Below are positions 1 to 40,212 of a stretch of DNA of 40,212 nucleotides, piece after piece. A program made the translations under genes and the position numbers. The notes beneath the pieces were generated by a model. It did no database searches. It was not told the DNA's origin and worked only from the letters and a program-made list of their open reading frames with translations. Source of the DNA: Muribaculaceae bacterium (lineage in GTDB: Bacteria; Bacteroidota; Bacteroidia; Bacteroidales; Muribaculaceae); the NCBI GenBank assembly GCA_017620885.1, contig JAGAUF010000018.1, forward strand, positions 1 to 40,212. The letters are read 5' to 3'. Within the stretch, counting starts at the first letter, position 1; every line of letters begins with the position of its first letter.

Positions 1-2
1 AT

Positions 3-119
3 TCCCATCGCAACATATCAAGACTGATAGGAAATACCCGATGCGTGTGCAACCAGTTGGGCTATGTCAGAGCATTGGAGCATCTCTATTTCAAGACAGA
101 TGCAGTCATAGAGTTGTAA
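3..119 (+). CDS. 3' end of an unidentified gene (partial)
   Basis: The third frame is open from the left edge to a TAA at 117-119 and gives 38 residues ending in HLYFKTDAVIEL. The fragment looks like ordinary protein (mixed hydrophobic and charged residues), but I do not recognise a family. The neighbourhood (palindrome, toxin-antitoxin genes, AbiE-like pair) suggests an accessory gene. It could also be a chance open frame, since only 117 bases are visible. Confidence 0.4.
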   Translation, partial: SHRNISRLIGNTRCVCNQLGYVRALEHLYFKTDAVIEL

Positions 120-128
120 GGAAGATAT

Positions 129-152
129 ATTTGCAATTCGCGAATTGCAAAT
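129..152. repeat. Perfect 24-bp palindrome
   Basis: Each 12-base half reads ATTTGCAATTCG on its own strand, with no spacer and no mismatch. It starts 9 bases after the stop codon of the partial gene. There is no U-tract beside it, so it is not a normal intrinsic terminator. It could be a dimeric protein binding site or a recombination or transposition end. Function unknown. Confidence 0.7.
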
Positions 153-247
153 CATACCATTGCTTGCTTCGGCAAACGGAGATTATATTATATTTTCTCA
201 GTTTGTTTAACAATTAGTTATAAAAGAGTTAAAACGAACCTTCGGAC

Positions 248-278
248 TTGCACGAGCGAAAAAAATTGACTAAATTTG
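248..278 (+). promoter_or_regulatory. Bacteroidetes-type promoter (-33/-7)
   Basis: TTG at 248-250, a 20-base spacer, then TAAATTTG at 271-278, a full match to TAnnTTTG. It faces a region with no credible ORF that ends in a strong hairpin at 511-544, so it may drive a small RNA. Confidence 0.6.
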
Positions 279-284
279 CATATG

Positions 285-548
285 GCTTGGATACTTGTGG
301 AGACAAGTAATGTAGCAGAAAAATCAGAACTGAATTTTCAGGCACTGCCAAGGCACTAAGAAATTTTGAGATTGTCTATCTACTTGATAACGGCATATTT
401 GGAGCATTGGGAACAAGTCCCTCCATCTCCACTATGTATTGTTTTCCGGAGCAAAGCGCCAAGGCAATGACCGGATACTCTCCGGCCTCACACAACACAA
501 AACCAACACAAAAACCTCGGACTATCAGGTAGTTCCGAGGTTTTTCAT
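285..548 (+). ncRNA. Candidate small RNA of about 260 nt
   Basis: The unit begins just after a good promoter (248-278) and ends at a strong intrinsic terminator (511-544 plus T-run). No plus-strand reading frame in it looks like a protein. The only short ATG frame (282-359, 25 codons) starts at or before the predicted transcription start. The transcript contains local hairpins: a 7-bp stem at 292-298/303-309 with a GGAG loop, a CTGAA/TTCAG stem at 330-341, and a longer-range match of GTGGAGA (297-303) with TCTCCAC near 425-431. The 61-codon minus-strand ORF at 376-561 runs through the terminator and is probably a chance frame. Exact ends are inferred, and no RNA family could be assigned by reading. 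Confidence 0.35.
511..544. terminator. Strong bidirectional intrinsic terminator
   Basis: AAAACCTCGG at 511-520 pairs perfectly with CCGAGGTTTT at 535-544. The stem extends inward (ACTA with TAGT) with one bulged base. A T-run follows on the plus strand and also on the complementary strand, so it can stop transcription in both directions. Confidence 0.8.
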
Positions 549-600
549 ATCTTTTCTCCATGACCTCTCACGGCTTGCTATAGAAAAAAACGCACTTTTG

Positions 601-677
601 ACTTAACTTTAAGGTGAATTTATTTGTTGTATTGGAAAAGAGTTATTAACTTTGCGTAGTTAATCTTTAAGTTAAGT
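601..677. promoter_or_regulatory. Operator-like inverted repeats around the toxin-antitoxin promoter
   Basis: ACTTAACTTTAAG at 601-613 recurs as an inverted copy at 665-677 with 12 of 13 bases matching. One copy lies upstream of the -33 element and the other lies between the -7 element and the start codon, touching the ATG. Each copy is itself a rough CTTAA/TTAAG palindrome. The arrangement fits autorepression by the HTH antitoxin encoded downstream. Confidence 0.6.
623..654 (+). promoter_or_regulatory. Promoter of the HigBA-like operon
   Basis: TTTG at 623-626, a 20-base spacer, TAACTTTG at 647-654: a full match to the Bacteroidetes consensus. The leader to the ATG at 678 would be under 20 bases and is almost filled by the inverted repeat at 665-677. 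Confidence 0.75.
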
Positions 678-1163
678 ATGACGCAGAAATATTCCATAGA
701 ACTGATTGAGGAACATGACGCTGTGAATTTTTACAGTGTTCATCTTGGTGAGGAAGAACTCTCTGAACTTGAAAGGTTCTTTGAGAAATTTCCTGAAGGC
801 TGCGAATATGATGAAGACATTGACACCATAATTGCATGGCTCGACAGAATTGGCGAGAGTGGTGCCTTAGAAAGATATTTCCGCCATGAAGGAAAGTTTG
901 GTGATGGTGTCAGTGCGATACCTATTGAAACAAGCAATCTTCGCCTTTACTGTATCCGGCTTTCAGACAAGATTCTCATCTTCGGTAACGGAGGTGTAAA
1001 AGACTGTGCCAAATGGCAGGACAGTGAAACATTGTCAGAATATGTAAAAACGCTCGTTGATACAAGTCGATTTATCTCCTCCAGATTGTCAAATGGTACA
1101 CTCTATATTGTAGATAAAGGAATTATTGGAAACCTAAATTTTACCCGCGATGAAAAGAAGTAG
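678..1163 (+). CDS. RelE/HigB-like toxin of a type II toxin-antitoxin pair
   Basis: A 161-residue protein of the HigB/RelE-superfamily type often paired with an XRE antitoxin in Bacteroidales. Such toxins usually cleave mRNA on the ribosome. The recognisable core is the strand pair LRLYCIRLSDKILIFGNGGVK (about residues 88-108), followed by a short helix with WQDSETLSEYVK. The acidic N-terminal region (residues 1-60) is less conserved. The protein is longer than classical RelE, as is common in this subgroup. It overlaps the antitoxin start by 14 bases, which points to translational coupling. Toxin-first order is typical of HigBA. The assignment rests on family resemblance and gene pairing; catalytic residues could not be confirmed by eye. 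Confidence 0.75.
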   Translation: MTQKYSIELIEEHDAVNFYSVHLGEEELSELERFFEKFPEGCEYDEDIDTIIAWLDRIGESGALERYFRHEGKFGDGVSAIPIETSNLRLYCIRLSDKILIFGNGGVKDCAKWQDSETLSEYVKTLVDTSRFISSRLSNGTLYIVDKGIIGNLNFTRDEKK

Positions 1164-1419
1164 CATCATAGAAGCTCGCCGTGCTAAAGTTTCTCCCGAA
1201 GTCCGTCGGCGAGTTGACCTGTCTTTCCTTATTGTGGACAGGATTCACAGCATACTGGAAGAAAAGGGTCTTAAACAAAAGGATCTCGCCAATATGCTTG
1301 GCAAGAAGGAGTCCGAAATCAGTAAATGGATGCGAGGTACCCATAACTTCACGATTGAGACAATATCATCAATCGAGAACGTTCTGGGAATTCCAATTCT
1401 TCAAGTTGCTGGCGTTTGA
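1150..1419 (+). CDS. XRE-type HTH antitoxin (HigA-like)
   Basis: An 89-residue protein with a helix-turn-helix of the XRE/Cro type: LKQKDLANMLGKKESEISKW (about residues 42-61) is a classic helix 2-turn-helix 3, followed by the usual INxxTIETISSIENVLG-like helices. It is expected to bind and neutralise the upstream toxin and to repress the operon, probably at the inverted repeats at 601-613 and 665-677. The start ATG at 1150 lies inside the toxin's last codons in another frame, giving a 14-base overlap. It ends close to the convergent AbiE-like pair, with under 50 bases between. Confidence 0.85.
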   Translation: MKRSSIIEARRAKVSPEVRRRVDLSFLIVDRIHSILEEKGLKQKDLANMLGKKESEISKWMRGTHNFTIETISSIENVLGIPILQVAGV

Positions 1420-1466
1420 AACTCGTGCTTGCCTCTAAGCTGTGAGTGGCGGGGAAGAAGACGGTC

Positions 1467-1841
1467 TTAATCTAATGTTTCGTATTCTTTGTCGAGGCGT
1501 TCGCGCACTTTAGGCCACGCGATGCCGTTGAAGAGGCAGGTGTCGCGCACGAAACCGACCATCTCTTCAAGCCGGTGACGAGAAATGGCGAATATCAGTT
1601 CGTTCTCCCTGACGCGAGGGCGGACTGAAGGATCGAAAAGACCGATGAAGCATCGTTTTCCACCACGCTCATTCTCCCGGATGACTGCACGGATTGTAGC
1701 CGAGCAACCGCTCCCCCACTGCGTGCAGACCACATCGTCGCTATCGCCAAGAATTATATCGCAGGCTGTTCCTCCGATTATCACATAATTGTCGGCGAAG
1801 TCACTGAAAGCCTCGCGAAAAGTTTCTATTCCGTTTACCAT
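1467..1841 (-). CDS. Truncated or rearranged AbiEii-like nucleotidyltransferase
   Basis: A 124-residue frame. Its N-terminus (ETFREAFSDFADNYVIIGGTACDIILGD, residues 6-33) matches the start of AbiEii/AbiGii-type nucleotidyltransferase toxins, including the GG-T-A nucleotide-binding turn. The catalytic Asp motif that should follow (usually near ATKDID) is absent. The rest (residues 34-124) does not resemble the family, and the protein is far shorter than usual (over 200 residues). The gene starts inside the last codons of the AbiEi-like partner (7-base overlap), as expected for an abiE operon. It most likely arose by deletion or recombination that removed the active site, leaving a probably inactive toxin. 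An undescribed shorter toxin cannot be excluded. Confidence 0.6.
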   Translation of the reverse strand: MVNGIETFREAFSDFADNYVIIGGTACDIILGDSDDVVCTQWGSGCSATIRAVIRENERGGKRCFIGLFDPSVRPRVRENELIFAISRHRLEEMVGFVRDTCLFNGIAWPKVRERLDKEYETLD

Positions 1842-2785
1842 TTGATGTTTTCAATTAGCTGTTCAAGAGCGTCCTCTACACGGGGATTGGTTGATTCTCG
1901 CATGGATAGATATAAAGAGAGTGGGTCGGCATATTCGGTGCCTGTGATTGTCGGGGGATATTGCCACTCCTCGATTTCAGTTGCACCTTCAATAGGGTTG
2001 GTAGTGAGTGATTTCGTTACCTCTATTAATTTCTTTTTATCGAATGCCAATGTGTTCTTCCGAACCGGACTCAAGGATGTATAATGAGCTATACCATTTA
2101 CACCGGAAATTGCTCCGCGATTATTCAGTTCAGTATCGGTGAAACACGTTCGTTTTACAGGTGACTTCATAAATGGCAGGGCTCCATTCCACAATCGACG
2201 GCGATCAGAATCAAAAACAAGTTCTTTACCTTTCCCCGGCCGATAGTCGGCTTTACACAATCCGAAGTGCTCCAAATCAGTCACCGCACGTGAAATCTGC
2301 AAATAAGAGAATGGAGTGACGGCCTCGATATTCCCGATGTTATGGAAATTGCAATCGGGGTGCTGTAGATAATACAACAGTATGTACTGGGCGACAGGCG
2401 ACAATTTGCCGTTTTGTTTGCTCGGTTTCGCGGACTCTACTGCATTAACGAAAAGGTTTGGGAGGTTGGCGTACTTGCCGGACACGACAAAATATACCCC
2501 TTGCTCAATCATCCGTTGTCGCTGATAGAACGGCAACGAATCAAAGAGGAAAACCACCGTTCCTGTTACATCGCCTTTAATCCTGTCGGCCGTTTTTCGG
2601 CAAATGGATGGCGTAGGAATTGCTGCATCCTTTTTCGCTGAAAGAAAGCACAACATCAGCCCCTTAAATTCTCCCTGCGCGAAATCGAAGCGAACATCAA
2701 CGTCTACGGGGATATTCCTAAGCTGTCTGTCCGGCATCTTGTAAAGTCGGGTTTTAAATCCTGCTATATTGATAGTCTTTTTCAT
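1835..2785 (-). CDS. AbiEi-like antitoxin / transcriptional regulator
   Basis: A 316-residue protein of the kind that precedes AbiEii nucleotidyltransferases in Bacteroidetes. The middle (about residues 128-200) forms a winged helix (LSPVAQYILLYYLQHPDCN, then ISRAVTDLEHFGL). The C-terminus ends in the typical PRVEDALEQLIENIKW. In AbiE systems this partner represses the operon and antagonises the toxin (type IV behaviour). It has its own consensus promoter (2822-2853) and an adjacent perfect inverted repeat (2797-2817) that could be its binding site. The protein looks complete even though its toxin partner does not. Confidence 0.7.
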   Translation of the reverse strand: MKKTINIAGFKTRLYKMPDRQLRNIPVDVDVRFDFAQGEFKGLMLCFLSAKKDAAIPTPSICRKTADRIKGDVTGTVVFLFDSLPFYQRQRMIEQGVYFVVSGKYANLPNLFVNAVESAKPSKQNGKLSPVAQYILLYYLQHPDCNFHNIGNIEAVTPFSYLQISRAVTDLEHFGLCKADYRPGKGKELVFDSDRRRLWNGALPFMKSPVKRTCFTDTELNNRGAISGVNGIAHYTSLSPVRKNTLAFDKKKLIEVTKSLTTNPIEGATEIEEWQYPPTITGTEYADPLSLYLSMRESTNPRVEDALEQLIENIKW

Positions 2786-2796
2786 AATTCTGCATC

Positions 2797-2817
2797 ATTA
2801 TCACCACAAGTGATAAT
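2797..2817. promoter_or_regulatory. Inverted-repeat operator of the AbiE-like operon
   Basis: ATTATCAC at 2797-2804 and GTGATAAT at 2810-2817 form a perfect 8-bp inverted repeat with a 5-base spacer, lying between the -7 element and the start codon. A further TGATAAT stands at 2831-2837, exactly 20 bases (two turns) from the one at 2811-2817. This suggests repression by the AbiEi-like protein. Confidence 0.6.
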
Positions 2818-2821
2818 AGTG

Positions 2822-2853
2822 CAAAATTAATGATAATACTTTAAACTGCCAAA
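2822..2853 (-). promoter_or_regulatory. Promoter of the AbiE-like operon
   Basis: On the minus strand: TTTG at 2853-2850, a 20-base spacer, TAATTTTG at 2829-2822, a full match to the Bacteroidetes consensus. Confidence 0.75.
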
Positions 2854-2969
2854 CTTTCCGACAAGAATAATAAGAATTTTAACGGATGGTCATAAAATTA
2901 GGTCAGGAATTCGGTAATTGAGGTAGAAATTAAGGTAATATGGGTTATAATGCTTTGGGAGAATAGTTG

Positions 2970-2977
2970 TAATTTTG
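2970..2977 (+). promoter_or_regulatory. -7 element upstream of the flavodoxin-like gene
   Basis: TAATTTTG matches TAnnTTTG. No well-spaced TTG is present upstream, so the promoter may be weak or regulated. It places the transcript start after 2977, which rules out the ATG at 2975 and supports the start at 3017. Confidence 0.5.
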
Positions 2978-3016
2978 TATCAAATAACTATACATAAAAT
3001 TTATCCCCGTAGGAAT

Positions 3017-3553
3017 ATGAAAAATGTACTGATAATATCGTCAAGTCTCCGTAAAGAAAGCAATTCCGAAGCCCTTGCTAATGAATTTGCTCGCGGAGCT
3101 GCCGACGCAGGAAACAATGTTGAAGTTATTACATTGCGTGGTAAAGAGATACATTTCTGCCAAGGTTGTCTCGCCTGTCAGAATACGCAAAAATGCGTGA
3201 TAAAGGATGATGCTCCCTTGATAGTCGGCAAGATGCATGATGCCGATGTGATAGTATTCGCATCCCCGATATACTATGATGAGATGAGCGGACAACTCAA
3301 GACTCTTCTCGATCGTGCTAATCCTCTCTACCCTTCTGATTACAGATTTTGCGACATCTATATGCTTACGAGCGCGGCAGAGAATGAGCCTTCTACTCCG
3401 GAACGCGCTGTGAATGGACTGACCGGATGGATAGACTGTTTTGAGAAAGCACGTTTAGTTGCGACTGTATTCGCCGGTGGTGTAAACGATCCGAATGAAA
3501 TACAAGGTCATCCGGCTCTTGAAAAAGCATATTCCCTCGGCAAAAATGTTTAA
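3017..3553 (+). CDS. Flavodoxin-fold NAD(P)H-dependent oxidoreductase
   Basis: 178 residues from the ATG at 3017. The N-terminus KNVLIISSSLRKESNSE is the flavodoxin-like FMN-phosphate loop. CQGCLACQNTQKC (near residues 50-62) is the Cys-rich segment seen in NADPH-dependent FMN reductases and related iron-sulfur flavoproteins. ASPIYYDEMSGQLKTLLDR is the typical second flavin-contact region. It is a cytoplasmic reductase of unknown substrate, probably a quinone, flavin or metal reductase. The same frame is open from an ATG at 2975, but that codon overlaps the -7 element, so the later start is preferred. It is a single-gene unit ending in a convergent arrangement with the aldo/keto reductase. 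Confidence 0.8.
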   Translation: MKNVLIISSSLRKESNSEALANEFARGAADAGNNVEVITLRGKEIHFCQGCLACQNTQKCVIKDDAPLIVGKMHDADVIVFASPIYYDEMSGQLKTLLDRANPLYPSDYRFCDIYMLTSAAENEPSTPERAVNGLTGWIDCFEKARLVATVFAGGVNDPNEIQGHPALEKAYSLGKNV

Positions 3554-3606
3554 TTGCTCCGATCCAACGACAATCGTTTTCAACGATATAATTTATTAAA
3601 CAACCA

Positions 3607-3642
3607 TTATTAACTTCTACTAAGCCAAAGAGAAGTGAATAA
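3607..3642 (+). terminator. Imperfect hairpin after the flavodoxin-like gene
   Basis: ACTTCT at 3613-3618 pairs with AGAAGT at 3631-3636. After one A/G mismatch the stem continues with TTATT-type pairing. There is no T-run, so the terminator role is only possible. It lies in the 325-base gap 3554-3878, which otherwise holds the hairpins described here and no ORF. Confidence 0.3.
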
Positions 3643-3695
3643 ATTAACTATCGCATTTGTTGGCACGTAGTATGACGGCATGTCATACAAAGAAA

Positions 3696-3744
3696 TGAGA
3701 GACAGCGTACTTAAACATCGCAAGTTAAGTGCTGCTGTCTCTCA
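3696..3744. terminator. Long hairpin between convergent genes
   Basis: TGAGAGACAGC at 3696-3706 pairs perfectly with GCTGTCTCTCA at 3734-3744. Inside it, ACTTAA at 3709-3714 pairs with TTAAGT at 3725-3730. It separates two genes that point at each other (ends at 3553 and 3879), so it probably acts as a bidirectional transcription stop. A weaker AT-rich inverted repeat follows at about 3753-3782. Confidence 0.55.
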
Positions 3745-3878
3745 ATTTATATGCAAATTTGATTCTCACGAATTTCAATTTGCGATACTTAGTAATTAAG
3801 TGAAACTAATGAATGTGTCCAAAATTTTATGATTGTATTGCTACTATTATATGTGAAGTTTAATTATGGTTCTTGAGT

Positions 3879-5279
3879 TTATATTTTCCCTGTTTTAAGG
3901 TTTTCCACGAATTCATCAATTCGATGCAATTCCTTTGGAATATCAATGCTCTGAGGACAGTGGGGAGCGCATTGATAACAACCGATACAATGATTTGCCT
4001 GCCTTAATTTAGGCACACTTCGGTCATATCCGACAAGGAAAGCTCTCCTCGCCTCAGCGTAATTTTCACTTTTGGAAGATTCAGGCACGTTTCCTTCGTT
4101 GACGCATTTATTATAGTGAAGGAGAATCGAAGGTATGTCAAGCCCATAGGGGCACGGCATACAGTATTTACAGTCGTTGCAAGGGATGGTGGGATATTGC
4201 ATCATGAGGTCAGCGGTGCTGTATAAGAAATTCATTTCTTCAGAGCTGAGCGTCTTCAGCGGGCAGAAAGAATTGAGATTATCTATAAGATGCTCCTTAT
4301 ACGTCATTCCGCTGAGCACAGTAAGGACGTCGGGATGTGAACCGGCATAACGGAATGCCCAAGATGCTACGCTTCGCTCGGGTTCGCGTTGCTTAAGTCG
4401 CGTCACGATATGATCGGGCACATTTGAAAGGCGACCTCCCAACAACGGCTCCATTATGACAGCAGGTATGTGGCGTTTGGCCAATTCATTGTAAAGATAT
4501 TCTGCGTTAGTATTTCGCTCATTTATCTCTTTGGCATGCTTCCAGTCCAGATAATTGAGTTGGATTTGCACGAAATCCCACTTATATTTGTCATGGTTAG
4601 CCAATAGATAATCAAACACGCGGATATCTCCGTGGTAAGAAAAACCAAGATTCCGGATTCGTCCGGCTTCGCGTTCGGAAATCAGGAAATCAAGAATTCC
4701 GTTGTCTATATATCGCTTATTGAATTCATCCATTCCATCGTCACCCATACCGACGCCATGAAGCAACATATAGTCAATATAATCGGTTTGCAACTCTTTG
4801 AGTGAGTTGCGATACATATCTATACCGGCTTGGCGACTCCACGTCTCCGGAGCGAAATTAGACAGCTTCGTGGCTATATAATACGAGTTGCGCGGATGAC
4901 GACTCAAGGCTATTCCTGTAGCGTGCTCGGATTTTCCTTTGCAATAAGCCGGTGATGTATCGAAATAATTGACGCCATATTTGATTGCGGTATCGACAAG
5001 ATTATTTACTGTCTCTTGGTCGATTTCCTCATCTTCGTAGCGTGCGCTTCCGCCTGATTTTGTCGGCCAACGCATACAGCCGTAACCCAGTATCGAGACT
5101 TTTTGTCCCGTCTTAGGATTGGTGCGGTATGTCATTTTCCCCGTCGGCAGTTCAGATTTTGAAGCTGTATAGGCCACTTTATCCTTTGTGGAATCGCAAC
5201 TTGCGAGAGTGAGTCCGACGACTGATGCACCCAGCCCGAACCGCTTTAGAAAATCTCTTCTGTTTATGTCTTTTTTCAT
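3879..5279 (-). CDS. Tat-exported aldo/keto reductase lipoprotein with C-terminal ferredoxin domain
   Basis: 466 residues from the methionine of MKKDINRRDFLKRFG. The frame is open further upstream, but those codons run into the preceding gene. The start carries a twin-arginine motif (NRRDFLK, residues 6-12), a hydrophobic stretch and a lipobox LASC with Cys28, so the protein is expected to be a folded, exported lipoprotein. The body is an aldo/keto reductase barrel (VNYFDTSPAYCKGKSE with the usual Asp and Tyr; IDYMLLHGVG). The C-terminus has two cluster-type Cys motifs, CNDCKYCMPCP and CIGCYQCAPHCP. It follows the polyferredoxin gene by 31 bases and is probably co-transcribed, so the two may pass electrons to each other. 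Substrate unknown. Confidence 0.85.
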   Translation of the reverse strand: MKKDINRRDFLKRFGLGASVVGLTLASCDSTKDKVAYTASKSELPTGKMTYRTNPKTGQKVSILGYGCMRWPTKSGGSARYEDEEIDQETVNNLVDTAIKYGVNYFDTSPAYCKGKSEHATGIALSRHPRNSYYIATKLSNFAPETWSRQAGIDMYRNSLKELQTDYIDYMLLHGVGMGDDGMDEFNKRYIDNGILDFLISEREAGRIRNLGFSYHGDIRVFDYLLANHDKYKWDFVQIQLNYLDWKHAKEINERNTNAEYLYNELAKRHIPAVIMEPLLGGRLSNVPDHIVTRLKQREPERSVASWAFRYAGSHPDVLTVLSGMTYKEHLIDNLNSFCPLKTLSSEEMNFLYSTADLMMQYPTIPCNDCKYCMPCPYGLDIPSILLHYNKCVNEGNVPESSKSENYAEARRAFLVGYDRSVPKLRQANHCIGCYQCAPHCPQSIDIPKELHRIDEFVENLKTGKI

Positions 5280-5310
5280 TCGATTCAAGTCTATGATTTT
5301 ACGGATTGGG

Positions 5311-6852
5311 TTAGATGATTCTGTGGTTTTCGTGCCCTTCCACGTATATAGCACTGAATGGGCGAGCAGGACAAAGGTTCTCGCAAGCGCCGCATCCTAT
5401 GCAACGTTCAGTATTGACTACCGGTATTTTCTTCGATTCCGGATTGTTCGGGTCTGAATTCACCATCATAATTGCACCTGTGGGACAATGGCGGGCACAA
5501 TTGCCGCACTCAACACCGTCGGTCAGCGGTATACAATTTTCTTTCACCCAAACGGCATGGCCGATTTGTACGGAGGATTTATCGGCTCTCGACAGTGGAA
5601 TTATTGCTCCCGTGGGACAAACATTGGAACAGCGAGTACATTCAGGACGGCAATATCCACGCTCGTATGACGATACGGGTTGCATCAACATCGATACGTC
5701 AGTAGATGGGCGTAAAACGTCGTTGGGACATTCTGAGATGCAGAGCTGACATGCAGTACAATGGCGTGTGAGATGACGGATTCCCTGCGCGCCGGGCGGC
5801 ACGATAGGTGTTTTGCGATTGGGTATCTTCTTCTCCTCGATGACGGCAAGACCGCCATCAGTAGTTTTCTCTTTCGCCTCAATCATAGCTACCGTCGCCA
5901 TAGCAACGCCTGATGCAAGGAATCCACGTCGCGATACATCAGTTTTAGATGATGCATTGATTTCAGCTTTTGTGTCCGCATCAGAAATCTTCACTTGGTC
6001 TCCTTCGACAGAAGAAGCCACATTCTTTTCGGGGCGTCTATAGGTATAGGTCATCGCACCTTTAGGACATTTTTCAATGCAATCAAAACACGTCACACAG
6101 CGGGAGTAATCGATCTGATGACCGTTGGCAATGGAGATGCAAGATGCCTTGCAGTTGCGTTCGCAAAGTTTGCAGTCTATACATTTCTTTGTGTCGATGA
6201 CGGGGCGGAAAATGGAATAGCGGGCAAAGAATGAAAGAATCGTGCCTACGGGACAAATAGTATTGCAATAAGTTCGTCCATTGCGCCAAGCAAGAATGAA
6301 GAGCACGACAAACGTAACTATCGCTACGCCCAAAGTTATTCCCCCCTTTATGTAAGTATCAACGGTATAGAAAGCATAGCTTTCATGTTTTTCTGCCCAG
6401 TCAGCAAGCAAATTGTTGCAACCATCCCAAATTGGAGCGAATAAACTCGAAGCGATTCGTCCGTAAGCGCTATAAGGCGCCAGAAGAGCCACGAATGATG
6501 CTATGCCGGCAATGAACGCAATAACGGTCAGGACGAGCATCACATATCTAAGGATGCGTTTCTCTTTAGAATATGTATAGCGATTTTTCTTAGCTTTTTT
6601 ACCTATCCAGCCGAAACCATCCTGTAAAATACCCAATGGACAGATGACAGAGCAGTATACTCGACCGAAAACGAGCGTCAATGCAAGCAGAAAAATTATC
6701 ACGCCGACGTTAAGCGCAAGCAACGCCGGAAGAAATTGTACTTTGGCAATCCAACCTAAATACCGTGCTGCAATTCCGGTGAAATCAACGAAGAGAAACG
6801 TAACCATTATAATGCTGATTACAGCTATAATCTGTCTCACTCTTTTAAGCAT
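5311..6852 (-). CDS. NapH-type membrane polyferredoxin fused to a Tat-like ferredoxin segment
   Basis: 513 residues. The N-terminal half has several membrane segments (about residues 8-25, 41-62, 101-125, 169-188) and the two CxxxCP motifs of NapH/MauN-type proteins (YCSVICP at 66-72, YCNTICP at 195-201). Then come ferredoxin-type clusters: CIDCKLCERNC (224-234) and CVTCFDCIEKCP (252-263). At residues 305-326 lies SRRGFLASGVAMATVAMIEA, a twin-arginine-like segment inside the chain. More clusters follow it: CTACQLCISECP, CRPECTRCSNVCP, CGNCARHCP and CIGCGACENLCP. It probably moves electrons across or along the membrane to the partner reductase encoded just downstream. It reads like a fusion of NapH- and NapG-type proteins. 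Confidence 0.8.
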   Translation of the reverse strand: MLKRVRQIIAVISIIMVTFLFVDFTGIAARYLGWIAKVQFLPALLALNVGVIIFLLALTLVFGRVYCSVICPLGILQDGFGWIGKKAKKNRYTYSKEKRILRYVMLVLTVIAFIAGIASFVALLAPYSAYGRIASSLFAPIWDGCNNLLADWAEKHESYAFYTVDTYIKGGITLGVAIVTFVVLFILAWRNGRTYCNTICPVGTILSFFARYSIFRPVIDTKKCIDCKLCERNCKASCISIANGHQIDYSRCVTCFDCIEKCPKGAMTYTYRRPEKNVASSVEGDQVKISDADTKAEINASSKTDVSRRGFLASGVAMATVAMIEAKEKTTDGGLAVIEEKKIPNRKTPIVPPGAQGIRHLTRHCTACQLCISECPNDVLRPSTDVSMLMQPVSSYERGYCRPECTRCSNVCPTGAIIPLSRADKSSVQIGHAVWVKENCIPLTDGVECGNCARHCPTGAIMMVNSDPNNPESKKIPVVNTERCIGCGACENLCPARPFSAIYVEGHENHRII

Positions 6853-6896
6853 GGTTGCGATGTCAATTATTTTGTTACTTGATGAAAAACTCTATG

Positions 6897-6927
6897 CAAA
6901 ATTAATATTCCCTCTACCCCATCGCAA
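6897..6927 (-). promoter_or_regulatory. Promoter of the polyferredoxin-reductase operon
   Basis: On the minus strand: TTG at 6927-6925, a 20-base spacer, TAATTTTG at 6904-6897. Confidence 0.7.
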
Positions 6928-6991
6928 TACCCTGATTACTGAAAATGTTACCAATTTTACCGCAATGGATATTCTGAGAGGGATGCGTTGG

Positions 6992-8149
6992 CTATTTGAA
7001 AAGTTGCGGTAAGAAAAGAGAAAGATAATCTCGCCAGTTGCGCCAGATGTGTCCGCCGTCGGAAAGGTGGTAGGTGTATTTGAAATTATTGTCGTCGAGC
7101 ACTTTACGGAGTTGATCATTCAGTGGCATCAGGAAATCGTCTTTCCCTATTCCTATACAGTAGAGAGCCGGAGGATTATTGAATATTCCCATCATTCCTT
7201 CTGACAGGAGATGTTCGTTATCCATCGGTGTGATGTCAGAACCTCTCCATCCTGCGGCTGCGGAAAAGAGACCGACATAATCGAAAAGCTCGGGATTCTG
7301 CATGGAGATTCGCCAAGAGTGTCCGCCACCCATCGAGAGGCCGGCGATTGCACGGTGCTTACGGTCAGTGAGGGTGCGATAATGCGAATCCACATAGTCT
7401 ATAATTTCTTTGAAAGAGGCCTCAAACTGATTGTCGGACGAACGCGAACGCGACCCTGAGGGGAGATAGAGACCTTCGGGGGTTTCACCGGGAGCCGCCA
7501 CCTCATTGGCGTTTCCGTTGGGCATAACAACGATCATAGGCTCGGCATCGCCGGACGCTATCATATTGTCGAGTATATAGGATGCGCGTCCCAATTCCGA
7601 CCAAGCGTTCTCATCGCCGCCCATACCGTGAAGAAGATAGAAAACGGGATAACGCTTACTGTCACTATCGTCATATCCTGCAGGAGTATATACCGTCATA
7701 CGACGATCTTTGCCTGAAGAGGGGGAATGATACCATACTTTGGAAATATTGCCATGTTTCACATCGTGCGGAAGATAATGATTCTTTTCTCCGTCAATGA
7801 TGAAATAATTGGCCACCCCTGCTATGTCGCGCAATTGATACGGATTAAAGGGATCATTGACGGGAAGTCCGTCTACTATAAGGCGATAGGTGTAAAGTTC
7901 CGATGCAAGTACATCTGTCGTGGCGCTCCAAACTCCGGCCGTATCTTTCTGCAATTGCAAAGGAGTCGTCTGGAAGTCACCCCATACGAGTACGTTTTCC
8001 GCCTGCGGAGCGAGTACCTTGAATGTGGCTTTCTTATCGGCAGTTATTTCAGGATTAAAAAGATTATAATTGATTCCGACATTTTGTTGGGCAAAAACTG
8101 TAACGGTCATAACTGCCGCCAGTACAGAAAAGGTTAGTTTCCGTTTCAT
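6992..8149 (-). CDS. Secreted CE1-type esterase with N-terminal carbohydrate-binding-like domain
   Basis: 385 residues with a Sec signal peptide (MKRKLTFSVLAAVMTVTVFAQ). Residues about 30-120 form an E-set/CBM48-like module (ATFKVLAPQAENVLVWGDF, then VWSATTDVL and YTYRLIVDG). Residues about 135-385 are an alpha/beta hydrolase of the esterase D/feruloyl esterase group: YLLHGMGGDENAW oxyanion region, nucleophile Ser272 in GLSMGG, a likely acid in GKDD near 336 and His367 in GGHIW. It probably removes feruloyl, acetyl or similar esters from plant polysaccharides in the periplasm or outside the cell. It is transcribed alone from the promoter at 8222-8253. Confidence 0.85.
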   Translation of the reverse strand: MKRKLTFSVLAAVMTVTVFAQQNVGINYNLFNPEITADKKATFKVLAPQAENVLVWGDFQTTPLQLQKDTAGVWSATTDVLASELYTYRLIVDGLPVNDPFNPYQLRDIAGVANYFIIDGEKNHYLPHDVKHGNISKVWYHSPSSGKDRRMTVYTPAGYDDSDSKRYPVFYLLHGMGGDENAWSELGRASYILDNMIASGDAEPMIVVMPNGNANEVAAPGETPEGLYLPSGSRSRSSDNQFEASFKEIIDYVDSHYRTLTDRKHRAIAGLSMGGGHSWRISMQNPELFDYVGLFSAAAGWRGSDITPMDNEHLLSEGMMGIFNNPPALYCIGIGKDDFLMPLNDQLRKVLDDNNFKYTYHLSDGGHIWRNWRDYLSLFLPQLFK

Positions 8150-8221
8150 CTTTCATACGTATTTGGGTTGTCAGCATACTTCTGATGCATATCGACAAAT
8201 TAGTAATTGTCTTAATAATCG

Positions 8222-8253
8222 CAAAATTAACATTTTATGCCTTTACCCACAAA
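8222..8253 (-). promoter_or_regulatory. Promoter of the CE1 esterase gene
   Basis: On the minus strand: TTTG at 8253-8250, a 20-base spacer, TAATTTTG at 8229-8222. The leader to the start at 8149 would be about 65-70 bases. Confidence 0.75.
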
Positions 8254-8328
8254 GATGATAGCGTTAAAAAGTATTAATGCCTAAATAGGGATATTGCCTC
8301 GACCGGAAAATCTACTAATAAATAGATG

Positions 8329-9294
8329 TCAATTGAAAGGAGAAACATCGTCTATATTTACAAGATTATTGATAATCGCATATATGACAAGCCCGGCGGA
8401 GGAATGGATGCCGAGTTTATTGCAGATGTTGCGACGGTGTGTCGCGACAGTATGGATAGAAATGCAGAGATCAAATGCTATTTCCTTATTCGACTTTCCC
8501 TTAGCCACCTCTCTCACAATATCTTTCTCACGGTCGCTCAAATGTTCAAGTGTAACATCAGTGGAGTGTTTTTCATCGCTTGATGATTCTTGTCTGTGAA
8601 AATTGCGGAGCAGTTTGGACTCCAACAATTCGACTGCGGGAATAAAGAGTTTGCTTTCAACTTGAAAATGCGTCATCAGATCCCGTTCGCACATAATGAT
8701 TTCAAACAGCGCATTGCTGAGGCGCGTGTTTTCTTTCTGCTTGAAATGATAGATAAAGATGTCTTTGATTTCCTTCAGCTTATGGGCAGTATCGACGTGG
8801 CTGACAGAATACTTATCGATGGTGAAATCTTCCGTTACCTCTCCGCGGAGCAATTTCTCCGCGTATGGGAATATTATGTTATTCTCATGTTCCATATGCT
8901 TTCGCACTTCCTCCACGTATTCATCATAGAAACGCATCAGCAGAAGAGCCGTCTCGTATGATTCCGAGTGATTGACGGCATCGATGAGGTATGATCTGAT
9001 TCTGGGGAGTTGCACGTCGAGAAATGAAGTGTGAGCCCGTTGAAGATAACCTGTCAGTGAACGGAGCGAGACATCGGTGGACAAATACTCATTCCCACTC
9101 AATAGATTGCAAACACTGAGGAATGTCCGGACATCTACATTATTCAAATTACAAATTTCTCTAACAGAAGCGTCGCCGAACCCGAATGCAATATTGAAAC
9201 GGCTTATTACCGGGAGAAGCATGGCATTGTCGCGAATCAAATCTCGCATAGAGTGCTTTGGTAAATATCGGGAAATATCACTCATAGTTTTCAT
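8329..9294 (-). CDS. ScdA-like/hemerythrin/LuxR-type regulator
   Basis: 321 residues in three parts. Residues 1-65 resemble the ScdA (RIC) N-terminal domain but lack its usual Cys pair. Residues about 80-225 are a hemerythrin-like four-helix bundle with likely di-iron ligands His88, His133/136-Glu137 (KHMEHENNIIFP), His166, and His209-Glu213 (THFQVESKLFIP). Residues about 250-310 are a NarL/LuxR-type HTH (LSDREKDIVREVAKGKSNKE, then HTVATHRRNICNKLG). I infer that the di-iron site senses oxygen, nitric oxide or redox state and directly controls DNA binding. The gene is divergent from a porin gene, and a NarL-like palindrome (9370-9388) lies between them. Confidence 0.8.
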   Translation of the reverse strand: MKTMSDISRYLPKHSMRDLIRDNAMLLPVISRFNIAFGFGDASVREICNLNNVDVRTFLSVCNLLSGNEYLSTDVSLRSLTGYLQRAHTSFLDVQLPRIRSYLIDAVNHSESYETALLLMRFYDEYVEEVRKHMEHENNIIFPYAEKLLRGEVTEDFTIDKYSVSHVDTAHKLKEIKDIFIYHFKQKENTRLSNALFEIIMCERDLMTHFQVESKLFIPAVELLESKLLRNFHRQESSSDEKHSTDVTLEHLSDREKDIVREVAKGKSNKEIAFDLCISIHTVATHRRNICNKLGIHSSAGLVIYAIINNLVNIDDVSPFN

Positions 9295-9307
9295 TAAAAT
9301 TTCACCG

Positions 9308-9338
9308 CAAAGTTACACCTATTATAAAAAAAAGACAA
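9308..9338 (-). promoter_or_regulatory. Promoter of the hemerythrin-LuxR regulator gene
   Basis: On the minus strand: TTG at 9338-9336, a 20-base spacer, TAACTTTG at 9315-9308. The start codon at 9294 follows after 13 bases, so the leader is very short. Confidence 0.7.
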
Positions 9339-9369
9339 TACTCACATTTAGTTAAAATTGCCTTTTTAT

Positions 9370-9388
9370 ATACCATATTATAAGGTAT
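9370..9388. promoter_or_regulatory. NarL-like palindrome between divergent promoters
   Basis: ATACCATATTATAAGGTAT is a 19-bp palindrome with 8 of 9 pairs matching. Its arms contain TACCATA and, on the other strand, TACCTTA, close to the TACYYMT heptamers bound in opposite orientation by NarL-family regulators. The regulator gene beside it has a NarL/LuxR-type HTH. The site is about 40 bases upstream of the porin -33 element. Confidence 0.45.
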
Positions 9389-9429
9389 TTTTCAGGCACA
9401 CCTACACCCTATTTCATTATTTTAGAGTA

Positions 9430-9460
9430 TTGTCACGGCACCAATCTACCTGTAATTTTG
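9430..9460 (+). promoter_or_regulatory. Promoter of the porin gene
   Basis: TTG at 9430-9432, a 20-base spacer, TAATTTTG at 9453-9460. The start codon at 9481 follows 20 bases later. Confidence 0.75.
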
Positions 9461-9480
9461 TACTCCAAAAGTTCAGGAAT

Positions 9481-10707
9481 ATGAGACGAATAACATTACT
9501 CACGATAGCGACATTTTTGATGATGGCCGGAGCATCAGCCAAAGAACATTCGGTGCAGCAGGCTGAGCAGGCCGACACTGCGGATTACACCAAATTCCGT
9601 TTCAGCGGCACGGGCGAAATGCTTGCACGGTTTATGAATTATGGTCCGGATCGTTTTAACAGCACTACTGCGGGCAATACAAAAAAGCATCGTGCTGACA
9701 TCTCCATCCCCGGTTTATCGCTCGAATTCAATTATAAAATCACCCCTAAATGGATTCTTACAGCTGAAATGACTTTTGATTTGGAGGGAGCGTCGCTGGA
9801 ACATCTCAACATAACTCGTCTTTTCATCCCCGAATTCAATGTCCGTGCCGGATATCTGACGGTTCCCGTAGGCCTGACGAACGCTCACGATGATCCTATT
9901 GATTTCTTCGGACCGGAACGTCCCGAGGCGGAGTCGGCGCTATTACCCTCCACATGGCTCGAAACCGGCATCGAAGTTTTCGGCTCGTTCGGTAGACGAT
10001 TCACACGGTTTGATTATCAACTGATGGCCGTAGCCGGGCTGAATGCAGGAGAATTCACCGGCAACAGATGGATTGCGGGAGGAAGCGGCAGTATATTTAA
10101 AATAAATAATTTCGCATCACCGGGATTTGTAGCTCGGCTCGACTACTCCGGCGTCCCAGGATTCCGTACGGGAGTATCTTTCTATTACTGTCATAATGCG
10201 GGCAGTAACGCCGACGAAGATCAGGACTTTTCAAACATTGGACGAATCCCTGTCGCAATCGGCACTTGGGATGCACAGTATGTAAACAGCTTCCTCTCGG
10301 CACGCGCCAATATCACATACGGCTACTTGGGCAATTCCGCAGCATTAAGCGATGCTGCACAAAACGACTTCACTATAGCAAAAAATACCATTGGCTATGG
10401 AGCCGAAATCGGATTGAATCTCGCTTCGGTGACAAAGGGTAAATGTCCGGTCATCTATCCCTTCGCACGTTATGAGTATTTCAATCCTCAATATCGCGGT
10501 GAAAATCATCAGACAATGGATTGTCGCCTTGAGGTAAGCAAATGGTCCGTAGGTCTGAATTGGTTCATATTTGATAATCTTGTAATTAAAGGCGCATACG
10601 TAAACCGTCAGATTGGCACATCAAATCCCTTCGCTGCAGGCCCATATAATTCAAAAAATGAATTTCAGATCGGCATCGCCTATATAGGCACTTTTATCAG
10701 CCGATAA
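9481..10707 (+). CDS. Outer-membrane porin (beta-barrel)
   Basis: 408 residues from the ATG at 9481. The frame is open further upstream, but those codons precede the promoter's -7 element. A Sec signal peptide (MRRITLLTIATFLMMAGASA) is followed by alternating-hydrophobicity strands typical of a barrel (LSLEFNYKITPKWILTAEMTF, ARLDYSGVPGFRTGVSFYY). The last residues, FQIGIAYIGTFISR, form a terminal strand. FNVRAGYLTVPVGLTNAHDDP resembles the loop region of phosphate-selective (OprO/OprP-type) porins. It probably admits small anions or other solutes. Specificity is not certain from sequence; a phosphate role would fit the Pit transporter further along, but that is inference. Confidence 0.75.
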   Translation: MRRITLLTIATFLMMAGASAKEHSVQQAEQADTADYTKFRFSGTGEMLARFMNYGPDRFNSTTAGNTKKHRADISIPGLSLEFNYKITPKWILTAEMTFDLEGASLEHLNITRLFIPEFNVRAGYLTVPVGLTNAHDDPIDFFGPERPEAESALLPSTWLETGIEVFGSFGRRFTRFDYQLMAVAGLNAGEFTGNRWIAGGSGSIFKINNFASPGFVARLDYSGVPGFRTGVSFYYCHNAGSNADEDQDFSNIGRIPVAIGTWDAQYVNSFLSARANITYGYLGNSAALSDAAQNDFTIAKNTIGYGAEIGLNLASVTKGKCPVIYPFARYEYFNPQYRGENHQTMDCRLEVSKWSVGLNWFIFDNLVIKGAYVNRQIGTSNPFAAGPYNSKNEFQIGIAYIGTFISR

Positions 10708-10736
10708 TTATGTTTTTTATGTTTTGCCCGTCCCGA

Positions 10737-10768
10737 TTTGGCAGTCTGACAATTTAGATGTAATTTTG
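10737..10768 (+). promoter_or_regulatory. Promoter of fur
   Basis: TTTG at 10737-10740, a 20-base spacer, TAATTTTG at 10761-10768: full consensus. Only five bases separate the -7 element from the ATG at 10774, so the transcript may be leaderless. Confidence 0.75.
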
Positions 10769-10773
10769 CACGT

Positions 10774-11208
10774 ATGTCAGACAATGCGATTGAAATACTT
10801 GAGAATGTGGAGATCAAACCGACGTCAAACCGCATTCTCATTTTGCGTACATTGCTTCGGGAGCACTCTCCCCTAAGTCTCGTTGAGATTGAAACGGAGC
10901 TGGGAACCCTCGAACGTTCCAGTATTCTGCGCGTGCTGAATCTCTTTCTGGAGCATGACGTCGTACACACAATTGAGGATGGCCGCGGAATAACCAAATA
11001 TGAAATCTGCCACGGCAATCATCATTGTTCGATCGACGATATGCACCCTCATTTCTTCTGTGAAAAGTGCAATAAGGTATTCTGCTTCGAAAATGCCGTG
11101 ACACCTCATATCGATCTCCCCGAAGGATTCCATATCCGCACGGTAAACTATATGCTCAAAGGTATTTGTCCTGCATGTTCATCGCATTTGAACAATATGA
11201 CTGAGTGA
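10774..11208 (+). CDS. Fur-family metal- or peroxide-responsive repressor
   Basis: 144 residues of normal Fur length. A winged helix occupies residues 1-80 (IKPTSNRILILRTLLREHS, ERSSILRVLNLFLEHDVV). The metal-binding and dimer part follows, with CHGNHHC, HPHFFCEKC and CPAC: His-rich sensor residues and the two CxxC pairs of the structural zinc site. It may sense iron, zinc or peroxide; the sequence alone does not decide. The start codon sits almost at the predicted transcription start. proC follows after 32 bases, and the response regulator and kinase genes follow that in the same direction. Confidence 0.85.
   Translation: MSDNAIEILENVEIKPTSNRILILRTLLREHSPLSLVEIETELGTLERSSILRVLNLFLEHDVVHTIEDGRGITKYEICHGNHHCSIDDMHPHFFCEKCNKVFCFENAVTPHIDLPEGFHIRTVNYMLKGICPACSSHLNNMTE
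11178..11207 (+). repeat. Direct repeat, copy 1 (end of fur)
   Basis: This 30-base stretch covers the last codons of fur. It recurs at 12029-12059 with 27 of 30 bases identical and one inserted A. It begins TTCATCGCATTTGA in both copies and contains ATGACT in both. Confidence 0.75.
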
Positions 11209-11240
11209 AACATTTTAACGAATATATCATTATTAAGACT

Positions 11241-12023
11241 ATGAAAAAAATTGCTGTCATAGGTTCAGGAAATATGGGTGGAGCAATAGCCGCCTCACTC
11301 ACGGGACACTCCGACCGAGTAATCTGTACAGCCGCATCCACTTCCACTCTAAATAGAATTAAAACAGAATTGCCGGAGGTGGAGGTAACGTTGTCAAATA
11401 TAGATGCAGTTAAAGATGCAGATATAGTCATTCTTGCTGTCAAACCATACATTGCTCCGACTGTATTTAAAGAAATCACCGGATACATCAAGCCCGGGGC
11501 AATCATTATGTCGGTAATTGCTGTCCTTCCGATTGATGAGCTTCGCAAAACTCTTGATGCCGACAGCAAAAATCTCCAGATACTCCGTATCGTTCCCAAT
11601 ACAGCGATAGGATATGGCAAAAGTGTCACCTTCATTTCTGCCGCAGACACAGTCACTGACGAAACGCGCGATTTCGCTTTAGAGATCTTCAATCGCTCCG
11701 GCAGCGCTTTCATAGTCAGTGAAAAAGATCTCCCGGCCTGCACAGCACTCGCCTCTTGCGGCATAGCCTATTTCCTGCGATTTATCCGCGCTGCAGCTGA
11801 AGGAAGCGTCGAATTAGGGCTCCGGGCATCATTCGCGACTCAAATCGCGGCTCTTACAGCTGAAGGAGCAGTGGCTCTCCTTGCGGATGGTTCTCACCCC
11901 GAAGCTGAGATAGACAAGGTCACTACTCCGGGCGGAATCACCATCAAGGGACTTAATGCCTTGGAGGAGAATGGATTTACAAAAGCCGTTATTGCTGCTT
12001 TGCGTGCCTCGTGCGTAAAATAA
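11241..12023 (+). CDS. proC: Pyrroline-5-carboxylate reductase
   Basis: 260 residues from MKKIAVIGSGNMGGAIA. The ATG at 11205 in the same frame overlaps fur and adds an unlikely leader. It catalyses the last step of proline synthesis, reducing 1-pyrroline-5-carboxylate with NAD(P)H in the cytoplasm. The N-terminal Rossmann motif GSGNMG (residues 8-13), the central ILRIVPNTA and the C-terminal TTPGGITIKGLNALEENGF are family hallmarks. It stands between a fur gene and a two-component system with which it has no obvious link, and it is flanked by a near-duplicate 30-base sequence. This suggests it was inserted there. Confidence 0.9.
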   Translation: MKKIAVIGSGNMGGAIAASLTGHSDRVICTAASTSTLNRIKTELPEVEVTLSNIDAVKDADIVILAVKPYIAPTVFKEITGYIKPGAIIMSVIAVLPIDELRKTLDADSKNLQILRIVPNTAIGYGKSVTFISAADTVTDETRDFALEIFNRSGSAFIVSEKDLPACTALASCGIAYFLRFIRAAAEGSVELGLRASFATQIAALTAEGAVALLADGSHPEAEIDKVTTPGGITIKGLNALEENGFTKAVIAALRASCVK

Positions 12024-12028
12024 CGTAC

Positions 12029-12059
12029 TTCATCGCATTTGAAACAGTATGACTAAATG
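12029..12059 (+). repeat. Direct repeat, copy 2 (start of response regulator)
   Basis: Counterpart of 11178-11207. This copy contains the ribosome-binding region and the first codons (ATGACTAAATG) of the response regulator. The two copies bracket proC. Confidence 0.75.
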
Positions 12060-12717
12060 CACGCACATACTCATCGTGGATGATGAAGAAGCCCTCCGCA
12101 CAGGTCTAAGTACATATCTACAGCTTGAAGGGTACACAGTCTCTACTGCCGAATCTGCCGAGGAAGCTCTAAACATGAACCTTTCAACAATTGACTTAAT
12201 CCTTCTTGACATAATGATGAAGGGTATGTCAGGCATCGAGATGGCACACATTTTGAAACGAAATACAGCCACGTCACTTATTCCGGTTATTTTCCTGACA
12301 GCAAGGGGAGATGAAGAAGATATGGTAGACGGGCTTAATATCGGCGCCGACGATTATATCTCAAAACCATATTCAGCCCGCAACGTAGTGGCACGGATAG
12401 AGGCCGTGCTTCGTCGTATCCGATCTACACATAAAACTGACGGAGTAGTGTGCAATCGTATGTCGCTTACGTGCCACGTTGATGGGAAAGAGATTAAACT
12501 GACTCGTAAGGAATTTGAGATTCTCGCACTTCTGATTGAGAACCACGACAAAGTCTTCTCTCGGGAGGAATTGCTTACACGCGTATGGCCTGACAATGTT
12601 GTGGTAGTGGATCGCTCTATCGATGTGCATATAGCTCGAATACGTTCCAAAATTTCTCCTTACGGCAAAAGAATCGTATCTCGTTCAGGCTATGGATATA
12701 CTTGGCAAGACTCTTGA
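12049..12717 (+). CDS. OmpR/PhoB-family response regulator
   Basis: 222 residues. The receiver domain (1-120) has the acidic pair Asp11-Asp12, phospho-acceptor Asp54 (LILLDIMMKG), the conserved Thr in FLTARGDE and Lys in DDYISKPYS. The C-terminal winged helix (about 130-222) has the OmpR-type KLTRKEFEILALLIEN and VVVDRSIDVHIARIRSKI helices and the RSGYGYTW wing. It binds DNA when phosphorylated by the kinase encoded 3 bases downstream. OmpR/PhoB regulators bind tandem direct repeats spaced 11 bp, and four such units lie upstream of the phosphate transporter gene at 14105-14148. I infer that this is the target. It resembles RprY-type regulators of Bacteroides, but the stimulus is not shown. 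Confidence 0.85.
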   Translation: MTKCTHILIVDDEEALRTGLSTYLQLEGYTVSTAESAEEALNMNLSTIDLILLDIMMKGMSGIEMAHILKRNTATSLIPVIFLTARGDEEDMVDGLNIGADDYISKPYSARNVVARIEAVLRRIRSTHKTDGVVCNRMSLTCHVDGKEIKLTRKEFEILALLIENHDKVFSREELLTRVWPDNVVVVDRSIDVHIARIRSKISPYGKRIVSRSGYGYTWQDS

Positions 12718-12720
12718 AAT

Positions 12721-14106
12721 ATGAAACTTACAGTCTCCTTCCGTTATCGCTTTCTTTTCATTATTCTTGCCATCAGTTGGGCACTCGCCGGCACACTTCT
12801 AATCTTCCAATATCAACGCGAGAAGAAATTTCGTACAGAGCTGCTCGACGCCAGACTTCAGGCTGATAACGCTATGATTGCCAACGGGCTGCGTCGAGGT
12901 GCAGACATTCGGGAAATTGTCGGAGATCTCGACAGTTCTGTTGAGAATCCGCGAGTAACAGTGATTGGGGAGACGGGTAATGTTATTTACGATTCGCGTG
13001 GCATGGTATCGGCCGCCAACCATAATACGCGCCCGGAAATAGCTGCAGCACGTGCTTCAGGCCACGGAATAGCCACCGAGCGTCATTCCGAAAGCGACGG
13101 CAGCACTTATTTCTACTCTGCCACATTGACTGATGATGGAGTTGTAATCCGTACAGCAGCTCCTTACACCCATTCGCTTGAAACATTCTTGAAAGCAGAC
13201 CGTTCCCTAATTTGGATTATGCTCGCCATAACATTGATAATGAGCGTAGTGGCATTCATCGTTACCGGCAAAATCTCTCTCTCGATCAGACGTCTCAGCG
13301 CCTTTGCCGAGCAAGCGGAACGTGGCGAGCCGGTACTCTCAAGCGAAGCGTTTCCCAACGACGAGCTTGGCAATATCGCTTCAAACATTGTTAAACTTTA
13401 TATCCAGAGAGACGCACGACACCGCGATGCGCTCCGCCACGAGAAGGAAAAAATACGCATAAAAAAACAGCTCACCAATAATATTAATCACGAGCTTAAA
13501 ACGCCCGTTTCCGCCATCCTCGTTTGCATAGACGTCCTTGCTGATCATCCCGAGATAGAAGAATCGAAAAAATACGAACTGATTACACTTGCCAAAAGCA
13601 ACGCTCAGCGCCTTGACACACTTTTGAAAGACGTGGCCGACATAACGAGAATGGATGAAGGTCAGGAGATGATAAAAAAATGCGAAATAAACCTTGCAGA
13701 ATCCATTATCAATATAATCAATGAATATCGTATGCGCACCCACATCGTCATCGAGGCAAATATTCCGCCAATGACGATATATGGAAACCGTCGCCTGATC
13801 GAATCCATCTTCCGCAATCTCTTCGATAATGCGATCGCTTACAGCGGTGCTTCCCGCATAATTCTCAAAGCCGATTCTCAAGGCAATTTTTGCTTTTCCG
13901 ACAATGGCTCCGGCATATCGGAAGAACATCTTCCTCACATCTTCGAGCGCTTCTATCGTGTCGACAAAGGGCGTTCACGTGAATCGGGAGGCACCGGTCT
14001 CGGCCTCGCCATAGTAAAAAACGCAGTAGCCATACATGGAGGCACAATTCGTGCCGTTTCTCTCAACGGTCTGAACTTCTATTTCAATCTCCCTCCGAAA
14101 ACTTAA
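12721..14106 (+). CDS. Sensor histidine kinase, partner of the upstream regulator
   Basis: 461 residues. Transmembrane helix 1 is near residues 9-29, a periplasmic sensor region of about 130 residues follows, and transmembrane helix 2 is near 161-183, then a HAMP-like linker. The dimerisation/phosphoacceptor helix has His257 in NNINHELKTPVSAI. The ATPase domain shows the N-box (RRLIESIFRNLFDNAIAYS, near 357-375), the G1 box FSDNGSGIS, the F-box IFERFYR and the G2 box GGTGLGLAIV (near 420). It is an inner-membrane PhoR/RprX-type kinase. The start codon follows the regulator's stop by 3 bases, so the two are made together. The next gene is a phosphate transporter, which hints at phosphate or envelope sensing. 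Confidence 0.85.
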   Translation: MKLTVSFRYRFLFIILAISWALAGTLLIFQYQREKKFRTELLDARLQADNAMIANGLRRGADIREIVGDLDSSVENPRVTVIGETGNVIYDSRGMVSAANHNTRPEIAAARASGHGIATERHSESDGSTYFYSATLTDDGVVIRTAAPYTHSLETFLKADRSLIWIMLAITLIMSVVAFIVTGKISLSIRRLSAFAEQAERGEPVLSSEAFPNDELGNIASNIVKLYIQRDARHRDALRHEKEKIRIKKQLTNNINHELKTPVSAILVCIDVLADHPEIEESKKYELITLAKSNAQRLDTLLKDVADITRMDEGQEMIKKCEINLAESIINIINEYRMRTHIVIEANIPPMTIYGNRRLIESIFRNLFDNAIAYSGASRIILKADSQGNFCFSDNGSGISEEHLPHIFERFYRVDKGRSRESGGTGLGLAIVKNAVAIHGGTIRAVSLNGLNFYFNLPPKT

Positions 14107-14148
14107 TATTTTCGTAACATATTTGAAATATTCCCTCAATATTTAGGC
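14105..14148 (+). promoter_or_regulatory. Four tandem 11-bp repeats upstream of the phosphate transporter
   Basis: Units start at 14105, 14116, 14127 and 14138: AATATTTTCGT, AACATATTTGA, AATATTCCCTC, AATATTTAGGC. All begin AAYATW and are exactly 11 bases long. They replace the region where a -33 element should be and end two bases before the -7 element. This is the layout of an activating PhoB/OmpR box. Confidence 0.55.
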
Positions 14149-14150
14149 CA

Positions 14151-14158
14151 TAATTTTG
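14151..14158 (+). promoter_or_regulatory. -7 element of the phosphate transporter gene
   Basis: TAATTTTG matches TAnnTTTG. No TTG lies at the right distance upstream (the nearest TTTG ends 25 bases away), which fits an activator-dependent promoter. Confidence 0.6.
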
Positions 14159-14209
14159 CGTTATAAATTAATAACGCAGGGATTTCCCTCCCGATAAATA
14201 CCGCAAATT

Positions 14210-16510
14210 ATGGATATTATCTTTTTAGGCTTGGTGATATTTCTCTTCTGCCTTGCCATTTTCGACCTCACAGTAGGTGTGAGCAATGATGCAGTAAATT
14301 TCCTCACCTCTGCCGTCGGCACACGAGCCGCCACATTCCGAACGATCATCATAGTCGCTTCCGTAGGAATCTTTCTCGGCGCCGCTATGAGCAACGGGAT
14401 GATGGACGTGGCACGACACGGAATTTTCCGGCCGGAAAATTTATCTTTCTACGACGTTATCGCGATATTTATGGCCGTGATGGTCACAGATATAATACTT
14501 CTCGATCTCTTTAATTCGCTCGGTATGCCGACATCAACTACCGTTTCACTCGTCTTCGAGCTGCTTGGCGCCACTTTCGTGGTCGCGCTCTTTAAGATAG
14601 CCGAACCCGCCAATTCTCTTGCCATCGGCGATCTTCTCAACACCGAGAAAGCTCTTTCCGTAATACTCGGAATCTTCCTTTCTGTCGCCATAGCCTTCAT
14701 TTTTGGCACCATAGTACAATTTCACACCCGACTCGTCTTCACTTTCCAATATAAAAGCAAACTAAAATGGAAGATAGCAATATTTGGAGGTATTGCAAGT
14801 ACAGCGCTCGTATATTTTATGCTTCTCAAAGGTATCAAGGATCTCTCTTTCATGACAGATAGTCTCAAGGCATGGATCGATGAAAATACCGCGCTTATTC
14901 TCACCGGCTCGTTCGTCTTCTTTACCCTACTTATGGAAGTGTTGCATCTGTGTAAAGTCAATGTTCTTAAAGTCATAGTACTTATGGGCACGTTTGCTCT
15001 CGCCATGGCCTTCGCAGGCAACGATCTGGTAAACTTCATCGGAGTTCCTCTTACATCCCTCTCCTCGTATCAGGATTTTGTGGCTACAGGTAGTGGTGAT
15101 ATTCACGGATTTATGATGAGAAGTCTGAACAGTCCTGCTTCCACACCTTTATATTTTCTTGTTGGTGCAGGTGCTATAATGGTCGTTTCGCTCGCCACCT
15201 CCAAGAAAGCACGCCAAGTTACGCAAACTACTGTCGGACTCAGCACAAAAAGCGAAGGTGATGAAATGTTCGGTTCATCACGTCTCGGACGATCGATAGT
15301 GCGCAGTTCACTCGGCGTCTCTACATGGATTCTCGCTAATACACCTGACAAGGTAAAAAGTTGGATCGACAAACGCCTTGACACTACCGTTACGGAAGAA
15401 GAGGATGGCGCCGCATTCGATCTAATCAGAGGATCGGTTAATCTTATATTAGCAGGGATGCTGATTGCTTTAGGCACCTCTTTGAAGCTCCCTCTTTCCA
15501 CAACATTCGTAACATTTATGGTGGCAATGGGAACATCTTTGGCCGACCGTGCATGGGGACGTGAAAGTGCAGTATTCCGAATCACAGGAGTAATATCAGT
15601 TATCGGCGGATGGTTTATCACTGCAGGTGTGGCTTTTCTTGGTGCCGGAATAATCGTATGCCTTATGCATCTTGGAGGCGTTCCCGTAATGGTGGCAGGC
15701 GGCATCATCTCACTCATTGTCCTTATGAAAAGCAACATACGATTCCGAAATAAGAAGAAGGAGGAATCTGGCGACACACTCTTCCAGACAATCCTCTCCA
15801 CTGAAAATGCAGCGGATGTATGGCCTCTGCTCCGCATTTATATCAATGAGAAACAGAAAATGTTTCTAACATTTATCGCTCATATTTATTCTGATATTAC
15901 AGATGGTTTTGCAGATAATAATATCAAGCTTCTCTCCCGGGCACAAAAAGCTCTAATAGCCGAAATAAATATTCTCAAAGGTCAACGACGCAAGCTTACC
16001 CTATGTATGCGCAGGGTAGCGCCCGCGACGGCTTTCGAGAAAAGTACATGGTTTCATCTCAGCAACAATATGGCCATGGAAATGACTTATTCTCTCCGCC
16101 GAATCAACGAGGCCTGCAAGGAACACGTAGACAATAATTTCCGTCCTCTACCCGAAGAATTCCGTGAATCGTTTGCCGACGTATGCAGCAGCATAGTCAC
16201 GCTCCTGAAAGACTCGGAAAAAGTTATTGATGAGAACAATCCGGAAACCATCGACACCCTTCGCGATCGTGCTGAAGTCATCAAGAATCGTCTGAGATTG
16301 CTGACCCGTGGCGTTTACACACTGCTCAATAATGGCGACACCGGTAATATTACAGTTGCATACGTCTATCTAAATGTCCTTCAGGAAAGTCAGGAATTCA
16401 TCACATCGCTGCGAAAGATGCTTCGTGCCGCCGGCAAACTCAATCTCGCACCGTCATCATATCGAAGTTTCTCTAAATTTGCAACTGTTTCCCAACCGGC
16501 CAATACGTAA
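14210..16510 (+). CDS. Pit-type inorganic phosphate transporter with PhoU-like C-terminal domain
   Basis: 766 residues, longer than classical Pit (about 500) because of a cytoplasmic tail. The two Pit signature repeats are visible as GVSNDAVNFLTSAVGTRAA (residues 23-41) and AGNDLVNFIGVPL (Asn271-Asp272), each part of an inverted half of about 5 membrane helices. Further membrane segments follow to about residue 510. Residues about 530-750 are mostly helical and resemble PhoU-type domains, which commonly regulate such carriers. It is expected to take up phosphate (or metal-phosphate) with a cation across the inner membrane. It lies behind the two-component genes, and its promoter region carries the 11-bp repeats. 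Confidence 0.85.
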   Translation: MDIIFLGLVIFLFCLAIFDLTVGVSNDAVNFLTSAVGTRAATFRTIIIVASVGIFLGAAMSNGMMDVARHGIFRPENLSFYDVIAIFMAVMVTDIILLDLFNSLGMPTSTTVSLVFELLGATFVVALFKIAEPANSLAIGDLLNTEKALSVILGIFLSVAIAFIFGTIVQFHTRLVFTFQYKSKLKWKIAIFGGIASTALVYFMLLKGIKDLSFMTDSLKAWIDENTALILTGSFVFFTLLMEVLHLCKVNVLKVIVLMGTFALAMAFAGNDLVNFIGVPLTSLSSYQDFVATGSGDIHGFMMRSLNSPASTPLYFLVGAGAIMVVSLATSKKARQVTQTTVGLSTKSEGDEMFGSSRLGRSIVRSSLGVSTWILANTPDKVKSWIDKRLDTTVTEEEDGAAFDLIRGSVNLILAGMLIALGTSLKLPLSTTFVTFMVAMGTSLADRAWGRESAVFRITGVISVIGGWFITAGVAFLGAGIIVCLMHLGGVPVMVAGGIISLIVLMKSNIRFRNKKKEESGDTLFQTILSTENAADVWPLLRIYINEKQKMFLTFIAHIYSDITDGFADNNIKLLSRAQKALIAEINILKGQRRKLTLCMRRVAPATAFEKSTWFHLSNNMAMEMTYSLRRINEACKEHVDNNFRPLPEEFRESFADVCSSIVTLLKDSEKVIDENNPETIDTLRDRAEVIKNRLRLLTRGVYTLLNNGDTGNITVAYVYLNVLQESQEFITSLRKMLRAAGKLNLAPSSYRSFSKFATVSQPANT

Positions 16511-16580
16511 AAACAACAACGTTTTATCCGATTTTGCAATTAAATTGTTTAGTGAATGTACAACTTACCCGACTATCTAA

Positions 16581-19244
16581 ATGTCACAAAATAAAAACTA
16601 TAAGGGACTATCACAGCAGGAAGTGGCTCAAAGCCGCGAAAAATACGGTATCAATATACTTACACCTCCTGAGAAAGAATCCCTTTGGCGACGGTTTATC
16701 GGCAAATTCAAGGATCCTCTGATCATTATTCTTCTTGTTGCCGGTTTCCTATCAATAGGCATTTCCTGCTACGAATACTGGGGACTTTCAGAACCTGCAA
16801 CCGTCTTTTTTGAGCCGGTAGGTATTTTCATTGCAATAATTCTTGCCACAGGTCTTGCCTTCATTTTTGAGGTAAAGGCCGACAGGGAGTTCGCCATTCT
16901 TAATAAAGTCAATGACGATGAACCTGTCACAGTGATTCGCGAGAGATCGGCGATAAAGATTCCCAAAAGGGACGTCGTGACCGGGGATATTGTAATTATC
17001 TCAACAGGCGAGGAGATTCCTGCCGACGGCAAGCTGCTGGAAGCCACATCTTTAAGCATAGACGAATCTACGCTCACAGGCGAACCTATATGCCATAAAA
17101 CCGTGGTCGAAGCGGATTTCGACCCGGAAGCTACTTTCCCTTCCGATGCCGTTATGCGTGGCACTAAGGTGATGGAAGGGCATGGCGTGATGCGCGTTAC
17201 TGCCGTTGGCGACAAAACTGAAAACGGCAAAGTATTCACGGCGTCTCAAATTGACGATCACATTAAAACACCTCTCAATGAGCAGCTGGACCGTCTCGGC
17301 TCACTTATTTCAAAAGCATCTTACGCTATCGGCGCGCTCATAATCGTAGCCAGAGTCGTTATCTATCTGCTCAGTGTGCCCGATTTTGAGCTGATTCCAT
17401 TCCTTGCCTACTTCCTCAATACAATTATGGTGGCTGTCACTCTCATCGTTGTGGCTGTTCCCGAAGGCCTCCCGATGGCTGTAACACTCTCCCTTGCCTA
17501 TTCAATGCGCCGGATGCTCAAAACCAATAATCTCGTCCGCAAGCTCCATGCTTGCGAAACGATGGGCACCACCACTGTGATCTGCACCGATAAGACCGGT
17601 ACGCTGACTCAAAACCAAATGCAGGTGGCTCATACGGATTTCTTCATCTCTGCAGATGATCCGGTCATCGCCGAGGGTATGGCTGTCAATTCCACTGCCA
17701 TGCTGAATCTATCCAAGTATAAGCCCGAAGTACTCGGTAATCCTACTGAAGGCGCCATCCTCCTTTGGCTCAATTCGCAGAATATTGACTATCAGAAGCT
17801 CCGCGACAATGCCGAGGTAATAGCAGAAATACCCTTCTCCACGGAACGGAAATATATGGCTACACTTGTAAAGTCGGCTTCCGGGAAGGAGATACTTTAC
17901 GTAAAGGGCGCTCCGGAAATTATTTTCTCTCTTTGCACCGACACATCGGGAGTCTCAAAAGAGGAGATACAGGCGTTATTGCTCGGCTATCAGAATCAGG
18001 CTATGCGCACACTCGGCTTCGCCTACCGAGAACTTGCCCCCGGTGAAAAAGCAATTTCCGATAGTAAAATTATCATAGAACATCTTAAGTTTATCGGAGT
18101 CGCGGCAATTTCAGACCCCGTCCGCAAGGATGTTCCCGACGCCGTCAGAGAAGTGCTCGACGCCGGCATCAAGATTAAAATAGTGACCGGAGATACCCCT
18201 GCCACTGCAAAGGAAATAGGCCGACAGATTGGCCTCTGGAATGATAAGAGTGATTCAGATAGGAATATAATCACTGGTACGGAGATTGAAAAGCTCTCCG
18301 ACAAACAGCTTGCTGAGCGTGTAGAGGATTTCAAAATCATAGCCCGGGCGCGACCCATGGACAAAAAACGTCTTGTCGAGGCTCTTCGTTCCCAAAACGA
18401 GGTTATCGCCGTGACGGGCGACGGCACTAACGACGCTCCGGCATTGAAAGCGGCTCACGTAGGCCTCTCGATGGGCGACGGTACGGCCGTGGCAAAGGAG
18501 GCTTCCGACATCACAATTATCGACAACTCTTTCTCATCTATCGGACGTGCAGTGCTATGGGGACGCTCACTTTACAGAAATATTCAGCGCTTTATCCTCT
18601 TTCAGCTGACGGTCAATGTCGTGGCCTGCCTTATAGTACTCTGCGGATCATTTATGGGACTCCAGTCCCCTCTCACCGTTACGCAGATGCTGTGGGTCAA
18701 TCTGATTATGGACACTTTCGCGGCCGTAGCCCTCGCTTCACTTCCACCCTCGGAATCCGTCATGAAAGAAAAGCCCCGTAGCCGTACTGCCTTTATAATT
18801 TCCAAGCAGATGTGGGAACGCATATTCGATATAGGTGGATTCTTTTTCCTCATCCTGCTTGCCTTCCTCTATTATTTGGAGCATACCGATCTCACATCAC
18901 TATTACAAATCGGCTCTCTTCCCGTAGGGGCAAACCGAGGCCTTTCACCCTACGAATTGTCCCTCTTCTTCACAACATTCGTAATGTTGCAATTTTGGAA
19001 TATGTTTAATGCACGCGCTTTCCAGACCGGACAATCCGCCTTTCATCTCAAAGGGTGCAAGGGTTTTCTATATATATCCACAGTCATCTTCTTCGGTCAA
19101 ATATTAATTGTCTCGACAGGTGGCGAATTTTTCTCCGTCGTCCCAATCAGCATCTGCGACTGGCTCATAATTATTTTTTCCACTTCCTTGATATTATTTA
19201 TCGGCGAGTTTTTCCGCCTTTACACCTCCCGCCAAACTCGTTAA
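16581..19244 (+). CDS. PMCA-type calcium-transporting P-type ATPase
   Basis: 887 residues, full length for the family. Visible parts: N-terminal cation-ATPase domain (YKGLSQQEVAQSREKYG); actuator motif TLTGEP (TGEP replaces the common TGES); phosphorylation motif ICTDKTGTLTQ with Asp337; nucleotide domain with KGAPEII; hinge TGDGTNDAPALK; and membrane helix 4 with VVAVPEGLPMAVTLSLAY, the P-E-G-L-P type of Ca2+ pumps. The C-terminal part has four further membrane helices. It should export Ca2+ from the cytoplasm at the cost of ATP. It follows the phosphate transporter in the same direction after 70 bases with no clear promoter between, so the two may be linked. Confidence 0.9.
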   Translation: MSQNKNYKGLSQQEVAQSREKYGINILTPPEKESLWRRFIGKFKDPLIIILLVAGFLSIGISCYEYWGLSEPATVFFEPVGIFIAIILATGLAFIFEVKADREFAILNKVNDDEPVTVIRERSAIKIPKRDVVTGDIVIISTGEEIPADGKLLEATSLSIDESTLTGEPICHKTVVEADFDPEATFPSDAVMRGTKVMEGHGVMRVTAVGDKTENGKVFTASQIDDHIKTPLNEQLDRLGSLISKASYAIGALIIVARVVIYLLSVPDFELIPFLAYFLNTIMVAVTLIVVAVPEGLPMAVTLSLAYSMRRMLKTNNLVRKLHACETMGTTTVICTDKTGTLTQNQMQVAHTDFFISADDPVIAEGMAVNSTAMLNLSKYKPEVLGNPTEGAILLWLNSQNIDYQKLRDNAEVIAEIPFSTERKYMATLVKSASGKEILYVKGAPEIIFSLCTDTSGVSKEEIQALLLGYQNQAMRTLGFAYRELAPGEKAISDSKIIIEHLKFIGVAAISDPVRKDVPDAVREVLDAGIKIKIVTGDTPATAKEIGRQIGLWNDKSDSDRNIITGTEIEKLSDKQLAERVEDFKIIARARPMDKKRLVEALRSQNEVIAVTGDGTNDAPALKAAHVGLSMGDGTAVAKEASDITIIDNSFSSIGRAVLWGRSLYRNIQRFILFQLTVNVVACLIVLCGSFMGLQSPLTVTQMLWVNLIMDTFAAVALASLPPSESVMKEKPRSRTAFIISKQMWERIFDIGGFFFLILLAFLYYLEHTDLTSLLQIGSLPVGANRGLSPYELSLFFTTFVMLQFWNMFNARAFQTGQSAFHLKGCKGFLYISTVIFFGQILIVSTGGEFFSVVPISICDWLIIIFSTSLILFIGEFFRLYTSRQTR

Positions 19245-19311
19245 ATCATATAGCGGCTCGATTTTAAAGATTTTAAAGCTGGAAGAATACCGGAATATCG
19301 GAGGATTTTAT

Positions 19312-19319
19312 TAATTTTG
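19312..19319 (+). promoter_or_regulatory. -7 element of the tgt operon
   Basis: TAATTTTG matches the consensus; no clear TTG is present 20 bases upstream. It would give a leader of about 45 bases before tgt. Confidence 0.5.
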
Positions 19320-19368
19320 CAGTCGCTCCGCCGACGAATGCGGGAAAGAAAGAGAAAAAGAAGCAGAT

Positions 19369-20499
19369 ATGGATTTTAAGCTTGAAGCGACAGCGCCGGG
19401 AACAGATGCACGGGCAGGATTGATCTCTACGGATCACGGTGAGATTCCAACGCCGATATTTATGCCTGTCGGAACCGTTGGAAGCGTAAAGGCCGTGCAT
19501 CAGCGAGAGCTACGCGATGACATCGACGCAAAGATTATACTTGGCAACACGTATCATCTCTATCTTCGCCCCGGAATGGAAATTATGCAAAAAGCCGGCG
19601 GCCTGCACAAATTCATCGGTTGGGAACGCCCTATTCTTACAGATTCCGGCGGTTTTCAGGTTTTCTCCCTATCATCTAACCGTAAGCTGAAAGAGGAGGG
19701 AGCTTGGTTCAGAAGCCATATCGACGGTTCAAAACATCTTTTCACACCCGAGAAAGTGGTGGATATTCAGCGTCAGATAGGTAGCGACATTATGATGGCG
19801 CTCGACGAATGTCCGTCGGGAACAGCCGATTATGATTATGCTAAGAAGTCACTCGGGCTGACGCTCCGTTGGCTTCAACGCGGATGGGATCATTTCAACG
19901 CAACTGAACCGTTATACGGTCATCGTCAGGCGTTCTTCCCTATTGTACAAGGATGTGTCTACCCGGATTTGCGGCGTGAGTCGGCCAAATTTGTTCGCGA
20001 TCTCGGTGCCGAGGGGAATGCTATCGGAGGCCTTGCCGTGGGCGAGCCTGCCGAAAAGATGTATGAGATGATTGAAATCGTCAACGAGATTCTACCTCAG
20101 GACAGACCACGCTATCTTATGGGGGTAGGAACGCCTGCGAATATTCTTGAAGCAATCGACCGTGGAGTAGATATGATGGACTGCGTCATGCCGACACGTA
20201 ACGGACGCAACGGTATGCTTTTCACACGACACGGAATTATGAATATGCGCAATAAAAAATGGGCTGACGATTTTTCTCCTCTTGACGAAGGTGGCGCTGC
20301 ATGGGTAGATGAAGTGTATTCGAGAGCGTACGTCCGGCATCTCTTCATTTCCAACGAAATATTAGCAATGCAGATAGCGTCTGTGCATAATCTCGCATTC
20401 TATCTATGGCTTGTCAGACAAGCCCGCGCGCATATTTTGGCCGGAGATTTCAAAGCGTGGAAAGAGGAGATGATAATAAATGTAACTCGTAGATTGTAA
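19369..20499 (+). CDS. tgt: Queuine/preQ1 tRNA-ribosyltransferase lacking zinc cysteines
   Basis: 376 residues, normal length. It exchanges guanine 34 for preQ1 in tRNAs with GUN anticodons. DSGGFQVFSL (Asp92) and the nucleophile Asp271 in DMMDCVMPTRNGRNG are intact, as is GGLAVGEP in the base-binding pocket. Bacterial enzymes usually carry a CxCxxC zinc site after the SPLD motif. Here the sequence reads SPLDEGGAAWVDEVYSRAY, so all three Cys positions (309, 311, 314) are Gly, Ala and Asp, while the later His (SVHN) remains. This looks like the zinc-less variant found in Bacteroidetes rather than decay, because the rest is well conserved. The permease gene follows after 13 bases. Confidence 0.92.
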   Translation: MDFKLEATAPGTDARAGLISTDHGEIPTPIFMPVGTVGSVKAVHQRELRDDIDAKIILGNTYHLYLRPGMEIMQKAGGLHKFIGWERPILTDSGGFQVFSLSSNRKLKEEGAWFRSHIDGSKHLFTPEKVVDIQRQIGSDIMMALDECPSGTADYDYAKKSLGLTLRWLQRGWDHFNATEPLYGHRQAFFPIVQGCVYPDLRRESAKFVRDLGAEGNAIGGLAVGEPAEKMYEMIEIVNEILPQDRPRYLMGVGTPANILEAIDRGVDMMDCVMPTRNGRNGMLFTRHGIMNMRNKKWADDFSPLDEGGAAWVDEVYSRAYVRHLFISNEILAMQIASVHNLAFYLWLVRQARAHILAGDFKAWKEEMIINVTRRL

Positions 20500-20512
20500 C
20501 ATTTTTAGCTAA

Positions 20513-21835
20513 ATGAAATTCGGTATTTTCAAACGTTTTTTCAAGAAAGTCACTCCCTCTGAAGCAGTCGGAGAAAGTGCTTCTTTGCCCGAAGAAACAG
20601 TGGAAATCTCCGCAGAGATAGAGCAAAACGAAAATATCGATATTACAAACGTCGAGGAAACAGAAATTATAGAGAAGGAGGAGGAGACGGAGGAAAAAGG
20701 GAAGACGAAGAAAAAGAAGAAAGGAAACAAGGATAAGAAAGAAAAGAAACGCTTCGGGATGAAGGTGCTCGACCTTTATATTCTGAAAAAATTTCTCGGT
20801 ACATATTTTATGGCGACAGCAATGATTCTCGTCGTCGTTTCAATGTTTGATATCACGGAGAAACTTGATGCCTTTCTGACAGCCCCGTTGAAAGAAACAC
20901 TCTTTGACTATTTCGCTTCGTTTATCCCCTATTTTGCCAATCAGCTTTCACCCCTCTTCGTATTTATATCGGTGATTTTCTTCACAACGAAGATGGCAGG
21001 CAATTCGGAGATTATCGCCATCCTTTCCAGCGGCGTCAGTTTCCGACGATTTATGCGTCCTTATATGATCGGCGCTGCCATCATTGCGGCATTGACGTTT
21101 GCGCTGACAAACTATATTATTCCTCCCACTAACGTCAATCGTCTGAATTACACCAATAAATACGTAAAAAACAAACGTATCAGCTCAGGAACGGATATTC
21201 AATTGATGGCTTCACCCGGGGTGGTTGCATTCATCGGTCGCTTTGACAACGACACAAAGACAGGCTTCCGTTTCTCGCTGGACAAATTCGAGGGGAAACG
21301 ACTCGTATCCAGACTGACAGCACAATCAGTACAATATGATACCACTAAATTGTATCATTGGCAGGTGCGCGACTATATGATACGCAACCTCGGTGAACGG
21401 CGCGAAACAATACGCCGCGGCACACGTCTCGACACAATAATCCCCATCGAACCGCGTGACTTCCTTATTCAGCGCAACGATCAGGAGACTATGACAACAC
21501 CTGAACTTGCGCGATATATAGACAAACAGCGTTCGCGTGGAGTCGCCAACATCAAAGCTTTCGAAATAGAGAAAGAGAAGCGTTATGCCTCAACAGCCGC
21601 CGCATTCATCCTTACGCTTATCGGAGTATCGTTATCATCTAAAAAAGTGAAAGGTGGCATGGGGCTAAACATCGGTATCGGTCTGGCGCTCAGCTTCAGC
21701 TACATTCTATTCTCTACCGTAACAAGTTCCTTCGCCATATCCGGCCTCACAACGCCCTTCATCGCGATGGAAATCCCCAATGTAGTCTATCTCATAATAG
21801 GAATCGTGCTCTACATCCGCGCCTCCAAATTCTAA
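20513..21835 (+). CDS. LptF/LptG-family permease with charged N-terminal extension
   Basis: 440 residues. The family begins at MKVLDLYILKKFLGTYF (residue 83; alternative start at 20759). Membrane helices are near 95-120, 135-160, 190-215 in the first half and about 370-437 in the second, around a periplasmic beta-jellyroll. It belongs to the inner-membrane permeases of the LptBFG exporter that lifts lipopolysaccharide. The extra residues 1-82 are unusual: an acidic Glu/Ile-rich part (20-60), then a Lys-rich part (61-80). The first start is kept because it lies 13 bases after tgt, whereas the internal start would leave a 260-base gap. Confidence 0.85.
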   Translation: MKFGIFKRFFKKVTPSEAVGESASLPEETVEISAEIEQNENIDITNVEETEIIEKEEETEEKGKTKKKKKGNKDKKEKKRFGMKVLDLYILKKFLGTYFMATAMILVVVSMFDITEKLDAFLTAPLKETLFDYFASFIPYFANQLSPLFVFISVIFFTTKMAGNSEIIAILSSGVSFRRFMRPYMIGAAIIAALTFALTNYIIPPTNVNRLNYTNKYVKNKRISSGTDIQLMASPGVVAFIGRFDNDTKTGFRFSLDKFEGKRLVSRLTAQSVQYDTTKLYHWQVRDYMIRNLGERRETIRRGTRLDTIIPIEPRDFLIQRNDQETMTTPELARYIDKQRSRGVANIKAFEIEKEKRYASTAAAFILTLIGVSLSSKKVKGGMGLNIGIGLALSFSYILFSTVTSSFAISGLTTPFIAMEIPNVVYLIIGIVLYIRASKF

Positions 21836-21918
21836 CACCTGATGTATCGGATGTGTCTGATGTACACATAAATCACATAAGTCACACAAAAATTTACATA
21901 ATTTAACTTTGGAGTGCC

Positions 21919-21949
21919 TTGAATTGGCATACACATCGATATAACTTTG
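21919..21949 (+). promoter_or_regulatory. Promoter upstream of a possible small ORF
   Basis: TTG at 21919-21921, a 20-base spacer, TAACTTTG at 21942-21949. It lies in the 412-base gap 21836-22247, which holds this promoter, a 26-codon ORF and the promoter of the methyltransferase operon. A second isolated TAACTTTG is at 21904-21911. Confidence 0.55.
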
Positions 21950-22076
21950 CGCCAAACGGAATATTTCGTTTTTTCATCTGATAATGATTTTAACATTCCT
22001 CATTTTTTGAGAGGCAACGGAATCAATGATTTGGACGAGTCAGAGTTAATATGTTTGTAAATTAAAAAGAATTGAT

Positions 22077-22157
22077 ATGTTTTTTATATGTTTGATTATC
22101 TGGGCAGTCGTCAAGACATTCGGCGATTTGACCAACGGTAAAATGGATATGTATTGA
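22077..22157 (+). CDS. Possible 26-residue single-span membrane peptide
   Basis: ATG at 22077, TGA at 22155-22157. The peptide starts MFFICLIIWAVVKTF, a hydrophobic stretch long enough to enter a membrane, and continues with a polar tail (GDLTNGKMDMY). A full promoter at 21919-21949 lies about 125 bases upstream. It ends before the promoter of the methyltransferase operon. Too short for any family call; it could be a chance frame. Confidence 0.35.
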   Translation: MFFICLIIWAVVKTFGDLTNGKMDMY

Positions 22158-22176
22158 TAATTTATTCTTCAACTCA

Positions 22177-22207
22177 TTGCTTATCTCAAAAATAATTAAT
22201 AAATTTG
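22177..22207 (+). promoter_or_regulatory. Promoter of the methyltransferase-helicase operon
   Basis: TTG at 22177-22179, a 20-base spacer, TAAATTTG at 22200-22207. The start codon of the methyltransferase is at 22248, a leader of about 35 bases. No other promoter was seen inside the four-gene unit. Confidence 0.75.
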
Positions 22208-22247
22208 CGAGTAGTAACAGCAAAATCAGTTATTTAAGTTATCTTGA

Positions 22248-25004
22248 ATGGCAAAAAAAACCAAATCATATTCGCAAGTTCAAGCGCTTGACGCGCTTGA
22301 ACAACTTGGTAAAACAGGAACGTCGGCTCCAGAATTTATCTACGACCTCCTCCGTATCTTTGCAGGATTCGGTGACGGTCAGATTCGTCGCACAAAAGAA
22401 GGTCCCGGAAATCTTGCAAAGGATGGCGAAACCGTCCTTATCAAGAACCTTGTCGCCTACCGAGAGGCCGCAGTCAATACGCTCGACTGTGACTGCTCCG
22501 GTATGTATGACGTCATCAACGCCATGCGCGAGGACAAGAAGATTTCCAAACATTCTCCGCGCCTCTACGTTACGAGCAACGGCGTCCATATTGTGGCTTA
22601 CGACCCTAAGGAAAATGATTGGTACGAAAACAGTATCGAGCTGCTTTGGAAAGACTTTGAGTTTTTTACACCTCTTGCAGGCATCGAGAAAATAGAATAT
22701 ACCACTGAAGCTGAGGCTGATGTTAGGTCTGCCGAACTGATGGCCAAGCTGTTTGACGATATACGCCGCTACAACGATATACGCAATCCGGAAACCGTCC
22801 ATGCGCTCAACGTATTTATGTCGCGCTTGCTGTTCTGCTTCTTTGCCGAAGACACAGGACTGTTTCCCGGCGACAACCTTTTTACAAACACTCTGAAAAC
22901 GCATACAAAGGAGGACGGGTCCGACCTCGCCGAATTTATCGACCGCGCTTTCTTCGCGATGTCGACCAATGATGCAGCAGCACTCGACACGCTTCCTCAG
23001 CTCTATAAAGTTTTTCCCTACGTCAATGGCGGTCTCTTCAAGGAGCATTATCCCATCCCGACACTCTCGCGCCGTGCTCGCACGTTGATAATAAACTGTG
23101 GCGACTACAACTGGCGCGAAATCAACCCCGACATCTTCGGCTCGATGATTCAGGCGGTCGTAACGCCCGAACAGCGTGCCGGACTCGGTATGCACTACAC
23201 CTCGGTGCCGAATATCGAAAAGGTAATCCGCCCGCTTTTCCTCGATGCGCTCGAAGAAGAATTTGATGCAGCTTGCGCCGAGGCTCGCGAAAAGATGGCT
23301 AAGAAAGTCAATCACGACCGCGCCTCACAGCGTTTGCGCAGCCTACTCATCCGCTTGTCTAAGATAAAATTCTTTGACCCGGCTTGCGGCAGCGGCAACT
23401 TCCTTATCATAACCTACAAGCGTTTGCGCGATCTCGAAATCCGCATCTGGCAAGCCCTGCGCGAGATTACCAATGTGGCAATGTTGCCGTTCCCAAGCAT
23501 CACGCTCACGCAATTCTATGGCATCGAACTCGATGAATATGCCTGTGACACGGCCACACTTTCGTTGTGGCTCGCCGAACATCAGATGAACGTCAAGTTT
23601 CAGGAAGAACTCTACGTCCTCCCCGAAACCCTGCCGTTGAAACCATCCGGCCACATCGTCTGCGGCAACGCCTGTCGCCTCGACTGGAACACAGTCTGCC
23701 CCCACACACCCGACGATGAAGTCTATATCATGGGCAATCCGCCGTATCTTGGTAGTAAATTGCAAGATGATGCTCAGAAAGAGGATATGCGAATTGCTAT
23801 GCAAGGTACTGAAGCAGCCAAAACTGTTGATTACATTGCCGCTTGGTTTTGGAAAGGAGCCAAATATATTCGAGGAACTAAAGCAAAATACGCTTTCGTT
23901 ACGACCAATTCAATCAGTCAAGGCGAGCAGGTTGCAATGTTATGGAAACCCATATTTGACCTCGGCGAAGAAATCTTTTTTGCTCGTACATCCTTTAAGT
24001 GGAGCAATAATGCAAAATACAATGCGACAGTAACAGTTGCAATAATTGGAGTTCAAAACATAGATAATTCTGAAAAGAGGCTATTCATAGAATCTTCACA
24101 CACAGAGAAGAAAGTGAAATCTATAAATCCGTATCTTACTGATGGAGATTCAATAATCGTACCAAAGACGACTAAGATTCCCAACGGTATGCCGGAAGTC
24201 CTTTTTGGAAGTATGCCGAGAGACGGAGGTCATCTTAATTTTGAACGCGAAATTGCCGATAAGATCAGAGACCAGTATCCTGAAGCTGCTCATTTTGTTA
24301 AAAGATATATGGGTTCCCAAGAACTTTTACAAGATGTTGAGAGGTACTGCTTGTGGATTGAGGACACTCCGGAGAATGTTAAATTGGCAAAATCTGTGCC
24401 TGAAATAAATGCTCGCTTAAAAGCAGTTTCTTCCGAACGTGAAGCGAGTAATGCTCCAAGCACTCAAGCCTATGCCAACAGACCTCATATGTTTGTACAA
24501 AGGGCATATAGACCAACGAAAGCCATAATTGTACCTTCGGTATCATCAGAGCGACGTGTCTATTTCCCAATAGGATATGTAGATAAGGATACCGTTGTAT
24601 CTAATCTTGCCTTCGCAATCTATGATGCCGAAAAATGGCTGTTCGCTTTGCTGACCTCAAAGATGCACAATCTTTGGGTAAGAGCGGTGGGTGGACGTCT
24701 TAAAACTGATTATCGTTATTCAGCGACCCTCTGCTATAACACTTTCCCATTTCCGAAGCTAAAAACCGCAGAGAAAGAGGAACTGGAACAGCTGGCACAG
24801 CACGTGCTCGATATACGTGAAGAGAATTTCGACCTGACGCTTGGCAAAATGTATAATCCGGAAACCATGCCGGAGGCGTTGCGCGAGGCCCACCATCAGC
24901 TCGACCTCGCCGTGGAGCGCATCTATCGCCCCGAGCCCTTCACCTCCGACGAAGAACGCCTCGAACACCTCTTCAAACTCTACGCCAAAATGACTAAATC
25001 ATAA
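22248..25004 (+). CDS. MmeI-like (type IIG/IIL-related) DNA adenine methyltransferase
   Basis: 918 residues. Motif I FFDPACGSGNF (Asp377 in DPACGSG) binds S-adenosylmethionine, and NPPY at 497-500 is the catalytic motif of N6-adenine methylation. The part before motif I (helical spacer with FCFFAEDTGLFP and GMHYTS) and the part after it (YIAAWFWKGAKYI, then YPEAAHFVKRYMGSQELL) match the MmeI group. The target-recognition region is expected at about 500-835, and a C-terminal helical part follows. The N-terminal 150 residues are where MmeI-type proteins carry a PD-ExK nuclease, but I see no convincing nuclease motif. The three following genes encode two nuclease-type proteins and a helicase, which may supply cleavage. 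Bases about 23750-24765 are much more AT-rich than the rest of the gene. Confidence 0.85.
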   Translation: MAKKTKSYSQVQALDALEQLGKTGTSAPEFIYDLLRIFAGFGDGQIRRTKEGPGNLAKDGETVLIKNLVAYREAAVNTLDCDCSGMYDVINAMREDKKISKHSPRLYVTSNGVHIVAYDPKENDWYENSIELLWKDFEFFTPLAGIEKIEYTTEAEADVRSAELMAKLFDDIRRYNDIRNPETVHALNVFMSRLLFCFFAEDTGLFPGDNLFTNTLKTHTKEDGSDLAEFIDRAFFAMSTNDAAALDTLPQLYKVFPYVNGGLFKEHYPIPTLSRRARTLIINCGDYNWREINPDIFGSMIQAVVTPEQRAGLGMHYTSVPNIEKVIRPLFLDALEEEFDAACAEAREKMAKKVNHDRASQRLRSLLIRLSKIKFFDPACGSGNFLIITYKRLRDLEIRIWQALREITNVAMLPFPSITLTQFYGIELDEYACDTATLSLWLAEHQMNVKFQEELYVLPETLPLKPSGHIVCGNACRLDWNTVCPHTPDDEVYIMGNPPYLGSKLQDDAQKEDMRIAMQGTEAAKTVDYIAAWFWKGAKYIRGTKAKYAFVTTNSISQGEQVAMLWKPIFDLGEEIFFARTSFKWSNNAKYNATVTVAIIGVQNIDNSEKRLFIESSHTEKKVKSINPYLTDGDSIIVPKTTKIPNGMPEVLFGSMPRDGGHLNFEREIADKIRDQYPEAAHFVKRYMGSQELLQDVERYCLWIEDTPENVKLAKSVPEINARLKAVSSEREASNAPSTQAYANRPHMFVQRAYRPTKAIIVPSVSSERRVYFPIGYVDKDTVVSNLAFAIYDAEKWLFALLTSKMHNLWVRAVGGRLKTDYRYSATLCYNTFPFPKLKTAEKEELEQLAQHVLDIREENFDLTLGKMYNPETMPEALREAHHQLDLAVERIYRPEPFTSDEERLEHLFKLYAKMTKS

Positions 25005-25030
25005 CATTCATCGTCAAAACGCTATAGATT

Positions 25031-26071
25031 ATGGAAATAGTTCAAGGCAAGAATAACGAGAGCAATCTCATCGTTGACATACGACAGATGATTGAGGTGG
25101 CTAAATCGCAGGTTGCAGCCACGGTCAATTCCACCATGACGCTGATGTATTGGCATATCGGCGACCGCATCAACCGTGAAGTTCTCGGCGGTGAGAGGGC
25201 GGCTTACGGCAAACAGATTGTGGCCAACCTCGCAACGCAGCTCACCGAAATCTACGGCGGTCGCCAGTTCTCGGAAAAGAACCTCAACCGTATGCGTCTC
25301 TTTGCCGAAAGATTCCCTGACGCATCAATTTGGACATCAGTGATGTCCAAATTGTCGTGGTCTCATTTTCTGCAAGTTATCTCGCTCGACGATGAATTGG
25401 CTCGCAATTTCTATCTGACAATGGCGGCCGACCAACGATGGTCTACACGCACGCTGAAAGCCAAAATCGACGGTATGCTTTATGAACGCACAGCCATAGC
25501 AAAGCAGCCGGAGGAGGTAATACGCCACGACCTTGAGGAGCTAAGCAATGAGCGCAAGATGTCGGCCGACCTCGTATTTCAAGACCCTTACTTTCTTGAC
25601 TTCCTCGGGCTACACGACAATTATTCGGAGAAAGACCTTGAAAGCGCTATCGTGGCCGAACTTCAGCGCTTCATCACCGAGCTTGGCAACGACTTCGCGT
25701 TTCTCGCCCGGCAGAAAAGAATAACGGTCGATGCCGAAGACTATTACATCGACCTGCTGTTCTATCACCGCCGCCTGCGCTGCCTTGTTGCTATTGATTT
25801 GAAACTTGGTAAGTTTCAGGCTGCATACAAAGGACAGATGGAACTGTATCTGCGTTGGCTCAAAAAATATGACATGGCAGAAGGCGAGAACAAGCCTATA
25901 GGCCTGATTCTCTGCGCTGGTAAGAACGAAGAGCATATCGAGCTGATGCATCTTGATGAGAACAACATCCGTGTGGCCGACTATCTCACGAAGCTGCCCG
26001 ACCGCAAATTGCTCGAACAAAAATTGCAGCAGGCAATCGCAAGAGCGCAGAACCGACTAATCGGAAAATAA
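25031..26071 (+). CDS. DUF1016/YhcG-type PD-(D/E)xK nuclease
   Basis: 346 residues. The N-terminal YhcG domain (about 10-160) shows LMYWHIGDRINREVLGGERA and WSHFLQVI. The C-terminal nuclease domain (about 190-340) has YYIDLLFYHRRLRCLVAIDLKLG: Asp241, then Asp256-Leu-Lys258, so the usual ExK of the family is DxK here. GQMELYLRWL and PIGLILCAGKN follow as in the family. Such proteins are widespread around restriction-modification genes; their exact target is unsettled. It starts 26 bases after the methyltransferase and ends one base before the helicase, clearly within the same operon. Confidence 0.85.
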   Translation: MEIVQGKNNESNLIVDIRQMIEVAKSQVAATVNSTMTLMYWHIGDRINREVLGGERAAYGKQIVANLATQLTEIYGGRQFSEKNLNRMRLFAERFPDASIWTSVMSKLSWSHFLQVISLDDELARNFYLTMAADQRWSTRTLKAKIDGMLYERTAIAKQPEEVIRHDLEELSNERKMSADLVFQDPYFLDFLGLHDNYSEKDLESAIVAELQRFITELGNDFAFLARQKRITVDAEDYYIDLLFYHRRLRCLVAIDLKLGKFQAAYKGQMELYLRWLKKYDMAEGENKPIGLILCAGKNEEHIELMHLDENNIRVADYLTKLPDRKLLEQKLQQAIARAQNRLIGK

Positions 26072-26072
26072 T

Positions 26073-28046
26073 ATGGAAAATCTTGTAAATATAGAATACG
26101 CCCAAACCGGCAAAGCAACGAATGTCGACGACCTCGGTATGCGCGAAATGCAAGCTATGGTATATGAGCAGCGTAACCGCCAGTATCTTCTTGTCAAAGC
26201 TCCGCCCGCTTCGGGCAAAAGCCGCGCCATGATGTTTGTCGCTCTCGACAAACTCGCCAATCAAGGCGTTAAAAAAGTTATAGTGGCTGTGCCACAACAG
26301 AACATCGGTCGTAGCTTCAAGGACACTCCCTTGAAGAAGTTCGGCTTTTTTGAGGACTGGACGATTGCCCCTTACTGGAATCTTTGCTTGAACGCCGGAA
26401 GCGAGAACTCCAAGAAGTCGATTGTCCGCGAGTTTCTTGACCATCCCTCTGCCACTAAACTCGTCTGCACCCATGCCACGCTTCTTAACGCGCTCAACGG
26501 CATTGATGCTCGGAAGCTCGATAATGTTTTCTTCGGCATCGACGAGTTCCATCATGGCTCTGCAGATGAGAACAATCGCCTCGGCACTCTTATTCGCCGA
26601 TTGCTTAACCAAACATCGGCGCATATCCTTGCCATGACCGGTTCTTATTTCCGTGGCGATGCCATCCCTGTGATGCGTCCGGAGGATGAAGTGAAATTTC
26701 AGCCGACCATCAACTACAATTACTATCAGCAGCTAAATGGCTATCGCTGGCTGAAAAGCCTCGGCATTGGCTACCACTTCTTTCAGGGCAACTATCTGAC
26801 AGCTATTCCGGAAGTTCTCGATACGCATAAGAAAACTCTTATTCATATCCCGCGCCCCAACAGTAAGACAGGCGCGTTTATGAACAAATACGACCAAGTA
26901 GCCGAAATACTAAAATATATCGGCGAAGTGGTTGACCACGATTTCGATAATTATCTCTACAAGGTTAAAACGCCTGACGGAAGAATCCTTACCATTGGCG
27001 ACCTTGTGGAAGATAAAGCGGAGTGCCGAGGCGCGCTTCAATCATATCTGCAACGTATGAACAGCCGTGACTCGCTTGATATATTGATAGCTCTCGGCAC
27101 AGCCAAAGAAGGTTTCGACTGGGAATGGTGCGAACATTGCATCACCGTCGGCATCCGTTCGTCGCTCACTGAGGTTGTGCAGATTATCGGCCGATGCACA
27201 CGCGACTGCGAGGGAAAGACCCATGCGCAGTTCACCAACCTCATACCCTGTCCTGACGCGGTGCAGGACGATGTGGCAATGGCAGTCAACGACTTCCTGA
27301 AGGCTATATCGGCATCGCTACTCATGGAGCAGGTTATGGCGCCACGCTGGAACTTCAAAACAAAAATTGACGAACCGGAACCCGGTGACCCAAAGAAACT
27401 AAAGAAACCCAAACGTGTTATCGAGGTCAAGGGGCTCCCTGAGCTCAACGATAAGACAAAGGCTATCGTTGAGAACGACCTCGACACTCTCGTTGCCACC
27501 ACGCTCTCTGATACAAATATCCAAAAGGCAATTATAGGCGAGGACATGGCTGAAATGATTACGGAGGTATATATACCTAAAATCATTCGCGACACATACC
27601 CTGACCTCAACGAGGAGGAAGTTGAAGCCGTCAGAGCACACACTGTCCTTACAATTGCAACACAGGGGAAACAAATAATTGGACCGGACGACTCCGGCAA
27701 TAAGTTTATTAAGATGGCCAACAAGTTTATAAATCTTGATGACCTTGACATAAACTTGATTTCCGAGATAAATCCTTTCCAACGAGCCTACGAGGTAATC
27801 TCTAAGTCGCTTACGCCTGAGACTCTGCGCACCATCCAATATGTAATCGAGGACAAGCGCACTGAATCAATCACAGATGAGGAGGCTATTCTGCTTTTCA
27901 AGAAGTATTTCCCGAAATGGAAAGAAGAAAACCCGGGCAAGACTGAGCCTCTGATTACCGACGGCGATCCTACGGCACGTCGCATAGCTATGGCCATTGA
28001 GCGTCTCCGCCAAATCAAACGTAGAAAATTATCTGAACAGCAATGA
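26073..28046 (+). CDS. SF2 DEAD/DEAH-type helicase of the defence operon
   Basis: 657 residues. Walker A APPASGKS (43-50), Walker B GIDEFHHG (155-162), motif III AMTGS (187-191), motif V region GTAKEGFDWEWCEH and motif VI QIIGRCTRD (370-378) are all present, so it should hydrolyse ATP and translocate on nucleic acid. The region after about residue 430 (Lys- and Glu-rich linker, then a helical C-terminus ending IERLRQIKRRK) has no domain I recognise. The resemblance is to restriction-type (type I/III-like) helicases. It overlaps the next gene by four bases (ATGA) and follows the DUF1016 gene by a single base, so the proteins are probably made in fixed ratio and may form a complex. Confidence 0.85.
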   Translation: MENLVNIEYAQTGKATNVDDLGMREMQAMVYEQRNRQYLLVKAPPASGKSRAMMFVALDKLANQGVKKVIVAVPQQNIGRSFKDTPLKKFGFFEDWTIAPYWNLCLNAGSENSKKSIVREFLDHPSATKLVCTHATLLNALNGIDARKLDNVFFGIDEFHHGSADENNRLGTLIRRLLNQTSAHILAMTGSYFRGDAIPVMRPEDEVKFQPTINYNYYQQLNGYRWLKSLGIGYHFFQGNYLTAIPEVLDTHKKTLIHIPRPNSKTGAFMNKYDQVAEILKYIGEVVDHDFDNYLYKVKTPDGRILTIGDLVEDKAECRGALQSYLQRMNSRDSLDILIALGTAKEGFDWEWCEHCITVGIRSSLTEVVQIIGRCTRDCEGKTHAQFTNLIPCPDAVQDDVAMAVNDFLKAISASLLMEQVMAPRWNFKTKIDEPEPGDPKKLKKPKRVIEVKGLPELNDKTKAIVENDLDTLVATTLSDTNIQKAIIGEDMAEMITEVYIPKIIRDTYPDLNEEEVEAVRAHTVLTIATQGKQIIGPDDSGNKFIKMANKFINLDDLDINLISEINPFQRAYEVISKSLTPETLRTIQYVIEDKRTESITDEEAILLFKKYFPKWKEENPGKTEPLITDGDPTARRIAMAIERLRQIKRRKLSEQQ

Positions 28047-29236
28047 TAAACTGGGGAAAAGAACTCGAAGAAATACTCAAAGACCCGTTTTTCGATAACG
28101 TAAAACCTCTCAAGAAGAAACCTACATCGAGCGACCGCCTTGTAGCCGGCTTTCAGGAAATCTGTGATTATGCAGAGGCGCATGGTTGCCCTCCGACCGA
28201 GGAGACAGATCGGAAACTGTATCGCAGACTGAAAGGCATACTGGAAAATGAGTCAAGGTTGGAGCGGTGCCGTCCGTTTGATACCTGTGGACTATTGCCG
28301 ATACCTGAAAATGAAATAGCCTCTGAACCTGAGGCAGATTATAAGCCGAAAGAACTTACAGAAGCAGAACAGTTGGAGGAGATAATGAACGATCCGCTGT
28401 TTGATGACATTGAAAGCGGAAGCGACCTCGGTCTGTTTGATATTCCTGATTATATGCGTGAACGGCTTAATGCCCGGAAAGAAGCCGAGTATGTTGGCAA
28501 ACGTAGGGAATGTGAGGACTTCGAGAAATACGCCAATGGATTCAAGGAAGTACAGCAAGGCTTGAAGTCCGGGAAATTCCGACTTGTGAAATTCAGTGTC
28601 AAGAATCTCAAAGTCGGAAGTTACTTCGTAGAGGACGGTATGATTGGCTATCTTGCCGCATTTGATGATGAAGGCGTTAACCGTCATGGCGACCGCGATG
28701 GCCGAACCCGCGTTATCTATGAAAATGGCGCTGAGGCTGACATAAAATTTAAAACTATAACCAAGAATCTTAGCGTAACCGGCTATTCGGTTATAGACAC
28801 CTCAGAAATGACGACCGAAGAATTAGAGCAGTGTTTCACAATCAACGATACTGACGTTGAAAGCGGCACAATCTATGTGTTGCGCACGAAATCAACACGT
28901 CCTGAGATTGCCGCAATAAAAAACCTCTACAAAATCGGTTTTACTGCCACTTCGGTGGAAAGCCGTATAGCCAATGCGCGGAATGAGCCTACATATTTGT
29001 GTGCAGATGTCGAAGTTGTGGCAACTTGGAAAGTCTACAATGTAAAATCTTCCACATTTGAGGCACTGATACACAAGTTATTCTCATCCGTTCAGTTGCA
29101 GGTAACAGTTGATGGTCACACTCCAAAGGAATGGTTCATCGTGCCGTTCAACATCATAGAGGAGGGTGTGCTTGCTATAATAAATGGTATTCCGGTTGAA
29201 TACGATCGGGATCTTCAGCAGATTATTCGGCTATAA
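28043..29236 (+). CDS. T5orf172-type GIY-YIG protein
   Basis: 397 residues. The C-terminal domain (about 275-375) is of the T5orf172/GIY-YIG superfamily: GTIYVLRTKS (TIY in place of GIY), LYKIGFTATSVESRI (YKIG in place of YIG plus the catalytic-position Arg) and the helix TFEALIHKLF. The N-terminus is unusual: LEEILKDPFFDNV (8-20) and LEEIMNDPLFDDI (111-123) are near-copies of one 13-residue motif, perhaps a docking peptide. Residues 170-265 form a further, unrecognised domain. The gene overlaps the helicase by four bases and is the last of the operon. It could cut DNA or act as a substrate-binding module. Confidence 0.8.
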   Translation: MINWGKELEEILKDPFFDNVKPLKKKPTSSDRLVAGFQEICDYAEAHGCPPTEETDRKLYRRLKGILENESRLERCRPFDTCGLLPIPENEIASEPEADYKPKELTEAEQLEEIMNDPLFDDIESGSDLGLFDIPDYMRERLNARKEAEYVGKRRECEDFEKYANGFKEVQQGLKSGKFRLVKFSVKNLKVGSYFVEDGMIGYLAAFDDEGVNRHGDRDGRTRVIYENGAEADIKFKTITKNLSVTGYSVIDTSEMTTEELEQCFTINDTDVESGTIYVLRTKSTRPEIAAIKNLYKIGFTATSVESRIANARNEPTYLCADVEVVATWKVYNVKSSTFEALIHKLFSSVQLQVTVDGHTPKEWFIVPFNIIEEGVLAIINGIPVEYDRDLQQIIRL

Positions 29237-29254
29237 TCTTGGCACTTGGGGTGA

Positions 29255-29641
29255 TTAATTGGGTGTGGTGGTGGTGATGAGGTGGAGGCCGTGGGTGAAG
29301 TATGAGCGGGCGTAGTCGCGAGGACGGATTATCTTCCCGTCGGCAATGACTATGTCAAGATCAATGGGCACCTCTCCCCTTTCACGGCACGCTGCGGTGC
29401 GTCCGGCTCGTATTTCATATTCTTTCAATGTCTTATCAAGTTTATCGACATCGAGTTCGGTCGAACAGATAAGTACGCAATTGCAATATTTTGTGCCGTC
29501 GCCGTTGATGGAATCGGTTTCATAAATCGCCGAACACTGTTCTACGTGGGCGATGGTGTCGAGCCAATCTATTGCCGCACGTATATTAACGTGACGGTCG
29601 CCACAATTACTGCCCAGACTGAGATGATAAATTGTCGCCAT
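29255..29641 (-). CDS. FolK-like dihydropteridine diphosphokinase
   Basis: 128 residues, shorter than typical HPPK (about 150-160). The start HLSLGSNCGDRHVNI is the family's pterin/ATP motif, and GRTAACRERGEVPIDLDIVI contains the conserved Arg and the metal-binding D-L-D. IIRPRDYARSYF follows as in relatives from Bacteroidetes. It would transfer pyrophosphate from ATP to the hydroxymethyl-dihydropterin in folate synthesis. It is the third gene of a minus-strand unit (7 bases after the metallophosphoesterase). Its 3' end is only 18 bases from the defence operon, and its last residues (LITTTTPN) look unusual, so the insertion of that operon may have trimmed it. Confidence 0.75.
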   Translation of the reverse strand: MATIYHLSLGSNCGDRHVNIRAAIDWLDTIAHVEQCSAIYETDSINGDGTKYCNCVLICSTELDVDKLDKTLKEYEIRAGRTAACRERGEVPIDLDIVIADGKIIRPRDYARSYFTHGLHLITTTTPN

Positions 29642-29648
29642 ATCCGTT

Positions 29649-30869
29649 TCAGCGTTTTAGAGTAATCCGGGTGATTTCAGCATCAGCGCCGATTCTGTAA
29701 GGCATTCCTACCTCACCGCAGCCTATATTTACATAAATGCTTACAGGCTCCCCTTTGTCGGTTTTACGATCATACCGGCCGGTCCACTGTTCATATATAT
29801 ACTCCGAAGGTGACCAGCGCCATCCGAATAAGTTCAACATCACCTGCATGGCATGCGTATGGCCGGAGAGCGTCAAGTCTATATTGGTCTTCTTAGAAAT
29901 GTGCCGATTCCAGTGCTCGGGATTATGCGAGAGAAGGATTTTGAAATTGCCGTCATTTACGTGATACGCGCTGTCAGGGCTGAGCGGAAAAGCCTTGCCA
30001 AGATTTCCGTACGTGGCGAAAGGTGGCTCGCCCCAGTTCTCGACGCCGATTATGGCAATCGAATCGTTTCCGCAGTGCAAGAAAAGGTGCTCGTTGTTCA
30101 GATGCTTCCACCCCATTCTCTTCTGAATTTGAATCAATGAGTCAAGGTTGGCCTTTTTCTCTTCGGGCGTATTCCACGTAATGTAATCGCCATAATCATG
30201 GTTTCCGAGAATGGAGATGACTCCGTCTCGCGCGCGCAAACGCGAAAGCACTTTCTCAAACGGTCGAATCTCTTCCGTAGTACGATTGACTATATCGCCT
30301 GTGAAGACAATAAGATCCGGCTTGAGCGAATTGATTGAATCTACGAGTTGAGAAACGAATGTCGTATCGTTGCCCCACGTGCCGACGTGAGCGTCAGAGA
30401 ATTGCACGATAGAATATCCGTCGAAAGCCGCCGGGAGTTTTTCCGAAGTAAAAACAATATCATTGACGTCGAGCCTATAACGACCGACAAGTGCGCCGTA
30501 CCAAAGCGTGCAGAAAACCAACAAGCCCACAGGGAGGCCGACATAAAGTCCGAGACGCAACCTGCGTTTCTTGAAAATCTGCGGAATCAAGCCTATCAGC
30601 GAGAATACGGCAATGATGAATTTGGGAATATATACTGAAATATATGCATACAGCGACCACATTATCGGCATAATGTCGCCGTCGACCGACCGCCGGGGCA
30701 TCAACAGAATGACTGCCAGAGCAATCCAGCACAGGATTGCTGAAACGCCATAAATTACTGTAACCCAATTTTTCGCGCCATATTTCCGCCGTATGCTTTC
30801 ATAAAGAAAGACATCCGTCAGAATCGTGAATAATGGAAGGAGAATAGCTCCGAACAACGGGATTCTCAT
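29649..30869 (-). CDS. Membrane-anchored metallophosphoesterase
   Basis: 406 residues. Four membrane helices occupy the first 125 residues, then a calcineurin-like phosphoesterase domain with all metal motifs: FSDAHVG (Asp159, His161), GDIVNR, GNHDYG, SHNPEHW and SGHTHAMQ. It resembles YkuE/YaeI-type phosphohydrolases; UDP-diacylglucosamine or phospholipid substrates are known in that group, but the substrate here is not clear. It follows the acyltransferase gene by 21 bases, which hints at lipid metabolism. Confidence 0.85.
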   Translation of the reverse strand: MRIPLFGAILLPLFTILTDVFLYESIRRKYGAKNWVTVIYGVSAILCWIALAVILLMPRRSVDGDIMPIMWSLYAYISVYIPKFIIAVFSLIGLIPQIFKKRRLRLGLYVGLPVGLLVFCTLWYGALVGRYRLDVNDIVFTSEKLPAAFDGYSIVQFSDAHVGTWGNDTTFVSQLVDSINSLKPDLIVFTGDIVNRTTEEIRPFEKVLSRLRARDGVISILGNHDYGDYITWNTPEEKKANLDSLIQIQKRMGWKHLNNEHLFLHCGNDSIAIIGVENWGEPPFATYGNLGKAFPLSPDSAYHVNDGNFKILLSHNPEHWNRHISKKTNIDLTLSGHTHAMQVMLNLFGWRWSPSEYIYEQWTGRYDRKTDKGEPVSIYVNIGCGEVGMPYRIGADAEITRITLKR

Positions 30870-30890
30870 AGAGATGATTTACATATTTTA

Positions 30891-32063
30891 TTATTCCATT
30901 CCGCCAAGCAGAGCGCGGAGTTTGTTCTTCAGCGGATTGGCATACATTGTGAGCATCTTTTCAATGAGGAAATCATGCTCTTCCACAGTTATGCCCGGCA
31001 CGTCGATTTTTGCCACCTGAGCATCCACATAATCACAGAATTTATTTTTCTGCTCCGGGGAATATTTACGCACGAAGCGTTCGCTCTTGTGCAGAAGATC
31101 GTAGGCAATATAATTAATGCTGAAAATCTCATAACTGCGATGAATGGCTTGGTCAATCAGACACCCCGCATGATGGGCAGCAACGTTCTTGTCCTTGAAA
31201 TCTCCCATCATATCCAGTTTGGAATTGATACGTGGCGTGAGCTGTAAATGCACGCGTCCTTTGAACTGGAGCAATCCCGTCTCCATCGAGAATAGATCGT
31301 CTCGCTGCGACTTCTTATAATTCGGGTCACGGTGCTTGAGAAGGAATTCCTTCGCCTTCAAATAATCATTGGGGTCGTATTCGTAAGATATAGACACCGG
31401 CATCAGATTTATCTCCTTGAGACGATCCATAAAGTCGCCATCTCCTCCAAGCGCCATCATCTTTACAAGAGAATCCTGCGTATGGTCGGAACTGTCTTTC
31501 GCTCTCCCCTCCCGCTGTGCAATCCAGACGGATTCGCGCTTCTCCAAAATGCAATAATGAATATAAGCCGACAGCTTGCGCGCAGCCATCAACGCCTCAC
31601 GCACACCTGTATCGCGCTTCACAATAAAGCTTTTATTGAGACGCACCAAATCCGTAATCCAGTCGTATATCAACAGATTATTACCTATTGCCACTTCCGA
31701 CGTAGTAAAGCCCTTGCGGAGAAAAGCAAGATTTAGAAATGACGCGTCAAGAACGATGTCCCGGTGATTGGTGATGAATGTATAATTCATCGACTGGTTA
31801 AGATATTTGACACCGCCCAAAGTAATTCCTGAAGTAGTCTTTTTCGCGAGCATTTCAAGAAAGGGGAACATCACTTGCCTCTGGAAATCGTATTTATTGT
31901 CAATTTTCAGAAGTTCCTCGATAACCGCCGGCACAGCCTCCGGAGGCATCGCATAATTGAGCGCGTGGAGAAATCCGGGTTCCTTCACGAGGTGTGACAT
32001 TTTCTCCTGAAATAGGGAGTCGTCGTATGGGGCTATATCACGAAAATCAAATTCCTGTGTCAT
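30891..32063 (-). CDS. Glycerol-phosphate-type acyltransferase
   Basis: 390 residues. NHRDIVLDASFLN (near 99-111) is the acyltransferase His/Asp motif block, in the variant spacing seen in Bacteroidetes homologues. KRDTGVREALMAARKLSAYI and VWIAQREGRAKDSSD (with the Glu-Gly pair) are the later PlsC/PlsB-type motifs, and LMPVSISYEYDP follows. It is expected to be a membrane-associated enzyme that moves acyl chains to a glycerophosphate or a related acceptor. It is first in a unit with the metallophosphoesterase and the FolK-like gene. Confidence 0.8.
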   Translation of the reverse strand: MTQEFDFRDIAPYDDSLFQEKMSHLVKEPGFLHALNYAMPPEAVPAVIEELLKIDNKYDFQRQVMFPFLEMLAKKTTSGITLGGVKYLNQSMNYTFITNHRDIVLDASFLNLAFLRKGFTTSEVAIGNNLLIYDWITDLVRLNKSFIVKRDTGVREALMAARKLSAYIHYCILEKRESVWIAQREGRAKDSSDHTQDSLVKMMALGGDGDFMDRLKEINLMPVSISYEYDPNDYLKAKEFLLKHRDPNYKKSQRDDLFSMETGLLQFKGRVHLQLTPRINSKLDMMGDFKDKNVAAHHAGCLIDQAIHRSYEIFSINYIAYDLLHKSERFVRKYSPEQKNKFCDYVDAQVAKIDVPGITVEEHDFLIEKMLTMYANPLKNKLRALLGGME

Positions 32064-32133
32064 TACTTTCTGCTTTCTATTGTTACTGAATCGTCACAAT
32101 CGAAGTCGCTATATAGTTTTTCAAGATGTTCTG

Positions 32134-32166
32134 CAAAATTAACAAATTTGCGCCGGATAACGACAA
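32134..32166 (-). promoter_or_regulatory. Promoter of the acyltransferase unit
   Basis: On the minus strand: TTG at 32166-32164, a 22-base spacer (slightly long), TAATTTTG at 32141-32134. Confidence 0.5.
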
Positions 32167-32224
32167 TTCCAAACGAATTATTTACCTCTACCCTATGTTA
32201 AGAATAATTAAATCCCACATCTCC

Positions 32225-33304
32225 TTAGCTGTCGCGACGGTAATCGCGCCACTTTGCTATCAATTCTTGCATATCGTCGGGTATAGGACATTCAAAATCC
32301 ATCTGCTGCCCCGTGCGAGGATGAACGAAGCCAAGTGTACGTGCGTGTAGAGCCTGTCGCGGGCATATCTCGAAGCAGTTGCTGATAAATGTCTTGTATT
32401 TGGCAAATGTGGTGCCTTTGAGAATGCGGTCGCCGCCATATCTCGCATCGTTGAAGAGTGGATGGCCCTGACTCATCATGTGGACACGTATCTGGTGAGT
32501 CCTTCCGGTTTCCAAGATACATTTAACTACAGAGACATAACCGAATGATTCTATCGTCTCGAAATGTGTTACGGCGTGTTTCCCTATTTCAGGATCGGAA
32601 AATACAGCCATCTGAAGGGGATTTCGCGGATTGCGGGCTATATTGCCCACGATAGTACCGTTCTTTTCTTTATATTCGCCCCAGATGACTGCGACGTATT
32701 CTCGCTTGGTGGTTTTATTGAAAAACTGCTTGCCGAGGTGAGTCTTGGCCTCCGGAGTTTTCGCCACTACGAGCAGTCCGGAAGTGTCTTTGTCAATGCG
32801 GTGCACAAGTCCCATACGGGGATCAGAGACGTCATAATCGGGGTTGTCGCGGAAATGCCATGCGAGGGCGTTTACCAGTGTGCCGTGATAGTTGCCGTGA
32901 CCGGGATGCACAACGAGGCCGGCCGGTTTATTGACCACAAGAACGTCGGCATCTTCATATACAATGTCGAGAGGGATGTCTTCTTCGATGATTTCCGATT
33001 CATATCTCGGACGGTCCATCACGATGCTCACCACATCGTCGGGTTTGACCTTATAACTGGATTTTACCGCCTTTCCGTTTACGATAATGCACCCGGCGTC
33101 GGCCGCCTGCTGAATACGGTTGCGCGAGGTTTTCTCCATTCGCGCCACAAGAAATTTATCCACGCGCAGAAGCTGTTGCCCCTTGTCAGCCACGAAACGG
33201 AAATGCTCAAACATCTCTCGTCCGTCGTCGGTGACAAAAGATGACGATGATTCAAGCTCATCTCCGTCTTCTACCGGAATATCATTTTCTGCCTCTACCA
33301 TCAT
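32225..33304 (-). CDS. rluD: RluD-family 23S rRNA pseudouridine synthase
   Basis: 359 residues. An acidic N-terminal stretch (1-30) is followed by an S4 RNA-binding domain (about 47-97) and the pseudouridine synthase domain with GLVHRIDKDTSGLLVV (catalytic Asp171), REYVAVIWG and GRTHQIRVHM. It isomerises specific uridines in the large ribosomal RNA. Its start overlaps the end of the PASTA gene by four bases (ATGA), so it is translated together with it. An in-frame second Met at 33301 is an alternative start. Confidence 0.88.
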   Translation of the reverse strand: MMVEAENDIPVEDGDELESSSSFVTDDGREMFEHFRFVADKGQQLLRVDKFLVARMEKTSRNRIQQAADAGCIIVNGKAVKSSYKVKPDDVVSIVMDRPRYESEIIEEDIPLDIVYEDADVLVVNKPAGLVVHPGHGNYHGTLVNALAWHFRDNPDYDVSDPRMGLVHRIDKDTSGLLVVAKTPEAKTHLGKQFFNKTTKREYVAVIWGEYKEKNGTIVGNIARNPRNPLQMAVFSDPEIGKHAVTHFETIESFGYVSVVKCILETGRTHQIRVHMMSQGHPLFNDARYGGDRILKGTTFAKYKTFISNCFEICPRQALHARTLGFVHPRTGQQMDFECPIPDDMQELIAKWRDYRRDS

Positions 33305-34101
33305 TCAAAGTTGGCATTGCTTTCCTCCGACGATGCTTCCTGTACCGGTTCGTTGCTTACTTCCGAAGGCACAACAGGCTCAGTGGAATATGACTCCGAC
33401 GAATAGGATTCCACTGGTTCTGATGAGTAGCCTTCCTCAAGCTGTTCTTCAATCGAGCGTCGGCTGCCGAATTCGATATTCATCAATGAATCGCTCAGCT
33501 CGCGCAGACGTCCGTCAAAGACCTGAACAGTGATTTGAGAATTTACAGGAACACGTTGCATCTTTTTCACAACGCGGCCGTTAGCAATAATCTTCGATAC
33601 GCCGTCGTAAGAGCCCAATAGTCTGACCACACGCACTTTTTTAAATCCGAGTTCTTCAAGACGCGACAGCGCCGAACGCAACGAAACTCCGCGGAAGGCA
33701 TCGATACGCGGATTGTTGTCGTCGTCGATAACCACTTCCTTCGGATGCACAGCCTGAATATATAAGAATATTTTGCGACCGGGTTTTACGGTAGAGTTGG
33801 CTTTCGGAAATTGTTCGATGACGTAGCCGGGACGGACATTGTCGGTATAAAGGGAATCACGAATCTCGATTTTGAATCCGGACTCATGCAACTTTGCTAT
33901 CGCGTCGGTATAGCTCATTTTTTCCACTCTCGGCACTTTAGCCTCTTCTCCGTGCTTGGTAAAGACGGCAAGTGAAAGGTAAACAATAAGCACGCCGAGC
34001 ACACCTACGATGGCGATCACGACGATGTTGGCCAATATCGGATGACTCCCTTTCAGAGAGTCTTTCCTCATCTCATTTTCAGGATAATTATTTCGGCTCA
34101 C
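33301..34101 (-). CDS. Membrane-anchored PASTA-domain protein
   Basis: 266 residues. A short cytoplasmic tail, one membrane helix (about 24-46), then PASTA-type repeats: VPRVEKMSYTDAIAKLHESG (about 54-115) and a second at about 125-195 (GVSLRSALSRLEELGFKKVR). The tail (about 205-266) is rich in Ser, Glu and Pro with a near-repeat SSEPVESYSSES/YSTEPV and is probably disordered. PASTA domains bind peptidoglycan or muropeptides, so a cell-wall role is likely. There is no kinase domain. The arrangement with rluD is common in Bacteroidales. Confidence 0.82.
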   Translation of the reverse strand: MSRNNYPENEMRKDSLKGSHPILANIVVIAIVGVLGVLIVYLSLAVFTKHGEEAKVPRVEKMSYTDAIAKLHESGFKIEIRDSLYTDNVRPGYVIEQFPKANSTVKPGRKIFLYIQAVHPKEVVIDDDNNPRIDAFRGVSLRSALSRLEELGFKKVRVVRLLGSYDGVSKIIANGRVVKKMQRVPVNSQITVQVFDGRLRELSDSLMNIEFGSRRSIEEQLEEGYSSEPVESYSSESYSTEPVVPSEVSNEPVQEASSEESNANFE

Positions 34102-34126
34102 GCTGTTCTCGTATAGTTTCAGGCGC

Positions 34127-34134
34127 CAAAGTTA
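34127..34134 (-). promoter_or_regulatory. -7 element of the PASTA-rluD unit
   Basis: TAACTTTG on the minus strand (34134-34127); the -33 element is not clear. It lies back to back with the bamD promoter. Confidence 0.45.
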
Positions 34135-34177
34135 CTAATTTTTTCTCAATCAGGAGGGATAATTCCGAGAAATTTAT

Positions 34178-34185
34178 TAACTTTG
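34178..34185 (+). promoter_or_regulatory. -7 element of bamD
   Basis: TAACTTTG matches TAnnTTTG; no good TTG 20 bases upstream. The leader to 34206 would be about 15 bases. Confidence 0.55.
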
Positions 34186-34205
34186 CACTCTCAATAGTAA
34201 GAAAG

Positions 34206-35021
34206 ATGCGCAAATCTCACCTTATAATAGTCTTCAGTCTCGCGGTAGCCGCACTCTTTTCGTCGTGCGGCGAATATAATAAAGTATTGAAAAGCCGCGA
34301 CCTCGACTATAAATACGATTATGCCAAACGTGCATTTGAAGCCGGCAAATACACACAGGCTTCCACTGTGCTGACAGATCTGATCACTCCCCTTCGTGGC
34401 AAGCCCACCGGCGAGGAGGCTCTCTATCTGTTGGCGCGTTCTTACTATGAGAACAAAGATTACATTAATTCCGGAATGTACTTCAAGACATATTATCAGC
34501 GTTATCCGAAAGGTAAATTTGCCGAGGACAGCAGATTTTATTCCGGCTATGGATATTATCTTGACAGCCCGGATCCGCAGCTCGACCAGTCAGTGACCAT
34601 CAAAGCCATTGACGAGCTTAAGACATTCCTTGAACTCTATCCCCGCAGCGAACATCGGTCGTCTGCTCAGAATGCTATCTTCGAGCTTCAGGACAAACTG
34701 ACGCTCAAAGACCTTCAGAACGCCCAGCTTTATTACAACCTCGGCAACTTTATGGGCAACAACTATCAGTCGGCGATCATCGTGTCGCAAAACGCTCTGA
34801 AAAATTACCCTTACTCAAAATATCGCGAGGATTTTGAATTCCTCATTCTGAAATCGAAATTTCAGGAGGCAAAACAATCCGTGGCCGACCGTCAGGCCGA
34901 CAGATACCGTGAGGTTGTGGATGAGTATTATTCATTCATCAACAACTATCCCGATACGAAAAACAAGCGAGAAGCTGAAGCTATCTACAAGATAGCCAGC
35001 AAGCGCTCGGGAATAAATTGA
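34206..35021 (+). CDS. bamD: Outer-membrane assembly lipoprotein BamD
   Basis: 271 residues with a lipoprotein signal ending in LFSSC (Cys21). The mature part is a chain of TPR-like helix pairs: YDYAKRAFEAGKYTQASTVL, LYLLARSYYENKDYINSGMYF, FLELYPRSEHRSSAQNAIFEL and FINNYPDTKNKREAEAIYKI. It is the second essential lipoprotein of the BAM complex, which inserts beta-barrel proteins into the outer membrane. It is followed by rpoZ, the usual order in this group. Confidence 0.9.
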   Translation: MRKSHLIIVFSLAVAALFSSCGEYNKVLKSRDLDYKYDYAKRAFEAGKYTQASTVLTDLITPLRGKPTGEEALYLLARSYYENKDYINSGMYFKTYYQRYPKGKFAEDSRFYSGYGYYLDSPDPQLDQSVTIKAIDELKTFLELYPRSEHRSSAQNAIFELQDKLTLKDLQNAQLYYNLGNFMGNNYQSAIIVSQNALKNYPYSKYREDFEFLILKSKFQEAKQSVADRQADRYREVVDEYYSFINNYPDTKNKREAEAIYKIASKRSGIN

Positions 35022-35117
35022 AAACAAATACAAGACGTCTAACGTTATACGTAAGCAATCAATAAGAGAACTTACATCTTTAATCTTTGACTTCAGCCAC
35101 GTCTGAAAATAAGAATT

Positions 35118-35453
35118 ATGGACTACAAGAAAACAAATGCACCGACCAACACCGTGACACGCGATATGATCGCGATGTCGAAACAAACCGGAAACGTCTA
35201 CGAAACCGTCTGCGTTATCGGCAAGAGAGCCAACCAAATAGCAGTGGAGATGAAGAAGGATCTCGAAAAGAAACTTCAGGAATTCGCTTCATCTGACAAT
35301 ATGGAAGAGATGTCAGAAAACCGTGAGCAAATTGAAATCTCGCGTTTTTATGAAAAGCTTCCGAAGCCGACGCTCATCGCTGCTCAAGAGTATATGGAGC
35401 ATAAACTTTATTTCTCAAATCCCTTGAAGGAGAGAAACAAACTCGACGACTGA
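35118..35453 (+). CDS. rpoZ: RNA polymerase omega subunit (Bacteroidetes type)
   Basis: 111 residues. TVTRDMIAMSKQTGNVYETV and VIGKRANQIAVEMKKDL match the omega/Rpb6 core helices; the C-terminal EFASSD...ENREQIEISRFYEKLPKPTLIAAQEYME is the extension seen in Bacteroidetes. It supports assembly of the beta' subunit. It lies 96 bases after bamD and 15 bases before the next gene. Confidence 0.85.
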   Translation: MDYKKTNAPTNTVTRDMIAMSKQTGNVYETVCVIGKRANQIAVEMKKDLEKKLQEFASSDNMEEMSENREQIEISRFYEKLPKPTLIAAQEYMEHKLYFSNPLKERNKLDD

Positions 35454-35468
35454 TTTCATCGTTGAAGT

Positions 35469-36527
35469 ATGAGCCATAAACGCCTATTGGTGTTCAATCC
35501 CGAGACTGACTTTGCGCTGGCCTCGGGTCTTGCACATTATACGGCACCGGCCAAAATCCGGCTTCTGAGAAGCAGACTTGCGTATCTTCCGGCACTCTGC
35601 GGACGGCGCGGCGACGCAATTCTGATTCCGGAACCGACAGATAACTTCGACGAGGGTATGGATGTTAAGTCCCTCCCCTATCGGCAGTTGTGCATCGACA
35701 AAGGAATCGACGCGCTCACGCCTTCGCAATTGAGAGATTGTTTGAGATTAGATCCGGACAGATTCGACGAAATAGTGCCGTGGGGATGGAACAGGACAAT
35801 TATCACTGAGCTGGAAGAGCTTGGAGTGCTCAGAGATCTGATGCCGTCAAAAAGGCGTATGGATGCTCTCCGACAGCTTACTCATCGACGGACGAGTATT
35901 GTCTTCAATCGCGAGTTAAACACGCTTACAGGGCTTGAAACGCCCCTTCCTGTGGAACTATTCTCGGAAGATGATGCAATGGAATTTATGCACCGCTGTC
36001 CGGGATGCTATTTCAAATCACCGTGGAGCAGCAGCGGGCGCGGAATAATGGTAGGTGGAATGCTTAACGAACGTCTGTCACGCGAATGGATTCACGGCGT
36101 AATACGTCGTCAGCGATCCGTAATGGCTGAGACGCCCTGCCTCCGTGTGATTGATTTTGCCACTGAATGGCGTTGTGCCGGTGGAAAAGCGGAATTTATC
36201 GGGTATTCGCTATTCAAAACGACATCGGGAGGAAGCTATACTGCCAATGTCATTGACACTCAGAATGCACTTGAAGCAGAGATAGGACATTACTCTCCAA
36301 TCCCGATGCCGACACTTCTCGCAGTGCAGAAACGCGTGATAGAAAAGTGTGTCGCTGCGGATTATGAAGGGCCGCTCGGGATAGACGGATGCGCATCTGA
36401 AAACGGAGATTTCCGTCCCTGCCTTGAATTGAATCTGAGGCTAACAATGGGACATTTGGCTCTCACGATTCCGGTTGCGGAAGAAAGAACTTTTTTCAAC
36501 CCTCTGAAAGGGTCTGTTTCTATATAG
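35469..36527 (+). CDS. Uncharacterised ATP-grasp-like protein
   Basis: 352 residues. Two stretches suggest an ATP-grasp fold: YFKSPWSSSGRGIMVGG (about 178-194; a Lys followed by a Ser/Gly-rich nucleotide loop) and GPLGIDGC followed by CLELNLRLTMGHLAL (about 293-328; acidic Glu-x-Asn metal ligands). The N-terminus FNPETDFALASG is also strongly patterned, and VPWGWNRTIITELEELG lies between. It probably ligates a carboxylate to an amine or a thiol at the cost of ATP. The substrates are unknown. It is packed between rpoZ and the DUF2520 gene. Confidence 0.55.
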   Translation: MSHKRLLVFNPETDFALASGLAHYTAPAKIRLLRSRLAYLPALCGRRGDAILIPEPTDNFDEGMDVKSLPYRQLCIDKGIDALTPSQLRDCLRLDPDRFDEIVPWGWNRTIITELEELGVLRDLMPSKRRMDALRQLTHRRTSIVFNRELNTLTGLETPLPVELFSEDDAMEFMHRCPGCYFKSPWSSSGRGIMVGGMLNERLSREWIHGVIRRQRSVMAETPCLRVIDFATEWRCAGGKAEFIGYSLFKTTSGGSYTANVIDTQNALEAEIGHYSPIPMPTLLAVQKRVIEKCVAADYEGPLGIDGCASENGDFRPCLELNLRLTMGHLALTIPVAEERTFFNPLKGSVSI

Positions 36528-36534
36528 AAGAATT

Positions 36535-37254
36535 ATGAAAGACGATAAAATATGCATTATAGGCTCAGGCAATGTTGCCACCCACCTTCTCAAAGCTTGG
36601 GCGGGGATTGACGTAGTTGCCGTCAATGCACACACGCTCGACGGTCTGCCGGACGACGCCTCTGTATATCTTATCGCGGTAAAGGATGATGCAATCGAAG
36701 AAGTTGCCAAAAAGATTCCACAATATAATTCCATAGTGGCACATACGTCAGGCAGCGTGCCGATGGAAGCTGTGGCGCGACATCACAGATGCGCCGGGGT
36801 GCTCTATCCGCTTCAGACTTTTTCAAAGGAAGCAGAGATGGTTTATTCCGACATTCCTGTTTTTATAGAGGCAACAGACATACAATCGGCTGATACGCTC
36901 AAACGTATCGCATATCACTTCACTTCATCTGTCTATGATGCATCCTCAGCTATAAGAAAAACGCTACATATCGCTGCAGTATTCGGATGTAATTTCGTCA
37001 ACCATCTCTATGCATACGCCGCCGACGAACTGAAAGGAGCCGGATTACCGTTCGACATTCTGCGCCCCCTTGCTGTCCGTACACTTGAAAAGGCTTTTGA
37101 TTCAGGTCATCCGGAACGAATGCAGACAGGACCGGCGGCACGCGGTGACATAAATATATTAAAAGAACATTTGCGTCAGCTCGAAGGGAAAACAGAAGCG
37201 CAAAATATCTATCGTCTGCTTTCGCAGGATATTCTTTTGAAGCACAAACAATAA
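36535..37254 (+). CDS. Rossmann-fold DUF2520 protein
   Basis: 239 residues. The start KICIIGSGNVATHLLKAW is a dinucleotide-binding glycine loop. VYLIAVKDDAIEEVAKKI and VAHTSGSVPMEAV follow as in NAD(P)-dependent F420/6-phosphogluconate-like families. The C-terminal helical part (about 135-235) is the DUF2520 domain (LHIAAVFGCNFVNHLYAYAADEL). It is likely an oxidoreductase of unknown substrate. It starts 7 bases after the ATP-grasp gene and is followed 10 bases later by kdsC, a stable order in Bacteroidales. Confidence 0.8.
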   Translation: MKDDKICIIGSGNVATHLLKAWAGIDVVAVNAHTLDGLPDDASVYLIAVKDDAIEEVAKKIPQYNSIVAHTSGSVPMEAVARHHRCAGVLYPLQTFSKEAEMVYSDIPVFIEATDIQSADTLKRIAYHFTSSVYDASSAIRKTLHIAAVFGCNFVNHLYAYAADELKGAGLPFDILRPLAVRTLEKAFDSGHPERMQTGPAARGDINILKEHLRQLEGKTEAQNIYRLLSQDILLKHKQ

Positions 37255-37264
37255 AACAGAAATT

Positions 37265-37789
37265 ATGAGCGGAATTAACTATGATCTGACCAAGATAAAA
37301 GGATTCGCCTTCGACATCGACGGCGTGCTTTCCCCCTCCACAATACCGATGGACGCCGAAGGAACGCCCCTGCGTATGGTGAATATCAAAGACGGATATG
37401 CCATTCAGCTCGCCGTGCGCCACGGCTACAAGATTGCAATTATTACGGGAGGAACGGCGAAAGCCAATGATGTGCGCTACGGCGCTTTGGGGGTGAAAGA
37501 CATCTTTCAGGGTGTGGCGCATAAACTGCCTTGCTTCAAAGAATGGATTGAGAAAAACAATCTTGACCCTTCGGAGGTAATCTATATGGGCGACGACATA
37601 CCCGATCTTCCGGTGCTTAGGGCTGCCGGCCTTGCGTGCGCCCCGCACGATGCCGCCTCAGAGGTGCTGGCTACGGCAGATTATATTTCGCGTTTTACGG
37701 GTGGATATGGGTGTGTTCGCGACATCATCGAACAGGTTATGAAGGCCAACGGCGACTGGATGTCGGGCGATAAAGCCTTCGGATGGTAA
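37265..37789 (+). CDS. kdsC: KdsC-like HAD phosphatase (KDO 8-phosphate phosphatase)
   Basis: 174 residues, normal length for this small HAD group without a cap. FDIDGVLS (Asp17 nucleophile, Asp19 acid), ITGG, Lys in QGVAHKLP and MGDDIPDLPVL are the four HAD motifs. GGYGCVRDIIEQVM is the KdsC-type C-terminus. It releases KDO from its 8-phosphate in lipopolysaccharide inner-core synthesis. The surrounding genes also serve the envelope. Confidence 0.85.
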   Translation: MSGINYDLTKIKGFAFDIDGVLSPSTIPMDAEGTPLRMVNIKDGYAIQLAVRHGYKIAIITGGTAKANDVRYGALGVKDIFQGVAHKLPCFKEWIEKNNLDPSEVIYMGDDIPDLPVLRAAGLACAPHDAASEVLATADYISRFTGGYGCVRDIIEQVMKANGDWMSGDKAFGW

Positions 37790-37813
37790 GGCTCATAAAC
37801 TTTAATTGAAAAA

Positions 37814-38395
37814 ATGCTTGAAAACCTGAAAAATTACAAGATACTTCTGTGCAGCAAATCACCGCGGCGCCGTGAGTTGCTTGCAGATTTACGCATCCCG
37901 TTCACTGTAGTGACTGCCGGCGACGTAAAAGAAAATTATCCGGATACACTTCCCCCAATCGATGTGCCGCAATTCCTTTCCGAACAAAAGGCCGAAGCCT
38001 ACCGGGGAATAATGAAGGATGGAGAACTCCTTATAACTGCCGATACTCTCGTGATTTGCGAGAATGAGATTCTTGGCAAACCACACGACGCAGATGAGGC
38101 AGTGGCAATGCTCAAGAAGCTGAGCGGAAAAACACATCAGGTAGCTACCGGCGTTACGCTCACGACACTTAGGAAACGCGTATCGTTCACGACTGTCACA
38201 GACGTGAAATTCGCCGAACTGACCGACGAAATAATTCGCTATTATGTCGACACTTTCCAACCATACGACAAGGCGGGTGCATACGGCATACAAGAATGGA
38301 TAGGATGCGTGGCTGTAGAATCCATACGCGGTAGTTTCTACAATGTAATGGGACTTCCCGTGCACCAGCTCTACCGCCAGCTTTCCTTATTCTGA
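37814..38395 (+). CDS. maf: Maf-family nucleoside triphosphate pyrophosphatase
   Basis: 193 residues. SKSPRRRELL (14-23) is the Maf signature, ITADTLV has the catalytic Asp77, and GKPHDADEAVAMLKKLSGKTHQV follows. The C-terminal KAGAYGIQEWIGCVAVESIRGSFYNVMGLP is typical of the dTTP/UTP-type (YhdE) enzymes. It removes non-canonical or excess nucleotides and is linked to septum control. It lies 24 bases after kdsC. Confidence 0.88.
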   Translation: MLENLKNYKILLCSKSPRRRELLADLRIPFTVVTAGDVKENYPDTLPPIDVPQFLSEQKAEAYRGIMKDGELLITADTLVICENEILGKPHDADEAVAMLKKLSGKTHQVATGVTLTTLRKRVSFTTVTDVKFAELTDEIIRYYVDTFQPYDKAGAYGIQEWIGCVAVESIRGSFYNVMGLPVHQLYRQLSLF

Positions 38396-38434
38396 CAAAT
38401 AAATAAAAACGTAAAATACCAGATTAACGCTTAT

Positions 38435-40212
38435 ATGAAACATTTCCACTATTTAATTATGACCGTGGCGGGGTTGCTGGCTCTGGCGCAATCCGCGATG
38501 GCAGTGCCTTCACGCCCCGGAACACACACGTTTAAGAATCCCGATGGCACCAGCATAACGCTGATGCGTGTCGGCGATGAGAATTTTCACACATACGTCA
38601 CGACCGACGGTCTGACCGTGGCTCGCGCTAATGATGGCTTTTTCCATTACCGTACTAAGAATGGAATCACATCAATGCGCGCATCTGATCCCGCAGAACG
38701 TACTGCCGCAGAAACAGATTTTCTCAATGCTTCGGGCAACGGAGCATTTACGGTCAAGTCGCTTGCAGCGTCTCAATACTCGACAATCACTTCTCGTCGG
38801 AAATCGGCCGCTGCAGCCCGTCATCGCGCATACGGTATGACAAGAACACTGACTTCTCAAGTTCCGCAAACCGGCTCACCCCGTATTCCTGTCCTTCTTG
38901 TGCAGTACAGCGATTATAAGTTCAAGGATTCCAATCCGGAGCAGGTTTTCAATAATTTCTTCGAGACCGGAGAGAAATCCGCGCGTCAATATTTCGTCGA
39001 CCAAAGTAACGGACGCTACACACCGCAATTTGACGTCTACGGGCCCGTCACACTCCCGAACAATCGCGCGTATTACGGAGGTAACGATGCGTATGGCAAT
39101 GACAAGCGCGTATGCACGATGGTCGGCGAAACTTGTGAACGTCTCGACTCAAAAATCAATTTCCGCGACTATGACAATAACGGCGACGGAGAATGTGATG
39201 TCGTAATTGTGCTTTATGCCGGTGACGGCGAGGCTTCCTCCTACGAGGACGATTGCGAAGACGCCGTATGGCCGTGCCAGTGGGGTCTGAGTGCCGAGGG
39301 TTCTGATTTCTCGAAGGGGGCTCTTACACTTGACGGAACACGCGTGGATCTATTCGCTGTATTCAACGAACTTAATGGCATGGACCTAAAGAAGATAGAC
39401 GGCGTCGGCACTTTCTGCCACGAGTTCTCGCATTGTCTCGGTCTGCCCGACTTTTATGACACGCAGTATGGTCCCCACTTCGGAATGGCTTGCTGGAGTC
39501 TGATGGACGCCGGTTCATATAACGATGACGGCTACACACCAATCGGCTACAGCGCCTACGAGAAAAATTTCATGGGATGGATCGAACTTCCTGAAGCAAA
39601 GGAGAATACGCTCTATACCCTCCCGGTGATGAACCTCAAGTCGGCAGACACGGATAAGGCAGTCAAAATCACCAACGATGCCGACAAGGATGAATATTTT
39701 ATCCTCGAAAACCGTGCCAAGCAAGGATGGGATAAATTTATGCCGACGGAAGGTCTTATGATTTCACACGTCACATACAATGAAAGAGCGTGGATAGAGA
39801 ATTACGTCAATGACTACGATATGCAGCGTATGACGCTCGTCCCGGCCGACGGTGAACTCCAGCTCGACAAAACCGATTATTTCGGCGAAATCTATTATGA
39901 CCCCAATGAGGAAGGTCTTCTCGGCGACCTTTGGCCGTGGAATGACAGCAAAGATTTCACCGACGAGTCTACACCTCCGGCCAAAGTCAATACAGGGAAA
40001 TATCTATCCAAACCGGTTACTGAGATTACGCGAAACGATGACGGTACAATCTCTTTCTGGGCAATGAAGGCGCCGCTTCCTTCGCTCGAAACGCCGGATG
40101 GATTGAGCCATACCCTGCTTTCGGATAGCTCCGCACTGATTTCGTGGACGCAGAGCGACAGCCAAAGCAACGACTATCAACTGCAAGTATGGCCTCACCG
40201 CGACATAACGTG
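38435..40212 (+). CDS. Secreted M6-family metalloprotease (partial, runs off the end)
   Basis: The frame is open from the ATG at 38435 to the last base (592 codons visible). A Sec signal peptide MKHFHYLIMTVAGLLALAQ is followed by a pro-region and the catalytic domain. The zinc motif is HEFSHCLGLPD, with His329, Glu330, His333 and Asp339, the M6 (immune inhibitor A-like) pattern HExxHxxGxxD. GNDAYGNDKRV and FRDYDNNGDGECD (a Ca2+-binding-like acidic loop) precede it. A fibronectin type III-like module begins near the right edge (about residue 550). It is expected to be exported, perhaps through a type IX system, but the C-terminus is outside the window. Confidence 0.88.
   Translation, partial: MKHFHYLIMTVAGLLALAQSAMAVPSRPGTHTFKNPDGTSITLMRVGDENFHTYVTTDGLTVARANDGFFHYRTKNGITSMRASDPAERTAAETDFLNASGNGAFTVKSLAASQYSTITSRRKSAAAARHRAYGMTRTLTSQVPQTGSPRIPVLLVQYSDYKFKDSNPEQVFNNFFETGEKSARQYFVDQSNGRYTPQFDVYGPVTLPNNRAYYGGNDAYGNDKRVCTMVGETCERLDSKINFRDYDNNGDGECDVVIVLYAGDGEASSYEDDCEDAVWPCQWGLSAEGSDFSKGALTLDGTRVDLFAVFNELNGMDLKKIDGVGTFCHEFSHCLGLPDFYDTQYGPHFGMACWSLMDAGSYNDDGYTPIGYSAYEKNFMGWIELPEAKENTLYTLPVMNLKSADTDKAVKITNDADKDEYFILENRAKQGWDKFMPTEGLMISHVTYNERAWIENYVNDYDMQRMTLVPADGELQLDKTDYFGEIYYDPNEEGLLGDLWPWNDSKDFTDESTPPAKVNTGKYLSKPVTEITRNDDGTISFWAMKAPLPSLETPDGLSHTLLSDSSALISWTQSDSQSNDYQLQVWPHRDIT

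Follow-up and report, generated by a model that had tools for sequence, protein, structure and literature searches.

A DnmA-YeeB-YeeC-type operon from a Muribaculaceae bacterium as a candidate split restriction-modification system with an exchangeable target domain and an accessory-defence slot

An operon of the type discussed here has been studied in Bacillus subtilis as DnmA-YeeB-YeeC, and Morgan 2009 is reportedly one of the papers on it, as cited in Nye 2020 and Fernandez 2023. According to the parts of the two later papers on which we draw (Nye 2020, PMC7261158; Fernandez 2023, PMC9973331), the trio was once suggested to be type I-like; in B. subtilis it neither protected against phages nor restricted plasmids, and phages do not avoid its site. 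In the consulted text of PMC9973331, DnmA methylates GACGAG, and deletion in V. crassostreae increased phage sensitivity, so that the published phage results are mixed, with no effect in the former organism and an effect in the latter.

The window analysed in this work, a stretch of 40,212 nucleotides from a Muribaculaceae gut bacterium (GCA_017620885.1, contig JAGAUF010000018.1), contains an island of 7.4 kb reaching from the lptG stop to the folK stop (positions 21836-29254, no strand assigned). The first-pass annotation had described four genes set between housekeeping genes, and this description stands: the four ORFs are present, intact, all on the plus strand and spaced by 26, 1 and -4 nt, the ORF call places no further gene in the island, and Pfam identifies lptG on one side and folK on the other. 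In 16 of the 29 congeneric loci read, lptG is directly followed by folK (on the opposite strand), which is the closed junction. Within the sequence stretches compared, the flanks of the island are common to none of 63 other trio loci. It is not a compositional island, as the G+C content per kb across the four genes (0.44-0.51) resembles the rest of the window, and a phage-borne origin was also rejected, since the helicase was matched in 2 of 50,697 phage records and across 24% of its length. Position 22177 is not the start of a gene, the first ORF beginning at 22248; it is the start of an exact match to TTG-N20-TAnnTTTG (22177-22207, plus strand), the consensus of Bacteroidetes-type promoters, and this stretch is a candidate promoter. 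The pattern occurs 12 times in the window, where 0.54 occurrences would be expected. Only one promoter had been proposed for the operon; the match itself is exact, but its singleness is uncertain because a second one lies upstream at 21919-21949.

The first gene (22248-25004, plus strand, 918 aa) encodes a DnmA-like N6-adenine DNA methyltransferase of the MmeI type. Its product matches all five MmeI domains of Pfam (MmeI_N, hel, Mtase, TRD and C) and aligns with the MmeI structure PDB 5hr4 over profile positions 10-903 of 904. The PD-ExK residues of MmeI are absent, both from this alignment and in a motif test, and a fused nuclease was rejected for this reason, in agreement with what had been claimed from the first reading. 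In a search limited to the N-terminal 200 or 250 residues, the nuclease motif was found in none of 48 trio methyltransferases and in all 19 MmeI relatives that have no helicase/GIY match nearby; with the first 130 residues it was found in 16 of these 19 controls, some of whose ORFs are extended at the start. A looser pattern matches 39 of the 48 trio methyltransferases, mostly elsewhere in the sequence, and we read these matches as chance. In none of the sequences read does the nuclease motif coincide with helicase/GIY genes, which suggests that these genes may replace a cutting function that the methyltransferase has lost. Moreover, the target recognition domain (TRD, 24144-24761, plus strand) is hypervariable between otherwise similar loci: where helicases are at least 90% identical, mean TRD identity is 50%, versus 86-88% in the N, spacer, first MTase and C parts, a diversity of the kind expected if specificity is being switched. 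The TRD of Muribaculaceae Isolate-036 (L003) is 82% identical to that of the window.

The third gene (26073-28046, plus strand, 657 aa) encodes a YeeB-like SF2 helicase, with Pfam matches to DEAD and ResIII and a Helicase_C match that falls below its own cut-off (21.5 versus 23.5 bits), and the fourth (28043-29236, plus strand, 397 aa) a YeeC-like T5orf172/GIY-YIG protein, a putative nuclease matching T5orf172 and MUG113. The residues taken for the helicase and GIY-YIG motifs do not vary in alignments taking in Bacteroidales, Psychrobacter/Morganella, Bacillota and Rhodococcus. No solved structure was matched by the single helicase or GIY sequence, by the GIY profile or by the DUF1016 protein of the second gene, and the helicase profile gave two weak matches (E 0.0015).

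The conserved unit is the trio formed by the methyltransferase, the helicase and the T5orf172/GIY-YIG protein. In 60 of 61 genome loci the GIY gene directly neighbours that of the helicase; in L170 a 72-aa ORF lies between the two. Of 297 genomes sampled from the family, the helicase occurs in 21; each of these has the GIY protein too, and 20 have a close methyltransferase, the contig of the remaining one ending inside the helicase gene. In one genome of the family (G034) a close methyltransferase is present and the helicase absent, but at a contig edge, and one locus (L032) has the helicase and GIY genes with no methyltransferase match within 10 kb upstream. Helicase relatives also occur in 263 of 72,556 plasmid records, and in four of the six plasmid trios read the methyltransferase abuts the helicase.

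As described in the parts of PMC9973331 and PMC7261158 consulted, DnmA-YeeB-YeeC has the same components in the same order, namely an MmeI-like methyltransferase that lacks the nuclease motif, followed in the same operon by an SF2 helicase and directly after it by a T5orf172/GIY-YIG gene; the earlier statement that no described layout matched this operon is not supported. The likeness to the B. subtilis trio is drawn from that published description; the proteins compared were those of a Bacillaceae plasmid trio (L120), which are 40, 50 and 33% identical to those of the window, and B. subtilis, taken as a control genome, matches MmeI_TRD. The window differs from the published trio in a gene inserted between positions 1 and 2, and probably also in its target domain. 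In nine cargo-free loci the helicase and the GIY gene hold places +1 and +2 after the methyltransferase; in the window DUF1016 breaks this order, which makes it a variant of the DnmA-YeeB-YeeC cluster and not a plain member.

The gap between methyltransferase and helicase is a variable cargo slot (25005-26072, plus strand, in the window). Of the 58 genome loci where it could be measured, 49 have more than 600 nt there, and the absence of cargo from the other nine indicates that cargo is not needed. The slot ORFs form 33 clusters, in which a few short ORFs may be false, and the contents include PARIS-like AriAB (382 bits in L030), AbiJ-type, DUF2971, RhuM, Bro-N, Schlafen/AlbA and toxin-antitoxin genes. 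The slot repeatedly holds PADLOC PDC families, with AbiJ-type PDC-S32 cargo in Bacteroidales and in one Lactobacillus plasmid, and families F3, F4, F9, F11 and F31 gave, for the representatives tested, no Pfam match above the curated cut-off and none in NCBIfam. By our choice of ORFs, some slot genes (in L031, L034, L039-L041 and L043) lie on the opposite strand, and are thus not co-transcribed with the trio. Among cargo-bearing pairs of loci with helicases at least 90% identical, 54 of 66 have no cargo family in common, and the 7 tips of family F2 on the helicase tree require no fewer than 7 changes. The minimum number of changes over all cargo, 35, was set aside as proof of turnover because the 31 different slot contents alone force at least 30; judged by the pair and per-family counts used instead, the slot content turns over faster than the core. 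PADLOC matches (E <= 1e-5) were obtained for 11 of 20 cargo representatives and 5 of 20 nearest flanking genes, but cargo was picked by family and flanks at random, and with such small samples an excess in cargo is not established. The core trio is already known; we found no description of the slot in openly licensed PMC papers, as far as the text consulted extends.

From these comparisons we consider it likely, with a probability of roughly 60%, that the operon is a DnmA-YeeB-YeeC-type split restriction-modification system with an exchangeable target domain and an accessory-defence slot, which here would hold one accessory gene. The proposal of a restriction-like system split over four proteins keeps its first half, as modification, motor and putative nuclease are separate and the methyltransferase has no nuclease motif, but the fourth protein, DUF1016, is not part of the conserved unit. 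By marking one strand of an asymmetric site, the methyltransferase would label the DNA as self; where the mark is missing, it would serve as recognition subunit and load the helicase, which would translocate in an HsdR-like manner and recruit the GIY-YIG nuclease for cutting. The slot gene may provide a second line of defence, a DUF1016 nuclease here and AriAB, AbiJ-type, toxin-antitoxin or other genes elsewhere, useful if a phage escapes or inhibits the first. More tentatively, and in our view with the odds against it, the trio could be an active split restriction chassis for exchangeable guards, silencing the products of the slot genes and releasing them when a phage blocks it; if so, the slot would be a natural catalogue of anti-anti-restriction effectors, including the unnamed families F3, F4, F5, F9 and F11. 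The slot points to protein families of unassigned function that enter a defence operon time and again, and it offers a cheap route to more of them.

The trio is widespread in plasmid records, yet data from B. subtilis have led to its being called a relic. According to the B. subtilis results in the consulted parts of PMC9973331 and PMC7261158, the locus could be a decayed remnant, with a methyltransferase that has gene regulation as its sole remaining role, as has been proposed for DnmA. For the present locus this is unlikely: its four ORFs are intact, and wide alignments show no variation in the motif residues of the helicase and GIY proteins. Moreover, the patchy presence in the family (21/297), the unshared flanks and the fast TRD turnover look more like those of a defence gene than of a regulator.

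The second gene (25031-26071, plus strand, 346 aa) encodes a protein with DUF1016_N and YhcG_C domains (Pfam), which fits the DUF1016/YhcG PD-(D/E)XK family (PADLOC PDC-S02). As a predicted nuclease (YhcG_C) placed after a modification gene, as DUF1016 genes are within type I RM operons (L166, L155 and L162), it might serve the trio directly, as a substitute or further nuclease that the helicase loads, and not as an independent accessory. This is improbable, however, since a GIY protein is already there and many slot occupants are not nuclease-like by family, which gives no support to a nuclease role for the slot as a whole. A fixed four-protein system with DUF1016 as an obligate subunit would agree with the tight spacing in the window and with a DUF1016 gene in the same slot of L016, but these two are the only such cases among the 58 measurable genome loci, they stand at separate places on the helicase tree (at least two changes), and the trio occurs without any insert. 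Furthermore, of ten contexts of close DUF1016 relatives read, seven have no RM gene and three lie in or beside type I RM genes. We regard such a system as very improbable; the quartet was rejected as a conserved unit, and the first-pass claim that the four proteins form one system is not supported. The rarity that was to count against that claim is found for the quartet, whereas the trio genes do co-occur (GIY in 21/21, methyltransferase in 20/21). A DISARM or BREX variant has next to no probability and was rejected, given that the C-terminal half of the methyltransferase matches DrmMI models at 130 bits but a type IIG model gives the protein 973 bits, that DrmMI, weak DrmD and weak PglX matches fall on the methyltransferase only, and that the island of four genes has no DrmA, DrmB, DrmC, PglZ or BrxC among the matches listed (for proteins 1 and 2, the best 25 families). 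No HsdM, HsdS or HsdR family is among the matches listed for the four proteins either (best 25 in the longer PADLOC lists).

The idea that defence clusters of several genes can have further genes embedded in them is reportedly set out in a 2024 preprint by Payne et al. (10.1101/2024.01.29.577857, cited in PMC11411939), and the recurrence of PDC families in the trio slot resembles it. The methyltransferase resembles MmeI, a type IIL restriction-modification enzyme, along nearly the whole profile, and differs in that the PD-ExK nuclease is not fused to it and helicase and GIY-YIG proteins are encoded beside it. BREX loci carry exchangeable back-up auxiliary effectors, PARIS-like modules included, inside a modification-based defence locus, much as the slot does; the core there is that of BREX, and in the consulted main text of PMC12839542 GIY-YIG, T5orf172 and MmeI are not mentioned. 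A defence gene lodged in an RM operon is also known from type I systems, according to the parts of the reports consulted, as with PrrC in ecoprrI (PMC12707154, PMC3710099) and tgvAB in V. cholerae (PMC11411939), and DUF1016 itself is so placed in L155, L162 and L166. The core of those systems is HsdM/S/R, in contrast to the MmeI-like methyltransferase, helicase and GIY-YIG protein found here, and in a PrrC-like embedded guard the accessory activity is kept silent by the RM complex and freed on its inhibition.

The methyltransferase-helicase-GIY trio appears as a tightly kept set with a variable slot between the methyltransferase and helicase genes. The window, which is contig 51 of a 118-contig, 2.08-Mb assembly, carries on the plus strand intact genes for an MmeI-like methyltransferase (22248-25004, all five MmeI domains in Pfam), a DUF1016 protein (25031-26071, DUF1016_N and YhcG_C), a helicase (26073-28046, DEAD/ResIII) and a GIY protein (28043-29236, T5orf172/MUG113). 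Exact Bacteroidetes-type promoter matches mark candidate promoters at 22177-22207 and 21919-21949. The best matches of the helicase are Muribaculaceae records.

We compared 58 genome loci (53 from a helicase scan, the window and four from family genomes, L108-L111) and a phylum sample, in which the helicase matched in 9 of 395 genomes, the window's own among them; eight loci were read, one (L168) being L032 again, which left seven new. The methyltransferase-helicase junction, measurable in 52 + 6 = 58 loci, exceeds 600 nt in 43/52 + 6/6 = 49/58; L021, L029, L036, L044 and L051 were left out for too little sequence, L032 for having no methyltransferase match in 10 kb and L175 for a broken methyltransferase. 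The helicase-GIY junction, measurable in 54 + 7 = 61 loci, does not exceed 104 nt in 60 of them; for L033, L040 and L110 this relies on a GIY start extrapolated from an alignment that starts only at residue 100-109. Only L170 is longer there, at about 385 nt, and holds a 72-aa ORF. Among 297 family genomes sampled, the helicase occurs in 21, every one of which also has the GIY protein, itself present in 24. A close methyltransferase is present in 20 of the 21, and in the other a contig end falls inside the helicase gene; outside the 21, G034 has a close methyltransferase, with a contig end inside that gene.

L032 has helicase and GIY genes with no methyltransferase match in 10 kb; directly upstream (6300-10000 of that locus) an AlbA-like gene and one for a HerA-like ATPase were recognized by eye, and it may be a different system sharing the same motor and nuclease. 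Genome G182 carries two different trios, L003 on contig 13, close to the window's (helicase identity 86%), and L111 on contig 34, distant (47%) and without cargo. Two contigs of a single MAG, L053 and L054, each stop within the helicase gene at residue 227 and differ in methyltransferase and cargo; they are probably two trios of one genome, broken by assembly.

Slot ORFs from 43 genome loci and one plasmid, L122 of Lactobacillus (44 loci in all), fell into 33 clusters (blastp, E 1e-4), of which a few short members may be false since the ORFs were picked by length. Representatives were identified in Pfam or PADLOC as DUF2971 (F1), AlbA_2 with HATPase_c_4 (F2), AbiJ_NTD4 (F6), DUF3791 (F7), RhuM (F8), DUF1016 (F10), DUF3990 (F12), YoeB (F14), RelE under the Pfam cut-off (F15), zeta-toxin (F17), Gp49 (F19), HTH_3 (F20), AriAB (F21), Bro-N (F32) and PDC-S32 (F33), and those of many other clusters had no match in either. 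Two such cargos recur: F3 (about 248 aa; L003, L004, L007, L017, L018, L026) and F4 (about 335 aa; L006, L025, L027, L052, L053, L108), for which the representatives tested matched nothing in Pfam, NCBIfam or PADLOC. Several loci hold two to four slot genes (four in L108), and in six (L031, L034, L039-L041, L043) the insert was taken as opposite-strand. DUF1016 occupies the slot only in the window and L016, and was absent from the slots of six phylum loci outside the clustering. Of the six plasmid trios read, L118, L120 and L121 have no insert, nor does L119, whose methyltransferase is annotated as two pieces; L122 has one slot gene and L123 a transposase. In L030 (7060-8973) a fused, PARIS-like AriAB gene adjoins RhuM, which would place an anti-restriction sensor within a restriction operon.

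PADLOC models matched 11 of 20 cargo proteins chosen to represent families, against 5 of 20 randomly drawn nearest flanking genes (E <= 1e-5), a difference that points towards defence content of the slot, although not strongly. A second, less used accessory position after the GIY gene is possible: 18 of 50 trio loci have an ORF of at least 80 aa within 60 nt of its end, some of these surely chance or housekeeping. A further gene lies just downstream in L004, L015, L024, L026, L030 and L033; PDC-S31 models match that of L026 and weakly that of L004, and by eye those of L015, L030 and L033 are AlbA-like, SIR2-like and DUF262-like.

Cargo turns over even between close relatives. Among 73 locus pairs whose helicases share 90% identity or more, 66 have cargo in both members, with a family in common in 12 and none in 54; by a separate count of labels, 57 of the 73 have none in common, three of them with one empty slot. 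On the helicase tree DUF1016 requires two gains, F2 (7 of 54 tips) at least seven changes, F1 (7 tips) six and F5 (5 tips) five; the overall minimum of 35 cargo changes is less telling because 31 different contents already force 30. The target recognition domain (TRD) of the methyltransferase also varies: in 54 pairs of complete methyltransferases at the same helicase identity it averages 50%, and the methyltransferase domain's second part likewise falls to 61%. The N- and C-terminal parts, the spacer and the methyltransferase domain's first part average 86-88%. The TRDs of L006, L020, L007 and L003 are 82-89% identical to the window's, and none of these loci has its cargo; of the 15 pairs whose TRDs reach 80% identity, 3 have a cargo family in common. 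TRD and cargo are thus two exchangeable modules, changing largely independently.

In the window, lptG and folK lie 7.4 kb apart, folK being downstream of the operon and convergent to it. lptG was matched in 55 of 61 same-genus genomes, of which 30 loci could be read, 29 without the window's own; in 16 of these 29 lptG is directly followed by folK on the opposite strand, and the other 13 have other window genes or nothing recognized beside lptG. Among 57 further trio loci from genomes and 6 from plasmids, 63 in all, none has the window's flanking genes in the stretch read, and each flanking family (293 ORFs) is common to at most three trio loci. The operon is thus one unit found at many different sites.

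Of 247 family genomes, 112 have relatives of the DUF1016 protein (E <= 1e-40). Two of ten contexts are type I restriction-modification (RM) operons, L155 (HsdM, DUF1016, HsdS, HsdR) and L162 (HsdR, HsdM, DUF1016, HsdS), and a third, L160, adjoins an HsdM-like gene; no RM genes were found in the other seven with queries from one Serratia operon, which may miss distant ones. On a Serratia plasmid the order is HsdM-DUF1016-HsdS-HsdR, and three other plasmid relatives are solitary. Such varied contexts indicate that the gene is an itinerant accessory.

The methyltransferases themselves appear to have lost the means of cutting. As controls we took 19 same-family MmeI relatives with no helicase or GIY match in the region read, from 18 of 26 relative-only genomes and, for the nineteenth, from a trio genome that has it as a second copy. 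The nuclease motif D-x(7-12)-[ILVM]-E-x-K is kept in 19/19 controls and found in 0/48 complete trio methyltransferases, five of them plasmid-borne, within both the first 200 and the first 250 residues; within the first 130 the counts are 16/19 and 0/48. Given these counts and the alignment to MmeI, cutting, if any, would have to come from another protein. The GIY protein is the obvious candidate nuclease, as it is constant in the trio and its motif residues are conserved. In the favoured reading the methyltransferase would act as self-marker and recogniser, the helicase as motor, the GIY protein as cutter and the slot gene as a second line of defence.

Nye 2020 (PMC7261158) and Fernandez 2023 (PMC9973331) describe the trio, as DnmA-YeeB-YeeC, and its conservation, report it inactive in B. 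subtilis and relate at second hand that it is active in V. crassostreae. Fernandez 2023 (PMC9973331) also mentions an 'uncharacterized protein' family scattered around the cluster, which in some bacteria could be one more of its members. No description of the slot in this trio was found in the openly licensed PMC papers searched; other reports make accessory defences inside RM and BREX operons a known theme (PMC11411939, PMC3710099, PMC12707154, PMC12839542). What we read here is anatomy, and from type I RM, MmeI, PrrC and PARIS we infer the loading, translocation, cutting and guarding that would go with it.
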